Assembly (NCBI GenBank): GCA_021792615.1 | Contig: JAJYUJ010000006.1 | Location: 1 to 64,000, forward strand | Direction of reading: 5' to 3' | DNA from: a bacterium | Lineage (GTDB): Bacteria; JAMCPX01 | DNA: 64,000 nucleotides | Part shown: piece after piece, positions 1 to 64,000 of the stretch | Numbering within the stretch: position 1 is the stretch's first letter | Layout of the letters: each line of letters begins with the position of its first letter | Notes under the pieces: generated by a model | Told to the model about the DNA's origin: nothing | The model's input: only the letters and a program-made list of their open reading frames with translations | Databases searched by the model: none | Translations under genes and position numbers: made by a program

Positions 1-29
1 CTGTATTATTCCGACATTTCTAACGGGGT

Positions 30-107
30 TTATATGCAATTACCCTGTATGGTTTCCTCATCGGATTTTCGAAGAATACCTTTATCTGACGCGGGATTAT
101 CGCTCAT
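30..107 (-). CDS. Possible 25-residue ORF downstream of nuoN
   Basis: A GGAGG ribosome-binding site lies 8 bases before this ATG, and the ATG is 38 bases past the nuoN stop. The frame gives 25 hydrophilic residues beginning MSDNPASDKG and then TAA. No family is recognised. It could be a genuine small protein at the end of the nuo operon, the truncated or frameshifted start of a longer gene, or chance. The good ribosome-binding site is the main support. Only 29 bases remain to the window edge, so the downstream context is not visible. Confidence 0.3.
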   Translation of the reverse strand: MSDNPASDKGILRKSDEETIQGNCI

Positions 108-145
108 TGCATAAACCTCCTTATTTTACAATCGCATTTTTCGGG

Positions 146-1633
146 TTAATACATAAAGCTTGAAAAATGAGCAAAGCTCTGCAGCGGTGCCCACCAAATA
201 CCGAACAGAATAGTCGGTATAAGCAAACTTATGATAATAAGTGCCGGAAGTATGCCGACCTTGATCGGCTGGATATCCGCGGGGGCAGTTTCAAGATACA
301 TCTTCTTTATCACCCGCGCATAATAATATAATGAAACAACCGTATTGAGCACTGCAATAATCACCAGCCAATAGAGCCCTTTGTCTATCGCAGAGAGAAA
401 GATGACCACCTTTCCAATAAATCCTGCAAACGGGGGTATGCCGGTTAAGGAAAACAAGAATACAGCCATGGCTGCGGACAACCCCGGTGCTACCTGGGAC
501 AACCCGCTGTAACTGTTGATGTCCTCTGAATTCAGATTATTGTCAACGACCATAACAACGACGAATGCACCGAGATTCATGAAGAAATAAACCGCAAGAT
601 AAAGCAGTACCGAACCTATAGCAGCTTTCGAAATAATGGATACACCGATGAGCATGTACCCTGCGTGTGCTATACTGGAATATGCGAGCAGTCTCTTGAT
701 GTTGTTCTGCGGTATCGCAACGATGTTACCGATGGTCATGGTAAACGCGGAAATGATAGCGATAACCGTCAGCCATTTAATAGGACTGACCTGTGCATAA
801 TACTGCGTCATGCTCACAGAACTGATATACGCCGTATAGAAGAACCGCAGGAGTACTGCAAAACCAGCGGCTTTCGAAGCCACCGCAAGGAGAGCAGTTA
901 TGGGCGTTGGAGCGCCCTCATAAACATCCGGTGCCCACATGTGCATGGGGACCATTGCTATTTTAAATCCAAAGCCAGCAAGGATAAACAGCGTTGCGAC
1001 ATAAACGGTAACGGGCGGATAATTGGAATTTATGAATGTTAATGCAATTTCCCGGAGGTTAAGGGAATGAGAAATTCCGTACAAAATAGACATACCGTAG
1101 AGCATGAATCCGGACGCTATAGAACCGTATATGATGTATTTAAGCCCTGCCTCTTTCGAACGGCGAACACCTTTTGTGTACGATACAAGCAGATAAGACA
1201 TAACGCTGAGCAGCTCTATAGAAAGGTAGATCATCAGCAGGTTCATGGAACTTGCCATCATGGACATGCCGATACCGAAGCCCGAGAGAATGGCAACGAA
1301 CTCCCACTTTCCTTCCGTGTCTTTCAATTCCCTTGAATTGAACGACATAAGCAAAACATACAGTATCGAAGTATAAGCAATAATCCTGAAAAAAAGACTG
1401 AAGGGATCTACGGCAATCATCCCATAAAAAGCCGTATCCAGGGTCAGCCTTTCGTACAGTATTACCGTTGCCGCCAGTGCCCCGATCATACCTATTATAC
1501 CTATATAAAAAGCCTCGTTGCCCCGTGAACGCTTCATCAGCATTGCCCCTATGAGAGCAACAGAAGCTGTCAGTGCGGCAACGATCTCCGGCGATATGAG
1601 AACAAGCGATCTGATTAAATCCCGGTGCATCAT
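146..1633 (-). CDS. nuoN: NADH-quinone oxidoreductase-like subunit N
   Basis: Antiporter-like membrane subunit of complex I, 495 residues and mostly hydrophobic (about 14 predicted helices), which helps pump protons across the cytoplasmic membrane. The family proton-path signature is visible near residue 230 (GFKIAMVPMHMWAPDVYEGA), with the conserved lysine of this subunit family and the following PTPITALLAV segment. It is the last gene of the nuoA-N series, 10 bases after nuoM, and has a GGAGAAG ribosome-binding site before ATG ATG. Length is normal for NuoN. Function as a complex I subunit is family knowledge; the electron donor is not known here because NuoEFG are absent. Confidence 0.96.
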   Translation of the reverse strand: MMHRDLIRSLVLISPEIVAALTASVALIGAMLMKRSRGNEAFYIGIIGMIGALAATVILYERLTLDTAFYGMIAVDPFSLFFRIIAYTSILYVLLMSFNSRELKDTEGKWEFVAILSGFGIGMSMMASSMNLLMIYLSIELLSVMSYLLVSYTKGVRRSKEAGLKYIIYGSIASGFMLYGMSILYGISHSLNLREIALTFINSNYPPVTVYVATLFILAGFGFKIAMVPMHMWAPDVYEGAPTPITALLAVASKAAGFAVLLRFFYTAYISSVSMTQYYAQVSPIKWLTVIAIISAFTMTIGNIVAIPQNNIKRLLAYSSIAHAGYMLIGVSIISKAAIGSVLLYLAVYFFMNLGAFVVVMVVDNNLNSEDINSYSGLSQVAPGLSAAMAVFLFSLTGIPPFAGFIGKVVIFLSAIDKGLYWLVIIAVLNTVVSLYYYARVIKKMYLETAPADIQPIKVGILPALIIISLLIPTILFGIWWAPLQSFAHFSSFMY

Positions 1634-1643
1634 ATCTTCTCCA

Positions 1644-3143
1644 TCAGTGACCTACCATCATGAGCAACTTTGAAAGTGAAGGCCCGACAAGGTTAAAGAA
1701 CGGTACGGGATACACACCGAAGAACAGTGCTATCAGAACAAGTGGTATAAGGGTAAACAATTCCCTGCCGTTTATCTCTGCAATACCTTTATACTTCTCA
1801 TTCGCAGCACCCAAAAAGACCCTCTGATATGCCCAAAGAAAATAAGCCGCTGTGAATATCACCCCTGTAGCCGATATAATAACAATGACGGGATAAACCT
1901 TAATACTGCCCAGGAATACCAGTATCTCACCGATAAATCCGCTCAATCCGGGCAAGCCCAGTGAACCCATAAATGCAAGGCTTGTTATACCTGCATAGAT
2001 TGGCATATAGGTGGCAAGTCCTCCGAAGCCGTTGAGGTCCCTGTGGTGCGCCCTGTCGTAGATAACGCCAACGAGTAAAAAGAGCATCCCGGTGATAATT
2101 CCGTGATTGAACATCTGCATAAGGGCACCGTTAAAACCGATAAAGGTCATGGACGAAAGTCCGAGTATCACAAAACCCATGTGACTTACCGAAGAATAAG
2201 CAATCATCTTCTTGAAATCCGTCTGTGCCATGGCAACCAGCGCACCATAGACGATATTGATAAGACCGAGGATTGCCAGTCCGATTGCAGTATACCGGGC
2301 CATGTCAGGCAACAAGGGAAAGCTTATCCTCATAAGACCGTAGGCGCCCATCTTCAGCAATACACCCGCGAGGATGACACTGATAGCTGTTGGCGCTTCA
2401 ACGTGCGCGTCCGGAAGCCACGTATGGAAGGGGAATACCGGCACCTTTATTGCAAACCCTATGAACAGGGCAATGTACATGGCGAGCCGTATCCAGAACT
2501 CCTTTATAAACGGTCCCTGATTTGCCTGATTCATGAGTGTTACAATGTCAAAGGTATGCCTGCCGGTAGACGGATCCGTGCTGTTGAAATAAAACGCCAG
2601 TATGACAACCAGCATGAGCACGCTACCTGCCAGTGTATAGAGGAAGAACTTAATGGCTGCGTACTCCCGCCGGGGACCGCCCCAGATACCGATAAGAAAG
2701 TACATCGGAAACAGCATCAATTCCCAGAATATATAGAACAGGAAGAAATCCAGTGACATGAATACCCCGAACATTGCGGTAACGAGCAGCAGGTAAAGGG
2801 CAAAATAAGCCTTGTGCGCCTTGTTGATATTCCATGATGCAAACACCGAAAGGAAACCAAGCAAGCCGGTCAGGATCACCATGGGTGCACTTATGCCGTC
2901 TATCCCGAGATAATACTGTATGTTAAATGCCGATATCCATGAATATTTTTCTATAAACTGGAATCCGCCGTCCGAAGGGTTCATGATGGCATACAGGTAA
3001 AAAGACAGGATCATCGGTATGAACGTGAACACTGCCGCGGTCCACCGGATCCATGCGACCTTATCCCTCGGCATCAGCAGCACGAGGATAAAACCAATCA
3101 TCGGGGTAAAAACAATCCAGCTCAAAAGATAATTCGACAACAT
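1644..3143 (-). CDS. nuoM: NADH-quinone oxidoreductase-like subunit M
   Basis: Second antiporter-like proton-pumping subunit of complex I, 499 residues, integral membrane protein. The NuoM signature is clear: an early glutamate in FYIFWELMLFPMYFLIG near residue 140, and KVPVFPFHTWLPDAHVEAPT near residue 235 with the conserved lysine. A strong AGGAGG ribosome-binding site precedes the ATG. It lies 12 bases downstream of nuoL and 10 upstream of nuoN, so the three pump subunits are translated from one message. Nothing is unusual in length or residues. Confidence 0.97.
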   Translation of the reverse strand: MLSNYLLSWIVFTPMIGFILVLLMPRDKVAWIRWTAAVFTFIPMILSFYLYAIMNPSDGGFQFIEKYSWISAFNIQYYLGIDGISAPMVILTGLLGFLSVFASWNINKAHKAYFALYLLLVTAMFGVFMSLDFFLFYIFWELMLFPMYFLIGIWGGPRREYAAIKFFLYTLAGSVLMLVVILAFYFNSTDPSTGRHTFDIVTLMNQANQGPFIKEFWIRLAMYIALFIGFAIKVPVFPFHTWLPDAHVEAPTAISVILAGVLLKMGAYGLMRISFPLLPDMARYTAIGLAILGLINIVYGALVAMAQTDFKKMIAYSSVSHMGFVILGLSSMTFIGFNGALMQMFNHGIITGMLFLLVGVIYDRAHHRDLNGFGGLATYMPIYAGITSLAFMGSLGLPGLSGFIGEILVFLGSIKVYPVIVIISATGVIFTAAYFLWAYQRVFLGAANEKYKGIAEINGRELFTLIPLVLIALFFGVYPVPFFNLVGPSLSKLLMMVGH

Positions 3144-3155
3144 TTCTTCTTCCTC

Positions 3156-5153
3156 CTATAATAACACAAATGAAAGTAACAGGGCTATCCCTACAATGGC
3201 GAAGATGAGATAGTTTTGCACAAGACCTGTTTGCAATTTCCTGAGCACACCACCCGCAGACACAACCCCATCGCCTACGGCATTGACAGCGCCGTCGACA
3301 ACGACCCTGTCGAATGCTCCGTCAAAATCCGAAAGCTTTTTTCCGAGCTTTGCAGTCCCATTGACAGCACCGTCTATAATGCCGGAATCAAACAATGAGA
3401 GCAGGTCTTTTAATTTCATGACACCACCCACGATATACTTGAGGTAGAACTCGTCCACGTAATATTTGTTCAGAAGCCAGGTATAGGCGGTCTTGAAGCG
3501 TTCCGCCGTCTTCGCAGGCAGTTCCGTATTCACCGCATAGAAATAATACGCAACACCAATACCGGAAAAGGCTGCAAGCACCGATATACCCATCAGTATC
3601 CACTCGAGCGACAGGGAGCCCTCGGGCAGTTTAAACCCCGAGGCAAACACCGGTTCAAGGAATTGGGCAAACACATTATGTACGCCGAAGGCCCCGGGCA
3701 TGCCGAGATATCCTCCAACTGCTGACAGCACCGCGAGTATCATAAGCGGTATGGTCATTGTCTTTGGGGATTCATGCACATGCTCTGCTGTATGGTGGTC
3801 CATTCTCGGTTTACCGAAGAAGGTAAGTATCACAAGCCTGGTCATATAGAATGCCGTGAGTAGAGCACCCATGAGACCGAGCAGCCATATAAACTTGCCG
3901 CCGTACGGGCTTATGTACGCACTGTATAAGATATCGTCCTTGCTGAAAAATCCCGCAAATCCCGGCACGCCGGTTATCGCAAGGGTCCCAATAAGGAATG
4001 TCGCAGTTGTTATGGGCAGTTTTTTGGCAAGCCCTCCCATTTTCCTTATATCCTGCTCTCCTGACATGGCATGAATAACGCTGCCGGAACCAAGAAACAA
4101 GAGTGCCTTAAAAAAGGCATGGGTCATAAGATGAAAAATACCGGCACTGAATGCGCCGACCCCCACCCCGATAAACATATAGCCGAGCTGGCTCACCGTG
4201 GAATAGGCAAGTACCTTCTTTATGTCATTCTGGACAAGTCCGATCGTAGCGGCAAAAAAAGCGGTCAGAGCGCCGACAATGGCAATCACCCGTAAGGCAT
4301 CCGGTGCAAGGACATAGAGAAAATTCATCCGTGCAACCATGTAAACACCTGCGGTTACCATGGTTGCCGCGTGTATCAACGCGCTCACCGGAGTCGGACC
4401 GGCCATTGCATCGGGCAGCCAGATATAGAGAGGTATCTGTGCGGATTTTCCCGTAGCACCCACAAAAAGCAAAATGCCGACCGTCGTCAGAATTGCTGTG
4501 GGGACAATGGCTATGCTGGATTTTATTGTACCGTAATCAAGCGACCACGTCCCTGTCTTCATGCCAATTGCGGTAAAGAGAAGCAGAAAACCGACAATAA
4601 ATCCGAAATCGCCAATCCTGTTCACCACAAATGCCTTCATACCTGCCCGTGCATTTTCGATTTTTTCGAACCAGAATCCGATAAGCAGGTATGAGCAGAG
4701 TCCTACTCCCTCCCATCCTACAAACATCAAAAGTATGCTGTTGGAAAGTACCAGCAAAAGCATCGCAAATGCAAAAAGGTTTAAAAATCCAAAGTACCGC
4801 GAGTACCGTTTATCTCCGTGCATGTAGCCTACGGAGTAAAGATGTATGACCGAACCGACACCGCTCACGATCAGGATCATAACGGTTGACAAGGGATCGA
4901 CGAGGAATGAAAGGTTTACCTGAAAACTTCCGAGTCCAATCCAGGTATAAACAACATCGACGAAATGCCTCTGTTCGACAGGCAATGAGACAAGATGAAC
5001 ATACGTGATGACAGAGAGTACGAAGGACAGGGTGATGGAGCCAACCGCAATGATATTGACGGCGGCATGCGGCAACTTTTTTCCTATCAAAAGGTTTGTT
5101 GCCGCACCGATCAGAGGCAGGAACGGGATCAACCAGATATAATGTTCAATCAT
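3156..5153 (-). CDS. nuoL: NADH-quinone oxidoreductase-like subunit L
   Basis: Largest antiporter-like subunit of complex I, 665 residues, membrane protein. The core shows LFVGWEGVGLCSYLLIGFW near residue 145 and KSAQIPLYIWLPDAMAGPT near residue 235, the conserved glutamate and lysine of the proton channel. The long C-terminal tail (YTWLLNKYYVDEFYLKYIV and a final helix) is the lateral amphipathic arm and anchor that distinguish NuoL from NuoM and NuoN. A GGAG motif lies 9 bases before the ATG. The 72-base gap to nuoK is the largest in the operon and holds no clear structure. Confidence 0.97.
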   Translation of the reverse strand: MIEHYIWLIPFLPLIGAATNLLIGKKLPHAAVNIIAVGSITLSFVLSVITYVHLVSLPVEQRHFVDVVYTWIGLGSFQVNLSFLVDPLSTVMILIVSGVGSVIHLYSVGYMHGDKRYSRYFGFLNLFAFAMLLLVLSNSILLMFVGWEGVGLCSYLLIGFWFEKIENARAGMKAFVVNRIGDFGFIVGFLLLFTAIGMKTGTWSLDYGTIKSSIAIVPTAILTTVGILLFVGATGKSAQIPLYIWLPDAMAGPTPVSALIHAATMVTAGVYMVARMNFLYVLAPDALRVIAIVGALTAFFAATIGLVQNDIKKVLAYSTVSQLGYMFIGVGVGAFSAGIFHLMTHAFFKALLFLGSGSVIHAMSGEQDIRKMGGLAKKLPITTATFLIGTLAITGVPGFAGFFSKDDILYSAYISPYGGKFIWLLGLMGALLTAFYMTRLVILTFFGKPRMDHHTAEHVHESPKTMTIPLMILAVLSAVGGYLGMPGAFGVHNVFAQFLEPVFASGFKLPEGSLSLEWILMGISVLAAFSGIGVAYYFYAVNTELPAKTAERFKTAYTWLLNKYYVDEFYLKYIVGGVMKLKDLLSLFDSGIIDGAVNGTAKLGKKLSDFDGAFDRVVVDGAVNAVGDGVVSAGGVLRKLQTGLVQNYLIFAIVGIALLLSFVLL

Positions 5154-5226
5154 ATCCAGGTTCTCCAGCTACTCTTATCTTTTTGCGGACATACGATGTC
5201 AGCGATTGTTCTCATATACATCATCC

Positions 5227-5544
5227 CTACCCTTTCAGTGTATCTTCTTTGTCAAGGTCTATGGTCCTGGTTGTTTTATAGATTGATATTACGATGGCAA
5301 GGGCTACAGCTACCTCTGCCGCTGCAATCACGATCGAGAACAGGGCAAATATCTGGCCGTTGAGCCCGGTATCGATAAATTTCGAAAAAGCGACAAGATT
5401 GATATTCGCGGCATTCAGCATAAGCTCTATACCCATTAATACGGCAATGGCGTTTTTCCTTGTCAGAACGCCGAAAACACCTATAGAAAACAATAAACCG
5501 GACAGGACAAGATAATCCGATAAGGTGATCGTTGAAAGTAACAT
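5227..5544 (-). CDS. nuoK: NADH-quinone oxidoreductase-like subunit K
   Basis: Small membrane subunit of complex I (105 residues, three helices), homologous to MrpC of sodium/proton antiporters. The signature GVLTRKNAIAVLMGIELMLN near residue 25 contains the conserved channel glutamate (GIELML). The ATG follows the nuoJ stop directly (TAG ATG), which indicates coupled translation. Length matches the family. Confidence 0.96.
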   Translation of the reverse strand: MLLSTITLSDYLVLSGLLFSIGVFGVLTRKNAIAVLMGIELMLNAANINLVAFSKFIDTGLNGQIFALFSIVIAAAEVAVALAIVISIYKTTRTIDLDKEDTLKG

Positions 5545-6126
5545 CTAATCCTCCTTCCTTATGCCGTCAGCGGGCCTTTCACCGGACGGTCCGCCGTTGC
5601 CTGCTGCTTTCTTTACCTTGACTTCCGATCGTATCAGGTATGCTGCACCGATCATTGCAAGAACCAGAAGGACAGAGGCAAGTTCGAATGGCAGCAGATA
5701 ACTGGTCATCAATTCCCTGCCGATCGGGCCGGTTGTCGGGGCATTCGCCTTATACCCGATATACAGCCACGGGACCTGTTTGATCGCATAGTAGATCATG
5801 GTAAAGGTAACGATCGCGCTGACCGTACCCATGACCAGTGTGCCGAGCTTATTGAAGATATCCACACTGTAAACATTATGCGTCAGCATAACACCAAATA
5901 CGATGAGTATCAGGACGCCGCCTATATAGATAAGCACCTGCGTTACTCCGACGAAATCGGCTCCAAGCAGTATGTAGATACCGGCGACCCCGAACAGAGT
6001 AAAAAATAGTGCAAACGCAGACCTGACAATGTTCCTCAGCAGAACGACCAGCAGCGCAGAACCGACTATCAATGCTGCAAATATATAAAAAAATACCGCC
6101 TGTACCGTGTAGGAATTTACGCTCAT
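5545..6126 (-). CDS. nuoJ: NADH-quinone oxidoreductase-like subunit J
   Basis: Membrane subunit of complex I, 193 residues with five hydrophobic segments and a charged C-terminal tail. The conserved NuoJ stretches are visible: RSAFALFFTLFGVAGIYILL near residue 34 and QVLIYIGGVLILIVFGVML near residue 62, the region with the pi-bulge helix in solved structures. The start codon overlaps the nuoI stop as ATGA. The extra C-terminal 30 residues (VKKAAGNGGPSGERPADG) are polar and not conserved in the family as far as I can tell. Confidence 0.95.
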   Translation of the reverse strand: MSVNSYTVQAVFFYIFAALIVGSALLVVLLRNIVRSAFALFFTLFGVAGIYILLGADFVGVTQVLIYIGGVLILIVFGVMLTHNVYSVDIFNKLGTLVMGTVSAIVTFTMIYYAIKQVPWLYIGYKANAPTTGPIGRELMTSYLLPFELASVLLVLAMIGAAYLIRSEVKVKKAAGNGGPSGERPADGIRKED

Positions 6127-6611
6127 TGTGCAGCCTCTTTCCCTTCTTTTTCAGCTTCCGTTTTTTTATCTTCCGTCTTGCTCTCCGCGGGTTTTACTTC
6201 GCCGAGCCCGAAGTGAGAGATCAAATCCTGCTTTGAGTAGGCTGAAAACTCGTATTTCTTTTCGAAGTAAAGGCAGTTGTCGACCGGGCATGCCTCAACG
6301 CAAAGACCGCAGTAGATACACCGGGCATTGTCTATATCAAAGAGAACAGGCCGCAGCTTCTTATTTTCGTCCCTGACCGTCTTCAAGGTTATTGCATCGA
6401 CCGGACATATCCTTGCACAGGCAGTACACCCTGTACATATATTGATATCGACAAACAGCTTGCCCCTGAATCCATCGGGCGGCTCCCTTTTCACCTCGGG
6501 ATACTGCTGGGTAACCTCTGTCTTTGGATTTATACCGTACTTGATGGTGACACCCAATCCCGTGAGAACGGTGCTTATCGAATGATACATTTTTTTAAAA
6601 TATCCTGCCAT
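6123..6611 (-). CDS. nuoI: Complex I 2x[4Fe-4S] ferredoxin-like subunit I
   Basis: Peripheral-arm iron-sulfur subunit, 162 residues, carrying clusters N6a and N6b that pass electrons toward quinone. Two full CxxCxxCxxxCP motifs are present: CTGCTACARICP near residue 58 and CIYCGLCVEACP near residue 98. I start at 6611 (MAGYFKKMYH), which has a GGGAG ribosome-binding site and lies 10 bases after the nuoH stop. A longer frame reaching 6668 would overlap nuoH and adds residues unlike the family. The tail after residue 135 is lysine/glutamate rich and probably a lineage-specific extension. Confidence 0.96.
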   Translation of the reverse strand: MAGYFKKMYHSISTVLTGLGVTIKYGINPKTEVTQQYPEVKREPPDGFRGKLFVDINICTGCTACARICPVDAITLKTVRDENKKLRPVLFDIDNARCIYCGLCVEACPVDNCLYFEKKYEFSAYSKQDLISHFGLGEVKPAESKTEDKKTEAEKEGKEAAQ

Positions 6612-6621
6612 CGGTTCTCCC

Positions 6622-7740
6622 TCAGCGGGTAAACACCCTTGCAATAATGTCGTAAACACCCTTATCATGCAGCAGCAATACCCATACGCTTGCCCCTATC
6701 AGGTTAAAGAGCGCAATCGGCGTGAGGTATTTCCAGCATAACTCCATAAGCTGATCGACACGGAGACGGGGTAGTGTCCACCGGATCCACATCATGACAT
6801 AGATGAGTAAAAAGACCTTTGTAAAAAATACCCCGATCTGAAGTACCTCCCTCAGCCATACCGGCATGGGGATACCTCCGATAAACGGTATCTGCCATCC
6901 TCCGAGAAACAGCGTTGCGGCAATGGCGCTGACCACGAACATGTCACCGTATTCAGCCATGAAGAAGAACGCAAACCGCATGCCCGTGTACTCGGTATGG
7001 TATCCTGCAACAATCTCGGATTCGGCCTCCGGTATGTCGAAGGGCGTCCTGTTGACCTCTGCTATGGCAGCTATGAAATAAACAAAGAACGCAATGAGCG
7101 TAAACGGGTTATTGAACACCAGCCACCTGAATATACCCAGACCACCTGATTGGTACGCGATAATGTCCCGCAGATTCAGGGACGCCGGTATAATGATAGC
7201 GGCAAGCAGGGATAGAACTATGGGTATTTCATAGCTCACAATCTGTGCGACTGCACGCATACCGCCGAACAACGACCACTTGTTGTTTGATCCCCATGCT
7301 CCCATCAGTATCGCCATCGAGACGACAGACGAGATGGCTATCATGTACAGCACACCGACGTTGAGGTTTGCAATAGAGACGTGATCGCTGTACGACAGGG
7401 GCACAAATGCGGCAAAAGAAACCGTAAATACAATATACGGGGCTATAATGAACAGCCATCTGTCCGCGTAAAAAGGAATAATATCTTCTTTGAGCAGCAG
7501 CTTCACACCGTCGGCAACGAACTGTAAAAGTCCGTAAGGGCCAACCCGGTTCGGTCCTATCCTTGCCTGGATGTCCCCTGCAACCTTCCTTTCGGCATAC
7601 GTAGCAAAGCCTTCATACAGTAAGGAAACGGCAAGTACAATCGCAGTGGAAACAACCATGATAAGAATGGTTATGAGCAACCGTGTCAGCGGCATGGTAG
7701 TGGACATACCCGTAAGAATGCGGTTGATAAGTTCTGTCAT
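6622..7740 (-). CDS. nuoH: NADH-quinone oxidoreductase-like subunit H
   Basis: Membrane subunit at the junction with the peripheral arm, which forms much of the quinone chamber; 372 residues, eight helices. Hallmarks are YAERKVAGDIQARIGPNRVG near residue 48 and EVNRTPFDIPEAESEIVAGY near residue 230, both lining the quinone site, followed by EYTGMRFAFFFMAEY. The start overlaps the nuoD stop (ATGA). It is slightly longer than the E. coli protein because of an N-terminal helix. Confidence 0.97.
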   Translation of the reverse strand: MTELINRILTGMSTTMPLTRLLITILIMVVSTAIVLAVSLLYEGFATYAERKVAGDIQARIGPNRVGPYGLLQFVADGVKLLLKEDIIPFYADRWLFIIAPYIVFTVSFAAFVPLSYSDHVSIANLNVGVLYMIAISSVVSMAILMGAWGSNNKWSLFGGMRAVAQIVSYEIPIVLSLLAAIIIPASLNLRDIIAYQSGGLGIFRWLVFNNPFTLIAFFVYFIAAIAEVNRTPFDIPEAESEIVAGYHTEYTGMRFAFFFMAEYGDMFVVSAIAATLFLGGWQIPFIGGIPMPVWLREVLQIGVFFTKVFLLIYVMMWIRWTLPRLRVDQLMELCWKYLTPIALFNLIGASVWVLLLHDKGVYDIIARVFTR

Positions 7741-8855
7741 CTGTCAATCTCCGGCAGAATGATATCCATGCTTCCTATAATTGCTATAAGGTCTGCTATC
7801 ATGACGCCCCGTGCAAGTTTGGGGATAATACTGAGGTTTGCAAAGGACGGCGCCCTGATTTTCAATCTGTACGGTTTCGTGGAGCCGTCACTGATAAGGT
7901 AAAAGCCAAGTTCTCCCCTCGGGTTTTCTGCACGGACATAAACCTCGCCTGCGGGAGGCTTCAGTACCTTGGAAACCTTTGCAGTATAATCGCCCGGGGC
8001 AAGCAGATCAAGGCACTGCCTGACTATTTTTGCCGACTGTTCCATTTCGTAGATACGCATCATGTACCTGTCCCATGCATCGCCAGTCTTGCCCATCTCG
8101 CCTTTTCCAACCGGTACATCGAAATCAAGTTCGTTATAGATAAGGTAAGGCTCTTCGCGCCTGAGATCCCACTTGATGCCGGATGCTCTGAGGTTCGGGC
8201 CGGTTATACCATAATCAAAAGCATCATCAGGACTTATGACCGCGATGTTTGCCAGTCTCTTGATAAAAATAGCATTATAGGAAAGCAGTTCGTTGTACTC
8301 TTTTATCTTGGCAGGAAAATAATCAAGGAACTCCCTTGTTTTTTCGATAAAGCCACCGGGAATATCCTTGGAAACGCCGCCTATCCTGATATAGTTATAC
8401 GTCAGTCTCGCCCCGCATGCAATTTCGAACAGATCGTTGATAAATTCCCGCTCCCGTATCCCAAAGAGAAAAGGCGTGAAAGCACCCATATCGGAAGAAA
8501 AGGATCCAAAGGCTATCAGATGGCTCGAGATTCTGTTCAATTCAGCCATGATAACCCGCAGGATCTGCGCCCTGCGCGGGACCTCGATGTTAAGAAGCTT
8601 CTCCACGGTCATTGCATAAGCAAGGTTGCAGTTCATGGAGGCGAGGTAGTCCAGCCGGTCCGTGAATGGAGTGAACTGCGGGTATGTCACGCGCTCAGCT
8701 ATCTTCTCGAGTGCCCTGTGGAGGTAACCGATGTACGGCTTTACACCGCTTAAGACCTCGCCGTCAGTCGTTACCAGCAATCTGAGTACACCATGGGTAC
8801 TCGGATGCTGCGGTCCCATATTTACTTGCATGAATTTTTCATCGGCTTTCGTCAT
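7737..8855 (-). CDS. nuoD: NADH-quinone oxidoreductase-like subunit D (49 kDa)
   Basis: Peripheral-arm subunit related to the large subunit of [NiFe] hydrogenases and forming part of the quinone pocket, 372 residues. Recognisable stretches are NMGPQHPSTHGVLRLLVTTD near residue 12 and YLDYLASMNCNLAYAMTVEK near residue 70. The C-terminus ends DIILPEIDR as in NuoD. Nickel-binding cysteines are absent, as expected for NuoD rather than a hydrogenase. The ATG follows the nuoC TAG directly. NuoC and NuoD are separate genes here, unlike the fused form of E. coli. Confidence 0.97.
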   Translation of the reverse strand: MTKADEKFMQVNMGPQHPSTHGVLRLLVTTDGEVLSGVKPYIGYLHRALEKIAERVTYPQFTPFTDRLDYLASMNCNLAYAMTVEKLLNIEVPRRAQILRVIMAELNRISSHLIAFGSFSSDMGAFTPFLFGIREREFINDLFEIACGARLTYNYIRIGGVSKDIPGGFIEKTREFLDYFPAKIKEYNELLSYNAIFIKRLANIAVISPDDAFDYGITGPNLRASGIKWDLRREEPYLIYNELDFDVPVGKGEMGKTGDAWDRYMMRIYEMEQSAKIVRQCLDLLAPGDYTAKVSKVLKPPAGEVYVRAENPRGELGFYLISDGSTKPYRLKIRAPSFANLSIIPKLARGVMIADLIAIIGSMDIILPEIDR

Positions 8856-9329
8856 CTAAACATCCCATGTATGGTATCGTTTCGGATACACATAATCCTT
8901 GCGCAAAGGATGGCCTTCCCAGTCCTCGGGAAGAAGTATGCGTCTGAGATCCGAATGGCCGTCAAACACAATCCCCAGAAGATCGTATGCCTCGCGTTCG
9001 TACCAGTTGGCCCCCGGCCATACCTGCTCCACGGTTTGCACATGCGGATTGTTCCTGTCCAGCTCCACTTTTATTGTGATCTTATGTTTCTGTTTCATCG
9101 AGTGGAGATGATAGACAACAGCCATCTTGCCCTGCTCTTTCAGATCCACACCGCTCAGACACATCAGTGAGGTGAAGTCCAGGCCGTCTCCTTCCTTGAG
9201 AAACCTGCATACATCGGCAATTGCACCGGTTTCAACAAGAACTGAAGGAGGTAAGGTACTCTCAATAAACTGTTTTATCTTACCACCGAATTTTTCCGAC
9301 AAGATCCCGTAAATCTTCTTTGGTTCCAT
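8856..9329 (-). CDS. nuoC: NADH-quinone oxidoreductase-like subunit C (30 kDa)
   Basis: Peripheral-arm scaffold subunit, 157 residues. The signature WYEREAYDLLGIVFDGHSDL near residue 112 followed by RRILLPEDWEGHPLRKDY is the standard complex I 30 kDa motif. I start at 9329 ([10 protein letters not shown]): that ATG shares its A with the nuoB TAA stop, and the first residues fit the family. A longer frame reaching 9416 lies inside nuoB and encodes a charged stretch with no counterpart. Confidence 0.96.
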   Translation of the reverse strand: MEPKKIYGILSEKFGGKIKQFIESTLPPSVLVETGAIADVCRFLKEGDGLDFTSLMCLSGVDLKEQGKMAVVYHLHSMKQKHKITIKVELDRNNPHVQTVEQVWPGANWYEREAYDLLGIVFDGHSDLRRILLPEDWEGHPLRKDYVYPKRYHTWDV

Positions 9330-9814
9330 TATTTTTTCACCAGGTTCTTTTCTTCCATTATCTTTTTCTGCAGTTTCATAATCCCCTCTATCAATGCTTC
9401 GGGCTTCGGCGGGCATCCGGGGACATACACATCAACCGGGATGACCTTATCTACGCCTTTCAGGACCGAGTACGAGTCTTTATAGAATGGTCCTCCGGTA
9501 TTGGCACAACTGCCCATTGCAATGACATATTTTGGAGACGGCATTTGATCATAAAGCCTCTTTACCCTGTCAGCCATCATGTGGGTAATGGTACCGGCTA
9601 CGATCATGAGGTCTGACTGCCGCGGTGTTGCCCTGAATATTGCCCCGAACCGGTCAAGGTCATACCGCGCCGCACCTGTCTGCATCAGCTCGATACCGCA
9701 GCATGCGGTAGCAAACAGCATGTACCAAAGAGAGTTTTTCCTCGACCAGTTGAGAAACTTGTCGACATTGGTAAACAGAATATTGTCCGGTAATTTATCT
9801 TCTAACACACCCAT
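9329..9814 (-). CDS. nuoB: NADH-quinone oxidoreductase-like subunit B (N2 cluster)
   Basis: Carries the terminal [4Fe-4S] cluster N2 that reduces quinone; 161 residues. The ligand cysteines are visible: the tandem pair in [13 protein letters not shown] near residue 38, the cysteine of [12 protein letters not shown] and the one in [14 protein letters not shown]. It lies 12 bases after nuoA. Length and motifs are typical, so the core electron path of the complex appears intact. Confidence 0.97.
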
Positions 9815-9826
9815 ATTTTTTCCTTC

Positions 9827-10267
9827 TTAATGCACCTGTCCAGAGGTGGTATTGGGCATCGTGCCGGAAATGACGGTATCTTCTTCATTTTCTTTAAGGT
9901 TATCGAGATCTTTAATCCAGTCAAGATCACCCATATTCCACACATACGCAAAACCGACAAGGAGGATAACGATGAATACAAGCATATCCCAGAACGCTAT
10001 CCATCCTATGGATTTGAACACCAAAGCCCATGGAAACAGGAACACAGCTTCGACATCAAAAATGACAAATATCAGGGCTATAATATAGAACCGCACATTA
10101 AAGGTGAACCAGCCGGAGCCGATGGGATCTTCGCCGCATTCATAGTTGCTCATTTTCACCACATTGGGGTCCGCAGGCCTTATCAGCCTTGCCAATAACA
10201 TGGTTACGGCAACGAAAATGACACCGACCGCCAAAAACATAAACACACTTGAAAAATCTATCATCAT
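9827..10267 (-). CDS. nuoA: NADH-quinone oxidoreductase-like subunit A
   Basis: First gene of the operon: 146 residues with three membrane helices. The family signature MSNYECGEDPIGSGWFTFNV near residue 39 contains the conserved acidic loop and cysteine that close the quinone cavity, followed by RFYIIALIFVIFDVEAVFLFPWA. The start is ATG ATG with an AGG motif 8 bases before. The C-terminal 30 residues are polar and longer than usual. The upstream 93-base gap to gcvPB contains a 15-bp palindrome (separate entry). Confidence 0.96.
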   Translation of the reverse strand: MMIDFSSVFMFLAVGVIFVAVTMLLARLIRPADPNVVKMSNYECGEDPIGSGWFTFNVRFYIIALIFVIFDVEAVFLFPWALVFKSIGWIAFWDMLVFIVILLVGFAYVWNMGDLDWIKDLDNLKENEEDTVISGTMPNTTSGQVH

Positions 10268-10277
10268 ATTTTTTACC

Positions 10278-10292
10278 TGTATACTGTATACA
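10278..10292. promoter_or_regulatory. 15-bp palindrome in the nuoA leader
   Basis: TGTATACTGTATACA is a perfect 7-1-7 inverted repeat 11 bases upstream of the nuoA start. A TATAAT hexamer (10301-10306, minus strand) lies just upstream, so if that hexamer is used the palindrome covers the first transcribed bases, a repressor-like position. No regulator was identified; the pattern is loosely like GntR-type sites, which is a guess. Confidence 0.45.
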
Positions 10293-10360
10293 CCTGCTAC
10301 ATTATAAAATAAAACCTTGTCAAGGAATTGTAAAGTTTTCAGGGAGGAGAGAAACCGACT

Positions 10361-11809
10361 TTAAACCGGCTTTGTGTAAACCAATCTGGGTTCCCGTGCA
10401 GCTTTGACCTCATCGACTCTCCTGACCGGAGTTGTATGCGGTGCATCGAGAACGACATGGGGATCCGTTTTACATTCCTCTGCAATGGTTTTCATGGCAT
10501 CGATAAACCGGTCGATCTCATCCTTGGATTCCGTCTCTGTAGGTTCGATCATGATGGCGCCATGAACAATCAGGGGGAAATAAATCGTAGGGGGATGAAA
10601 GCCAAAATCCATCAGGCGTTTTGCTATATCTATGGTCTTGACGCCGTTTTGGTTCTGATATGCGTCATTAAAAACAACCTCGTGCAATGTCTGCGTGCTG
10701 TACGGCAGGTTAAAGACATCCTTCAGCATCGCCCTGATATAGTTCGCATTGAGTGTGGCAAACGCGGAAACCTCTTTCGCCCCTTCGATGCCGAGCATGC
10801 GCATGTAGGTAAATGCACGCACGATAATGCCGATGTTACCGTAAAAACCGATCATCCTTCCTATCGTGTTTTTGACCGAATACTCCAGAACAAAATCACT
10901 GCCTTCCTTTTCAACGACCGGCACGGGGAGGAATTCCCGCAACCGCGATGCAACGCCGATAACACCCGCACCGGGCCCCCCGCTGCCGTGAGGCGTGGCA
11001 AACGTCTTATGGAGGTTGAGATGTACGATATCCGCGCCCATGTCCCCGTACCTCGCCTTGCCGAGCAGTGCGTTGAAATTGGCACCGTCGATATACACCA
11101 GACCGCCTGCATCGTGGATAAGTTTTGCGATCTCGACTATCTGCGATTCGAAAATGCCGAGTGTATTGGGCACGGTGAGCATGATACCGGCGATGTCGTC
11201 ATTGATAAACGGCCGCAGCATGTCAGCCTCTATCATGCCGTGACTTCCGGACGGTATGTTCAAAATCTTGAACCCTGCCATTGCGGCGCTCGCAGGATTT
11301 GTCCCATGCGCTGTGTCCGGTATGATGATGGTGTGCTTGTTCGTTCTGTTGACCTTGTGATACTTTGCCGCCATCAGCATACCGGCAAGCTCGCCATGGG
11401 CACCTGCGGCAAGCTGCAGGGAAAATGCATCCATGCCGGTAACAATTTTCAGGTATTGTTCCGTATTGTATAAAAGCTTCATTATACCCTGTGTCATATG
11501 CCCGGGTACCAGAGGGTGGAGCAGGGAAAAACCATCATAGTTCGCTGCCTTTTCCATGAGCTTTGGATTGTATTTCATGGTACACGAACCAAGTGGATAC
11601 ATGCCGGAATCAAGACTGTGGTTCATGTAAGAGAGCCGGGTAAAGTGCCGTACAACCTCGGGCTCGCTTAAATCCGGCATGCCTTCGATGTCATCCCTCA
11701 AATATGACTTCGGTATATCGGAAGGGACAGCATAAGATTGTTCATCCGCGCTCCGTGCTTCCGTGTGGTATTCCATGATAACTTTCTCTTTGATAATGGG
11801 TTTATTCAT
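10361..11809 (-). CDS. gcvPB: Glycine dehydrogenase (decarboxylating) subunit 2
   Basis: PLP-dependent P-protein half of the glycine cleavage system (two-subunit form), 482 residues; with GcvPA it decarboxylates glycine and loads the aminomethyl group on GcvH. The PLP lysine is in HLNLHKTFATPHGSGGPGAG near residue 270. Other conserved parts are YPLGSCTMKYNPK near residue 70 and IIPDTAHGTNPASAAMAG near residue 165. A GAGGAGG ribosome-binding site lies inside the end of rodA, 4 bases separate the two genes, and the start is 11809. gcvPA, gcvH and gcvT are not in this window, so the partner genes must be elsewhere. Confidence 0.95.
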   Translation of the reverse strand: MNKPIIKEKVIMEYHTEARSADEQSYAVPSDIPKSYLRDDIEGMPDLSEPEVVRHFTRLSYMNHSLDSGMYPLGSCTMKYNPKLMEKAANYDGFSLLHPLVPGHMTQGIMKLLYNTEQYLKIVTGMDAFSLQLAAGAHGELAGMLMAAKYHKVNRTNKHTIIIPDTAHGTNPASAAMAGFKILNIPSGSHGMIEADMLRPFINDDIAGIMLTVPNTLGIFESQIVEIAKLIHDAGGLVYIDGANFNALLGKARYGDMGADIVHLNLHKTFATPHGSGGPGAGVIGVASRLREFLPVPVVEKEGSDFVLEYSVKNTIGRMIGFYGNIGIIVRAFTYMRMLGIEGAKEVSAFATLNANYIRAMLKDVFNLPYSTQTLHEVVFNDAYQNQNGVKTIDIAKRLMDFGFHPPTIYFPLIVHGAIMIEPTETESKDEIDRFIDAMKTIAEECKTDPHVVLDAPHTTPVRRVDEVKAAREPRLVYTKPV

Positions 11810-11813
11810 GTTC

Positions 11814-12923
11814 TCATGCCTCCTCGAATCTGAATTTTCTTAGATAAATACTTAACAGTATACCGATCTCTACCATAAAAATGAGAATGGAGCTGCCTCC
11901 GTAACTCATAAACGGCAGGGTTATACCCACGACAGGCAATATACCCGTACTCATACCTATATTGATAAAAAATTGCAAAAAAATAGAAAGTGTAATGCCA
12001 AAAGCAAGCATGACGCCGAACCGGTCCTTTGCGTACCGAGAAATATGAAATCCTTCAAACAATATAAATGCAAACAAGGCAATTACAATAAGGGAACCGA
12101 CGAAACCCCATTCCTCGGCAAGTACGGAAAATATAAAATCGGTGTGGGATTCCGGCAAAAAATTCAGGTGGCTCTGGGTACCCTTGAGATATCCAACACC
12201 AAACAGCTTGCCCGATCCTACAGCTATCCTTGACTGCAGCAAATGGTAGCCGGAACCGAGCGGGTCCTTGTACGGATCGACAAATGCCAGGATCCTGGTC
12301 TTTTGATACCCTTTCATGAAATGCCAGCCCAGCGGCAATATCGTAATGAAGACTACCAGAAACAACAGGAATGTCCTCAACTTGACACCGGCAAAAAGTA
12401 TCACCGATGCTCCGATAAGAAGTATGATAATGGCTGTTCCGAGATCCGGCTGTTTCAGGATCAAAACGAAAGGAACCATGATATACAGTATCGGCAGAAT
12501 GAGGGGGGTCAGGGAATAACCGTTATCAATCCAGTGCTCGTCGAAATAGGTCGACAAAACGAGCAGAAGAGAAAATTTTGCAAGTTCCGAGGGCTGGAAA
12601 GAAAAAAAGCCGAGAGACAGCCATCGTTGTGCTCCATATGCTGTCCTGCCCTTGACAATGGTTATCAGGATTAAAAGGATCGTAACGGCATAAAGGACAA
12701 ACGAGAGTTTTTTCCACATCCGGTAATCCAGGTATGCGAACAGAAACATGGCTATGGTTCCAATACCGAACCAGATCAGTTGTTTGTAAAAAAGCGGCGA
12801 TACCCCTTGCTTACTTCCCTGCATACCCATGGTTGCGCTATAAAGGTTCAGGATAGACACGGCGATCAGCAAAAAAAGCGGCAGGAGGAGATTATAATCA
12901 AGCAAAGGAGTGCTTCTCTTCAT
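11814..12923 (-). CDS. rodA: Rod-shape peptidoglycan glycosyltransferase RodA
   Basis: SEDS-family membrane glycosyltransferase that polymerises lipid II during cell elongation with PBP2; 369 residues, about ten helices. Conserved SEDS features are FQPSELAKFSLLLVLSTYF near residue 110, the KQPDLGTAIIILLIGASVIL segment near residue 158, and LNFLPESHTDFIFSVLAEEW near residue 250 with the catalytic-region residues. The C-terminal GITLPFMSYGGSSI motif is present. It overlaps mrdA by 4 bases, which supports coupled expression of the polymerase and transpeptidase pair. Confidence 0.96.
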   Translation of the reverse strand: MKRSTPLLDYNLLLPLFLLIAVSILNLYSATMGMQGSKQGVSPLFYKQLIWFGIGTIAMFLFAYLDYRMWKKLSFVLYAVTILLILITIVKGRTAYGAQRWLSLGFFSFQPSELAKFSLLLVLSTYFDEHWIDNGYSLTPLILPILYIMVPFVLILKQPDLGTAIIILLIGASVILFAGVKLRTFLLFLVVFITILPLGWHFMKGYQKTRILAFVDPYKDPLGSGYHLLQSRIAVGSGKLFGVGYLKGTQSHLNFLPESHTDFIFSVLAEEWGFVGSLIVIALFAFILFEGFHISRYAKDRFGVMLAFGITLSIFLQFFINIGMSTGILPVVGITLPFMSYGGSSILIFMVEIGILLSIYLRKFRFEEA

Positions 12924-14740
12924 GGTATGCTGTCCCCGTGCAAATAGAAATCAATCATATTCCTCGCTATCGGCGCACTCGCAAATCCGCCGTGGCCTCC
13001 ATGCTCAACGAGCACGACGACGGATATACGGGGTGCAGCATAGGGGGCAAAAGCCACAAACCATGCATTGTCCCTGTATATCTCCGGTATTTTCGATTCC
13101 GGCACATTTTTGAATGCGCTTTCCCTTATCACCTGGGCGGTACCGGTCTTACCTGCAACCTCGATGTCCTTGAGCCGTGCGCCGGGTGCAGTACCCCCGG
13201 GTTCATTGACAACTCCCAATAAACCCCTTCTCACAACATCAAGTATTTTTTTACTTACCCCTAATTTCGATACGGTGTAATCCAGTGTCGTGGCCGTGGG
13301 GTAATAAAGCAGGTGAGGCCGCATGACGCTGCCGCCATTCGCGATTGCAGAGTATGCAACGAGCAATTGCAGGGGGGTGACGAGATCGTAGCCCTGGCCT
13401 ATGGCAATGGGAGGAGTATCCCCGGGATACCATTGCTCATGAAATGTGTCTTCTTTCCATTGGGATGTCGGTACAAGCCCCGCCTTTTCCGAGGGGAGAT
13501 CGATGCCCGTTGGCCTACCGAACCCGAGCAGGCGTGCATACTTCGCAATCGTGTCAACGCCGAGCAATGTCCCGAGCCGGTAAAAATAGGTATCACATGA
13601 TTGCACGATGGCCTTATGCATATCGACGATTCCGTGGCCCCCTTTTTTCCAGTCATGATATATCCTGTTCCCTACGACAAAATATCCCGGATCGAAGATA
13701 GTTGTTTTCGGCTCTACAACATGCAGTTCCAGACCCGCTATAGCAAGCACGGGTTTATAGGTCGACCCGGGTGCGAACATACCTTGTATGCATTTATTCT
13801 CGAGAGGATGATAGGGATCATTTAACACTTTGTTCCACTGGAGAGGCGTCAGATGAGATGAAAAATCGTTTATATCATAGGAGGGCTCGCTGACCATGGC
13901 GAGTATGGCTCCGGTGGTTGGATCCATGGCAACCGCACATCCTATATATCCCTGCATAAGTTTCGAGGTGTAATCCTGGAGTTTTGCATCTACCGTCAAT
14001 GTCAGGGAAGTGCCCTGAACAGGGTCTATGTACGTATAGGTCTTTATTTCTTTTCCCGTCGCATCGACGAGCTTTACAATAGCACCGTCCTTGCCGCGCA
14101 ATTGATGATCGTACAGCTTCTCTATACCGTATTTCCCAATAAAATCCCCGCTTACGTAGGATGCCCGGGCAGATCTGTTGAAATTGTCGAGCTCTCGATC
14201 GCTTATTTGCCGCACATAACCGAGAATATGCGACATGTCCGTTCCGTTCGTATACAATCTTTTCGTCTGCCACTGCACTGTTGTCCCGGGCAAAAACGGT
14301 TTATCGGCAAGAATTTGAGAAACCTGATCCCACGAAAGATAGGGATCGATAAGTACCGGCGTATAAGAAAAACCGTCCCACGAAGATAATTTTGCATTCA
14401 AGTCATGGACAGACATATGAAGGATGTTTGCTACCGTTTTCCATTCTGTATCTTTAAACTCGGGCGGCGTGATGTATAAGGAATAACTCACGCTGTTATC
14501 CGCAAGCAGCACGCCATTCCTGTCATAGATATTACCGCGCGGCGCTATGATATCTATCCTTCGAAGATGGTTGTTTTGGGAATAAAACTCAAGCTGTGCC
14601 CCCATGTAAATCTGAAGGTACCACAATCTTACAATAAGGACAAAAACAAACAGGGATATTATTATCAGGAGTATCCTATAGGTACTCTTTATTCCGGGGG
14701 ACTCGGGATCGTAAACATTAAACTCGTCATTCATCGCCAT
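12920..14740 (-). CDS. mrdA: Penicillin-binding protein 2 (elongasome transpeptidase)
   Basis: Class B PBP, 606 residues: one N-terminal membrane helix (residues 20-45), a pedestal domain (RGNIYDRNGVLLADNSVSYS near residue 73) and a C-terminal transpeptidase domain. The catalytic motifs are visible: SxxK in FAPGSTYKPV near residue 327, the second-motif serine in QSCDTYFYRLG near residue 385, and KTG in AGKTGTAQVI near residue 533. It crosslinks peptidoglycan in the periplasm with RodA and MreBCD. GAAGGTG 9 bases before the ATG is the ribosome-binding site; it lies 5 bases after mreD. Confidence 0.97.
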   Translation of the reverse strand: MAMNDEFNVYDPESPGIKSTYRILLIIISLFVFVLIVRLWYLQIYMGAQLEFYSQNNHLRRIDIIAPRGNIYDRNGVLLADNSVSYSLYITPPEFKDTEWKTVANILHMSVHDLNAKLSSWDGFSYTPVLIDPYLSWDQVSQILADKPFLPGTTVQWQTKRLYTNGTDMSHILGYVRQISDRELDNFNRSARASYVSGDFIGKYGIEKLYDHQLRGKDGAIVKLVDATGKEIKTYTYIDPVQGTSLTLTVDAKLQDYTSKLMQGYIGCAVAMDPTTGAILAMVSEPSYDINDFSSHLTPLQWNKVLNDPYHPLENKCIQGMFAPGSTYKPVLAIAGLELHVVEPKTTIFDPGYFVVGNRIYHDWKKGGHGIVDMHKAIVQSCDTYFYRLGTLLGVDTIAKYARLLGFGRPTGIDLPSEKAGLVPTSQWKEDTFHEQWYPGDTPPIAIGQGYDLVTPLQLLVAYSAIANGGSVMRPHLLYYPTATTLDYTVSKLGVSKKILDVVRRGLLGVVNEPGGTAPGARLKDIEVAGKTGTAQVIRESAFKNVPESKIPEIYRDNAWFVAFAPYAAPRISVVVLVEHGGHGGFASAPIARNMIDFYLHGDSIP

Positions 14741-14745
14741 AACGA

Positions 14746-15246
14746 TTACACCTTCTGGCTTATCAGCCCGGCTTTCAGCCTCTGACTGAGGGACGGGAGG
14801 TATTTGAACAAGAGGTAAGCGAATGCCATGTTAACGGGTATCTGTTTTAAAGCCGTGAATAACGCTAAAGAAAACAACAGACCGCGGCTGGAAAGCACGG
14901 TAAGTACAAGGACAACCAAAGGATACAACAGAGTAGTGAATGCCGCGATGGTAATGATTGCCACACCCTGCGACCTATCGAAAAACTTTTTGAGAAAGAG
15001 CAGCAGCAAAAAAACCGACAGATACGAAAACAGAAAAAACCATACGCTTCCCGCACTGAATATCGAAGCGGCATACGCTATGAGGACAATCGAAGCAACA
15101 GCAGAATAATATGCATAAAAAAAAGCCACATAAGCTACCAGCAGCAGGATCATATCGGGAGACAGATAGGCAGGAAGATAATTGTTGAGGAGAGACTGAA
15201 GCAGAGAACAGAGCAATATAAAAAAAACCCAGGCTATGTACTTCAT
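14746..15246 (-). CDS. mreD: Rod-shape determining membrane protein MreD
   Basis: Small integral membrane protein (166 residues, five or six hydrophobic segments) of the elongasome. MreD is poorly conserved in sequence, so the call rests on hydropathy, length and its exact place between mreC and mrdA; the motif PVNMAFAYLLFKYL near the C-terminus is family-like. The start overlaps the mreC stop by 4 bases (ATGA). Confidence 0.88.
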   Translation of the reverse strand: MKYIAWVFFILLCSLLQSLLNNYLPAYLSPDMILLLVAYVAFFYAYYSAVASIVLIAYAASIFSAGSVWFFLFSYLSVFLLLLFLKKFFDRSQGVAIITIAAFTTLLYPLVVLVLTVLSSRGLLFSLALFTALKQIPVNMAFAYLLFKYLPSLSQRLKAGLISQKV

Positions 15247-16070
15247 GGTTTTTCCCCGGTTATTATCATTACATAATCCAATCTGTTTATATCGATCTCC
15301 GGCTGGACAGTTATATCCTTAAAAAGCCATCCCGACGGACTGTTTTTAACAGCGACGATCTTCCCGATGTTGATTCCCTCCGGGAATACGCCGTCTTTCC
15401 CGCCGGTCACCAGGACATCACCCTTGTTTACCAGTGCGTTGGAAAGCACATACAGGAAATTGAGGCGGTCAAACCCGCTGCCGTTTACAACACCTCTTAC
15501 CCTTGTTTGCTCATCAACGCCTTCAATAAAGCTGTTGGTATCCGTGAGAAGCAGTATTTCGGCCACATGATCTCCGAGTTTCACCACCCTGCCGACTGCT
15601 CCCGGTGTCGCTATGACCCCGTCCCCCTTCTTAATACCGTCGAGTTTCCCTTTGTTCACGGTTATTGATTTGAATATACTGCTGACGTCCCTTCCAATGA
15701 CCATAGCGGTAACATAGGACACCGAATAATGCGGCAGAGGGAGGTTCAGTATATTGAGAATATTGTTATACTTTATCTCCACATCTCCGAGCATGCTTAA
15801 TTTTAACTTGAGCATGCCGATCTGCTTCTTGAGAGCGGTATTTTCTTTTTTGACATGAACAAGATCGATATAGTTCGTCCAGATTTCTTTCAGTCCGTTT
15901 GCGCCACGAGCTGCAGTGGACATAACGAGTGCGCCGCCCTGAAAAATGATCCTGGAAGGATAAACAAGCGGTCCCCTGGAAAAAATATCCGAATAGGCAA
16001 GCTGAAAAGATACGACGAGAATCAGTATCGCAATAATATGCCGGTGATGTTTGACAAGCCAGTCCCACAT
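15243..16070 (-). CDS. mreC: Rod-shape determining protein MreC
   Basis: Periplasmic scaffold of the elongasome anchored by one N-terminal helix (residues 10-27), followed by a coiled coil (VKKENTALKKQIGMLKLKL near residue 75) and two beta domains. The conserved VIGRDVSSIFKSITVNKGKL segment near residue 128 and the GAVGRVVKLGDHVAEILLLT segment near residue 156 are typical. 275 residues is a normal length. A gap of 116 bases separates it from mreB upstream, with no convincing terminator in it. Confidence 0.95.
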   Translation of the reverse strand: MWDWLVKHHRHIIAILILVVSFQLAYSDIFSRGPLVYPSRIIFQGGALVMSTAARGANGLKEIWTNYIDLVHVKKENTALKKQIGMLKLKLSMLGDVEIKYNNILNILNLPLPHYSVSYVTAMVIGRDVSSIFKSITVNKGKLDGIKKGDGVIATPGAVGRVVKLGDHVAEILLLTDTNSFIEGVDEQTRVRGVVNGSGFDRLNFLYVLSNALVNKGDVLVTGGKDGVFPEGINIGKIVAVKNSPSGWLFKDITVQPEIDINRLDYVMIITGEKP

Positions 16071-16186
16071 AGTATTATCTCTTCGTTACGCAAAAAAATA
16101 CCGGCACATCAAAAGGGATAAAAGGCCCTCTTTATGCTCCCGGAATACATGCGACGGATAATGGGTTATGTGATGCACCGGATCCT

Positions 16187-17224
16187 TCATGTAACCAGGA
16201 CCTTGCCGAGCCTTCCCAGTTCATCGAGTACTTTACCGCTTCCCTTTACGACGCTCGTCAGCGGATCGTCGACAAGGATCACCGGCAGTCCGGTGTGTTC
16301 CCGTATCAGCACGTCAAGGTTTCGGAGCATGGAGCCTCCGCCGGAAAGCACGATACCTCTTTCAACAATATCCGCGGCAAGTTCCGGCGGAGTATGCTCG
16401 AGCGCTTCTTTGATAACATCGATGATCGATTCAAGAGGTTCCTGAAGGGCCTCCCGTATTTCCTCGTCCGTTATCTCGAGTACCTTCGGTATACCGGTGA
16501 GCAGGTCCCTTCCGCGCACGTCAAACTTCAGAGGAGTATTGAGCGGATAGGCGCTGCCTATGGATATTTTTATCTCTTCAGCCGTCGACTCTCCGATCAG
16601 CATGTTGTATTTTTTCTTCATGTAATTGACCATGGCCGTGTCCATCTTATCACCGCCTACCTTTATCGATCTCGAATAGACAATGCCCGACAAGGATATC
16701 ACGGCAACACCCGTGGTCCCGCCGCCTATATCCACAATCATGTTTCCCGAGGGCTTTGTTATATCAAGCCCTGCCCCGATAGCGGCTGCCATCGGTTCTT
16801 CTATAAGAAACACTTCTTTTGCGCCCGCGGATTCGGCGGATTCCTTGACCGCCTTCTTCTCCACCGGCGTGAGGCCGAGCGGAATGCAAACAATGATCCT
16901 CGGTCTCATCAACGTGTAGTGGTTATTCTGTGCCTTGTTTATGAAGTACTTGAGCATCTGCTCCGTAACGTAAAAATCCGCTATCACACCCTCCCGGAGA
17001 GGCCGTATCGCAGATATGTTTCCCGGGGTCCTTCCCAGCATTTTCTTTGCATCATTCCCCACGGCAAGTATTTTTTTGATGCCATGACTGTCCGTATAGA
17101 TTGCAACAACCGATGGTTCATTCGCAACAATGCCCTTCCCCTTTACATAGACAAGCGTGTTTGCGGTCCCGAGGTCTATGCTCAGATCGTTCGAAAATAA
17201 ACTTACAAAGAATCCAGTCATCAT
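16187..17224 (-). CDS. mreB: Actin-like rod-shape protein MreB
   Basis: Membrane-associated actin homologue that directs lateral wall synthesis, 345 residues. Nucleotide-binding motifs: phosphate 1 LSIDLGTANTLVYVKGKGIV near residue 15, phosphate 2 MIVDIGGGTTGVAVISLSGI near residue 163, and adenosine motif GIVLSGGGSMLRNLD near residue 290. An amphipathic hydrophobic N-terminus (MTGFFVSLFS) suits membrane attachment. It starts only 5 bases after argG, an unusual operon partner, so it may be read from a promoter well upstream. Confidence 0.97.
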   Translation of the reverse strand: MMTGFFVSLFSNDLSIDLGTANTLVYVKGKGIVANEPSVVAIYTDSHGIKKILAVGNDAKKMLGRTPGNISAIRPLREGVIADFYVTEQMLKYFINKAQNNHYTLMRPRIIVCIPLGLTPVEKKAVKESAESAGAKEVFLIEEPMAAAIGAGLDITKPSGNMIVDIGGGTTGVAVISLSGIVYSRSIKVGGDKMDTAMVNYMKKKYNMLIGESTAEEIKISIGSAYPLNTPLKFDVRGRDLLTGIPKVLEITDEEIREALQEPLESIIDVIKEALEHTPPELAADIVERGIVLSGGGSMLRNLDVLIREHTGLPVILVDDPLTSVVKGSGKVLDELGRLGKVLVT

Positions 17225-17229
17225 ATCTC

Positions 17230-18414
17230 CTAAAACCGTTTTAGTCTCAATGCATTGATCTTGATAAATCCCTCTGCATCTTTCTGATTATACACGTATT
17301 CCTCTTCGAAGGTAGCCAGTGACTGATTGTAGAGCGAATACGGGGATCTTCTTCCGGCAACGGTTACATTCCCCTTGTATAATTTCAGCCGTACATCCCC
17401 GGTCACCCTCTGTTGTGTTTCATCGATGAACTTCTGCAGCGCTATCCTTTCGGGTGAAAACCAGTAACCGTAATAAACCATTTCGGCATAGCGTGTAATC
17501 ATGCTGTCCTTCATATGGTAAACTTCCCTGTCGAGTGTTATGGATTCCATGGCCCTGTGCGCGTAATGCAGAATGGTGCCGCCCGGCGTTTCATAAACAC
17601 CCCTTGATTTTATACCGACATACCTGTTCTCGACGAGATCGACCCTTCCGATTCCGTTCCGGCCGCCAATCTTGTTGAGTTCCTGAAGCAGGGCAAGCGG
17701 TTTCATCTTCCTGCCGTTCAAAGCCACCGGATTCCCTTTTTCGTACGATACCTGCAGGTAGGCAGGCCTGTCAGGTGCTTTTTCCGGCGGGGTCATAAGG
17801 GTGTACATGTCTGACGGGGGCTCTGCCCATGGGTCTTCCAGGATACCTCCTTCGTAGCTTATATGGAATATGTTCCTGTCGCTCGAATACGGCTTATCTT
17901 TTGTTGCGGCAACCGGGATGCCGTGTTTTTTGGAATACTCGATGAGCTGTGTACGCGATTTGAATTCCCATTCCCTCCACGGCGTTATAACGCGGATCTT
18001 GGGATTTATCGTATAGTACGTCAATTCGAATCTGACCTGATCGTTACCCTTCCCCGTCGCACCGTGCGAGACCGTATCAGCCCCGACCTCTTTCGCCAGT
18101 TCCATTTGTGTTTTAGCGATTAAGGGCCTTGCGATAGATGTTCCCAGCAGATACGCACCTTCATATATTGCATCTGCTCTGAGCATCGGAAAAATATAAT
18201 CCGATACAAAAACATCTTTAACGTCTTTTATGTAAGCTGCTTTTGCACCTGTCTTCAAAGCCTTGGCTTTAATAGCTTTCAGGTCTTCACCCTGGCCAAG
18301 GTCCGCTATAAATGCGATGACCTCGCAATGATACGTTTCCTTCAGCCAGCTCAGGATAACGGACGTATCCAGGCCGCCTGAATATGCTACAACAACCTTC
18401 TTTACCTCTTTCAC
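17230..18414 (-). CDS. argG: Argininosuccinate synthase
   Basis: Cytoplasmic enzyme joining citrulline and aspartate with ATP, the penultimate step of arginine synthesis; 394 residues. The ATP pyrophosphatase P-loop [19 protein letters not shown] is at residue 9, and conserved [18 protein letters not shown] near residue 112 and [19 protein letters not shown] near residue 167 bind substrate. No other arg gene is nearby. It sits 2 bases after the TPR protein gene of the chaperone module and 5 before mreB, so its operon mixes unrelated functions. Confidence 0.97.
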
Positions 18415-18416
18415 TT

Positions 18417-19007
18417 CTACCTCCTTGGATTATGAAAAGTAACGATACCATTCCTCAACAACATAGTAAGATTCCTCATAAAAAGAAATCTGTCAATACC
18501 GCTTAAAGCAAGCAGTTCGTCGACGCTTGAATCGCCGTCTATCATGGAAATAATGTATGCAGACTCTTTTGTTAAATTGATCTTCATGATATCTTCCATG
18601 TTTTTTTTCAATTTTACGGCTGAGCCGGTATCACCAACCTCGCTTAAATAATCTTTCAACAACAATCCCTTCGTCGTATCAAGGAATTTCTGCGCTTTCT
18701 CGTCTTCGGGATTTTCGTGAATGATCATCTGGAGCAGTTCATAAGCGGGATCGAATTGGTTCTTGCCTATCAACCGTATGGCCTCCTCAAGCAATTCCCT
18801 GTAAATTACTTTTTTATCTTCGAACGGCACTTCTTCCTCTATCGAACGGATGTAATCCATCGCGAGTTCGTTGCCGGGATCGGCCGCAAGCACTTTTTTC
18901 CACATTTTCTGGGCAGCAACAAAATCTCCCTGGGCGAAGCTGTCGAGTCCGGATTCGAAAATGTGCAGGATCTTTTCGTTTTTTAAAATGTCTTCGGGAT
19001 TGTTCAT
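18417..19007 (-). CDS. TPR protein with C-terminal winged-helix-like domain
   Basis: 196 residues, no signal peptide. Residues 10-115 look like TPR repeats ([20 protein letters not shown] and [20 protein letters not shown]). Residues 140-195 form a small helical domain ([20 protein letters not shown] and [20 protein letters not shown]) that is plainly similar to the N-terminus of the J-domain protein two genes upstream, a fold often found with DUF4388-type proteins. The start overlaps the Hsp70 stop as ATGA, so the two are translationally coupled. A role as co-factor or client adaptor of this Hsp70 is inferred; no biochemical function is known to me. Confidence 0.8.
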
Positions 19008-20584
19008 TCTTCGTCTTTCAGATCGATTTCGTACAGGTGAGCTTCGTCCGACATGACCTTTATTTCGTCATCGGTAAGCTTGCTGCTCGACATTATCTCG
19101 ATTTTACTCTCGAGCCCCGTGTCTATATCGACCGCCGATACGTTTACTATCCCGTTATTGTCGATATCGAAGCTCACGTCTATTCTGGGCTCACCTTTTT
19201 TCGTCATTCGTATACCGGAGAGTATAAATTCCCCGAGCAGTTCGTTCTCCTCTGCCGATTGGTTTTCTCCCTGGAAAACCCTTATTCTGACAGCGGTCTG
19301 GTTATCGTAGGATGTTGTAAAGGTATGACTCTTTTTTACCGGGATGGTGGTATTCCGCTCTATTATCTTTGCGAATTCCCCGCCGTGCGTTTCAATGCCG
19401 AGAGACAGGGGCGTAACATCGAGAAGCAGCATATCGCTCGAACCTTCCGAAAGCGCTGCTCCGTCTATTGCCGCTCCTATGGCTACCACTTCGTCAGGAT
19501 TTACACCCTTATGTGATGCCTTTCCAAAAAATTTTTTTACCCTTTCGACGAGCAAGGGCATCCTGGTCTGTCCGCCGACGAGAATGATCTCATTGATATC
19601 GGTCGATTTGATACCGGCATTCTTCAGTGCTTCCTGAACGATGTCTATGGTTTTGCTGATGAGGTCCTCGGATAATTGCTCGAGTTCGTTACGGGTAATC
19701 CTCCGGGTATAGTGCCGCGGCCCTGTCTTATCATAAGCAATGAAAGGGAGATTGACCGTCGATTCCATGGCACCGGAAAGTTCTATCTTCGTTTTCTCCC
19801 CCGCCTCTTTTAACCGCTGCAGTGCCATTCTGTCCGAACCGAGGTCCGCACCAATGGTCTCTTTTATTTCCTTTATAAAAAGCTGGATAAGCCTGTTATC
19901 GATGTCCTCACCTCCGAGGTACGTATCGCCGGCCGTCGATATAACTTCGAACACACCTTTATGAATTTCCAGTATCGAAACGTCGAATGTCCCTCCGCCG
20001 AAATCATAAACAAGCACCTTCTCGTTATCGACGTGTCTGTTCAATCCATACGCTATCGCAGCGGCCGTCGGTTCATTGATGATCCTCATGACATCGAGTC
20101 CTGCGATCTTCCCTGCGTCTTTCGTTGCCTGCCGCTGATTATCGTTAAAATAAGCAGGTACCGTTATAACCGCCTCCTTCACTTCTTCGGAGAGGTATTC
20201 CTCGGCCACTTTCTTCATCTCTATGAGAATCATGGCGGAGACTTCCGGAATGCTGTAGTCTTTACCGCTGATAGTGATCCGGACATCTTCGTTGGGTCCC
20301 TGGGTCAGCTTGTACGCTATATTTTTTTTGGCAACCTCGACCTCCTGAGAATCGAACCTCCTGCCGATGAGCCTCTTAAAGGCAAACACCGTGTTGTCCG
20401 GGTTGATAACGGCCTGACGTTTTGCCAGATTGCCGACGAGCTTTTTGTTATCCTTTGTTATCGCAAAATACGATGGTGTTATCCTGTAACCGGCCTTATT
20501 TGGAACCACGATAGGTTGTTTGTTTGCCATGACTGCAACACATGAATTTGTCGTACCAAGATCTATTCCAATAACTTTACTCAT
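19004..20584 (-). CDS. Hsp70 (DnaK-like) lacking the helical lid
   Basis: 526 residues against about 638 for standard DnaK. The ATPase domain is complete: IGIDLGTTNSCVAVMANKQP at residue 5, VYDFGGGTFDVSILEIHKG near residue 190 and ILVGGQTRMPLLVERVKKF near residue 330. The beta substrate domain follows (LSLGIETHGGEFAKIIERN near residue 393, and FDIDNNGIVNVSAVD near 480). The protein stops about 40 residues later, so nearly all of the alpha-helical lid and the EEVD-like tail are missing. I start at ATG 20584, which has GAGG 7 bases before; an upstream TTG at 20590 is less likely. It lies between genes for a J-domain protein and a TPR protein, so it is a dedicated paralogue and not the main DnaK. 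Confidence 0.93.
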   Translation of the reverse strand: MSKVIGIDLGTTNSCVAVMANKQPIVVPNKAGYRITPSYFAITKDNKKLVGNLAKRQAVINPDNTVFAFKRLIGRRFDSQEVEVAKKNIAYKLTQGPNEDVRITISGKDYSIPEVSAMILIEMKKVAEEYLSEEVKEAVITVPAYFNDNQRQATKDAGKIAGLDVMRIINEPTAAAIAYGLNRHVDNEKVLVYDFGGGTFDVSILEIHKGVFEVISTAGDTYLGGEDIDNRLIQLFIKEIKETIGADLGSDRMALQRLKEAGEKTKIELSGAMESTVNLPFIAYDKTGPRHYTRRITRNELEQLSEDLISKTIDIVQEALKNAGIKSTDINEIILVGGQTRMPLLVERVKKFFGKASHKGVNPDEVVAIGAAIDGAALSEGSSDMLLLDVTPLSLGIETHGGEFAKIIERNTTIPVKKSHTFTTSYDNQTAVRIRVFQGENQSAEENELLGEFILSGIRMTKKGEPRIDVSFDIDNNGIVNVSAVDIDTGLESKIEIMSSSKLTDDEIKVMSDEAHLYEIDLKDEE

Positions 20585-20586
20585 AA

Positions 20587-21735
20587 TCAATCCTCTATTA
20601 AAGATTTTATTTCTTGTATCATTGTCTCTGCATGAGAATCAGCAGGCTTTATGTTTTTAATAGTCTCATACACCTTTAAGGCGTTTCTGTATAGCTTAAA
20701 TTTCATATATATTTCTCCGAGCAGTTCGTATGCCCTTACATTGTTCGCATCGTATTCTATTGCCATCTGGGTATAATCCCTGGCATTCAGCAAGTCATTA
20801 TGTTTTAGATAATAATGTGCCATGAGTAAAGGTATTCTTGAGTCCCGGACATCCTTCAATGCAGCCATTTCACCCAGGACCTGCTGCAGCATATTTTTGT
20901 CCAGCCTTTCCTTCATAAGAGCAATCTTCTGTTCCAGTGCGGATTCAAGGGACCGGGGGTTCTCGATTTTTACCGTCTCCTCACTCTGCACGGATTGCAT
21001 GGGCTCGACAAAGGGCGGCTCTTGAAACTTTACCGTCTCTTCGGTATTTGCCGATTTTATCGTCTCTTCTCTCCTGACGGACTGAGCGGATGTGATACGC
21101 GGCGGTTTTTGATACTCTGCCGTCTCTTCGGTATTCACTGATTTTATCGTACGGGCACCTGTATTGTCCGGTGGTGCAGCCCTCTGCGTCCGGGATGCCG
21201 GTGTGTTTGCATTTACCAGTGCGGCATCATACCATTGTTTTTTCTGCGGATCGTAAAGAACTTCATACGCCTCCGAAAGCTTCTTAAAAATTGCGTTGAG
21301 TTTGACCTTATAATCGCCTATATTTTTTTTGAAATACCTGTCCGGATGGTAAATCTTCGATAGTTCAAAAAATTTTGCCTTCACCTGATCAGGCTTTACC
21401 TGAAGAGGTACGGATAGTATCTGATAAAACGTTCCGTTTTTTACGGTATCGGTCATTTTTTCTATGGCGCTCTTTTCATCTTCACTCAGGTCAACATCGT
21501 TATTTTCTTTATTGCCCGCAGGTTCCAACCCGTCGATCAGAAAAACTTTTTTATTCCAGAGACCCTTGATAACTTCAAGCGCCTGGTCATAGGGCAACCC
21601 GCTCAGAGAGGCAAGGTCGTCAACGGAACTTACACCATCTACTCTCGACAGCAAATATCCCTCTATCGGCGTCAGCTTCAGAGTGTTGTATGATAGCGAA
21701 GAATTCAGTTTTGGCACCCCTTTTATAAATTCCAT
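20587..21735 (-). CDS. J-domain/TPR co-chaperone with winged-helix-like N-terminus
   Basis: 382 residues in four parts. Residues 15-70 match the helical domain of the TPR gene at the other end of this module (LTPIEGYLLSRVDGVSSVDD). Residues 100-172 are a J domain with the HPD motif at 130-132 (SKIYHPDRYF). Residues 195-262 are a linker with two 29-residue repeats carrying EET and PP motifs. Residues 265-382 are TPR-like (ARDYTQMAIEYDANNVRAYE). J domains stimulate Hsp70 ATPase, so the partner is almost certainly the adjacent lidless Hsp70. Its stop lies 2 bases before the Hsp70 ATG. There is no signal peptide, so it is cytoplasmic. Confidence 0.9.
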   Translation of the reverse strand: MEFIKGVPKLNSSLSYNTLKLTPIEGYLLSRVDGVSSVDDLASLSGLPYDQALEVIKGLWNKKVFLIDGLEPAGNKENNDVDLSEDEKSAIEKMTDTVKNGTFYQILSVPLQVKPDQVKAKFFELSKIYHPDRYFKKNIGDYKVKLNAIFKKLSEAYEVLYDPQKKQWYDAALVNANTPASRTQRAAPPDNTGARTIKSVNTEETAEYQKPPRITSAQSVRREETIKSANTEETVKFQEPPFVEPMQSVQSEETVKIENPRSLESALEQKIALMKERLDKNMLQQVLGEMAALKDVRDSRIPLLMAHYYLKHNDLLNARDYTQMAIEYDANNVRAYELLGEIYMKFKLYRNALKVYETIKNIKPADSHAETMIQEIKSLIED

Positions 21736-21785
21736 ACGATAAGATCTCTACCTCTCTCCATGAATAAACCCAGGATATTCGCAAC

Positions 21786-22016
21786 CTATCCTATAATCTC
21801 AAGGTTATATCTTTTCCCCCTTTTACCGCTTGCGGCGAGAAGGATCGTCCGAATGGCTTTGGCATGATTGCCTTCTTTCCCTACGATTTTCCCGACATCG
21901 TTTTTGGCGACCTTCAGTTCGAGTACAACAGTATGCTCACCCTCAATTTCCGTAACATTAACCTCCTCCGGATTATCCACCATGGCCTTCGCTATCTTTT
22001 CTATGAGCTCCTTCAT
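21786..22016 (-). CDS. khpA: KH-domain RNA-binding protein (KhpA-like)
   Basis: 76-residue single KH domain with the GxxG loop in [20 protein letters not shown] near residue 42. KhpA proteins bind RNA, often with KhpB/Jag, and affect small-RNA action and cell elongation in other bacteria. Here it lies on the same strand upstream of the chaperone and mre genes. Length and motif match well; khpB is not in the window, and the usual rpsP neighbour is absent. Confidence 0.9.
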
Positions 22017-22026
22017 CTTACCCTCC

Positions 22027-22317
22027 TTATTTTTTTATACTCCCTATTTTCTGCCTTTTGAGCATTTCTTCTTTGTACTTTGAATAAAGTATCTTCCATT
22101 CCTCGCTTCCCTCCGGAACCCTTTTGGATAATGAGGCTATTTTATCCCTCACTGAGTTATCGATGGATTCATTGAAGTTTTCAAAGTCCGCAAATCCGTT
22201 TTTAATAAGGGCGAGTATTTCCCCTCTTCTGGTAGGATCGATAAGGTTTTTTTCCATAAGCCGGCTGACGATGTCATGGGAAAGTTTGCTTATTCTTTCA
22301 TCACTCAAGCGGCTCAT
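22027..22317 (-). CDS. DUF507 family protein (second copy)
   Basis: 96 residues, helical, charged, no signal peptide or membrane segment. [20 protein letters not shown] and the closing [18 protein letters not shown] are typical of the uncharacterised DUF507 family, which often occurs as adjacent pairs. Its ATG overlaps the stop of the first copy by 4 bases. Function unknown. Confidence 0.8.
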
Positions 22318-22595
22318 ATGATGAGCTTCCTTTCTTTTATAAGCTGCTGCTTGATCATATTGAAAAGTTTGTTGTAATCCAGCTTTCCCGACTTGAGTTC
22401 CGAATCATACCTTTCCATAATGTCCTTAACTTCTTCATTCAGCCTGTCTTCCAATTTCATATCCTCTGCAATGATGGCATAAATGGCAAGGCTTATATCT
22501 TCCCTTTTGGCCTGTTTCAGGAGCAGATTCTTGTCCACGATCATCTTGGACAAAAAGTCGCTTAATCCTCTCATCTCTTCACTGTTCAACTTCAT
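22314..22595 (-). CDS. DUF507 family protein (first copy)
   Basis: 93 residues, mostly helical and charged (MKLNSEEMRGLSDFLSKMIV; EDRLNEEVKDIMERYD). It resembles its neighbour in length and helix pattern and overlaps it by ATGA, so the two products probably form a heterodimer or larger assembly (inference). It begins 50 bases downstream of fur on the same strand. Function unknown. Confidence 0.78.
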   Translation of the reverse strand: MKLNSEEMRGLSDFLSKMIVDKNLLLKQAKREDISLAIYAIIAEDMKLEDRLNEEVKDIMERYDSELKSGKLDYNKLFNMIKQQLIKERKLII

Positions 22596-22644
22596 TTTAT
22601 TTTACAACCTTTTCTATTTCTTTCTTAAGCAAGAATTTAACCGC

Positions 22645-23121
22645 TTACACGTACATTTTCTTCCAACCCGGTTTCACCTTTTTCTTGCCGCACTGCTTGC
22701 AGATACCGAATATCTCCAATCTGTGAAAAATGGGCGCAAAGCCCGTGTTGCTGGATGCCTTATCTTTTAATTTTTCTATTTCTGCATCTTTAAATTCTGT
22801 GACCGAGCCGCACCGGATACAGATCAGATGGTCGTGCTGAACAGAGGGTTCGTCATTGATTTCATATCTGGTAAAACCGTCCTTAAAATCAACCTCACGA
22901 GCAAAGCCGTACCTGACGAGGAGTTTGAGTGTCCTGTAAACCGTAACGAAACCTATGCCTGCCCGGATTTTTTTTACTATTTCATACAGTTCGTCTGCAT
23001 TGAGATGCTTATTGCTTGCAACAAAGGCACGGATAATGGCATTCCTTTTTTCACTGTTTCTGAACCCTTTTTTATCAAGTTCTGAAATGATTTTATTCTG
23101 AAAAATCAACTTTCTATCCAT
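22645..23121 (-). CDS. fur: Fur-family metal-dependent regulator
   Basis: 158 residues: an N-terminal winged helix (FVTVYRTLKLLVRYGFAREV near residue 57) and a C-terminal dimerisation domain with HDHLICIRCGSVTEF near residue 95, giving the conserved histidines and a CxxC; a second CxxC (GICKQCGKKK) near residue 140 probably binds structural zinc. I start at 23121 (MDRKLIFQNK) with AAGG before the ATG; a longer frame to 23232 adds residues foreign to the family. Whether it senses iron, zinc or peroxide cannot be decided. A TTGACA at 23151-23156 with a poor -10 16 bases on would start transcription almost at the ATG. Confidence 0.9.
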   Translation of the reverse strand: MDRKLIFQNKIISELDKKGFRNSEKRNAIIRAFVASNKHLNADELYEIVKKIRAGIGFVTVYRTLKLLVRYGFAREVDFKDGFTRYEINDEPSVQHDHLICIRCGSVTEFKDAEIEKLKDKASSNTGFAPIFHRLEIFGICKQCGKKKVKPGWKKMYV

Positions 23122-23247
23122 AGTATGCCTTTTACCAGAAATACGGTGTATGTCAACTCTGCCGGTCCGTATCATGGAGGATTTTAAAACGTTACCTGCC
23201 CTTTCTGCCGGTAATTGTTCAAAGAAAAACAATCACCGTAAACGATA

Positions 23248-23275
23248 TTGACAATATAGTTATTGTTTGTATTTA
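23248..23275 (+). promoter_or_regulatory. Promoter of the papain-like protease gene with palindrome
   Basis: TTGACA (23248-23253) and TATTTA (23270-23275) are 16 bases apart, a good sigma-70 layout 30 bases before the protease start. Between them lies ACAATATAGTTATTGT (23251-23266), a 6-4-6 inverted repeat, and a TTTGTA/TACAAA pair with a 10-base spacer follows. This suggests a repressor operator. The divergent fur gene makes Fur itself a natural candidate, but the sequence is not a textbook Fur box. Confidence 0.55.
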
Positions 23276-23304
23276 AATTGTTACAAACCTTAAAAGGAGG
23301 CTTT

Positions 23305-24045
23305 ATGATAAAAAGACATTACGGGTGGCGGCCGGACGTACCGGATCAAAGGGATTTTTTGTACTCGAGGGTGGTCAGGATACCGAAAAAACTGCCTGGT
23401 ATAATCGATCTGAGGGTGCACTGTTCTGCCGTCGAGGATCAGGGTGATCTTGGAAGCTGCACGGCCAATGCACTTGCCGGAAATATCGAATATCTTGAAA
23501 ACATCCAGGCCCGGAAATTCGAGGATAAAAGCAGGCTTTTCATCTACTACAACGAACGATCCCTGGAAGGACATGTGGGGGAAGACAGCGGTGCCATGCT
23601 CAGGGACGGGATTAAGGTATGTGCAAAGTACGGAGCATGTGACGAACGTATATGGCCATATACCATAAATAAATTCGCACTTAAACCGGATAAAAAGGCA
23701 TACGCGGACGGAAAGAAACATCTGATCGTATCGTATCACAGGATTCTGACCACAGACGAGATGCGTACATGCCTTGCGGAAGGATTTCCTTTTGTGTTTG
23801 GTTTCGCGGTTTATGAGAGCTTCGAGACACAGCGGGTCGCAAGCACCGGTGTCGTCAATATGCCCGGAAAGTCGGAAAGGATGCTCGGCGGGCATGCTGT
23901 CATGGCCGTTGGCTACGTTGATAAAGTAAAGAGGTTCATTGTGAGGAATTCATGGGGCGAAGACTGGGGTGTGCGCGGATATTTCACGCTGCCGTATAAA
24001 TACATGCAGACACTCGCCGATGACTTCTGGACCATACGGAAGTAG
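23305..24045 (+). CDS. Papain-like (C1 family) cysteine peptidase
   Basis: 246 residues without an obvious signal peptide. Catalytic residues are in the right order: glutamine and cysteine in QGDLGSCTANALAGN near residue 48, histidine in GGHAVMAVGYVD near residue 197, and asparagine in RNSWGEDWGVRGYF near residue 215. No long propeptide is present; only about 25 residues (RHYGWRPDVPDQRDFLYS) precede the mature fold, a motif common to bacterial C1A peptidases. An AAAAGGAGG ribosome-binding site fixes the start at 23305. It stands alone on the plus strand, ending at a bidirectional terminator. Substrate unknown. Confidence 0.9.
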   Translation: MIKRHYGWRPDVPDQRDFLYSRVVRIPKKLPGIIDLRVHCSAVEDQGDLGSCTANALAGNIEYLENIQARKFEDKSRLFIYYNERSLEGHVGEDSGAMLRDGIKVCAKYGACDERIWPYTINKFALKPDKKAYADGKKHLIVSYHRILTTDEMRTCLAEGFPFVFGFAVYESFETQRVASTGVVNMPGKSERMLGGHAVMAVGYVDKVKRFIVRNSWGEDWGVRGYFTLPYKYMQTLADDFWTIRK

Positions 24046-24103
24046 ATAAACCCGGAAAATGCTTAGGTGACGGGAAAGCTAAAAGAACGGGCGATTGAGA
24101 AAT

Positions 24104-24129
24104 CAGGGGCTTAAAAATCTAAGCCCCTG
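24104..24129. terminator. Bidirectional terminator between protease gene and ilvC
   Basis: CAGGGGCTTA and TAAGCCCCTG form a perfect 10-bp stem with a 6-base loop. The hairpin lies between two convergent genes, 58 bases after the protease stop and 22 after the ilvC stop, with T-rich sequence after it on the plus strand. Confidence 0.85.
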
Positions 24130-24151
24130 TAATTTGATTGTTTGTCGGGAA

Positions 24152-25168
24152 CTAATTCTTGTTCTTGTCTACCAGCTTTTCTTTCTTGAGCCACGGCATC
24201 ATCTCTCTCAACTTCTGTCCGGTTTTCTCCGCAAGGTGCTCTTCGCCCTTCCTGGTCAGTGCGTTGAATACGGGCCTGTTCGCCTTATTCTCGAGGATCC
24301 ATTCCTTTGCAAAACTGCCGTCCTGAATTTCCTTCAGAATCGACTTCATCTCGCACTTGACCGCGTCCGATATAACTCTCGGACCACGGGTCAGATCTCC
24401 AAATTGCGCGGTGTTGCTGACAGAGTATCTCATGTTCGACATGCCTCCTTCGTAGACAAGGTCGACGATGAGTTTCATCTCGTGAATACATTCGAAATAT
24501 GCCATCTCGGGTGCATAGCCGGCGTTAACGAGTGTCTCGAAACCGCCGAGCATAAGGGCTGTAACGCCGCCGCACAGAACAGCCTGCTCGCCGAACAGGT
24601 CGGTTTCCGTTTCTTCTTTAAAAGTCGTTTCAATAATACCTGCCCTGCCCGCACCGATGCCTGCGGCATAAGCAAGTCCTACCTCTTTCGTGTCTCCCGA
24701 TGGGTCCTGGTGTATTGCAAGCAGCGATGGCACTCCCCTGCCCTTGGTGTATTCACCTCTGACGAGATGCCCTGGACCTTTGGGAGCAACCATAAATACG
24801 TTGACATCCGGAGAAGGGATAATCTGTCCGTAGTGTATATTAAAACCATGAGCAAACGCGAGATATGCCCCTTTCCTGAGGTTGGGTCCTATCTCTTTAC
24901 TATAAATGTCGGCCTGCAGTTCATCCGGAAGCAGGATCATGACGACATCCGCCTGTTTTACGGCATCCGCAATGTTGTACACCTTAAATCCGGCAGCCTC
25001 GGCCTTGGCCCATGATTTACCTTCCTTCCTTCCGCCTATAATAACATTCATCTTGCTTTCCTTCAGGTTGTTGGAATGACCGAATCCCTGACTTCCGTAA
25101 CCGATAATGGCTATAGTTTTACCCTTTAGCGGTTTCGTATCGATATCTTTTTCGTAATAAACTTTCAT
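24152..25168 (-). CDS. ilvC: Ketol-acid reductoisomerase
   Basis: Class I (short form) NADPH-dependent enzyme of valine, leucine and isoleucine synthesis, 338 residues. The Rossmann motif [20 protein letters not shown] is at residue 20, and the phosphate-binding loop contains GGRKEGKSW near residue 46, the serine suggesting NADPH preference. Substrate residues occur in [12 protein letters not shown] near residue 190 and [18 protein letters not shown] near residue 225. A GGAGG ribosome-binding site precedes the ATG. It is the last gene of the ilv operon, 163 bases after ilvN, a gap that contains a small repeat. Confidence 0.97.
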
Positions 25169-25216
25169 ACTGCCTCCTTTTATATTTTCATTTTTTTTAA
25201 TTACTTGTTTTTGTCA

Positions 25217-25243
25217 TTCCGCACTTGATGCGCAATCCGGTTG
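25217..25243. repeat. Small REP-like hairpin repeat in the ilvN-ilvC gap
   Basis: The segment starting GTCATTCCGCACTTGATGCG and ending in a TTGCGCA-like half can fold on CGCA/TGCG. Its GTCATTCC end is shared with the elements near 42225, 42381 and 46171, so it belongs to the same general class of dispersed elements. Only one partial copy is present here. Confidence 0.5.
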
Positions 25244-25331
25244 TTTCTCTTTCTCTGGTTTCCCCTTTTCATGTGAATGACAGGAAAGACCGCTCTGGAA
25301 CGGAACAATCATATTTTTATTGTTTTACTCT

Positions 25332-25832
25332 CTATTTGTTGTCTATAGAATTATGCTGGATTGACCGCTGCATTGCAACTTTTCCGGTCCTCACGATGTC
25401 CTTCACCCCGAGCGGTTTCAAAAGATTGAGAACTGCACCAATCTTCTCTTCATCGCCCGTGAGTTCTATAACAAAAGTATCGGGACTCACGTCGACGATC
25501 TTGCCCCGGAATATATCAACCAGCCTCAGCACCTCTGTCCTGTTTTCACCGGAAGCCGATACCTTTATCAGCACCATCTCCCTTTCTACATGTCCGGTAA
25601 CCGTCAGATCGACGACCTTGATAGTATTGATAAGCTTGTTCAATTGCTTGATAATCTGCTCGATAATTTTATCTTCACCGTTGGTTACTATCGTCATCTT
25701 GGATACGGAAGGATCCAGCGTCTCTGCCACGCTCAAACTTTCTATGTTATAACCTCTGCCGCTGAACAATCCAGCAACCCTTGCAAGTACACCGAACTTA
25801 TTCTCGACGGTTAGCGATATCGTATGCCTCAT
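25332..25832 (-). CDS. ilvN: Acetolactate synthase small regulatory subunit
   Basis: 166-residue ACT-domain subunit that makes acetolactate synthase sensitive to valine and stabilises the large subunit. The ACT motif [20 protein letters not shown] opens the protein, followed by [20 protein letters not shown]. The C-terminal half is the second regulatory domain. It lies 9 bases after ilvB. Normal length and no odd residues. Confidence 0.96.
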
Positions 25833-25841
25833 TATTCACCC

Positions 25842-27530
25842 CTATGCTAATAACATCTTTTTCAGAGAAGCCCCGGACGGTACCATCGGGTAGACGTCCT
25901 CTTCCTCTTCAACGCGAAAATCGATCAGTACCGGAAGTTTACTCTTGAGCGCTTCCTTCAATACCGGAAGAACATCGTTTTTCTTTTCTACTGCATATCC
26001 TTTGGCACCATACGCATCGGCAAGTTTCACAAAATCGGGTTTATGGGACATATCGGTATGCGAGTATCTCTTGCCGTAAAAAAGGCTCTGCCACTGCCTG
26101 ACCATTCCGAGATAGTTGTTGTTCAGGATTGCCACGACCACATTCACCTTGTACTGCACGGCCGTTGCAAGCTCCTGAATATTCATTTGAATGCTTCCGT
26201 CTCCCGCGATGTCGATAACGGTTGCTTCCGGCATGGCGACCTTTGCGCCGATGGCTGCGGGAAAGCCGTAGCCCATGGTCCCGAGTCCGCCGGATGTTAC
26301 GAAGGTCCTTGGCTTGCCGAACTTATAAAACTGGGCTGTCCACATCTGGTTCTGACCGACCTCCGTTGTGATAATGGCATTGCCTTTCGTCAATTCGTAA
26401 ATCCGTTCTATGACAAACTGCGGCTTGAGCTTGCCGGTCTCCTTGTAGGTCAGCGGATGAGATTCTTTCCACTGGTTTATAAGCGTCTTCCAGTCCTCAC
26501 TCTCGCGGACAAAGCCTTTAAGCCTCTTATCCTGTTTTAAAAGCTTGTTCATCTCTGCCAGAATACTTTTTGCATTTCCGACAATCGGTATGTCCACCTC
26601 TACGTTTTTACTGATGGAAGTCGGGTCTATATCGATATGCACAATCTTCGCCTCGGGCGCAAATTCACTGATATCGCCGGTTACCCGGTCATCGAACCGT
26701 GCGCCGATTGCAACAAGCATATCGGTATGCGTAACAGCCATATTTGCCGCATAGGTTCCGTGCATGCCGAGCATGCCCAGAAACAACGGGTGCTCGCCCG
26801 GAAATCCTCCAAGCCCCATGAGCGTATTGGTCACCGGTGCCTTCAACAATTCCGCAAATGCAAACAGCTCTTTTGAAGCACCGGAGCTTATAATACCTCC
26901 GCCGGTATAGATAACCGGTTTTTTCGAAGCGAGGATCATGTCTATTGAACGTTTGATCTGGTTTGTATGGCCTTCGTACGTCGGTTTATATCCCGGCAAT
27001 TCAATATCATCGGGATAAGAGAACTCGGCTGAATCCATGGTGACATCCTTGGGGATATCCACAACGACAGGCCCCGGCCTGCCGGTCCTTGCTATATAGA
27101 ACGCCTCTTTTATGGTTTTTGCTATGTCCTTGACATTTTTAATGAGAAAATTGTGTTTTGTGCATGACCGTGTGATACCGACAATATCTGCCTCCTGGAA
27201 TGCATCGTTGCCGACCAGATTTGTAGGCACCTGTCCCGTAAATACAACGATAGGTATGGAATCCATGTATGCCGTGGCCAACCCCGTCACCGTATTTGTA
27301 GCACCGGGACCGGATGTTACAAGGGCAACCCCAACCTTTCCTGTTACCCGTGCGTAACCGTCTGCCATGTGAGCTGCGCCCTGCTCATGTCTGACGAGAA
27401 TGTGCTTTATATCGCTGTGATAAAGCTCATCATATATGTATAGTACGACGCCGCCGGGATATCCGAAGATCGTATCCACACCCTCTTTTTTGAGACTCTC
27501 CACAAATATTTTTGCGCCATTCATCTTCAT
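25842..27530 (-). CDS. ilvB: Acetolactate synthase large subunit
   Basis: ThDP- and FAD-dependent enzyme forming acetolactate or acetohydroxybutyrate, 562 residues. ThDP glutamate is in [20 protein letters not shown] near residue 46. FAD and subunit-contact region: [20 protein letters not shown] near residue 270. The ThDP/Mg motif is [20 protein letters not shown] near residue 437, followed by [11 protein letters not shown]. It pairs with ilvN downstream. The start ATG AAG ATG AAT leaves a choice between two methionines two codons apart. Confidence 0.97.
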
Positions 27531-27661
27531 GTGTTCTCTATCCTTTCCTTCGATCTATTTTCAGCATCCCTTTAAAATACGAAGGGCTTCGGGCGTTATG
27601 ACCTTGCTTTTGCAGCTCCGTCCCTGTTGTGCACGAGGGTTAACGCAGAAGCGCCTGCGAA

Positions 27662-29323
27662 TCACCTCAGTACAGCACCGGTGTTCGCCGATGTCACCAG
27701 CTGAGCGTACCGGGCAAGCCAGCCACTCTTGAATTTAGGTTCGGGAGGCTTGAATTCCATTCGCCTTCTTTTAATTTCATCATCATTGATATCAATATCA
27801 ATAGATTTTTTCTTAAGGTCTATAATAATGGTGTCGCCATCCCTGACCAGAGCGATGGGTCCGCCAGCGGCTGCTTCAGGAGAAACATGTCCTATGGCAA
27901 GCCCCCGCGTCCCTCCGGAAAACCTCCCATCCGTAATCAGGGCGACTTTGTCTCCCATACCCATACCCGATATCGCCGAAGTCGGCGACAGCATCTCACG
28001 CATACCGGGACCGCCCCTGGGTCCTTCATACCGCACGAAAATGGCATCTCCGGCTTTTATCTGCTTGCCCATGATAGCCTTCATCGCGAGCTGCTCCGAG
28101 TCAAAGACCTTTGCCGTACCTTTAAAATATTCGAGCCCTGCTTCTATGCCTGCGACCTTGATCACCGCACCGTCCGGTGCGAGACTGCCTTTCAACACCG
28201 CAATACCGCCGCTTTTACTGTAGGCTTTGTCGAGCGATCTTATAACCTCTTTATCGTAGACCGTGCCTCTCTTTGCAAGCTCCAGTATGGATGGTCCGGT
28301 AACAGTCGGGTTGTCCTTGAGCATGTCTTTTAACCTGTTTAACACCGCCGGAATACCGCCTGCATATTCGATATCCTCCATCATATAATCACCCGATGGC
28401 CGGATGCGGGTAATGTTGGGCGTTTCACTGCTGATCCTATCGAACAAATCCAGGGGGAGTTCTATGCCGGCTTCATGCGCAATCGCAGTGATGTGCAGTA
28501 CCGTATTCGTGGAACCGCCGAGAGACATGTCCACGCGTATTGCATTCTCAAATGCATTCTTCGTCATGATCTGCCGTGCCGTAATATTGTTTTTAACAAG
28601 TTCAACGATTCTCTTGCCGGTTTCAAAAGCAAGGTGCCTTTTCTTCGAGGATACTGCAAGTGCTGTTCCGGCACCGTACAATGACATGCCCAGCACCTCG
28701 GTAAGACACGCCATGGTGTTTGCGGTAAATAATCCCTGGCAGGATCCTTCACCCGGACATGAACCGATCTCCATCGCCACAACATCATCTTCCGTAAGCT
28801 CGCCCCTGTTGTATTTACCGACTGCTTCAAATGCATCATGAACAAGATCGAGCCGTTCGCCCTTATATCTTCCCCCGAGCATGGGTCCTGCCGTCAAAAC
28901 GATTGCGGGTATATCGAGCCGTGCAGCAGCCATAAGCATGCCCGGTGTTATCTTGTCGCAGTTCGTCAGCAGTATCATACCGTCAAGCCTGTGCGCGGAA
29001 ATCACCGTTTCGACGGAGTCGGCAATAAGCTCCCGTATGGGGAGGGAGTAATGCATACCAACATGTCCCATTGCTATACCGTCACAAATACCGGGTATAC
29101 CAAAGAGAAATGGGTGGCCGCCGCCTGCGTAAACTCCGTTCTCGAGAAATCTCTCCAGTGTCCTCATGCCGACATGACCGGGGATCAGATCGGTAAAACT
29201 CGATGCTATTCCGATAAACGGCTTTTCGAATTCAGAACGTGCAACACCGGTCGCATGCATCAGCGCACGGTGCGGTACTCTTTCGATTCCCTTTTTTATT
29301 TCATCACTGCGCATGAGGGTCAA
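27662..29323 (-). CDS. ilvD: Dihydroxy-acid dehydratase
   Basis: Iron-sulfur dehydratase of branched-chain amino acid synthesis, 553 residues. Cluster and magnesium residues are seen in [20 protein letters not shown] near residue 117 and [20 protein letters not shown] near residue 185. The C-terminal [20 protein letters not shown] near residue 470 is also conserved. The start overlaps the DUF465 stop (ATGA). A 131-base gap before ilvB shows no terminator, so the operon probably continues. Confidence 0.97.
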
Positions 29324-29550
29324 TTCTCCTTCACGGTATATTTCTTGAGGAGTTCAAACATCTTATCCTTGCCGGAAAGCTTGAGTTTTTGCAGTCTTTT
29401 CTTTTCCATTTCTTCTTCCGGCGACAAATGAACCTTTTTTTCCAATTCTCTCAGTTTTTGTTCATAATCAAGATGCTCTGTCCACAGCTTTTTTAACTCG
29501 GGATCCCCCTCTGAAAACTTCATAACAAGCAAACGCTCTTTTTCTTCCAC
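29320..29550 (-). CDS. DUF465 (YdcH-like) small protein
   Basis: 76 residues, a two-helix charged hairpin ([51 protein letters not shown]) typical of DUF465. Function in the family is unknown. It uses a GTG start with an AAAGGAGG ribosome-binding site 9 bases before, and overlaps ilvD by ATGA, so it is the first gene of the ilv operon here. A good sigma-70 promoter lies 40-68 bases upstream. Confidence 0.85.
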
Positions 29551-29589
29551 TTTTTTTTGCCTCCTTTCGTACTATTCTTAATCCATTAC

Positions 29590-29618
29590 CATATATGCAA
29601 TGAATGCCAAACTGTCAA
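29590..29618 (-). promoter_or_regulatory. Sigma-70 promoter of the DUF465-ilvD-ilvB-ilvN-ilvC operon
   Basis: On the minus strand TTGACA (29618-29613) and TATATG (29595-29590) are separated by 17 bases. No attenuator peptide rich in Leu, Ile or Val and no T-box is evident in the 40-base leader. Confidence 0.65.
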
Positions 29619-29690
29619 ATATAAACGGCGGTATAAAACGTGCGGGCTGTAGAAATAAGAAGATCGGGATAAAGAAGGGCCGCTGCCGAA

Positions 29691-30395
29691 TCAGAATTGA
29701 GAACCAAGCGTTTCTATTGCATTCCTTACTTTCTCTATCAGGGCTTCCTTGATGTCCAAGGTATACCCCGACATACTGATAGGCTCTCCGACATTGAGGT
29801 GGATCAGTCCTGGTTTTATCTTCAGGCTGTGGGGCGGTAAAAGCTCGAAACTCCCCTGTACCGCCATAGGGACAATGGGTATTCCGGTTTCGAGGGCAAG
29901 CACAAACCCGCCCTTTTTGAATTCACCCATCTTCCCTGTCATACTCCTTGTTCCTTCAGGAAACACCAATACGGACAATTTATACTTTCGTATTAATTCC
30001 TTAGCTTTTTCAATACTTTTCTTGGCACTCTCGATATTTTTTCTGTCAATAACAATGTGCCGCGACATATAAAGCGCCTGTCCGAATATGGGTAGTTTGA
30101 TGAGCTCTTTTTTAACAAAAAATCTTATCCTGAAAGGAAGGTTTGGTGCCCATGCAACAGCATCGAGATGGCTCTGATGATTGGACATAAATATATATGA
30201 TTTGTCTTTATCGAGATGATCCAAACCTTTTATGTCTACCTTTATTCCTGCACAGAATCTGATGGCCAGTGCCCATAACCGTGCACCGACATCATAAACC
30301 CTGCCTCCCCGGTCAAAGATACCGGCCAGAGCAACAAGGGAACCGATCACTATGGTATTGATGATAATGACAATGACTGTTATAAAGGATCTCAT
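29691..30395 (-). CDS. 1-acyl-sn-glycerol-3-phosphate acyltransferase (PlsC-like), copy 1
   Basis: 234 residues, one N-terminal membrane segment (SFITVIVIIINTIVIGSLVA). Acyltransferase motifs: NHQSHLDAVA near residue 71 (NHxxxxD) and FPEGTRSMTGKMGEFKKGGF near residue 143. It acylates lysophosphatidic acid in phospholipid synthesis, by family. It overlaps a paralogue upstream by ATGA; the two share long identical stretches, so they are a tandem duplication. Both could act on different acyl donors or lipids (inference). Confidence 0.92.
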   Translation of the reverse strand: MRSFITVIVIIINTIVIGSLVALAGIFDRGGRVYDVGARLWALAIRFCAGIKVDIKGLDHLDKDKSYIFMSNHQSHLDAVAWAPNLPFRIRFFVKKELIKLPIFGQALYMSRHIVIDRKNIESAKKSIEKAKELIRKYKLSVLVFPEGTRSMTGKMGEFKKGGFVLALETGIPIVPMAVQGSFELLPPHSLKIKPGLIHLNVGEPISMSGYTLDIKEALIEKVRNAIETLGSQF

Positions 30396-31114
30396 ACTGC
30401 TGGGTGGTCTCCCTTGCCAAGCCCCTCTATCTCCGAGCGTACCTTATCCATGAGTTCCTGTTTTCTTTCGACGGTATAGGTATCAACCGGTATGGGGTTG
30501 CCGACCTTTATGTGTATGGCTCCGGATTTTATCAGCAATGTATGGGTGGGCAGCAGCTTGAAGCTCCCGCTAATCTCGATAGGCGCAATAGGAATACCCG
30601 TTTCAATGGCAAGTACAAACCCTCCTTTTTTGAAATCCCCCATCTTCCCGGTCTTACTTCTTGTTCCCTCGGGGAATACGAGAACGCTGAATCCGTATTT
30701 TTTTATCCTCTTCTTCGCTTCATTGATACTCCTTTTGGCTTTCTCCGTATTCTTTCTGTCTATGATGATATGCTTACCCATATAAATCGCCTGACCAAAG
30801 ATGGGAATGCTAAGAAGTTCTTTCTTTGTGAAGAATCTTATTTTAAACGGCAATTTTGCCATAAAAGCAGGCGTATCAAGATGGCTCAAGTGGTTCGACA
30901 TGAATATGTAAGAAGTATCTTTATCGAGATGTTCGAGTCCTTCAATAGTAACTTTTATCCCTGCCGCAAAGAAGATGATGCTTGACCACGCAATAGATAT
31001 GAGATCATAGATGCCGCCGGTAAAGTCGAAGAATCCGGTCACGATTACGAGGGTCCCGGCAACGATGGTATCAAGAATAACAACAAGAGCGGTAATGTAC
31101 GATCGTATTCGCAT
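30392..31114 (-). CDS. 1-acyl-sn-glycerol-3-phosphate acyltransferase (PlsC-like), copy 2
   Basis: 240 residues, same architecture as the gene after it: a membrane helix at residues 7-27, NHLSHLDTPAFMAKLP near residue 74, and FPEGTRSKTGKMGDFKKGGF near residue 146. The pair differ mainly near the N-terminus and after residue 180, where substrate and membrane contacts are expected. It lies 15 bases after the RDD gene, in one probable transcript from hemB downward. Confidence 0.92.
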   Translation of the reverse strand: MRIRSYITALVVILDTIVAGTLVIVTGFFDFTGGIYDLISIAWSSIIFFAAGIKVTIEGLEHLDKDTSYIFMSNHLSHLDTPAFMAKLPFKIRFFTKKELLSIPIFGQAIYMGKHIIIDRKNTEKAKRSINEAKKRIKKYGFSVLVFPEGTRSKTGKMGDFKKGGFVLAIETGIPIAPIEISGSFKLLPTHTLLIKSGAIHIKVGNPIPVDTYTVERKQELMDKVRSEIEGLGKGDHPAV

Positions 31115-31129
31115 CGGTATAGATTTCGT

Positions 31130-31537
31130 TTATCCCTTTTTGACAACAATGGTATCAGCGAGGGTATCGCCGATACGCATACTGCCGAGGTCCGTGTATA
31201 AGAAGTAGGTCTCAACGCAGATAATACTCAAGCCGATAAAAATGAATAAGAAAAAGCCGATGACCGGGACGATGAACATCAAGATGGCAAAGCCGAACGG
31301 AATGTTCCTCAAGATGGATTTATGAATTGAACAGGGTTTGTTCGTCGTGATATCTATAACCTTAATACCGACAAGCCACTTACCAATAGACCTCCCTTCC
31401 ATAAGTCCGTCTGCTATCAGGCTGTAAACAAGGCCGACTGCAGGACCTATAGGAGATACTACACTGGCGAGTATCAATGCGAATGCAACATCGATAAACT
31501 TGGCTGAAGCCCTCTCGAGGAATGTAGCTTTAGTCAT
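31130..31537 (-). CDS. RDD-family membrane protein
   Basis: 135 residues with three to four hydrophobic segments. The family pattern is present: an N-terminal helix with arginine and aspartate (FLERASAKFIDVAFALILAS), the GRSIGKWLVGIKVID segment near residue 48 and a C-terminal RIGDTLADTIVVKK. RDD proteins are small membrane proteins of uncertain role, some linked to ion transport. It overlaps the DUF4177 gene by 8 bases. Confidence 0.8.
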   Translation of the reverse strand: MTKATFLERASAKFIDVAFALILASVVSPIGPAVGLVYSLIADGLMEGRSIGKWLVGIKVIDITTNKPCSIHKSILRNIPFGFAILMFIVPVIGFFLFIFIGLSIICVETYFLYTDLGSMRIGDTLADTIVVKKG

Positions 31538-31724
31538 CTTTGCGCTGTCCTTTTTTCGACGTAAATACTACAAAAGCCATCGAAGGCCTTTTCTGACTTT
31601 CCCGCATAGCAAAGGTAATCCTGTCCAATTCCCATCCCTTTATACTCCATTCATTCAGCACAGTCTCTATCTCCGTATCAGTCACTGTGCTTATCTCAAC
31701 GACCTTATACTCTACAGTATCCAT
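31530..31724 (-). CDS. DUF4177-like small protein
   Basis: 64 residues: EYKVVEISTVTDTEIETVLN, then EWSIKGWELDRITF, the tryptophan-glycine-tryptophan pattern of DUF4177, a small beta/alpha domain of unknown role. It ends in a lysine-rich tail. It lies 4 bases after the radical SAM gene and overlaps the RDD gene, so it is cotranscribed with them. Confidence 0.7.
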   Translation of the reverse strand: MDTVEYKVVEISTVTDTEIETVLNEWSIKGWELDRITFAMRESQKRPSMAFVVFTSKKGQRKDD

Positions 31725-31728
31725 AATG

Positions 31729-32847
31729 CTATAAGCTGCTGCCGACGCTTATCTTTATGCTGCTCTTTTTGGACTTTGGATCGTACCCTTCCGGAACATA
31801 TATGCAATACGGCTCTTCGTCAAGATAATTACCGGTCTCGTAATAAGCACGAGCCCTGCATCCTGCGCAAACAGCCCTGTATTCGCAGGCACCGCATTTG
31901 TCCTTCAACAGTGCGGGCTCCCGCATTTCCTTAAAGACCGTCGAATGTTCCCATACCTCTTCAAATGTTTGTTTTTTCAGATTACCGGCTGCCACAGGCA
32001 GGTAACCGCAGGGCTGGACAACCCCGAGTCTTGATATAAACGCAACAGCACTTCCCGCAAGGCACCCTTTTGTCATGGCAGCCATACCGTGGGTTTCAAA
32101 ACTCAGCTTTATGCCGTCCTTTTTCGCCCTCTGGCGTATGATCCTGTAATAATGGGGAGCACAGGTCGCTTTCAGCTCGATCTCCTTGTGCGCTGTGAAC
32201 TGGTCGTACATCCAGTTCAGAACATCCTCATACTGTTGTGCGGGCAGCATCTCGCTGTCAGCGATCATGACACCGCAGCCAACAGGCACGAGCATGAAAT
32301 AATGCACTGCATTCGCCTTCATGTTCAGCGCAAGATTGAATATATCAGCCACCTGATGGACGTTATGTTTTGCAATCGTACTGTTGATCTGAATTTCGAC
32401 TCCTGCCTTTTGGACAAGCTTAAGACCGTTTATTGCGGCATCGAATGAGCCCGGAAGCGCCCGGAAGCTGTCATGGACATTTGCGTCCCCTCCGTCGATG
32501 CTGATCGCAACCCTGAGGATGCCGGCATCCTTGATCTTTTTTGCGATCGCCTCGGTGATAAGTGTGCCGTTCGTGGCAAGTGCGACCCTCAGACCTTTTG
32601 AAACCGCATGTGAAGCGATATCAAATATGTCCTCCCTGAATAGCGGCTCTCCGCCGGTCAGAACGAGGATGGGCTTATAAACCTTTGCTATATCGTCTAT
32701 GATCTTGAAGATCTCCCCGGTAGCAAGTTCGCCCTTCATCTTTTCCGGCATGGCAACCGCCCTGCAGTGGACGCACTTTAAATTACACTGGGCTGTCAGT
32801 TCCCAGAATATCAGTCTTGGCACGTGTTTCATGTTCATTCTTTCCAT
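31729..32847 (-). CDS. ahbD: Radical SAM/SPASM protein, probably heme b synthase AhbD
   Basis: 372 residues. The radical SAM cluster is CNLKCVHC near residue 21 (CxxxCxxC); the SAM-binding GGEP is near residue 65. A SPASM-type auxiliary cluster region has CGYLPVAAGNLKKQTFEEVW near residue 289 and CGACEYRAVCAGCRARAYY near residue 322. The opening RLIFWELTAQCNLKC and the closing EEPYCIYVPEGY fit AhbD, which decarboxylates iron-coproporphyrin III to heme in sulfate reducers and archaea. The neighbouring hemB supports a tetrapyrrole role. AhbC or NirJ-type enzymes are close relatives, so the exact step is probable, not certain. Confidence 0.75.
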   Translation of the reverse strand: MERMNMKHVPRLIFWELTAQCNLKCVHCRAVAMPEKMKGELATGEIFKIIDDIAKVYKPILVLTGGEPLFREDIFDIASHAVSKGLRVALATNGTLITEAIAKKIKDAGILRVAISIDGGDANVHDSFRALPGSFDAAINGLKLVQKAGVEIQINSTIAKHNVHQVADIFNLALNMKANAVHYFMLVPVGCGVMIADSEMLPAQQYEDVLNWMYDQFTAHKEIELKATCAPHYYRIIRQRAKKDGIKLSFETHGMAAMTKGCLAGSAVAFISRLGVVQPCGYLPVAAGNLKKQTFEEVWEHSTVFKEMREPALLKDKCGACEYRAVCAGCRARAYYETGNYLDEEPYCIYVPEGYDPKSKKSSIKISVGSSL

Positions 32848-32912
32848 AGCGTTTTCTTCTTTCTTATTGTTGATGTACTATCATACAACCCTGTACCATT
32901 GCAAACAGAGTC

Positions 32913-32996
32913 ATTCTTTCTTTAATCTTGAATCTTTAATTTTTAATTTTTAATCTTTAATTTCTTATTTTGAATCTTTAATTTCTTATCTTTAAT
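32913..32996. repeat. AT-rich degenerate tandem repeat
   Basis: Imperfect copies of TCTTTAATTT joined by TTATTTTGAA-like spacers; AATCTTTAATTTCTTAT occurs twice. It begins in the ahbD-hemB gap and runs into the last codons of hemB, supplying the final residues ILKIRN and the TAA. Slippage-type expansion is the simplest origin. Confidence 0.75.
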
Positions 32997-33961
32997 ATGC
33001 CCGCCGCCTGCTTTGCGAAGTACGTCAGGATCATATCCGCCCCTGCCCGTTTGATCGAGTACAGTACCTCCATCATCGCGGACTGTTCGTCAAGCCACCC
33101 GAGCCGTGCAGCAGCTTTTATCATGGAATATTCGCCGCTCACATTGTATGCGGCAACAGGCAGGTTCGTTGCCTGCTTGACCCGGTAAATAACGTCAAGA
33201 TAGCTCAACGCGGGTTTTACCATGACAATATCAGCGCCTTCCTCGACATCGGTCAGAGCCTCCGCCACTGCCTCACGGGCATTCCGGTAATCCATCTGAT
33301 AGGAACGCCGGTCCCCGAACTGCGGAGTCGATTCTGCCGCATCCCTGAACGGCCCGTAAAAACTGCTCGAGTACTTTGACGAATAACTCATGATCGGTAT
33401 GCCGGTAAAATTATTTTTATCCAGTCCGTTTCTTATTGCCTTGACCATCCCGTCCATCATGCCCGAGGGTGCCACGATGTCAACGCCCGCCTTTGCCTGA
33501 GCAACGGCTATCTGGGAAAGGTATTCCAGGGTTTTGTCGTTATCGACTTCGCCGCCGTCGATGATGCCGCAGTGACCGTGCGACGTGTACTCGCACATAC
33601 AGAGGTCGGCAATAACGAGGATGTCCTTGACCCTCTTCTTTATTTCCCGGATCGCCTCCTGTACAACACCGGTTTCGCAATAGGCATCCGAACCCGTCGT
33701 GTCTTTTGTCTTTGGAATTCCAAAAAGTATTATCGCAGGTATACCAAGTTCTTTTACCTCCTGAGCCTCTGCGACAGCATAATCAATGGATTCCTGATAA
33801 CAGCCCGGCATGGACGGGATCTCTTTCTGGATATGCTTCTCATGGGTCACAAATAAAGGATAGATAAAATCGTCCGCACTCAGGTGCGTTTCCGAAACCA
33901 GATTGCGCATCTGCTTTGAGGACCTTATTCTCCTGCCTCTGTGTATAGGGTATACAGACAT
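32978..33961 (-). CDS. hemB: Porphobilinogen synthase (delta-aminolevulinate dehydratase)
   Basis: 327 residues; condenses two aminolevulinates to porphobilinogen. Catalytic lysines are in [18 protein letters not shown] near residue 196 and [11 protein letters not shown] near residue 250. The metal-binding region reads [15 protein letters not shown] near residue 118, the cysteine-rich zinc type. A sigma-70-like promoter and an AAAAGGAG ribosome-binding site precede it. It leads a probable operon with ahbD, DUF4177, RDD and two plsC genes. Confidence 0.97.
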
Positions 33962-33986
33962 AAACCAAGCTCCTTTTTATTATGAA

Positions 33987-34015
33987 ATATAATACCATTA
34001 CTCAATAAAAGGCAA
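33987..34015 (-). promoter_or_regulatory. Promoter of hemB
   Basis: On the minus strand TTGCCT (34015-34010) and TTATAT (33992-33987) are 17 bases apart, 26 bases before the hemB ATG. Moderate match to sigma-70 consensus. Confidence 0.5.
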
Positions 34016-34157
34016 TGAATGAGGCACGTCTTTGATAAAATAAACAGGATCAACAACCTATTCACTTCAGTTGCTTTCATCTTTTAGAGAAGGTAATCAT
34101 GGGGGCACGTGCACTATAGAAAGTTACAGAGAGAGCAGTTTATTGTCCCTGTCATCC

Positions 34158-35456
34158 TCAGTAATACTTATACACGCCATCGGCAGCGAGATATAAGGTA
34201 TTATAGTTACTGGTGTCTATTGCGAATCCCAACGGATACTGACTGACGAGAATATATTGAGGCAGATTTGTTGGACCAATCGTGGTTGTAGTATTACCAC
34301 CATCTAAACTCATAACTACACCCAGGGCACCAACTGAATAAACTATGTTGGAATCTACTGGATTTACATATATATTACCTGACAGTAATGCAGTATTAGT
34401 CCATGTAATACCTCCATCCACGCTCTTACCTGCATATAGAGATCCGTTCATAGGAGTACCATATAATGTCTGAGTATTGTTAGGATCTATTGCTATATTT
34501 AAAAATGATGACACAGGATTGCTTGCGTATAATTGCCATGTACTACCTCCATCTGTGCTTTTATAGATACCTTCGCTGAACACAAGCACGTACACTATCT
34601 GATAGCTCGGATCGACGACAATACTGAGTATCTGACTGGTTCCTGTCATGGTTGATAAAGCCGTCCACGTTAGTCCGCCATTCGTAGATTGGCTTAAAGA
34701 TTGGCTAAAACGACTGCCGATAGCCTGATAAAGGATGGATGAATTCTTCGGGTCTATGGTAAGAATACTCACAGGAATATCCTCTATCACCTGCCACGAT
34801 TGGCCTGAGTTTGTGCTTTTATACAATGCACTGTCAGTGCCTACAACACCGGCATAAACCGTGCTTGGATTCTTAGGATCAACCTCCAGTATCGTTACTA
34901 TATCGGTAGAGCTTGTAAGATACAGACCTGTACTTGTAGTTACCCATGTACTTCCCCCATCTGTTATTTTGTATATTCCATCGCTGAAGCCAGAGCCTGC
35001 ATAAAGAGTGTTTGTATTTACCGGGTCTATTGCAATGCTGTATATCTGGCGGTCAGAGGGTATGCCTGTGAGATGGTGCCATGTAGCGGATGAAGCTATA
35101 CCTGTCACGCTTACAGTCGAGGATGCACTCACGCCGCCCTGCGAAGAAACGGTAAGGTTTATGCCATACTTCCCTATCTGGTCTATCAAGAATGTAGGCT
35201 GACTTGGATTCGTGCTCAAAAGAGTGGCGTTGCTTCCAACGGGCTTTTGCTCAATCTTCCACCAGTAGGTAAGTGGATAGCCATTCGGATCGTAACTTTT
35301 ACTTCCATCGAGGGTCACAGAACTCCCAACAGAGATGGTCTGGTTCTGTCCCGCATTCGCAATAGGTAGATTACTATTCCCGCCCCCGCTGCTGCCTTTG
35401 CAACCGGACATTAATAAAATAACAATCAAAATGAGAATTTTCTTTATACAATCCAT
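34158..35456 (-). CDS. Lipoprotein with PKD-like domain and BNR/sortilin-type propeller
   Basis: 432 residues. Lipobox LMSGC at residues 15-19 marks an exported lipoprotein. Residues 32-118 look like a PKD/Ig-like domain (ANAGQNQTISVGSSVTLDGS; SYDPNGYPLTYWW). Residues 125-432 are repeated beta-propeller blades with the pattern YKSTDGGSTWQ and DPKNPSTVYAG, recurring about every 45-55 residues. Such proteins are usually cell-surface binding or scaffold proteins; no catalytic motif is seen. Base composition is clearly more AT-rich than neighbours such as hemB, as for the next two genes, hinting at separate origin. Confidence 0.85.
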   Translation of the reverse strand: MDCIKKILILIVILLMSGCKGSSGGGNSNLPIANAGQNQTISVGSSVTLDGSKSYDPNGYPLTYWWKIEQKPVGSNATLLSTNPSQPTFLIDQIGKYGINLTVSSQGGVSASSTVSVTGIASSATWHHLTGIPSDRQIYSIAIDPVNTNTLYAGSGFSDGIYKITDGGSTWVTTSTGLYLTSSTDIVTILEVDPKNPSTVYAGVVGTDSALYKSTNSGQSWQVIEDIPVSILTIDPKNSSILYQAIGSRFSQSLSQSTNGGLTWTALSTMTGTSQILSIVVDPSYQIVYVLVFSEGIYKSTDGGSTWQLYASNPVSSFLNIAIDPNNTQTLYGTPMNGSLYAGKSVDGGITWTNTALLSGNIYVNPVDSNIVYSVGALGVVMSLDGGNTTTTIGPTNLPQYILVSQYPLGFAIDTSNYNTLYLAADGVYKYY

Positions 35457-35492
35457 GTTCCCTCCTTATTTGCTAAAAGTGTTACAGGATAA

Positions 35493-35520
35493 GAGATCAA
35501 AAACATATGTTTTTGATCTC
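35493..35520. terminator. 28-bp perfect palindrome over the end of the propeller lipoprotein gene
   Basis: The segment is its own exact reverse complement; the half-site is GAGATCAAAAACAT. It contains the last six codons and TGA stop of the upstream gene (35497-35499). On the minus strand it forms a long hairpin ending in TTTTT inside the stem, so it may stop transcription or protect the 3' end. It lacks a separate U-tract. Confidence 0.6.
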
Positions 35521-36555
35521 AGTGATTAAGGGATACACAAGAATCACTACATTATTTTCGCTTTTTAAAGTAACGGCTACTTCTGAAGGCCACACGTTTT
35601 CATATGTTGGACCTAGAACACCTATATCATAAGGTAGTTTCCCTATAGAAACATCTTCTATAACAGCCGGGCCTGAACCAGTTATCAATGCATCTTGCGA
35701 GATTAAAGAAACATTGCCAGAATTATACTCGCTTACAAGTCCATAGGCGCACTTATAAGTTAACGCTATTCTTTGTGGATTGTTAAAGCTTGTATCAGTT
35801 ACTGTTCTTGCTACTATCAATGAATTGGTATTTATAACCGATATACTGTTGGAGCCGCTGTTAACTACGAACAACCAGTTACCGTCTGTAGTCTCAGTCA
35901 TGCCGTTCGGTGAGATACCTACTCCTATTGTCTTTACAACGGTGTTGGTTGTCATGGAAATAACCGATACTGCATTTCCCCTCGACTCGCTCACAAAAAC
36001 ATATCTATTAAATGCATCGGCAACGAGATGCGCAGGATAATTGAAGCTCGGGTCTGTGAATGTTGTAATAACTTTGTCCGTGGTAGTAGAGATAACAGAG
36101 ACCGCATTTGTATCTGTTGCTACATAGAGATACCGGCCGTCTGCTGTAACAATTGCATCACCCATGTTATGAAAAGAAGTATTTGTAATTGAATCAACTA
36201 CGTTGTCGTTTGATAAGTTATCTGAAACCGCTATAACTGATATGCTCAATCCTCCATTGTTGATAGCATAAACCCTATTGCCGTTTTGCCATACGGCAAT
36301 GCCTACTGGCTGATTGCCAACTTTTATTAATTGAGTAGATTGTCCACTGCCAAGTGTCATAACCGCGTTATCGGTAGTTAAAGTTGTATATCCAAACCAA
36401 ATTTTACTTCCGCTCCACGTCACTACTTCACTTTGATTATATCCTACAGGTACTTTTGAGATAAAACCAACGCGTGGGTTTCGATCTGGGCAGCCCATTA
36501 ACAGTAACAGTATCAAAAATAACGTTAACCCTATCTCTAACTTCATTACTCGCAT
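35497..36555 (-). CDS. YVTN-type beta-propeller lipoprotein
   Basis: Taken from ATG 36555 (MRVMKLEIG), 352 residues; the frame is open to 36651 but that part overlaps the gene before. Lipobox LLMGC lies near residue 20. Blades repeat the pattern VISMTTNTVVKTIGVGISPN and GNWLFVVNSGSNSISVINTN, the YVTN/YncE type of seven-bladed propeller. Likely outer-membrane or periplasmic, binding partner unknown. The coding sequence is AT-rich and ends inside a perfect palindrome. The start is uncertain by a few codons because no strong ribosome-binding site is seen. Confidence 0.82.
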   Translation of the reverse strand: MRVMKLEIGLTLFLILLLLMGCPDRNPRVGFISKVPVGYNQSEVVTWSGSKIWFGYTTLTTDNAVMTLGSGQSTQLIKVGNQPVGIAVWQNGNRVYAINNGGLSISVIAVSDNLSNDNVVDSITNTSFHNMGDAIVTADGRYLYVATDTNAVSVISTTTDKVITTFTDPSFNYPAHLVADAFNRYVFVSESRGNAVSVISMTTNTVVKTIGVGISPNGMTETTDGNWLFVVNSGSNSISVINTNSLIVARTVTDTSFNNPQRIALTYKCAYGLVSEYNSGNVSLISQDALITGSGPAVIEDVSIGKLPYDIGVLGPTYENVWPSEVAVTLKSENNVVILVYPLITEIKNICF

Positions 36556-36562
36556 CTTAGTT

Positions 36563-37000
36563 TTAGTAGGTACAATCATACGCTTCACTATATGTCTCAC
36601 CCGGAGGCGGTGGATATTTTTGCTCTTCTGCTTTATACGCCTGTGCTTCAAAGAATATATGACAGTATGCAGCAGGAGTTCCCCAATTTTTGTTGTTGAT
36701 AGCTCCTATTACATAGTCCGAAACGTAAATGGGTATGAACGACGGATCCCATATTCTGTATTGTTTTAAATATTGTACTTGGGGAATATCCTTTTCTTGT
36801 TTTGCTTCTTTTAAAATAGGGACTTGTTGTTGTAATAAAATGTTCTGGTAGGTTAGATTATTATTTTTTGCGAGCAGATTTATTATATAAGAAACCGAAG
36901 CTATAGAGGAGAGAACACATAGAGATATAAAGATGATGGATAGAAACCTCCATCTCCTATCCTCATGATGAAGCACAACTTTCTCTTCGTTCTGTGCCAT
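36563..37000 (-). CDS. Small single-pass membrane protein of unknown function
   Basis: 145 residues, starting at ATG 37000 with a GGAGGG ribosome-binding site 7 bases before. A membrane helix is seen at residues 20-43 (FLSIIFISLCVLSSIASVSY), then a short coiled segment (LLQQQVPILKEAKQEKD), and a domain ending in tyrosine and proline rich EEQKYPPPPGETYSEAYDCTY-like sequence near residues 124-145. No family recognised. It has its own promoter and lies 7 bases before the YVTN lipoprotein, so the three genes to 34158 form a unit that is probably extracytoplasmic. Confidence 0.7.
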   Translation of the reverse strand: MAQNEEKVVLHHEDRRWRFLSIIFISLCVLSSIASVSYIINLLAKNNNLTYQNILLQQQVPILKEAKQEKDIPQVQYLKQYRIWDPSFIPIYVSDYVIGAINNKNWGTPAAYCHIFFEAQAYKAEEQKYPPPPGETYSEAYDCTY

Positions 37001-37395
37001 CAATTTTCCCTCCGGATGAGAAGTATATTACCAGATACAAAACAGATGTCAATAGTATTATAATTTTTATTTGCTTTTGAGCATGCGATCGTGTCTCTTG
37101 CATTCGTAGGCTTGCCGGCAGCAGCTCCCCGTTCAATAAACGTCCGTTATTTCATCATCTCCCTCAGGCCCTCACCAGAAGCGGATCAGCTGGCGGCTGT
37201 CTTTTCAGAGGTACATGATAGACTATAGACAGCTTTGAGATCGCCCCGCAGGATCGATTTAAGGAAGCCGTTTTGTCCGGATAGACCTTCTTTCACATCC
37301 GCAGGCCTGCCGGCGGACGTCCTTACCCTGCAGTGACACGTTGCAGCACATTGTGCGTATTCCCAACTTGAGATTTTAAATTGAATAGACTATAA
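37001..37395. other. Gene-free stretch
   Basis: Contains the promoter for the small membrane protein near its left end (37025-37052). The rest has no frame longer than a few dozen codons on either strand and no clear hairpin or RNA motif. Short stop-interrupted pieces on the minus strand (for example GEGLREMMK then TAA) may be decayed coding sequence, but I cannot assign them. Confidence 0.5.
37025..37052 (-). promoter_or_regulatory. Promoter of the lipoprotein island
   Basis: On the minus strand TTGACA (37052-37047) and TAATAT (37030-37025) are 16 bases apart, 25 bases upstream of the start at 37000. Good sigma-70 match. Confidence 0.65.
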
Positions 37396-37512
37396 AGGTA
37401 CCCCGACGACAAAGGGGAATTTTATAAGAAGTGTACGGAAGACTTTACGCAAAAGAAATTTAAAGAATTAGAGGAAATTTATATATGGTTGACAAAGAAA
37501 TTACAGAAATAA
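37396..37512 (+). pseudogene. Remnant of a HEPN-domain gene (C-terminal end only)
   Basis: Directly after a TAA, this frame reads RYPDDKGEFYKKCTEDFTQK and then KFKELEEIYIWLTKKLQK and stop. The RYPDD motif followed by a helix ending near a tryptophan is the usual C-terminus of HEPN proteins, which pair with MNT nucleotidyltransferases. The frame overlaps the MNT start by 28 bases, as functional HEPN-MNT pairs often do. The N-terminal three quarters, including the RxxxxH RNase motif, is absent. This is recognition from sequence only. Confidence 0.55.
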
Positions 37513-37808
37513 TTAAAAGATTTGCAGATGTCTTAATAAGAAACGGTATCCGCGTGGAAAAAGTCGTGCTTTATGGATCATACGCAACCGGCAGCGCACA
37601 TCCGGACAGTGATATAGATCTTGCCATAGTTTCACCGGACTTTGGCAAGGATAGATATGAAGAAGGCACGATGCTGCTACAGGCGGCATGGCGGGTTGAC
37701 CCGAGAATTGAGCCTGTGCCCATTTCGTCTGAATCCTATAAGAATGATACGTGGCTACCGCTTATCTATGAAATAAGACAAAAGGGCGTCGAGCTGAAAG
37801 TAGCATAA
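37485..37808 (+). CDS. MNT-type nucleotidyltransferase (minimal, antitoxin-like)
   Basis: 107 residues. The polymerase-beta motif is complete: VVLYGSYATGSAHPDSDIDL at residues 27-46, i.e. GSxATG followed by SDxDL, with a third acidic residue expected near RIEPVPIS. MNT proteins adenylylate a HEPN toxin partner and neutralise it. Here the HEPN gene seems decayed, leaving an orphan. A GAGG motif 10 bases upstream supports the ATG at 37485. It is convergent with the glycosyltransferase gene 33 bases away. Confidence 0.85.
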   Translation: MVDKEITEIIKRFADVLIRNGIRVEKVVLYGSYATGSAHPDSDIDLAIVSPDFGKDRYEEGTMLLQAAWRVDPRIEPVPISSESYKNDTWLPLIYEIRQKGVELKVA

Positions 37809-37841
37809 GGGGCGGGGAACTCGCGCTAAATTAGAGTCTTG

Positions 37842-38561
37842 TTACAGCGATTTGTAAATCTTCCTGAATTTTATCAGGCTTTTGAAATAATAGATTGAAT
37901 CTTGTATCAGTTTTACCGTCGATTTTTTATGTCTGTTCCTCGCGTAAATACACGGTATTTCTTTTATCGTATACCCTGCTTTGTACATCCTGGCACATAT
38001 CTCCGTATCCCAGAACCAGTGAGGGTCCTGGACGCTGTCAACGATAGACACCAGCTTTTGCCTGTCGAAAAACTTGATGCCGGATTCCGTATCGTGCAGC
38101 GGGAGGTCTATAAATACCCTCATGAGCATGTTGTAGCTTCTGCCCGTGAAAATCCTCGCGATGGAATGCAGACCGAGGCGCGACACCCTTTCGCCGATTG
38201 CTGCATCGTACCCTTCATGGATTGCATGATAAAAGGCATACAGGTAAACCGCATCTATTTCGAGGTCCACATCTATATAACCGGCGATATCCGCCTGGGC
38301 AGCCTTAAACCCGTCGGTCACTGCCCTGCCCCGGCCTGTATTGCGGTCGTGCGTGATTAGCTTTATCTGCATATCCGGATGCTGTTTGATGATGTCCTGC
38401 AGTATCTCCGGCGTACTATCCGTGCTTTTATCGTCTACCATGATGATTTCGTACGTGAAATTCGCATGAGACAGCATGTCTTTTAATGCCTGAAAACTCT
38501 TTTGCAGGTGCGAAGATTCGTTATAACAGGCAAGTATTATACTGAGCTTCGGTTTATCCAT
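37842..38561 (-). CDS. Glycosyltransferase family 2 (dolichol-phosphate mannose synthase-like)
   Basis: 239 residues. GT-A features: SIILACYNESSHLQKSFQAL at the start, the aspartate pair in IIMVDDKSTDSTPEILQDI near residue 38, and the metal-binding VDLEID near residue 97. GESHW-type acceptor motif DPHWFWDTEICARMYKAGY near residue 175. No C-terminal membrane helices, so it is a soluble, membrane-associated enzyme, probably charging a polyprenyl phosphate with a sugar. It overlaps the DegT gene by 8 bases. Confidence 0.88.
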   Translation of the reverse strand: MDKPKLSIILACYNESSHLQKSFQALKDMLSHANFTYEIIMVDDKSTDSTPEILQDIIKQHPDMQIKLITHDRNTGRGRAVTDGFKAAQADIAGYIDVDLEIDAVYLYAFYHAIHEGYDAAIGERVSRLGLHSIARIFTGRSYNMLMRVFIDLPLHDTESGIKFFDRQKLVSIVDSVQDPHWFWDTEICARMYKAGYTIKEIPCIYARNRHKKSTVKLIQDSIYYFKSLIKFRKIYKSL

Positions 38562-39699
38562 TGAAGATCCGCTTTACCGATTGTATCACCCTGATTACCT
38601 CGTGCTCTGTCATTCCCGACGCGAGCGGGAGCGAAAGTGTCTGACGTGAAATCCTCAGGGCGTTCGGGAAATCACCGGGCTTCAGATGATAGGTATCCCT
38701 GAAATAGGAATGGAGATGCAATGATACGAAATGAATCCCTGTGCCGATACCCGCGGCATTCAGCCGTTCCCTGGCCGTTTCCCTGTCCATGCCGGCCTTT
38801 TCCCGGTCCACGGCTATTGCGTACAGGTGCATCCCGTGGTTACCCTCGTTATACAGCGGCGGTAGTCCGATCGGGAGCTGCTGAAAATGTCTGTTGTACC
38901 GGTCCCATATCCATTCTCTTCGCGCACGCTTCCGCGAATATTCTTTCATTTGTGAGAGCGCGATAGCCGAAAGCAGGTCCGGGATTTCAAAATTATAACC
39001 AGGTACCAGCGTATCGTACGGCATTGAATGGCCCTTTTTCCCGAACCTCGACCATGCCGTCTTTGTTATACCGTATGACCTCAAAAGCCTGATCCTATCG
39101 GCAATCTTTTTATTGTTCGTCGTCACAACCCCACCTTCTGCAGCAGTAATATTTTTTGTGGCATACAAGCTGAAAACGGTCGTGTCACCGATATTCCCGA
39201 TGCTTTTGCCCCGGTAGGTTGCTCCAAACGCGTGGGCTGCATCCTCAATGACCATCAAGCCATGCTTGCGTGCCAGGCCAATGATAGCGCTCATGTCGCA
39301 CGGCCTTCCATGCAAATGGATGGGTAGTATGGCTTTTGTCTTTCGCGTTACAGCCCTTTCTATTTTTGCAGCATCCATATTGCCGGTACTGTCGACATCC
39401 ACAAACCTCACCCGAGCACCTGTATGGATAACCTCGCTCGCCGTGGCGGGGAACGTCATCGGAGATGTGATGACTTCATCGCCCTTCCCGATGCCGGATG
39501 CAAGCATGGATAAGAACAGACCGCCGGATCCGCTTGATACTGCTACCGCATACCGTGCTCCGGTAAACTTTATAAAGGCGCGCTCCAGCGCTTCCGTCAC
39601 CGCCCCCATGCCTATCCATCCGCTCCTGAGTACATCGACCGCGGATTGTATGTCCTCTTTCTTTATGTCAGGCTTTCCAAAAATAACCTTATTCCCCAT
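38554..39699 (-). CDS. DegT/DnrJ/EryC1 sugar aminotransferase
   Basis: PLP enzyme of 381 residues that aminates a keto-sugar nucleotide. Signature parts: VSSGSGGLFLSMLASGIGKG near residue 55, the aspartate of MVIEDAAHAFGATYRG near residue 150, and the PLP lysine in TVFSLYATKNITAAEGGVV near residue 180. It resembles ArnB and related enzymes that make 4-amino sugars for LPS or polysaccharides. Overlaps of 8 and 11 bases with its neighbours place it in a surface-sugar operon. The exact sugar cannot be told. Confidence 0.9.
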   Translation of the reverse strand: MGNKVIFGKPDIKKEDIQSAVDVLRSGWIGMGAVTEALERAFIKFTGARYAVAVSSGSGGLFLSMLASGIGKGDEVITSPMTFPATASEVIHTGARVRFVDVDSTGNMDAAKIERAVTRKTKAILPIHLHGRPCDMSAIIGLARKHGLMVIEDAAHAFGATYRGKSIGNIGDTTVFSLYATKNITAAEGGVVTTNNKKIADRIRLLRSYGITKTAWSRFGKKGHSMPYDTLVPGYNFEIPDLLSAIALSQMKEYSRKRARREWIWDRYNRHFQQLPIGLPPLYNEGNHGMHLYAIAVDREKAGMDRETARERLNAAGIGTGIHFVSLHLHSYFRDTYHLKPGDFPNALRISRQTLSLPLASGMTEHEVIRVIQSVKRIFNG

Positions 39700-41374
39700 G
39701 TATTTTCCCCGTCAGTTCCTGTATTTTAAAATTCAATCCCCTGTCATTATACGAAGGGTGCGGCTCTTTCAGCGCCATGGCATAAGCCTCCGCTGCATGC
39801 CGGTAATCATGCATCTTTTCGTACAATCCGGCAATAATGATGTAATCCGACGACCTGAAAGAGTTCAGATCAACTTTCACAGCCTTTTGATAAAGCGCTA
39901 TGGCCTTTTCATATTCACCCTCATTGGCGTACACATTGCCGAGTTCCTTGAGTGCAGGCGTATAATCCGGCGCTCTCTCCAGCACGAACGTGGTGTACTC
40001 CTTGTCCTTTGCATAATTCCCCTCTTCACCGTATGCATTGCCCAGCATGGCATACCCCCACAATGATTTATCGACACCCGGCATGTAAGGCCTTGTCTGG
40101 ATCTGCCGCGTCCACAGGGTAACACCGTTCTGCCAGGTCAGATCCAGCATAAAGCTGATGGTTCCGTATGACAGTATAACAAGGAACGCGACCGGCATAA
40201 AGAATTTTTTGAACGCGGCTGTATCCCGTGTTGCCGTGATGATTATCCGCGCAAACATCAATCCGAACCCTGCAAGTGATAGGTAGGCAAAGCGGTCGGC
40301 GATCTTGATCTGCAAGCCTACGACATTGGATGCAGGCACCATATTCAACAGGATCCATGCAAATCCGAAAAACAATGCCTTGTCTTTCCGAATGAATTTT
40401 ATGCATGCGTACAGCAGCAGGATAACAAACGGAACGGAAAGGACAAACAAGGGTTCGAGCATACTCCGGTTTGCGGGCTCTATGTACAGTGCCGCATTGT
40501 TGAACGGAAATAAAAAGTGGACCGTATATATGACGAACAGCTCCGGCATAAACATCAGCAGCCAATCCCTGCTATAGACAGTTTGGAGCGTACTGGTACC
40601 GAAGTAACTCGTCGAATAGCTGTAGAGGTTAATGGTATACAGGGCCATAATGACAACGGGAACGATAAGATATGCCGCGTATTTCTTAAAACTCCTCTCG
40701 TCCTCGATGATAAACATGTATGCCGCAAGTACACCCGGAAAAGGAAGGGCTGACGCCTTTGAAAGCAGCGCTGCAAGAAACAGAACGGATGACAGAACGA
40801 GATATTTCCCCGGAGACGGCCCCCGCTGCCCCGTACCCGCGGACTGCATGCCCCGTGTCCTGCCCGTACTATGCCTGTAAAAATCCACAAAAAAGATAAA
40901 AGCAAGCAGGTAAAAGGTCATTGCCATAAGGTCTTTCCTGCTCGACACCCACGACACAACACCTGCGGTTAACGGATGGAGTGCAAAGATCAGCGCAGAC
41001 AAGAAGGCAAGAGGGGTATCATCAAAAAGTTTCAGGAAGAGCACGAAGACGAGGATGGCATTCGCTGACTCGTATAAGAGATTGCTCAGATGATAGACGA
41101 ACGGATGTAAACCTCCGATGGCGTAATCGATCATGTAACTCAGATCGCGCACCGGATAATACTCGGTAAACTTATCGGTATAAACACTATGCGGATCGAA
41201 TATATGCATAATGCTTCTGATAGAAAGATGCATGATCCTCGGGTTGTTGGCGATCATCATTTCATCGTCCCAGTTGACAAAACCGTCACGCAGGGAAATA
41301 CCGTGTACCGCAACAACGGTCAGAACAAGCAGGACAATAAACCATATCTGTTTTTTGTCAGCGTTATTGTTCAT
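39689..41374 (-). CDS. Polytopic membrane glycosyltransferase with C-terminal TPRs (TMTC-like)
   Basis: 561 residues from ATG 41374 (AGGGA upstream); a longer frame to 41416 has no good start. About ten membrane helices, with the GT-C acidic motif in GFVNWDDEMMIANNPRIM near residue 35 and a conserved HPLTAGVVSWVSSRKDL segment near residue 130. Residues 450-561 are TPR repeats (KELGNVYANEGEYEKAIALY). This is the layout of bacterial relatives of TMTC mannosyltransferases, which move a sugar from a lipid carrier to protein or glycan. The adjacent GT2 could supply the lipid-linked sugar. Confidence 0.85.
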   Translation of the reverse strand: MNNNADKKQIWFIVLLVLTVVAVHGISLRDGFVNWDDEMMIANNPRIMHLSIRSIMHIFDPHSVYTDKFTEYYPVRDLSYMIDYAIGGLHPFVYHLSNLLYESANAILVFVLFLKLFDDTPLAFLSALIFALHPLTAGVVSWVSSRKDLMAMTFYLLAFIFFVDFYRHSTGRTRGMQSAGTGQRGPSPGKYLVLSSVLFLAALLSKASALPFPGVLAAYMFIIEDERSFKKYAAYLIVPVVIMALYTINLYSYSTSYFGTSTLQTVYSRDWLLMFMPELFVIYTVHFLFPFNNAALYIEPANRSMLEPLFVLSVPFVILLLYACIKFIRKDKALFFGFAWILLNMVPASNVVGLQIKIADRFAYLSLAGFGLMFARIIITATRDTAAFKKFFMPVAFLVILSYGTISFMLDLTWQNGVTLWTRQIQTRPYMPGVDKSLWGYAMLGNAYGEEGNYAKDKEYTTFVLERAPDYTPALKELGNVYANEGEYEKAIALYQKAVKVDLNSFRSSDYIIIAGLYEKMHDYRHAAEAYAMALKEPHPSYNDRGLNFKIQELTGKIHGE

Positions 41375-41495
41375 AAGATGTTCCCTACTATATCCTGCCT
41401 GACCCGGAAAATGCAATAAGGAAGTCTGTTCATTCCTCAGGACAAAGAGTTTGAAACGATGCGAAGGAAAATACCGGGAAAATTCCCGGATAGCA

Positions 41496-42077
41496 TTATT
41501 CCTGGATATCCAGGGTATAAATGATTTTCGCCTGACTGCCCGCCAGCACGGATTTATCCGGTACGTCTTTCACAACAACCGTCCCGCTGTGCACCACGGC
41601 ATACCTGCCGATCTTTACCCCGGGAATTACCATGCAGCCGCTTAAAACAAAGCTGTAGTCGCCTACGATCATCGGCATATGACGGTCGGGTAAGAATTTT
41701 TTGAGCGGGTGATCGACATGGCTGCCTTTGAAATGCGTGAACAGCATAGTTCTGAAGCCGATGGTCACATACTTTCCGATGGTCATGGTGTCGTACAGAT
41801 CGATCAGGGCATCATCGTTGATATACGTACAATCCCCTATGGTCAGGCCCGGAAAGGACGCTTTGTGATAATTTTTGAACTGCACCTTCCCGATAAATAC
41901 GTTTTTCCCGATTTTTGCTCCCAGCATTCTGAGATAATAGACCCGCAATTGCGGCAGGGGTATCCAGTTAAAAAAGAATACGGCAACAGAATAAAAGGCA
42001 TATTTGAACAGGCCTTTAAACCCAACCTGTTTGATTGCAGCCACCAACAAAGAGCTATTTTCAGAATCCTGCGTCAT
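41496..42077 (-). CDS. Left-handed beta-helix acyl/acetyltransferase
   Basis: 193 residues. An N-terminal hydrophobic segment (FKYAFYSVAVFFFNWIPL) precedes hexapeptide repeats: LGAKIGKNVFIGKV near residue 52, IGDCTYINDDALIDLYDTMT near residue 75, and GVKIGRYAVVHSGTVVVKDV near residue 153. The family O-acetylates sugars of surface polysaccharide. It stands at the upstream end of the sugar-gene block. Confidence 0.85.
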   Translation of the reverse strand: MTQDSENSSLLVAAIKQVGFKGLFKYAFYSVAVFFFNWIPLPQLRVYYLRMLGAKIGKNVFIGKVQFKNYHKASFPGLTIGDCTYINDDALIDLYDTMTIGKYVTIGFRTMLFTHFKGSHVDHPLKKFLPDRHMPMIVGDYSFVLSGCMVIPGVKIGRYAVVHSGTVVVKDVPDKSVLAGSQAKIIYTLDIQE

Positions 42078-42111
42078 GGATGTTTATTGCATGGATGTGC
42101 CGGAATTGTCA

Positions 42112-42558
42112 ACCCAGGCATTTATCATTGTCATTTAAAGTTGAAAAGTGGACTTATATAAATTATACAAATTTGTTTAGCGGAAGAAATTGATTGCTAG
42201 AAACATATCAAACTCAACGAGTTTGTCATTCCTGCCCGTGGGCTTCTCCGCAGATATGCTTGAGCAGGAATCCAGTTCTTCAAAATAGTTCCCCGATTTC
42301 GCAGGGACAATGTCCATATTCTTAATGACCCGGTAATGACGGAGGTGTGAGAAACTGGATTCCCACTTTCGTGGGAATGACACAAAACCAGTGTAGATAG
42401 ATGTACATAATCTCTGTCACAGACGGTGATTTCCTCTCTTATTCTCAATGGAGCAGAGATAAGATTGAGAAACGGCATTATTTAGTAAACGAAGGATTAT
42501 TCGATCAAAAGTCAATCCACTTTAGAATTTTAAGCAACACCCAGGCATTTATCATTGT
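42112..42558. repeat. 20-bp direct repeat pair
   Basis: ACCCAGGCATTTATCATTGT occurs exactly at 42112-42131 and again at 42539-42558, 427 bases apart in the same orientation. The pair flanks the composite repeat. It may mark a local duplication or an insertion footprint. Confidence 0.7.
42225..42381. repeat. Composite dispersed element with inverted ends
   Basis: Begins GTCATTCCTGCCCGTGGGCT and ends in TTCGTGGGAATGAC; inside are GCAGGAATCCAGTT and its inverted partner AACTGGATTCC. The GTCATTCC/GGAATGAC ends match those of the element at 46171. It carries no ORF and looks like a non-autonomous REP/MITE-type element. Confidence 0.7.
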
Positions 42559-42630
42559 TTCCTCAAAGGCGGAAGCGTGCTTCATCAAAAATAAATACAT
42601 CGATAATTGCATTAAAGAGTTACTTATACT

Positions 42631-43335
42631 ATGCATGATCCCAATATGGAAAACATCATAACCAGGATCAAAAGTTTACGGGAGGATATATCCGGCACAT
42701 GCCTCAAATCAGGCAGGGACATAAAAGACGTCAGGCTTATCGCTGTTTCAAAGACCGTTGGGATAGATAGGATAAAAGAGGCCGTTGATGCAGGACTCGA
42801 TACATTCGGGGAGAACTATGTCCAGGAAGCGCTTGAAAAGATCACCACGCTTCCTCCCTCTGTCCACTGGCACTTCATCGGCAATATTCAGAAAAACAAG
42901 GTACGGCATATCGTTCAATCGTTCGAGCTTATCCATTCCGTAGGCAGCAGCGACATTGCCGTGGAAATAGACAAACGTGCAGAGCAAAAAGGACATGTCC
43001 AGCCCGTGCTGTTCGAAATCAATGTCGCGGGTGAAGCAACAAAATCCGGCTTCCGCCCGGAGCAGTTTTTCAATGCACTGCAGCTCCTGAAAACACTGAA
43101 GCACCTGCGGCCGTCCGGACTCATGACCATGCCCCCGCCTGGCAACAGCGAAGCACAGCTGTCAAACTATTTTACCACACTGCGGGAACTCAGGGACAAG
43201 CTCCTGAAACAAGGGGTGTTCGGACAATCGTTCAAAGAACTGTCCATGGGTATGTCGTCCGATTTTAAAATTGCTATAAAAGAAGGGGCGACTATGATAA
43301 GAATCGGGACAGCACTATTCGGTCCAAGGGGGTAA
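42631..43335 (+). CDS. yggS: PLP homeostasis protein YggS (PLPBP)
   Basis: 234 residues, TIM-barrel PLP-binding protein without catalytic partner domain. The PLP lysine is in VRLIAVSKTVGIDRIKEAVD near residue 36; FGENYVQEALEKI, WHFIGNIQKNKVRHIVQSFE and SMGMSSDFKIAIKEGATMIR are the family signatures. It buffers free PLP. proC follows 2 bases later, a very common pairing. Start codon 42631 or an in-frame ATG at 42646; neither has a strong ribosome-binding site. Confidence 0.95.
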   Translation: MHDPNMENIITRIKSLREDISGTCLKSGRDIKDVRLIAVSKTVGIDRIKEAVDAGLDTFGENYVQEALEKITTLPPSVHWHFIGNIQKNKVRHIVQSFELIHSVGSSDIAVEIDKRAEQKGHVQPVLFEINVAGEATKSGFRPEQFFNALQLLKTLKHLRPSGLMTMPPPGNSEAQLSNYFTTLRELRDKLLKQGVFGQSFKELSMGMSSDFKIAIKEGATMIRIGTALFGPRG

Positions 43336-43337
43336 TT

Positions 43338-44150
43338 ATGGATAAAACAATAAGCTTTATCGGTGCGGGAAAAATGGCTGAAGCCATCATAGCAGGCCTG
43401 CTCTCCTCTAAAAAGGTCACCGGCAAACAGATCATCATCAGCGATAAATTCGATAAGAGGCGCATAGAGATAGAGGAGACCTACAATGTCAGAACGGTCA
43501 CAGCCAATACCGTGTGCGTGACCGAAGGAGATATATCTTTTCTGGCAGTGAAACCGCAGGACATGGCCGATGTCCTCGAGCAATGCAAAGAAACACTGGC
43601 GCAAAAACTGGTCGTGTCGATTGCAGCAGGAATAGAGATCTCCTTTTTGGAAGGATATATCGGCCAGCAAACACGCATCATACGGGTGATGCCCAATATA
43701 GCGGCAACCGTGGGTGAGGGCATGAGCGTTATTATGAAAAATAACGCGGCTGATGCAACGGATATCAATCTTGTAAAAGAGCTGCTTGCGGGCGCCGGCG
43801 ATGTGATTGAGATAAAGAACGAAGGCCTCTTTCATGCGGTAACGGCATTGAGCGGGTCCGGCCCTGCATACGTATTTGCATTCCTCGAAGCGCTTTCCGA
43901 TGCGGGTGTAAGAATGGGGCTGTCGAGGGACGTGTCCAACAAGCTGGCAGTGCAAACGGTCATCGGCGCAGGGAAGATGGCAAAAGAATCCGAGCTTTCA
44001 TTCGCGACATTGCGGGAGGCCGTTACCTCACCTGCAGGGACAACTGCAGAGGCGTTGGCAATACTCGAAGCAAAAGGCGTGAGATCCGCAGTCATCGAAG
44101 CCGTCAAAGCGGCGGCCCTGAGATCGAAAGAGATCAGCACCAAATCGTAA
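43338..44150 (+). CDS. proC: Pyrroline-5-carboxylate reductase
   Basis: 270 residues; last step of proline synthesis with NAD(P)H. The Rossmann motif ISFIGAGKMAEAIIAGLLSS is at residue 5. The C-terminal signature LREAVTSPAGTTAEALAILE near residue 225 and the ALSGSGPAYVFAFLEALSDA segment near residue 170 form the substrate site. AAGGGGG lies 8 bases before the ATG, inside yggS. Typical length. Confidence 0.97.
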   Translation: MDKTISFIGAGKMAEAIIAGLLSSKKVTGKQIIISDKFDKRRIEIEETYNVRTVTANTVCVTEGDISFLAVKPQDMADVLEQCKETLAQKLVVSIAAGIEISFLEGYIGQQTRIIRVMPNIAATVGEGMSVIMKNNAADATDINLVKELLAGAGDVIEIKNEGLFHAVTALSGSGPAYVFAFLEALSDAGVRMGLSRDVSNKLAVQTVIGAGKMAKESELSFATLREAVTSPAGTTAEALAILEAKGVRSAVIEAVKAAALRSKEISTKS

Positions 44151-44178
44151 ATTTACGGAACTGATAACGAACCGTGCG

Positions 44179-44703
44179 ATGGAAAGTGATTTCAGAATGA
44201 ACGAACGGAAAGATAAAAAGGCCTTTGAAAGACCGCCATGGGACGATTATTTTATAGAGATTGCGAAGGCCGTCTCCTCGCGTTCGACGTGCCTGAGGAG
44301 AAAATATGGCGCCGTGATCGTCAAGGACAACGTGATCATAAGCACGGGCTATAACGGCTCGCCCAGGGGCATGCCGAACTGTTCCGACATCAATACCTGT
44401 AAACGCAAGGAACTCAATATCCCTTCCGGAGAACGCTATGAACTGTGCGAGGCTGTACACGCCGAGCAAAATGCGATCATAAACGGCACACCCGAGAGGA
44501 TGAAGGACGCAACGATCTATATTGCCGGGATCGAGGTCGAACAGCCCGGGTTTGCCGATGGAAGGCCGTGCCTTCTGTGCAGACGCATGATCCGGAACGC
44601 GCAGATTAAAACGGTCATCTACCTGTCAAAGGACGGCAGGATCGTACAAACAAGCAATATGAACACGCTGGAAGACCCTGTTCCCCTTCGTGGACTTAAA
44701 TAA
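44179..44703 (+). CDS. Deoxycytidylate deaminase (ComEB-like)
   Basis: 174 residues from 44179; an alternative start at 44197 has a GGAAAG motif 9 bases before and is equally possible. Zinc deaminase motifs: the HAE of CEAVHAEQNAIINGTPERM near residue 94 and PCLLCRRMIRNAQ near residue 134. The extra cysteine-containing segment CSDINTCKRKELNIP near residue 72 is typical of dCMP deaminases with a second zinc. It makes dUMP for thymidylate synthesis. It follows proC by 28 bases on the same strand. Confidence 0.92.
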   Translation: MESDFRMNERKDKKAFERPPWDDYFIEIAKAVSSRSTCLRRKYGAVIVKDNVIISTGYNGSPRGMPNCSDINTCKRKELNIPSGERYELCEAVHAEQNAIINGTPERMKDATIYIAGIEVEQPGFADGRPCLLCRRMIRNAQIKTVIYLSKDGRIVQTSNMNTLEDPVPLRGLK

Positions 44704-44876
44704 GCTCTATTCTGCAATCTCCACGCATTCCCCTCCCGTCAAGTTCCAGACAGAGCGGAACATGGTTTGCCTTTGAACCGAAGAGTTTTCCATGGGAATG
44801 AAGAGCGCTCCCACCCTTCCAGTCTTTCCCCCTCGTTCAGGAAAGGATTTCTTACCTGCGATCAGCCCGTGCACGA

Positions 44877-46235
44877 TCAGAACACATAGCTTGCCTTCAG
44901 AAATACCTCGGAGTTGCCGATGATATTGCCGAAGACCGTTCCGCTGTCGCCTGCAAAAATGTATCCTCCGACGGCCATGGTTATGTTGTCATACGGCATC
45001 CAGTCAAGCTCCGGATAAAACATATAGCTGGTAAGATTATGCTGGGCCAATTCCGTGATAATCGCTATCTGTGCCTTCAGCTTATCGTACAAGAAGCTGC
45101 GGTTCGCCATGAGACTCAGGTAATTCTGGAGCTGATTGCCTATTTCATAAAACTCTCCATGGAGGAACTGGAGGTTTGCATAGGTACCGTCGTTGAATGT
45201 ATAATCGGTACCCAACACATATTTGACGAACGGTGAGGTTGCTATATCGTACGATGCTGCGGGATACGGCATATTCAGGACATAACTGTTGAACCTCACC
45301 GGCTGCTGCGGTATGTTCAAAGCTATCTCGCCCCATACTCCGTGGTCCCCGATCGAACCTGCGAAATCCGCACCTATGATAGAAAGTCTCGGAAAATCGA
45401 GATTCGCATTTGCTATGATACTGTTTCCCGATGTCGTAATATTTGCAGAGGCGAGCTCGGGCAGTGTGTAGAAACCGTTATAATAGCTCAATGAAATGTC
45501 ATAGCCATACAAAGCCTTCTTCGCCACCCTGAAGCCGTAACTCAAATCGCCGGGCATTGACTGCGCCGGCTCGGTCAGTCCTATGTTGATCTGATTGAGG
45601 TGCAACCATGGAGGTATCGGTTCGGAAGGTATAAATGCCGTTACCCATTTGTCTGAAGGAAGGACCGATGGAACAAACAGGGGTTCTATGACACCGGTCA
45701 ACGAGATCTCGTGCGGGAAATAATATTCTGCAACAAGCAGAGGTACCGGCAGTTTATTGTTGAAGGCAAAAGGGTCTTCAAGGTCATAAGGGTTCACGTT
45801 GTTCGTAACATTCAACTCATCCGCTGTGCCCCAGTTGAGGATCTGTTTGCCGATTTTGACATCGAGGTTCTCCAGTAAAAAGCTGTAAAACTCGACATAC
45901 ACCTGTCTGACGTCGAGATAGGTCGGCGGTTCTGAACTATACTGCTGCAATTGCGGCAGGTAGGTGGTCGGCTGTGTTATGCCGAAGCCCCGGAACCAAA
46001 CCTCGCCGTAAGCGTACAGTTCGTGTATCCTTTTTGCGGCAGTCAGGGTTACTCTGTATTCCTCCCTGCTGATATTTCCGTTCCCGGTCTCTGCCCGTGT
46101 ATCCACGAGCAGGCTCCCGGAAACAGGGTTGTCCGCAAACACGGCATGAGATATCGACAGTAAGAGTATCGTCATTCCTGCGAAAGCAGGAATCCAGCGT
46201 TTTAGTATAGTCATCATAACTGTTTTGTTCTTCAT
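44877..46235 (-). CDS. DUF1302-like outer-membrane barrel protein with repeat-derived signal peptide
   Basis: 452 residues. The mature part is rich in alternating beta strands and ends in a phenylalanine (FLKASYVF), as outer-membrane barrels do. NLDVKIGKQILNWGTADELN near residue 121 followed by VTNNVNPYDLEDPF matches the DUF1302-type motif. The N-terminus, MKNKTVMMTILKRWIPAFAG, then MTILLLSISHAVFA, is partly the translation of a dispersed hairpin repeat (46171-46196) fused in frame just ahead of a normal signal-peptide end. A terminator ends only 12 bases before the ATG and there is no ribosome-binding site, so expression may be reduced or rely on read-through. Confidence 0.8.
   Translation of the reverse strand: MKNKTVMMTILKRWIPAFAGMTILLLSISHAVFADNPVSGSLLVDTRAETGNGNISREEYRVTLTAAKRIHELYAYGEVWFRGFGITQPTTYLPQLQQYSSEPPTYLDVRQVYVEFYSFLLENLDVKIGKQILNWGTADELNVTNNVNPYDLEDPFAFNNKLPVPLLVAEYYFPHEISLTGVIEPLFVPSVLPSDKWVTAFIPSEPIPPWLHLNQINIGLTEPAQSMPGDLSYGFRVAKKALYGYDISLSYYNGFYTLPELASANITTSGNSIIANANLDFPRLSIIGADFAGSIGDHGVWGEIALNIPQQPVRFNSYVLNMPYPAASYDIATSPFVKYVLGTDYTFNDGTYANLQFLHGEFYEIGNQLQNYLSLMANRSFLYDKLKAQIAIITELAQHNLTSYMFYPELDWMPYDNITMAVGGYIFAGDSGTVFGNIIGNSEVFLKASYVF
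46171..46196. repeat. Dispersed hairpin repeat inside the barrel-protein signal peptide
   Basis: ATTCCTGCGAAAGCAGGAAT is a perfect 8-bp stem with a GAAA tetraloop, flanked by GTC and CCA. This is the same type as the ends of the element at 42225. In the minus-strand reading frame it encodes WIPAFAGMT. Confidence 0.85.
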
Positions 46236-46247
46236 ATATTTTTGGTT

Positions 46248-46282
46248 AAAAAGAGCGGCGATGGATCACATTGTCCATCACC
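46248..46282 (-). terminator. Intrinsic terminator after the CoA-transferase gene
   Basis: On the minus strand GGTGATGGA and TCCATCGCC pair (9 bp, one G-U) around an 8-base loop, then GCTCTTTTT follows. It is 54 bases past the CoA-transferase stop and 12 bases before the start of the barrel-protein gene. Confidence 0.75.
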
Positions 46283-46335
46283 CCGGATTGTTTTTTCATA
46301 GCATCTCCCGGTTTTGTTTGCAATCATCTTTCCGT

Positions 46336-48105
46336 TCATAGAAACGCCTTTTTAGGGTCGAACAGCCGCATGGTAACGAGCGTCTCCTGCGATGGATACG
46401 CTACGGGTTTCAGATTGCTCGCTATGCCCACATTCCATCCGGTCTTTTCCTTAACAGCCCTCACGTGTGCATCGATGTCCATACCGGGCTTTTGCGGATA
46501 CCGGGTAAAAACAAATTCGTTCTTTTCGTCTTTTTCGAATACCCCCATATCCGTTACCAGCGTACTCACCTTTTTGCCGGGTCCCGTTATATAAGACACC
46601 CTGTCGACAAAACGCATCTGGTTCAACGGACACACAACGATGGTTTCCTGCGCCCCCGCAGTAACATCGTTCCCGCCGCCGGACCCGACCAGGAATATGC
46701 CGTCACCGACCCTCGTCGAATTGATATTGCCGAACCTGTCGACCTGGCCTGCCCCGATGATACCGATTGTTTTGTTTGAATAACCCCCGACCATCAAGCC
46801 GAGTGCATCGAATGCGCTCGTCAGCATTTTACACGTCGGTATGTTCGCAAAATTAAAAATAAAAGGATTCCCTGGCCGCGGGTAATACCCGTAGAAACCT
46901 ACCTCTGCTATGAGCTCCACATCGACCTTCTCCTGTTTCAACTTCACGGCGGACAGCCATGCCGCGATGTTCGAGTTCCCGATTCCCGCGAGCACGGCCC
47001 TGTATGATTTGTCGCGTATTTTCTCTTCAAGGACAACCGATGCCATTGCGGTCATGAGCTCATTTTTCGACGGCTGGTCCGATGGAGATATGGTGTCCTG
47101 AACATCCTTGATCTCATCGGCCCATGAAAGGGGTTTTGCCTTTCCTTTCAGATACAGCTGCTTTTGACTGCCGAGCTTATGAAGATACCCGTCATGGTCC
47201 TGTACTCCCGTTATCCAGTCGTGGATCCACGTATCGAGGGTGTCCAGGGATTTTGCCGCTTCCCTGAACCCGAGTATAAAATCATAATCTTCGCTGTACC
47301 CGTCAAACTCGGAAAACCCGCTTTCTGCCATACCGCTGGGATGTGAGCCGAACTCCATAGGTACAACCGCCTTTACGAGGTACGACGGCAGCTTTGAAAG
47401 GTGGGAATATTTGCGTATAACGTCCTCATCGACGATATGCTCTGCCGAAAGAATCACGCCGTTGCGGCTTGCATAGGCGCCATAGAACTCCTCTGCATAG
47501 GGCGGTGTGAATATCGCATGACCCGATTTGTCCGCAACAAAGGCATGATACAGGGAAATATCCGGGTTCACGGCTTTCAGCGCACCTATCTCTTTCGACG
47601 GCTCGAACGGCATCGGTATTCTTTTGAAACTGCCGGCGTTTTCTGTCTCCATGGTGCTGTCCATAATGGAGTTTACCGGTAAAAAGCCGACCCCCAGTGC
47701 ACCTGCCATAAGCCTGAGCGTAAATGCAAGAATACTCCAATTCTCGATGTCCACCTGCTTGTTCAGATAGAGGTTTTGAACGACGATGTTCGGGGTCGGA
47801 GACGGATAGGGATCCCCGGCGTACGTTGTTATGACCTTTTTTACCATGCCGAGATGCATCATAACGATAATGTGGTTGATGGCACCAAGGGTTATTATGT
47901 CAAACCCAGGTTTTGTCTTATAAAACTGCCGGATCAGTTCATAGGAAAGTCCGTACGGAATGCTGTTCGTTATACCGATATGGATTGCCATACCGGGTTT
48001 GATGAAATTTCTTATCGCTGCATCCGCACTCATTATCTTGTCCGTGCCGTCTTCCTTCGGAAGACTCGTGAAAGATTCAAGTACATTTTTAACGAATTTG
48101 TCCAT
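46336..48105 (-). CDS. Fused alpha-beta class I CoA-transferase
   Basis: 589 residues, about the sum of two CoA-transferase subunits. Residues 1-310 resemble the alpha subunit (IRNFIKPGMAIHIGITNSIP near residue 31, ITLGAINHIIVMMHLGMVKK). Residues 345-589 resemble the beta subunit (ELMTAMASVVLEEKIRDKSY; VGDGIFLVGSGGGNDVTAGA). The probable catalytic glutamate is in VELIAEVGFYGYYPRPGNPF near residue 415. Substrates could be glutaconate, acetate or other acyl-CoAs; the family relation does not decide it. No other acyl-CoA gene lies nearby. It is 72 bases downstream of coaE. Confidence 0.85.
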   Translation of the reverse strand: MDKFVKNVLESFTSLPKEDGTDKIMSADAAIRNFIKPGMAIHIGITNSIPYGLSYELIRQFYKTKPGFDIITLGAINHIIVMMHLGMVKKVITTYAGDPYPSPTPNIVVQNLYLNKQVDIENWSILAFTLRLMAGALGVGFLPVNSIMDSTMETENAGSFKRIPMPFEPSKEIGALKAVNPDISLYHAFVADKSGHAIFTPPYAEEFYGAYASRNGVILSAEHIVDEDVIRKYSHLSKLPSYLVKAVVPMEFGSHPSGMAESGFSEFDGYSEDYDFILGFREAAKSLDTLDTWIHDWITGVQDHDGYLHKLGSQKQLYLKGKAKPLSWADEIKDVQDTISPSDQPSKNELMTAMASVVLEEKIRDKSYRAVLAGIGNSNIAAWLSAVKLKQEKVDVELIAEVGFYGYYPRPGNPFIFNFANIPTCKMLTSAFDALGLMVGGYSNKTIGIIGAGQVDRFGNINSTRVGDGIFLVGSGGGNDVTAGAQETIVVCPLNQMRFVDRVSYITGPGKKVSTLVTDMGVFEKDEKNEFVFTRYPQKPGMDIDAHVRAVKEKTGWNVGIASNLKPVAYPSQETLVTMRLFDPKKAFL

Positions 48106-48177
48106 GATACTTCTCTCCTTGACTATTGTATGTATCTGATCAGACTTGTTCCCGTAGAAGCAGTTTCCCGGCAGCCC

Positions 48178-48780
48178 CTAACCTTTTTGACGCGTGATCG
48201 TGTTCCAGATATCTTCTGCCTGCTTTTTTGTTTGTTCCGTACCGGAGGAATTGTCTATGATAAAGTCTGCTTTTTTTTGTTTTTCCTCGATAGGCATTTG
48301 GGCACGGATCCTTTCGAGTATGTGTTCATACGGCATCTCCGGTGTCCTGCTCTGTATACGCTTTATCTGGGCATCCCGGCTGCAAACGACAACAATGACG
48401 GGACGTAACCAGCTGTCCGCACCCGATTCAAACAGCAGCGGCACATCAAGGATAATGATGCCTTCCTTATCTTTCCTGAGATTGATTTCATCCCGGATTT
48501 TCTCAAACACGTAGGGATGAATAAGCTGCTCAAGCCATCTTCTCTCTGTTGAGTCGCTAAATATGATCTCTGCTATCTTTTGCCGGTCGGCTTCAAGATC
48601 GTTGTTCAGTATTTTTTTCCCATACCTGTTTACGACCTGATCATACCCCGGCATACCTTTTGATAAGTATGTCCTGGCGATCTCGTCAGAATCGATGACA
48701 ACAGCCCCGAGCGATTCGAATATACGGGCAACCGTGGATTTGCCTGTACCTATTCCGCCTGTCAATCCGACAATTTTCAT
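48178..48780 (-). CDS. coaE: Dephospho-CoA kinase
   Basis: 200 residues; last step of coenzyme A synthesis. P-loop GLTGGIGTGKSTVARIFESL at residue 5, with DSDEIARTYLSKGMPGYDQV near residue 35 and LDVPLLFESGADSWLRPVIV near residue 110 typical of the family. Its position next to a CoA-transferase may be coincidental. Confidence 0.96.
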   Translation of the reverse strand: MKIVGLTGGIGTGKSTVARIFESLGAVVIDSDEIARTYLSKGMPGYDQVVNRYGKKILNNDLEADRQKIAEIIFSDSTERRWLEQLIHPYVFEKIRDEINLRKDKEGIIILDVPLLFESGADSWLRPVIVVVCSRDAQIKRIQSRTPEMPYEHILERIRAQMPIEEKQKKADFIIDNSSGTEQTKKQAEDIWNTITRQKG

Positions 48781-48902
48781 GGCACGAACTTATGTTAAAT
48801 TGACATATATGTCAAGAATATGAAGAGGATGGAAACAGAGGGTACCGTTAGCAAGGGGTAAAGAAATAAGAGTGAGGAGCGGACAATGATGGTCCGAGGG
48901 GA

Positions 48903-48956
48903 CAAGAAAAAGAGTCCAGAGTCAGGATTTTTTACCCGGCATTCCTGACTCCGGAC
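48903..48956 (-). terminator. Intrinsic terminator of distal amtB
   Basis: GTCCGGAGTCAGGA and TCCTGACTCTGGAC pair over 14 positions with one mismatch and a 15-base loop; on the minus strand TCTTTTTCTTG follows. It starts 13 bases after the amtB stop. Confidence 0.75.
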
Positions 48957-48968
48957 TGCGAAACCATC

Positions 48969-50285
48969 TTACATATTGTATCCTTCTTCGCCATGCTGGG
49001 TGATATCAAGTCCCATGACCTCTTCTTCCTGGGTAACCCTCAATCCCATGGTCCAATCCAGCACCTTCAGAATGATAAATGTTACTACAAAGCCGTACAC
49101 AATGGTAGCTGCGACAGCGATAAACTGTACCAGTAATTGTTTCGGATTGCCGTAAAACAGTCCGTTTGCACCGCCGGCATTAATGGCAACGCTTGCAAAA
49201 AGTCCTGTCGCAAGCGCCCCAAACGTACCGCCGACACCATGCACACCGACAACGTCCAGCGCATCATCGTAGCCTAACTTCGGCTTCAAGCTTACGGCAT
49301 AGTAGCACAGCATACCGGCAATAAAGCCTATAATGATGGCCGGTATGGGCCCTACATACCCGGATGCAGGTGTAATTGCGACGAGCCCTGCCACAGCACC
49401 ACTCGCTGCGCCAAGCATGGTCGGTTTTCCGCTCTTTTTCCATTCTGCAGCAAGCCATCCGAGTGTTGCTGCTGCTGCAGCTATGTTCGTTACGACAAAT
49501 GCGGACCCCGCAAGTGCACCGGCAGAAAGGGCACTGCCTGCATTGAACCCGAACCATCCGAACCACAGCAGCGATGCACCGATAACCGTCATGGTAAGAT
49601 TGTGGGGCGGGTTGTGTTCTTTACCATAGTTGTGCCGTTTACCGATGATAAGAACAGCGGCAAGCGCGGATATTGCAGAGCTTATGTGGACGACGGTACC
49701 GCCTGCGAAATCAAGCGCTCCAAGGTTGTGTATCCATCCTCCGGTGCCCCATACCCAGTGGGCAATGGGATCATAAACCAGGGTGGCCCATAAAATGATA
49801 AATACCAGAAAGGTCTTAAATTTCATTCGTTCGGCAAAGGCACCCGTGATCAGCCCGGGCGTTATTACGGCAAACATCATCTGGAACATCATAAATACCT
49901 CATGAGGTATTGTAGGAGCGTAATTGGGGTTTGGTGCAAACCCGACATGGTTAAGCCCGAACCATTTCAGGCTTCCTATAATCCCATGGATGTCCGGACC
50001 GAAGGAAAGGCTGTAACCCCATAAAACCCATTGGATACTAATAACCGCAAGGAGAATAAAGCTCTGCATGATTGTTGCAAGCACATTCTTTTTTCTGACC
50101 ATACCACCGTAAAACAATGCAAGCCCCGGTGTCATCAGCATGACCAGTGCCGTTGCAATAAGCACGAACGCGGTATCCCCTGCACTAACCCTGTTCACTG
50201 CAGTTCCGGTTGCGTCAGCGTTCGCTATTGCAGGCGTGAGCAGAGTCATAAGGAATAAAGGTGTTTTTGCCATATATTTTTTCAT
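48969..50285 (-). CDS. amtB: Ammonium transporter (distal copy)
   Basis: 438 residues: a signal-peptide-like N-terminus (PLFLMTLLTPAIANADATGT) and eleven membrane helices. Channel residues: the twin histidines in FAGGTVVHISSAISALAAVL and DVVGVHGVGGTFGALATGLF, and the FYGGMVRKKNVLATIMQ segment near the pore. The C-terminal tail (RVTQEEEVMGLDITQHGEEG) is the GlnK-binding region of the family. It has its own sigma-54 promoter with palindromes upstream. Very similar to the second amtB 2 kb away, so a duplication. Confidence 0.96.
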   Translation of the reverse strand: MKKYMAKTPLFLMTLLTPAIANADATGTAVNRVSAGDTAFVLIATALVMLMTPGLALFYGGMVRKKNVLATIMQSFILLAVISIQWVLWGYSLSFGPDIHGIIGSLKWFGLNHVGFAPNPNYAPTIPHEVFMMFQMMFAVITPGLITGAFAERMKFKTFLVFIILWATLVYDPIAHWVWGTGGWIHNLGALDFAGGTVVHISSAISALAAVLIIGKRHNYGKEHNPPHNLTMTVIGASLLWFGWFGFNAGSALSAGALAGSAFVVTNIAAAAATLGWLAAEWKKSGKPTMLGAASGAVAGLVAITPASGYVGPIPAIIIGFIAGMLCYYAVSLKPKLGYDDALDVVGVHGVGGTFGALATGLFASVAINAGGANGLFYGNPKQLLVQFIAVAATIVYGFVVTFIILKVLDWTMGLRVTQEEEVMGLDITQHGEEGYNM

Positions 50286-50311
50286 TTTTTCTCCTCTAAC
50301 GATCTTAAGAG

Positions 50312-50323
50312 TACAAAATTGTA
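50312..50323. promoter_or_regulatory. Palindrome TACAA-N2-TTGTA near the amtB start site
   Basis: TACAAAATTGTA, 4-15 bases downstream of the sigma-54 element toward the gene. The position around the transcription start would suit repression. Confidence 0.5.
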
Positions 50324-50326
50324 ATG

Positions 50327-50342
50327 AGCAGTTTATATGCCA
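50327..50342 (-). promoter_or_regulatory. Sigma-54 promoter of distal amtB
   Basis: TGGCATATAAACTGCT on the minus strand keeps GG at -24 and GC at -12 with exactly 10 bases between, close to the consensus TGGCAC-N5-TTGCA. The ATG is 42 bases downstream. Confidence 0.7.
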
Positions 50343-50364
50343 GCGCCCGTACGGTCATTCTATG

Positions 50365-50374
50365 ACAATTTTGT
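50365..50374. promoter_or_regulatory. Palindrome ACAA-N2-TTGT upstream of amtB
   Basis: ACAATTTTGT lies about 23 bases upstream of the -24 element. It has the same half-sites as those at 50312, 50386 and 54158. Confidence 0.5.
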
Positions 50375-50385
50375 TGCACTTAATC

Positions 50386-50397
50386 TACAAGTTTGTA
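50386..50397. promoter_or_regulatory. Palindrome TACAA-N2-TTGTA upstream of amtB
   Basis: TACAAGTTTGTA, about 44 bases upstream of the -24 element; an activator-binding site is the likely role. Confidence 0.5.
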
Positions 50398-50432
50398 TGG
50401 CGGTAACATAAAAGGCCGGGAGAAAAAGGGGG

Positions 50433-51158
50433 TCAAAGGATTAAGCCGGAAAATGCGGTAAACACCTGCTTACTCGTTTTGTTCAACAGACCGCTATATT
50501 TTTTTGTATCTCCGAGTATCATGGAAACATCGATGCTCGTTTTCAAGGTATCCAACTCTGCTTTGTATTCATGAATCCATGCCTTTATATCCGCTTCTCT
50601 GGTCTCAATATGAAACTGCAGGCCATAGATAGTGTCTATTCTGAACGCCTGATTCGCATAGAGCTGCGAACCCGCAAGCACAACGGCGTCGCCGGGAAGA
50701 TCAAAGGTGTCCCCATGCCATTGAAACACCTTCATGGTTGCAGGATTGCCTTTGGCAGCTTCAACTGAAGCAAAAAGACTGTCGTTTGGCGCCTGCGCTG
50801 TAAAATGTATATCATACCACCCGATCTCTTTTGTTCCGCCTTTGTATACCCTTCCGCCCAGTGCCTGGGCTACCATCTGGGAACCAAGGCATATCCCGAT
50901 AACCGGCAGTTTTGCGTCCCGCGCCTTCCTGATAAGCGAGAGTTCTTTTTCGATAAACGGATATTTATCTTGTTCATAAACACCCATGGGACCTCCGAGG
51001 ATGATAAGAGCGCGGTAATCCGCTGCATCGTGCGGAATCCTGTCCTTCCACGTATCTATATAAATGTAGGGAATACCTCTGTCTGCCAGGACATTTTGTA
51101 TCGTGCCGAGTCCCTCAACGCTTATATGCCGTATGACTGCTACCGGTTTATTCATCAT
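50433..51158 (-). CDS. Class I glutamine amidotransferase (GMP synthase-like)
   Basis: 241 residues. The triad cysteine is in LPVIGICLGSQMVAQALGGR near residue 93 and the histidine and glutamate in IYGLQFHIETREADI near residue 183. LIILGGPMGVYEQDKYPFIE near residue 50 forms the oxyanion region. It is a stand-alone amidotransferase that would hydrolyse glutamine for an unknown acceptor, or act as a gamma-glutamyl hydrolase. It starts 2 bases after the second amtB stop, between two amtB genes and near glnA, so a role in glutamine turnover or nitrogen scavenging is a reasonable inference. Confidence 0.88.
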   Translation of the reverse strand: MMNKPVAVIRHISVEGLGTIQNVLADRGIPYIYIDTWKDRIPHDAADYRALIILGGPMGVYEQDKYPFIEKELSLIRKARDAKLPVIGICLGSQMVAQALGGRVYKGGTKEIGWYDIHFTAQAPNDSLFASVEAAKGNPATMKVFQWHGDTFDLPGDAVVLAGSQLYANQAFRIDTIYGLQFHIETREADIKAWIHEYKAELDTLKTSIDVSMILGDTKKYSGLLNKTSKQVFTAFSGLIL

Positions 51159-51160
51159 GG

Positions 51161-52480
51161 CTACATATTATATCCTTCTTCACCGTGCTGTGTTACATCA
51201 AGTCCGGATATTTCATCTTCACGCGATACCCTGATGCCCATCGTTTTATCAAGCACCTTAAGGATTATTATGGTCAGGACAAAGCAGTATACTGCTATCA
51301 CCAAAACAGCCATTACCTGTGTAAAGAACAGCTTATCGCCTCCGTAAAACAACCCGTTTGCACCTGCAGCGTTGACTGCTAAACTTGCAAAAAGTCCCGT
51401 TGCCAATACGCCCAATACACCGCCGACGCCATGAACACCGACAACATCAAGGGCATCATCATAACCAAATTTGAATTTTAAATTCACCGCATGGTAACAT
51501 AAAGCTCCTGCTGCAAATCCGATAATGATAGCTGCAACCGGAGAAACGAACCCGGATGCAGGAGTAATCGTTGCAAGACCAGCAACAGCACCACTTGCCG
51601 CACCCAGCATAGTAGGCTTTCCATTTTTGAGCCATTCAAAAACAACCCAGCCCAGTGTGCCTGCAGCCCCTGCAATATTGGTAACGACGAATGTTGATGT
51701 TGCCAGCGCACCTGCCGATAGGGCACTGCCTGCATTAAACCCGAACCATCCGAACCACAGCAATGCGGTACCGAGCATGGTCATGGTAAGGTTATGCGGC
51801 ATATACCGTGCTTTCCCATAATTATGCCTCTTGCCAATGACAAGGACAGCGGCAAGCGCGGATATACCGGAACTCAGATGAACGACCAGTCCCCCGGCAA
51901 AATCAAGGACGCCGAATGATTTTAACCAGCCGCCATTCCCCCAGACCCAGTGCGTTACCGGATCATAGACGATTGTCGACCATACGATGGTAAATACCAA
52001 AAAGGTGCTGAACTTCATCCGCTCTGCAAATGCACCGGTTATCAGTCCGGGCGTTATAATTGCAAACATCATCTGGAATACCATAAATGCCTGATGGGGA
52101 ATGGTCGGTGCATAAACAGGATCAGGGGTAAGTCCTACATGGTTAAGGCCAAACCAGCTTAAACTGCCGATAATACCATGGATGTCGGGACCGAAAGAAA
52201 GGCTGTACCCCCAGAGGACCCATTGAATGCTGATCACCGCAAGGAGTATAAAACTGTGCATAATGGTAGCAAGGACGTTTTTTTTACGTACCATACCGCC
52301 GTAAAACAGAGCGAGCCCGGGTGTCATGAGCATGACGAGTGCTGCGGCTGCAAGTACAAACGCAGTATCTCCGGAATTTATTGTATGCGCGGTATCGATG
52401 GTCCCCGATACATTTGCGAATGCAATTGACGGTATGGATACAACGATAAAACTCATGATCCCTGATAAAATTTTTTTCAT
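51161..52480 (-). CDS. amtB: Ammonium transporter (proximal copy)
   Basis: 439 residues from ATG 52480 with GGGGGAG before it; the frame is open to 52528 but the extra residues are charged and precede the signal peptide. Signal peptide MSFIVVSIPSIAFANVSG-like, then eleven helices. Twin histidines lie in FAGGLVVHLSSGISALAAVL and DVVGVHGVGGVLGVLATGLF. Tail EISGLDVTQHGEEGYNM as in the other copy. No sigma-54 element was found in its 153-base upstream gap, so it may depend on read-through from glnA. Confidence 0.96.
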   Translation of the reverse strand: MKKILSGIMSFIVVSIPSIAFANVSGTIDTAHTINSGDTAFVLAAAALVMLMTPGLALFYGGMVRKKNVLATIMHSFILLAVISIQWVLWGYSLSFGPDIHGIIGSLSWFGLNHVGLTPDPVYAPTIPHQAFMVFQMMFAIITPGLITGAFAERMKFSTFLVFTIVWSTIVYDPVTHWVWGNGGWLKSFGVLDFAGGLVVHLSSGISALAAVLVIGKRHNYGKARYMPHNLTMTMLGTALLWFGWFGFNAGSALSAGALATSTFVVTNIAGAAGTLGWVVFEWLKNGKPTMLGAASGAVAGLATITPASGFVSPVAAIIIGFAAGALCYHAVNLKFKFGYDDALDVVGVHGVGGVLGVLATGLFASLAVNAAGANGLFYGGDKLFFTQVMAVLVIAVYCFVLTIIILKVLDKTMGIRVSREDEISGLDVTQHGEEGYNM

Positions 52481-52590
52481 CTCTCTCCCCCTTGTGCATT
52501 CACGGTCATCATCTCTTGATCTATTCATAGGGTGAAAAAGGCATAGATAGAGACTGACACGGTTTACAAATACTGTTCTTTTCTTATGGT

Positions 52591-52618
52591 AGAGGGGCGG
52601 TTCAGGAACCGCCCCTTT
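52591..52618. terminator. Hairpin downstream of glnA
   Basis: GGGGCGGTTC and GAACCGCCCC form a perfect 10-bp core stem, extended by a few weaker pairs, 16 bases past the glnA stop. On the minus strand the following bases (TCTACCATAAG) are not T-rich, so termination may be partial, letting some transcripts continue into amtB. Confidence 0.6.
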
Positions 52619-52633
52619 CTTACAAACGCTAAT

Positions 52634-54046
52634 TTATGCGTCGAAATATAAACTAAACTCCAGCGGAACCGGTCTCAGTTTAACCGGGTTAACCTCTGCT
52701 TTGGTTTTATATTCGATCCATGTTTCAATAACATCAGACGTGAACACATCGCCTTTCAGCAGGAATTCGTGGTCCTTCTTCAATGCATTGAGTGCTTCTT
52801 CGAGGCTGCCGGGTGTGCTCGGTACATTCTTCAATTCCTCGGGTGAAAGCCCGTAGATATCCTTATCGAGCGGCTCACCGGGCTTGATCTTGTTCTGGAT
52901 ACCGTCAAGACCCGCCATGAGCATGGCTGAAAATGCAAGGTAACTGTTGGATGCCGGGTCCGGGAACCGTACCTCTATTCTCTTTGATTTCGGACTCGGT
53001 GAGTACATCGGTATTCTGATGGAGGCCGACCTGTTCCTGCTCGAGTAAGCGAGGTTTACCGGTGCCTCAAACCCCGGGACAAGTCTCCGGTAAGAATTCG
53101 TGGTCGGGTTGGTAAATGCACAGATTGCCGCCGCATGTTTGAGTATGCCGCCGATATAATGCATCGCAAGCTCACTCATGCCGCCGTATCCGTTTCCTGC
53201 AAACAAGGGCTTGCCGCCTTTCCAGATGCTCTGGTGCGTGTGCATACCCGATCCGTTGTCTCCGAAGAGGGGCTTGGGCATAAATGTTGCCGTTTTACCA
53301 TTTTTGTGTGCGATGTTCTTGACGACATGCTTATACCACATGACACTGTCACCCATGCGCAACAAGGAATCGAATACCATGTCTATTTCCGCCTGTCCGC
53401 CTGTTGCAACCTCATGGTGATGCTTTTCTATCTTCAGTCCTACATTCTCCATTGCTGTTACAATCTCGCTCCTGATGTCCGTCTGTGAGTCGGTCGGGGA
53501 TACGGGGAAATAACCTTCCTTATACCGCGGCTTGTAACCGAGGTTCGGGTTCTCTATCCTGCCGGTGTTCCACTGTCCTTCCACCGAGTCTATAGAGTAA
53601 TATCCCTCGTTAACGCTCTGGCTGTATCGTATGTCATCGAATATAAAAAACTCCAGCTCCGGACCAAAATAAGCTATGTCACCAATGCCTGTTGATTTTA
53701 AATAATTCTCTGCCTTTCTGGCTATATTTCTCGGATCCCTTGTATAATATTCCTTTGTTATCGGGTCCTGTATGTTGCAGATGATGCTGATCGTCGGTTC
53801 CTGCATAAAAGGGTCGACCATAGCGGTTGATGCGTCCGGTATAACGAGCATATCACTTGCGTGAATCGGCTGCCATCCCCTGATACTGCTGCCGTCGAAA
53901 CCCAGACCTTCTTCAAAAATATCCTCATTTAATTCGTGTACCGGTGCCGTAAAATGCTGCCATGTCCCGATGAAGTCCAGGAACTTCATGTCTACATAAC
54001 GTATCTTCTTCTCCTCGATAAGCTTTAAAACATCTTTTGGTGTCAT
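52634..54046 (-). CDS. glnA: Glutamine synthetase type I
   Basis: 470 residues from ATG 54046 with an AAGAGGAGG ribosome-binding site; an upstream codon at 54070 is less likely. Active-site motifs: [20 protein letters not shown] near residue 52, the ATP/metal stretch [20 protein letters not shown] near residue 265, and [20 protein letters not shown] near residue 340. The tyrosine in [13 protein letters not shown] near residue 397 matches the adenylylation site of GSI-beta enzymes. Assimilates ammonium in the cytoplasm. Sigma-54 promoter upstream, with the activator gene just before. Confidence 0.97.
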
Positions 54047-54077
54047 AGTACCTCCTCTTTTTTTATACAAATTTTAA

Positions 54078-54093
54078 TGCACATAACATGCCA
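54078..54093 (-). promoter_or_regulatory. Sigma-54 promoter of glnA
   Basis: TGGCATGTTATGTGCA on the minus strand keeps GG and GC 10 bases apart and matches the consensus in TGGCA and TGCA. It is 32 bases upstream of the glnA ATG. Confidence 0.75.
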
Positions 54094-54157
54094 TTTCCCG
54101 GTGTCAACAATAATATCCGGCTAACGCGATAAAATACATTTTTGTTACAATATAACA

Positions 54158-54167
54158 ACAATTTTGT
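54158..54167. promoter_or_regulatory. Palindrome ACAA-N2-TTGT upstream of glnA
   Basis: ACAATTTTGT about 65 bases upstream of the glnA -24 element, identical to the site at 50365. The surrounding 60 bases are AT-rich with more ACAAC/GTTGT pieces (for example CAACA-TTAT-TGTTG at 54175-54188). Confidence 0.5.
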
Positions 54168-54198
54168 ACATATACAACATTATTGTTGCTTTACTGTA

Positions 54199-55800
54199 TT
54201 ATTCCCGGTCAATGGTGTGGACAGCTGCATCTACCGCAATCTCGATACTGTATTTCTGTATCTTGTACCCGAGTTGTCTCTGGGTAATACCGAGCAGCCG
54301 GGCAGCCTTTGCCTTGATGCCGCCGGTCTTTTTCAGCGCATCTATAATCCTGCTTTTTTCCATGTCCTCTACCATACTGTCGAGTTTGTAATGTTCCGGT
54401 ATTGTCCGCTGGGCATGTGCCGTGGAGGTTTTTTCAATCTCGCTGCTTATCACCGGCAGCGGGATATCGGTTACGTTGATCACACTGCCCTTTGTCATGA
54501 TCACGGTCCGTTCTATCATGTTCTCAAGCTCTCTTACATTGCCGGGCCAGTTGTAGTTTATCATAAATTCCATCGCCTGCCCGGACAGTTTTAACGATTT
54601 ACCATGTTCCTTGTTGAACCGTGTCAAAAAATGCTCGACCAATAAAGGAATATCCTCTTTACGCTCGCGCAAAGCCGGCATAAATATCGGTACGACATTC
54701 AGCCTGTAATAAAGATCTTCCCTGAATACCCTGTTTTTTATCCCTTTCTCGAGATCGCTGTTCGTGGCTGCTATAATCCGGACATCCGCTTCGATGGTCT
54801 TATTTCCGCCTAACCGTTCAAAACGTTTTTCCTGGATTACCCGTAAAAGCTTTGCCTGTGTCGAAAGGCTTATCTCGCCTATTTCATCCAGGAAAATCGT
54901 CCCTTCATTGGCAAGCTCGAACCTGCCCTTCTTGGTTTCAAAAGCACCGGTGAATGACCCTTTCTCATGTCCAAACAATTCACTTTCAAGCAGGGTATCC
55001 GGCAAGGCTGCGCAGTTCATTTTAACAAACGGTTTTCCTGCTCTGGGGCTGTGAAAATGGATCGCCCTCGCCACGAGCTCCTTGCCCGTTCCGCTCTCAC
55101 CCCTGAGTAGTACCGTTGCCTTAGTCGGGCTCACCCGGTCTATGATCTCGAACACCTCTTCGATGCCCGGGCTGATACCTATGATGTTCTCCGGCCGGTA
55201 TTTGGATTTCAATTCTTTGATCAGGACGGACTTTTCTTGCTCCATATCCTGACGCTGCTTTTCTATTCTCTGGTTCAGGCTCATAGCCTGGCCTATCAGT
55301 GCTGCTATCATGGACAGCAGGTTAACGTCTTCCTCAAAAGAGCTCTCATCGGTAAGCAGCTTTTGAACGCTTAAAACCGCTACAACCTTTTTATCTGTTT
55401 TGACCGGTACTGCGATATACGATAGATTATCTTTGACGAGCTCTTTGCCTGTTTTATTCATAAACATCGGCTCATCTTTCACATCGGGCAGAACAATCGG
55501 CACACCGCTTTTCCCGACCTTGCCGGTTATGCCTTCGCCCATCTTATATCTGCCCTTCTGCCGTTCTTCGTGGGTAAATCCGTACGCATAATGAATGACA
55601 AACTCTTTTGTCTCAGGCTCGAAAACAAACAATGCAATCCTCTGGATATCAAGATATGTCGCAAGTAATTTCAGGCTCGAATGAATAGATGTCCCGAAGT
55701 CCATGGCAGATGCGAGCTGCTTGCTTATCTCGTACAGCACGGTCAACTGTTTTTTCCTATTGTTCAGTTGTTTTATATAACCATTCGGCGTTTTAGGCAT
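54199..55800 (-). CDS. NifA-like sigma-54-dependent activator with GAF domain
   Basis: 533 residues. GAF domain at 20-170 (MGEGITGKVGKSGVPIVLPD), AAA+ domain at about 205-440 with Walker A LLRGESGTGKELVARAIHFH, the sigma-54 contact loop as GSFTGA in HEKGSFTGAFETKKG, and Walker B GTIFLDEIGEIS. The Fis-type helix-turn-helix GIKAKAARLLGITQRQLGYK is near residue 492, close to NifA. The inter-domain cysteines of oxygen-sensitive NifA are not visible. No nif gene is present; glnA and amtB with sigma-54 promoters are adjacent, so I read it as the local nitrogen regulator. It overlaps miaA by 8 bases. Confidence 0.92.
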   Translation of the reverse strand: MPKTPNGYIKQLNNRKKQLTVLYEISKQLASAMDFGTSIHSSLKLLATYLDIQRIALFVFEPETKEFVIHYAYGFTHEERQKGRYKMGEGITGKVGKSGVPIVLPDVKDEPMFMNKTGKELVKDNLSYIAVPVKTDKKVVAVLSVQKLLTDESSFEEDVNLLSMIAALIGQAMSLNQRIEKQRQDMEQEKSVLIKELKSKYRPENIIGISPGIEEVFEIIDRVSPTKATVLLRGESGTGKELVARAIHFHSPRAGKPFVKMNCAALPDTLLESELFGHEKGSFTGAFETKKGRFELANEGTIFLDEIGEISLSTQAKLLRVIQEKRFERLGGNKTIEADVRIIAATNSDLEKGIKNRVFREDLYYRLNVVPIFMPALRERKEDIPLLVEHFLTRFNKEHGKSLKLSGQAMEFMINYNWPGNVRELENMIERTVIMTKGSVINVTDIPLPVISSEIEKTSTAHAQRTIPEHYKLDSMVEDMEKSRIIDALKKTGGIKAKAARLLGITQRQLGYKIQKYSIEIAVDAAVHTIDRE

Positions 55801-56743
55801 AAAAGGCCTTTTCTATAATCTCGCTTAATCTTTTATTCCTGTCATTCATATCAATCCATAATGCATCTTTTATGCCTTTAAACCAGGTAATCTGCCTTTT
55901 GGCATAAGCCTTCGTATGTCTTTTTATGAGCTCCACAGCTTCGGAAAGGTCGGTTTTCTTATTCAGGTAATCGATTATTTCACTGTATCCGACGGTCTTC
56001 ATTGCGGGGAGATCACTACTATAACCTTTATGGATCAACGACTTAACTTCATCTATCAACCCATCTGAAAGCATTTTATCGACACGTTTGTCTATAATTT
56101 CATGATACTGCTGTTTGTCCGGATTATAAAGAACGATGTACACGTATTCATATTTTGTACGGGAAAAGCCGTGCCGCTCCGTATATTCATACAGCGGCTT
56201 GTTTGTTGCAGTGAAAACCTCCAGTGCGCGTATCAACCGGTAACTATCGCTTTTTTTTATATGTGCGGCATCTACGGGATCCAATTGTTTGAGACGTTCA
56301 TAGAGGGCGTCGTTGCCATAAAGCTTTTGCTGCTGTCTGATGGAATCCCTTATCGCCGCATCAAGCGGGGGTAGCGGAGCAAGGCCGTGCAGCAGCGCTT
56401 TAATATAAAATCCCGTTCCCCCTGTGACGAAGGGAACGCGGCCCTTGCGGATAATTCCATGAATGCATGTATCAGCCATGGTAACGTACTGTGCAGAACT
56501 GAAACGCACCGAAGGTTCAACCACGTCTATCATGTGGTGCGGAACAGCATGTAACTGTGTTTTGCCGGGCTTTGCAGTTCCTATATCCATATACTTGTAT
56601 ACCTGCCTTGAATCGCAGTTCACTATCTCCGCGCCGAATGATGCGGCAAGATCAAGTGCACATCCGGTTTTTCCGGCAGCCGTCGGACCTGCTATGATAA
56701 TAATTTTTTGTTTGGCAGGCGGTATATCGGGATTATGCGCCAT
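55793..56743 (-). CDS. miaA: tRNA dimethylallyltransferase
   Basis: 316 residues; adds dimethylallyl to A37 of tRNAs reading UNN codons. P-loop IIIIAGPTAAGKTGCALDLA near residue 14, then ADSRQ-type motif INVCDSRQVYKYMDIGTAKP-like near residue 38 and HHMIDVVEPSVRFSSAQYV near residue 68. The tRNA-binding part DALYERLKQLDPVDAAHI and the C-terminal QITWFKGIKDALWIDM are conserved. It overlaps the regulator downstream and the cysteine-cluster gene upstream. Confidence 0.96.
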   Translation of the reverse strand: MAHNPDIPPAKQKIIIIAGPTAAGKTGCALDLAASFGAEIVNCDSRQVYKYMDIGTAKPGKTQLHAVPHHMIDVVEPSVRFSSAQYVTMADTCIHGIIRKGRVPFVTGGTGFYIKALLHGLAPLPPLDAAIRDSIRQQQKLYGNDALYERLKQLDPVDAAHIKKSDSYRLIRALEVFTATNKPLYEYTERHGFSRTKYEYVYIVLYNPDKQQYHEIIDKRVDKMLSDGLIDEVKSLIHKGYSSDLPAMKTVGYSEIIDYLNKKTDLSEAVELIKRHTKAYAKRQITWFKGIKDALWIDMNDRNKRLSEIIEKAFYA

Positions 56744-57122
56744 CGCTGCTTTTGAATCTATAGGAGCATTTATATTCTATATCATCCATATCATGTTCAT
56801 ACAATGGGAACGCCCTGCACTGGAGGGGCCTGAATTTATAAATACGGCACGATGTATGACCGTCTTTCCCGGACAGAAAAGGACAATGGACAACAATCTT
56901 ACAGCACTGGCCGCATTGATCACACGTCCCTTCCCTTAAGTTTATACTTTCCCTGACATACCGCCTCCTGAAGTGTACTAAAACAAACCGTTTTATCTTG
57001 TGGTAGAACAGAATCATGGTATTGTTGAGTATGTCCCGTTTCTGGATAACGACATCTACGAATGCAGATTTTGACGATGAGTTTTTTATTTTAATCCCCC
57101 TTGAGTCATAAAATCTATCCAA
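56733..57122 (-). CDS. YkgJ-type cysteine-cluster protein
   Basis: 129 residues if started at TTG 57122; an in-frame ATG at 57017 would give 94. The core CDQCGQCCKIVVHCPFL near residue 68 and CRIYKFRPLQCRAFPLY near residue 92 are the CxxCxxCC and later cysteines of this family, thought to bind zinc or an iron-sulfur cluster. Role unknown. The first 35 residues lack clear family likeness and TTG has no good ribosome-binding site, so the start is uncertain. Overlaps RND and miaA genes. Confidence 0.7.
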   Translation of the reverse strand: MDRFYDSRGIKIKNSSSKSAFVDVVIQKRDILNNTMILFYHKIKRFVLVHFRRRYVRESINLREGTCDQCGQCCKIVVHCPFLSGKDGHTSCRIYKFRPLQCRAFPLYEHDMDDIEYKCSYRFKSSDGA

Positions 57123-60100
57123 CCTTTTGCCGATTGGTCTGTCCCCGGCTTAAGTATTTATCAATTAGCACATATATGCCCGGTAAGGCAATAAGGGTAA
57201 AAATCGTTGATGTTATCAGCCCGCCGATAAGAACGATTGCCATGGGCTTGTCTATCTCGGCACCAGTGCCTATACCGAGTGCCAGCGGTAAAACAGCCAC
57301 GGATGCACTCATGGCTGTCATTAAAACAGGCCGCATCCTCGTTACACCGGCGTGCCGTGCGGATTCTATATCGTCCATACCCGCGGCCTTATTATAAATA
57401 ATATATTCCACGAGCAGTATCGCTTTCTGAACCGACAACCCGAAGTGGGCAAGAAAGCCTATGATAGAGGAAATATTCAGGCTCGTATGTGTTATGATCA
57501 GTGCGAGCACCCCGCCGATAAGAGAGAAGGGTATGAACAAAAGTACGAGCCCTGCTATGGCAAACGAATCGAAGGCAACATACAGGATAATAAATATCAG
57601 GGCAGCGATAATACCCATGATAAGTAAAATCCTTTTTACCATATCACTCTGTGTTCTGTATTCACCACCGAGTGCGACGGAATAGCCCGCCGGGAGATTG
57701 AGCCTTTTTATCGTTCTCTTTATATCGTTTATCACGGTACCGGTTGATCTTCCCGCAATGTTGCACGAAAGCTGAAGCACCCTTTCCATGTTCTCCCTTC
57801 TTACGATAAACGGCGCAGCCTGATAGCGCACATTTGCAACATACGACAGCGGTATCTTCTTGCCGCTACCTGCGTCGATAAGAAGGTTCGAGATGCTTTT
57901 CAGGCTGTCCCTGAATTGCGGCATGGCACGGACATATACCTCATACTGCCGGATCCCCTGCCGGTATATTGTCGCAACCCTGCCAGCAAGTGCGGTTTGA
58001 ATATCGCCTCCGACTTGCTGCGGCGTAACACCGTATATTCCGAGCTTTGCCCTGTTGATATCTATTGCTATGCCCGGCGCACTCTTTGTCTGTTCTATGT
58101 AGAGATCTTGAATGCCACGAATCTTTGAAAGCATCGCGTACAACCGCGCTCCGTTTTCATCCAGGACATGCTGATTATTGCCGAATATTTTTATGGCAAG
58201 GGAGCCTCCGACAGCTATGCCTGATAATGCTTCCTGGAGCCGCTCTGTCAGAGGTGTCGTAATGATAATGGCTACGTCTTTCGTAGAAGGTACATGGATG
58301 CGGATCCAGTCATCAATCTGTGCAATGGTATATTTTCTTTTTGACCACGGCACAAGCTTTAAAAATATCCCTGATTTTCTGATACCCTCGTCCTTGGGGG
58401 CATTCTCCGGTCTGCCCATATGGGCAATAACATCTTCAACATCCGGCGCATGCCTGAGAATACCGGAGATTGCCATTGCTCTTTTTGTTGTCTCTGCCAA
58501 TGCCGTGCCAGGCGGCATGTGTATCTTTACGAGGATTGCGCCCTCATCTATGGATGGAAGAAAGCCTGTCGTTATGAACCTCGATAATCCGATAACAAGG
58601 ACCAGGGACACGAGCATAAAGCCGATAATATAAAAGGGATGCTTTAATGAGAATGTCAATGCCGGCTTGTAGATGCGTTTCAGATTTCTGTCGACAAGAC
58701 CTTCTTTTTCCTGCAAATTCGCAGGGGCGGGTTTTAAACCGGCCCCTGCCTTTGGTTTGAGCAACATATAGGCAAGCACCGGTGTCAGGGTAAGCGAGAG
58801 AACAAATCCTATAATGATAGATGCTACAACCGTAAAACTGAAGTCTTTAAAAATAGCTCCGGTGAAACCCGGCAGCGTATAGAGCGGCAGGAACACCACA
58901 ATGATAATGACGGTCGAATAGATAACAGGCCTTCTCACCTCGAGGGAGCCTTCCAGAGTCGCCATGAGCGGGTCATCAGGCTTCATCTTCAGATGTCTGA
59001 AGATGTTTTCCGTATCTATGATAGCCGCGTCTATCATGATGCCGAGTCCGACAACCAGACCCCCGAGGCTCATGACGTTAAGGCTCTCGTTGAAAAGCTT
59101 CATGAAGATGAATGTTATGATAATGGCTGTGGGAATAATGATCGCAATGACCAGTGTCGTAGAGATGTCCGCCATGATCAGAAATATGATGATGATAACG
59201 GCAATCGTACCTATGATAATGGCATCCCTGAGGTTCGTTATTGCGGCATCGATAAGCGTTGATTGATCGTTATACGTATGCAGGGTTACACCCCCGGGCA
59301 AGGATTTCCGGATGATTTCGAGCTTGTCACTGACAGCTTTCATAATGGGCATTGCATTCAATCCGTACTGCTTGACCACGGTGCCGAGTACGGCAGGCCT
59401 GCCGTCAACCATAGCATTGCCCTGTCTGATATGATGACCTATGCGAATATCTGCAATCGTATCGAGATAAACGGGAACGTTGGCACGTGTTGCGACAACA
59501 ATATGCGAGATATTGCGGAAGTTTTTTATCAATCCGTTCCCCCGTATGGAGTAGGCAACAGGCCCCTTGATCAGGTACCCTCCTGTAAAGATAACATTGT
59601 TATCCCTCACCGCCCTCACCACCTTGTCGATGGGAATGCCATAAGATTTCAGGCGATCCATATTGACGAGGATTTGATACTGCGCAACCTCGCCTCCGAT
59701 ATTTGTGATATCATAGATGCCGGGGATCATTTCGAGCTGATATTTGATATCGTACTCGGCAATGGCCCTTAATGCCTTGGGATTTTCATCGCCGGTCAGA
59801 TAATACTGGATAATCTCGGACATCCTGTCTGCAGCATTCGATATAATGGGCGGCCTTATCTCTGGCGGGAGAAAGGGTGCGAGAGCGGATATGCGCTGGG
59901 ACAGCAGTTCAAGCGCCTGAAAATAATTTGTCCCCCAAACGAATTTTACGATAACGACGGACAATCCTATCTTTGATTTCGACCATACCTTTTCAACCCC
60001 GAGTAGGCCGCGTGTCGACTGCTCCACGGGAAAAGTAATCTCTCTCTCAACATACTCTGATGGCAGTCCGGGATCCGTAATGAATATCTTAAAAATGGGT

Positions 60101-60231
60101 GAATTCAGGTCAGGCAGCAATGTCCTGTCAAGCCTGTTGTAGGTGAGTACGCCGCCGATGGTCAGCAGTGTAACCACCAGCAGGATCAAAAGCCTGTGTG
60201 TCAATGAAAAATGTATGATCTTCTTAAACAT
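57115..60231 (-). CDS. RND efflux transporter, second of tandem pair (heavy-metal type features)
   Basis: 1038 residues, twelve membrane helices with two large periplasmic loops (N-terminal helix LTHRLLILLVVTLLTIGGVL). The TM4 motif is GLGIMIDAAIIDTENIFRHL near residue 400, with one aspartate as in CzcA/CusA-type pumps. The TM10 segment reads HFGLSVQKAILLVEY. Substrate could be metal or organic compounds; the family does not settle it. It follows the first pump with one repeat element between them. No outer-membrane TolC gene is visible. Confidence 0.92.
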   Translation of the reverse strand: MFKKIIHFSLTHRLLILLVVTLLTIGGVLTYNRLDRTLLPDLNSPIFKIFITDPGLPSEYVEREITFPVEQSTRGLLGVEKVWSKSKIGLSVVIVKFVWGTNYFQALELLSQRISALAPFLPPEIRPPIISNAADRMSEIIQYYLTGDENPKALRAIAEYDIKYQLEMIPGIYDITNIGGEVAQYQILVNMDRLKSYGIPIDKVVRAVRDNNVIFTGGYLIKGPVAYSIRGNGLIKNFRNISHIVVATRANVPVYLDTIADIRIGHHIRQGNAMVDGRPAVLGTVVKQYGLNAMPIMKAVSDKLEIIRKSLPGGVTLHTYNDQSTLIDAAITNLRDAIIIGTIAVIIIIFLIMADISTTLVIAIIIPTAIIITFIFMKLFNESLNVMSLGGLVVGLGIMIDAAIIDTENIFRHLKMKPDDPLMATLEGSLEVRRPVIYSTVIIIVVFLPLYTLPGFTGAIFKDFSFTVVASIIIGFVLSLTLTPVLAYMLLKPKAGAGLKPAPANLQEKEGLVDRNLKRIYKPALTFSLKHPFYIIGFMLVSLVLVIGLSRFITTGFLPSIDEGAILVKIHMPPGTALAETTKRAMAISGILRHAPDVEDVIAHMGRPENAPKDEGIRKSGIFLKLVPWSKRKYTIAQIDDWIRIHVPSTKDVAIIITTPLTERLQEALSGIAVGGSLAIKIFGNNQHVLDENGARLYAMLSKIRGIQDLYIEQTKSAPGIAIDINRAKLGIYGVTPQQVGGDIQTALAGRVATIYRQGIRQYEVYVRAMPQFRDSLKSISNLLIDAGSGKKIPLSYVANVRYQAAPFIVRRENMERVLQLSCNIAGRSTGTVINDIKRTIKRLNLPAGYSVALGGEYRTQSDMVKRILLIMGIIAALIFIILYVAFDSFAIAGLVLLFIPFSLIGGVLALIITHTSLNISSIIGFLAHFGLSVQKAILLVEYIIYNKAAGMDDIESARHAGVTRMRPVLMTAMSASVAVLPLALGIGTGAEIDKPMAIVLIGGLITSTIFTLIALPGIYVLIDKYLSRGQTNRQKVG

Positions 60232-60254
60232 AGTATCTCACATTTCTCGTGGTT

Positions 60255-60328
60255 GTCATTGTGAGCGAAGCGAAGCAATCTTCCTCTCTACGAGTAGATT
60301 GCTTCGTCATTTTATTCCTCGCAATGAC
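60255..60328. repeat. 74-bp palindromic dispersed repeat between RND genes
   Basis: GTCATTG and CAATGAC ends enclose GAAGCAATCT and AGATTGCTTC arms, giving a long interrupted hairpin. The GTCATTGTGAGCGAAGCGAA start is a well-known type of dispersed element in many bacteria. It occupies almost the whole gap between the two pumps. Confidence 0.8.
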
Positions 60329-60332
60329 CCTT

Positions 60333-63300
60333 TCATTTTGTTGTCCTTTTCTGATTACGCATAAACAAATAATACATCACCGGCAGAACGATAAGAAGCA
60401 GGAATATCGACAGCGAAAATCCGCCGATAATCGCTATGGCGAGGGGCTTGTGCATCTGTGCTCCTGCCCCAAGGCCCAGTGCAAGCGGCATTAAGGCGAG
60501 TATTGCCGCAAGTGCCGTCATCATTATAGGACGTATCCTCAGGCTGCCGGCCTTGATGACAGCCTCTTTTAAAGGAAGACCGCTCTGTAAAGCATCCTGA
60601 ATGTAATGTACAACGAATATGCCGTTTTCAGCCACAATGCCGACGATCATAATCATGCCCATAAGGGATGAGATATTGAGAGGGGTCTTCGTCAAATATA
60701 AGAGACCGAGCACACCGAAAAATGACGGCAGGATAACACTGTAGATGATAATCGGCACAGCGAGCGATTCGAACTCAAGGATCATAATGGTAAATACCAG
60801 AGCAACGGCCATAAGCAAAACCATGAGCAGGCCCTTGAATGATTCCTGCTGGTTCCGGTAAACACCGCCATAGCTGATGCTCGTACCCGGCGGCAAGGTA
60901 AGTTTCTTCACCAATTCAGCCTTGACATCACGCATGACGCTTCCCAGGTCCCTTCCGCTTATCCTGCCGGTAACCGCCAGCATCCGCCGCAGATTTTCCC
61001 GGTCGATCTCCGCCTCGCCTCCGATCACCTGAATAGTGGCAATAGACTTCAGAGGGACGACGAGCCCGCTGGGCGTAACGATCTGCATGGATGCAAGCTT
61101 CTTTATGGTATTCGTTTCGGATGCAGGCATCAGCACCCTTATATTGATGACCTTTTCCCCCTCCCGCACGCTGGTTGCTACCGAACCCCACAATGCGGTG
61201 GTAACATAATCCGATACATACTGCGGCGTAACACCGACAAGCCCCGCCTTCAGATAATCGACATTGACGTTTATTGCAGGACCACTGATCGTAATGCCGT
61301 TGAACACATCGACAACGCCCTTTATCTTCGTGATAATAGCCGCTATTTTATTTGCTATGGTATCGAGAACACCGGTATTGTCGGAAAATATTTTTATATC
61401 GATGGGCATAGGAGAGCCGGTCATGTCCCCGATCAAGTCCTGCATGATCTGTCCAAAATCTACATACACCTTGCCGGGTTCTGCCTGGTAGACCTTCTGC
61501 CTCAGTTCATTGATTACCTGCTCGATGGATTTATTCCTGTGATTTCTCAGACGTATCAGGAAGTCGCCCGTGTTCGGCTCGGTTATGAAAAACCCGAGCT
61601 GGGTGCCTGTCCTGCGTGAAAACGACTTGACCTCTCTGATGCTGAGGATGATCTTTTCTATCTTTTTTAGAATCCGGTTCGTTTCCTCAAGCGTTGTCCC
61701 GGGCGGCGTAAAATAATCCATGACAAATGCTCCCTCATCCATTGCCGGCATGAACCCTGTCCCTATATGCCGCTCCAGCATCCACGCTCCCGCAACCAGC
61801 ACGATAATGGCCAGCACAACATACAAAGGTTTGCGAATAATCTTATGCATTGCAGTCTCATAACTGCCGGTCAATGCTTTCATGACCTTCCCTTCTTTTG
61901 CCTCTTTTTCCGTATCCTTGAGAAATATCGTAGCAAGTACGGGAGTCAGGGTAATCGAGACAATCATGGAGACGGTCAGCGCAGATGCCATGGTCAGGGC
62001 AAGAGCCTTAAAAAATGCACCTGTTACACCGCCGAGAAATGCGAGCGGGAAGAAAACGACGATCGTACTCAGGCTTGAACCGACGATAGCAGGCAGTATC
62101 TCTTTCACACCGGTTTCGACCGCACGTTTCTTCGACCCATGCGCATGAAAATGCCTGATAATATTTTCCAGCACAACGATAGAATCGTCGATGATAAGCC
62201 CGATGGATGCAGCCATGCCTCCCAGGGTCATAAGGTTCAGGGTCTGGCCAAAGAGCTTCATCAAAACGACCGTTATAATGAGCGTAATAGGCAGCGTGAT
62301 GGCGGTAATAAACATGATCCGCACATTTCTCAGGAACAGAAACATGATGATAATGGCGATAAGCACACCAAACAGTATCGCGTCACGGACACTCCCGTAG
62401 GACTGCTCGATCAGGCTGGACTGATTATACCACGTCGATATATGCAGCGACGGGGGCAATTGAGACTTGAGCTCTTTAAGCTTGTTCTTGAGCTCTTTTG
62501 CTATTGCTATGGTATTCGCACCCGGCTGGCGCAGGACGTTCATTAAAACGGCATTATGGCCATTACTGGTTATGCGGATGTATTGCTTTTTCACCGATGT
62601 TTCTACCTTTGCCACATCCCGCACGTAGATAGGCACGCCCTTTTTATTCGCTATCAGGGTATCTTTCATTGCCGTCGTCGACGTGAAAAGTCCTGTCGGC
62701 TGAACCATGTAGAGCTCATAATCCTTGCCGATGTAACCCGAGGATGAAATGATATTCGTTTCCTTCAACCCGCGGATCACATCATCGAGCGTAAGGTGGT
62801 ATGCAACAAGCCTCTGCGGATTTACGACGACGTGGTATTCCTTGATCTTCCCTCCCTGCACCACGACCTGAGAAACACCCTTTAACCTGCCGAGTATGGG
62901 TCTGAGTGTATAATAACCGATATCCCGTAACTGGACCATGTTGAGTGTATCCGAGGTCAGGCTGAGCCCTATAATAGGGAACTGACTCGGCCGCATCCAG
63001 TTTACTGTGACCGATGCGGTTTGCGGTAATTTGGATCGGATCTGGTTTATGGCGTTCTGGGTCAACTGAAGAGACTTGAACATATCCGTACCCCAGACGA
63101 AGTTTACGAAGATCTGCATGGAACCGCGGCTTGTTGCAGACCGCACGTCCGTTACGCCCGGGACAGAGTAAACCGCCTCTTCGATCGGCTTTGTCACCTC
63201 TATCATCATCTTTTCGATGGGCATGTCCCCGTTGTCCGCAAGAATGACAAGTCTTGGAAAGGTGATCTCCGGAAAGATCGCGACCGGCATGGTATTGAGC

Positions 63301-63383
63301 AAAATAATACCGATTGCCGCCAATACGACGGAGAGGAAGATTATTCCCTTTCTATGCGTCTCAAAGAATTTAGAAATGTCCAT
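60333..63383 (-). CDS. RND efflux transporter, first of tandem pair
   Basis: 1016 residues from ATG 63383 (MDISKFFETH); an ATG at 63401 is also in frame, within repeat sequence. Twelve helices. TM4 motif SIGLIIDDSIVVLENIIRHF has the two aspartates of AcrB-type pumps. In TM10 the lysine position reads IVGIVAENGIFVVHY, i.e. glutamate. It shares only moderate similarity with the second pump, so they diverged long ago or are a heteromeric pair. It lies downstream of the membrane-fusion protein, separated by repeat-rich DNA. Confidence 0.92.
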   Translation of the reverse strand: MDISKFFETHRKGIIFLSVVLAAIGIILLNTMPVAIFPEITFPRLVILADNGDMPIEKMMIEVTKPIEEAVYSVPGVTDVRSATSRGSMQIFVNFVWGTDMFKSLQLTQNAINQIRSKLPQTASVTVNWMRPSQFPIIGLSLTSDTLNMVQLRDIGYYTLRPILGRLKGVSQVVVQGGKIKEYHVVVNPQRLVAYHLTLDDVIRGLKETNIISSSGYIGKDYELYMVQPTGLFTSTTAMKDTLIANKKGVPIYVRDVAKVETSVKKQYIRITSNGHNAVLMNVLRQPGANTIAIAKELKNKLKELKSQLPPSLHISTWYNQSSLIEQSYGSVRDAILFGVLIAIIIMFLFLRNVRIMFITAITLPITLIITVVLMKLFGQTLNLMTLGGMAASIGLIIDDSIVVLENIIRHFHAHGSKKRAVETGVKEILPAIVGSSLSTIVVFFPLAFLGGVTGAFFKALALTMASALTVSMIVSITLTPVLATIFLKDTEKEAKEGKVMKALTGSYETAMHKIIRKPLYVVLAIIVLVAGAWMLERHIGTGFMPAMDEGAFVMDYFTPPGTTLEETNRILKKIEKIILSIREVKSFSRRTGTQLGFFITEPNTGDFLIRLRNHRNKSIEQVINELRQKVYQAEPGKVYVDFGQIMQDLIGDMTGSPMPIDIKIFSDNTGVLDTIANKIAAIITKIKGVVDVFNGITISGPAINVNVDYLKAGLVGVTPQYVSDYVTTALWGSVATSVREGEKVINIRVLMPASETNTIKKLASMQIVTPSGLVVPLKSIATIQVIGGEAEIDRENLRRMLAVTGRISGRDLGSVMRDVKAELVKKLTLPPGTSISYGGVYRNQQESFKGLLMVLLMAVALVFTIMILEFESLAVPIIIYSVILPSFFGVLGLLYLTKTPLNISSLMGMIMIVGIVAENGIFVVHYIQDALQSGLPLKEAVIKAGSLRIRPIMMTALAAILALMPLALGLGAGAQMHKPLAIAIIGGFSLSIFLLLIVLPVMYYLFMRNQKRTTK

Positions 63384-63399
63384 CGCTCTTGACGCTCTC

Positions 63400-63570
63400 A
63401 TTCCCGAACTTCGGCGTTATCCCCCTTACATTAGTGGGAGTAAGGGAGTTACTTTTTGCAGCTGTTATCAACCTACTCCGGGAATTCATAACGCCCCCTG
63501 CCCCTCTTTTCTTAAGTGGGGTGACGCTGAAGAATCCACCGTATATATCAATCCGTGTCCTCTCCATAGG
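63400..63570. repeat. Repeat-rich spacer between fusion protein and RND gene
   Basis: Two hairpin units: CCCTTACATTAGTGGGAGTA followed by AGGG (7-bp stem CCCTTAC/GTAAGGG), and CCCCTCTTTTCTTAAGTGGG followed by G (CCCC/GGGG). CGTTATCCCCC and ATAACGCCCCC occur in inverted order. They resemble dispersed short repeats inserted in the operon. Confidence 0.6.
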
Positions 63571-63580
63571 GCGCTGCCCG

Positions 63581-64000
63581 TTATTTCGGCTTGTTCATGA
63601 TGGTATCCGTTACCACCTTTACTGCTGTTCCGCCTGCCAATGCGTAATTTCCCTGGGTGATGACAAGCTGTCCCTGACTCAGTCCGCTGAGGACTTCGAC
63701 CTTGCCGTCTTCTTCATAACCAGTCGTAACGCTAACTTCCCGTGCGATAAGATCCTGTCCGACGACCATAACGTATTCCTTCCCTGTGTCCGGATCAAAG
63801 AGGATAGCGTCTTTCGGTACAATAAGCGTGTTTTTATGGGTATTGCTGATAATATCTACAACAGCGAACATGCCGTCCTTTATCTCCTGGTCTTTGTTGG
63901 GAAAACTTACATTGAGCGCTACAGTCTGGGTTTCCTGGGACACGGTGGGGTTGATCGTTACAATCCTGCCGGTGAACACGTCATTCGGAAAAGATAAAAA
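63581..64000 (-). CDS. RND membrane-fusion protein, C-terminal part (runs off the window)
   Basis: At least 139 residues are present, open to the window edge. Residues near the edge read FPNDVFTGRIVTINPTV, then TQTVALNVSFPNKDQEIKDG and MFAVVDI, the beta-barrel and membrane-proximal domains of HlyD/AcrA/CusB-type adaptors, followed by IVPKDAILFDPDTGKEYVMV and VLSGLSQGQLVITQGNYAL. It links the RND pump to an outer-membrane channel. The N-terminal part with signal peptide and lipoyl domain lies beyond base 64000. Confidence 0.9.
   Translation of the reverse strand, partial: FLSFPNDVFTGRIVTINPTVSQETQTVALNVSFPNKDQEIKDGMFAVVDIISNTHKNTLIVPKDAILFDPDTGKEYVMVVGQDLIAREVSVTTGYEEDGKVEVLSGLSQGQLVITQGNYALAGGTAVKVVTDTIMNKPK

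Follow-up and report, generated by a model that had tools for sequence, protein, structure and literature searches.

Tandem ACA-N4-TGT Sites at σ54 Promoters of Nitrogen-Assimilation Genes, with a Neighboring NifA-Type Activator as Their Predicted Binder

Introduction

Which protein recognizes the short palindromes that recur in front of glnA and an ammonium transporter gene at a locus where the gene beside glnA encodes a NifA-like activator, and what would that protein do there? The locus belongs to a bacterial genome (GCA_021792615.1, 99.55% complete), of which we analyzed positions 1 to 64,000 of contig JAJYUJ010000006.1, hereafter the window. The minus strand carries the series miaA, NifA-like activator gene, glnA, amtB1, a gene for a glutamine amidotransferase domain protein, and amtB2 (Table 1); the amidotransferase domain gene (50433−51158) is also found near glnA or amtB in several genomes of the family. 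The comparison set consists of nine family genomes, this one and eight relatives, all metagenome assemblies labeled "bacterium" or Deltaproteobacteria. Going by the isolate names, our guess is that they come from acid mine or tailings sites.

Table 1. Genes, predicted promoters, and sites of the glnA−amtB2 locus; centers are relative to the predicted transcription start
Feature	Position in window	Strand	Remarks
NifA-type enhancer-binding protein (GAF, AAA+, Fis-type HTH), 533 aa	54199..55800	-	proposed binder; Pfam GAF, Sigma54_activat, HTH_8; TIGR01817
glnA upstream site 1, ACAATAATGT	54177..54186	-	center about -114; conserved in relatives
glnA upstream site 2, ACAAAATTGT	54158..54167	-	center about -95; 19 bp from site 1; glnA palindrome of the original prediction
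glnA upstream site 3, ACAAAAATGT	54136..54145	-	center about -73; 22 bp from site 2
predicted σ54 promoter of glnA, TGGCATGTTATGTGC	54079..54093	-	kept in 9/9 genomes
glnA, type I glutamine synthetase, 470 aa	52634..54046	-	Pfam, TIGR00653
amtB1, ammonium transporter	51161..52528	-	terminator-like hairpin in front; no site in this genome
class I glutamine amidotransferase domain protein	50433..51158	-	between the two amtB genes
amtB2 degenerate distal half-site, CCTTTTATGT	50406..50415	-	19 bp from next site; TGT half conserved at that spacing
amtB2 upstream site, ACAAACTTGT (TACAAACTTGTA)	50387..50396	-	center about -75
amtB2 upstream site, ACAAAATTGT	50365..50374	-	center about -53; 22 bp from previous site
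predicted σ54 promoter of amtB2, TGGCATATAAACTGC	50328..50342	-	
site over predicted amtB2 transcription start, ACAATTTTGT (TACAATTTTGTA)	50313..50322	-	center about -1.5
amtB2, ammonium transporter, 438 aa	48969..50285	-	

Palindromes and Promoters at glnA and amtB2

As the original prediction had it, σ54 promoters of the GG-N10-GC form stand before both glnA and the distal ammonium transporter gene, amtB2. Four ACAA-N2-TTGT palindromes accompany them, three near amtB2 (starting at 50313, 50365, and 50387) and one near glnA (54158), and two of the four are extended to TACAA-N2-TTGTA (50312−50323 and 50386−50397). This observation is confirmed. The two upstream regions together span 299 bases, in which 0.027 copies are expected, and not one of 20,000 dinucleotide shuffles reached four. 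The further claim that, among the intergenic gaps read, the palindrome occurs in these two regions only needs a small correction, since the window contains five copies (1.23 expected); the fifth, ACAAATTTGT, lies at 42167−42176 in another intergenic gap with neither a partner nor a σ54 promoter and is probably due to chance.

A background frequency across the genome had been named as the result that would speak against the palindrome, and single sites formally fail this check: across the genome ACAA-N2-TTGT occurs 65 times and the reversed control 70 times, with four copies of TACAA-N2-TTGTA, two of them in the glnA/amtB2 locus, against one in the control. We therefore discarded single-motif genome counts as evidence, as they are at background level and uninformative alone. 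With the 10-mer at background and an unpaired copy at 42167, a lone palindrome says little, and the signal lies in the arrangement of the sites; pairs, as shown below, have strong enrichment and turn up only at nitrogen genes. Other single ACAATTTTGT-type sites of this genome (G000), in the mraZ-like region of contig C7 and on contigs C36, C38, C46, C32, C13, C18, and C71, fall within genes or lack a σ54 promoter or partner and were taken as chance.

A Phased Element Conserved in the Family

Comparison of upstream regions in the eight relatives redraws the element itself. Where the original prediction saw a core of ACAA-N2-TTGT, the family keeps ACA-N4-TGT, often as TACA-N4-TGTA, in helically phased tandem copies at fixed steps of 19 and 22 bp. 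Apart from the start region, all that the glnA upstream regions have in common is the σ54 promoter and a set of three ACA-N4-TGT copies, spaced start to start by 19 and 22 bp (23 in G007), in DNA that has otherwise diverged. One copy is degenerate in G002 and one in G003, and site 3 or a close variant of it is present in all nine genomes. The single glnA site of the original prediction, correct for ACAA-N2-TTGT, thus becomes three under the relaxed core (54136, 54158, and 54177). In front of amtB, two copies lie 22 bp apart (21 in one case) at about −75 and −53, with a TGT half-site 19 bp further up. Among the 55 full sites, A and T predominate at the four central positions, and the flanking T and A of TACA-N4-TGTA are favored, not fixed. 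The 19- and 22-bp spacings would place the sites roughly on a single side of the double helix.

In the genome searches, which used strict and one-mismatch patterns, the paired arrangement is far more selective than the single site. The 22-bp pair (ACA-N4-TGT-N12-ACA-N4-TGT) occurs at 13 places in the nine genomes, each before glnA or amtB (control, 2), and the 19-bp pair (N9 spacer) at eight, seven before glnA and one before a P-II gene (control, 0). Ahead of −24/−12 promoters, the conserved sites stand in phased tandem some 50−160 bp upstream of the predicted start, and TGGCA-type σ54 promoters (TGGC-N9-GC) are found at every target, namely, glnA, amtB, the P-II gene, and a permease operon. 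The amtB1 copies of G002, G006, and G008 carry sites, and no site was found upstream of amtB1 in our genome. The glnA upstream regions of about 20 distant genomes contain no site pairs; glnB-glnA of G018, considered as a possible Aquifex-like case, was dropped when no site was found.

Targets Outside the Locus

The original description of the regulon as local is too narrow, since the same sites also stand before a P-II gene that lies on a different contig; its description as a σ54 nitrogen regulon with a shared palindrome is supported. In G007, a blind search met the 19-bp pair some 120 bases ahead of a P-II gene. The second, glnK-like P-II paralogue (MKMIVAIIKPFTLDKVK... in most genomes) was found in seven genomes, each time with a σ54 promoter and one or more full sites, and it has the 19-bp pair with at most one mismatch in all five genomes searched for that pair. 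In our genome this gene is unlinked to the locus (G000:C23, site 49860−49888, gene from about 50055). Compared with glnA and amtB, glnK has weaker sites, and a third, glnA-type site could not be convincingly made out there. Neither the motif nor a convincing σ54 promoter stands before the first P-II gene (MLKKIEAI...).

In three relatives the 19-bp pair, with one mismatch, and a σ54 promoter precede an operon for a secreted protein and an amino-acid permease, which in our genome comes after the P-II gene. The conserved secreted protein (about 250 aa, ...AWETTEYWTPC...) has no Pfam or NCBIfam match (L187 4842−5591 on G000:C23; also L182, L183, and L186); paired with the permease, it is a candidate for a new nitrogen-uptake component. 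We note that genes read from their sequences as an arsR-like regulator and an arsenical pump ATPase-like protein diverge from the P-II gene of our genome (L187 477−3618).

The Neighboring Activator as Predicted Binder

The activator encoded beside glnA scores 566.5 bits on the nifA model TIGR01817 (cut-off, 528.85) and has the GAF-AAA+-HTH order, and the family activators carry the GSFTGA or GAFTGA loop of σ54 activators. Its gene lies directly upstream of glnA in nearly every family genome, with full-length copies that are 80−99% identical in six relatives and split copies in two. All seven full-length family proteins have the same recognition-helix region, ITQRQLGYKI. Their sole cysteine sits in the AAA+ domain (residue 263 in our genome), which leaves them without the redox cysteines known from NifA, AnfA, and VnfA. 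No nifH above the cut-off was found in the nine family genomes by a search that did detect the nifH of G030. By model the protein belongs to the NifA family, but neither the sites nor the content of the genome marks it as an activator of nitrogen fixation.

The NifA site TGT-N10-ACA, from which the original prediction rightly distinguished the motif, is absent from the glnA and amtB2 upstream regions and present at nifB of Methylococcus, Rhizobium etli, and Rahnella, which are true NifA targets. The nifH promoters of G030 and of the Nitratidesulfovibrio vulgaris plasmid have instead TACAAAAGTGTA and TACAAAAATGTA, respectively, each with a σ54 promoter and no TGT-N10-ACA, and the activators of both pass the NifA model. 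These promoters suggest that nifH of Desulfovibrio-type genomes may be under an AnfA/VnfA-type site. A weaker second copy lies 17−18 bp on in both nifH upstream regions (L139 10034−10175 and L246 6055−6180). The amtB and glnA sites of G030 stand without a recognizable σ54 promoter. The G022 activator, at 50% identity, carries another recognition helix, and the motif is absent at the amtB of that genome.

Taken together, the adjacency to glnA, the score above the NifA cut-off, the sites at the nifH promoters of relatives, the published AnfA/VnfA sites discussed below, the invariant helix, the G022 case, and the lack of an NtrC at cut-off level make the adjacent GAF-AAA+-Fis activator, as the original prediction had proposed, the best-supported candidate for the protein that would bind these sites.

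Alternative Explanations

We weighed three other readings of the sites. That they are chance products of AT-rich intergenic DNA might be argued from the single sites, which are at genome background, and from the unpaired site elsewhere in the window; against it, the dinucleotide shuffles never reached the observed number, and the exact spacing is maintained across four genera while the surrounding DNA has diverged. For the paired sites this reading is already refuted, and we give it practically no weight. Alternatively, the sites could be enhancers for another σ54 activator, such as an NtrC-like response regulator, with the neighboring gene a bystander. NtrC is the usual activator of glnA and glnK, about 17 proteins in the genome match the AAA+ activator domain, so that others could in principle bind the sites, and NtrC-type proteins score up to 449 bits. 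This best score is, however, below the NtrC model cut-off of 558.6, which no protein reaches; the gene beside glnA in the relatives is the NifA-type one; its nif-linked relatives have TACA-N4-TGTA before nifH; and the site resembles that of AnfA/VnfA, not the NtrC palindrome. We regard a bystander role for the neighbor as improbable.

The original prediction had also raised a repressor, and the palindromes might then be operators through which glnA, amtB, and glnK are shut off when ammonium is plentiful. One site does cover the predicted amtB2 start and is maintained there in several amtB promoters, but the upstream sites, which lie in phased tandem in the usual place of enhancers, call for no separate repressor. 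No exact site covers the glnA or glnK start, and the locus has no linked gene for a repressor. A repressor seems to us very improbable, less probable still than another activator, and we retain the adjacent NifA-family activator as the predicted binder.

Comparison with Known Systems

The motif, which the original prediction set apart from the NifA and NtrC sites, does not lack a known binder, since TACA-N4-TGTA is of the published TAC-N6-GTA type. AnfA of Rhodobacter capsulatus recognizes TAC-N6-GTA in two direct repeats (PMC7294313), and VnfA1 of Azotobacter vinelandii recognizes GT(T/A)C-N6-GTAC, mostly as two sites per promoter (PMC9542535). Like the family activator, AnfA and VnfA are GAF-AAA+-HTH proteins; they act at σ54 promoters from tandem TAC-N6-GTA or GTAC-N6-GTAC sites (PMC7294313, PMC9542535). 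The tandem TAC-N6-GTA arrangement is present here, as TACA-N4-TGTA at amtB2 and as the core ACA-N4-TGT everywhere, with the outer T/A partly kept. AnfA and VnfA have conserved GAF cysteines and switch on alternative nitrogenases (PMC7294313), whereas the family activators lack GAF cysteines, no nifH was found in the family genomes, and the targets are glnA, amtB, and glnK. Membership in the AnfA/VnfA group thus fails on the cysteines, and the likeness is one of site type by published description.

Among solved structures, the DNA-binding domain best matches 2m8g_X, which we take to be Nlh2, and the GAF domain best matches nlh1. Nlh1 and Nlh2 of Aquifex aeolicus are likewise NifA-type GAF-AAA+-Fis activators. 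Aquifex reportedly has no nitrogenase, and AQ_218 is said, in work by Studholme and colleagues from 2000, to bind about 100 bp upstream of glnBA. Nlh1 (AQ_218) is thought to serve nitrogen assimilation, not fixation (PMC9866876). Our activator appears to work like Nlh1 but with AnfA/VnfA-type sites; it differs in belonging to another phylum and in that comparing genomes allows the site, the tandem spacing, and a multioperon regulon (glnA, amtB, glnK, and the permease operon) to be defined.

In Desulfovibrio vulgaris, DVUA0143 has an AnfA/VnfA-like N-terminus and is predicted to control the nif operon, and DVU1949 has a predicted nitrogen-metabolism regulon of nine operons (PMC4641369). Both are one-component activators, like the family protein, and divide fixation and assimilation between them, whereas here one NifA-type protein appears to run assimilation alone. 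The N. vulgaris DP4 activator is presumably the DVUA0143 orthologue.

Proposed Mechanism

From the sites, their spacing and conservation, their confinement to nitrogen genes, the σ54 promoters, and the synteny, we infer binding and activation, and we consider it highly probable that the palindromes serve as upstream activator sequences, or enhancers, of the adjacent NifA-family activator acting as a general regulator of nitrogen assimilation. By analogy with what is known for the protein family, activator dimers would occupy the ACA-N4-TGT (TAC-N6-GTA type) sites 19 and 22 bp apart on one DNA face, oligomerize, loop to σ54 RNA polymerase at the −24/−12 promoter, and drive its opening with ATP. 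In our genome, the predicted targets are glnA, amtB2, and the unlinked glnK-like P-II gene, which points to a role in general nitrogen assimilation; with no nitrogenase found in these bacteria, ordinary ammonia assimilation is apparently what the activator serves. Its input is presumably nitrogen status, sensed as 2-oxoglutarate or P-II through the GAF domain, and the P-II gene being itself a target suggests feedback.

Four of the nine amtB promoters have an exact copy over the predicted start (about −6 to +4), and two more have one with a single mismatch; at glnA and glnK no exact copy occupies that place. This extra amtB copy may act as a built-in brake once the activator reaches high levels. 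We offer as a suggestion only that it limits amtB in the manner proposed for E. coli glnAp2, where an NtrC enhancer pair is joined by extra sites nearer the promoter that are proposed to limit transcription (PMC3870243). There, however, the activator and site are different ones, and here the extra site lies over the amtB start, not at glnA. The broader history, in which a former nitrogenase activator lost its redox cysteines and nitrogenase targets, kept AnfA/VnfA-type sites, and took over from NtrC as the main activator of nitrogen assimilation throughout the lineage, with the site over the amtB start as a self-limiting brake, is a tentative proposal that we hold to be possible, at somewhat less than even chances.

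Significance

For a lineage represented solely by metagenome assemblies, the analysis predicts a nitrogen-control circuit whose sites are placed to the base. It indicates that automatic annotation of a protein as the nitrogen-fixation activator NifA need not imply nitrogen fixation, and it would tie an AnfA/VnfA-type DNA site to general ammonia assimilation. The circuit thereby bears on which role came first for NifA-type activators, assimilation or fixation.
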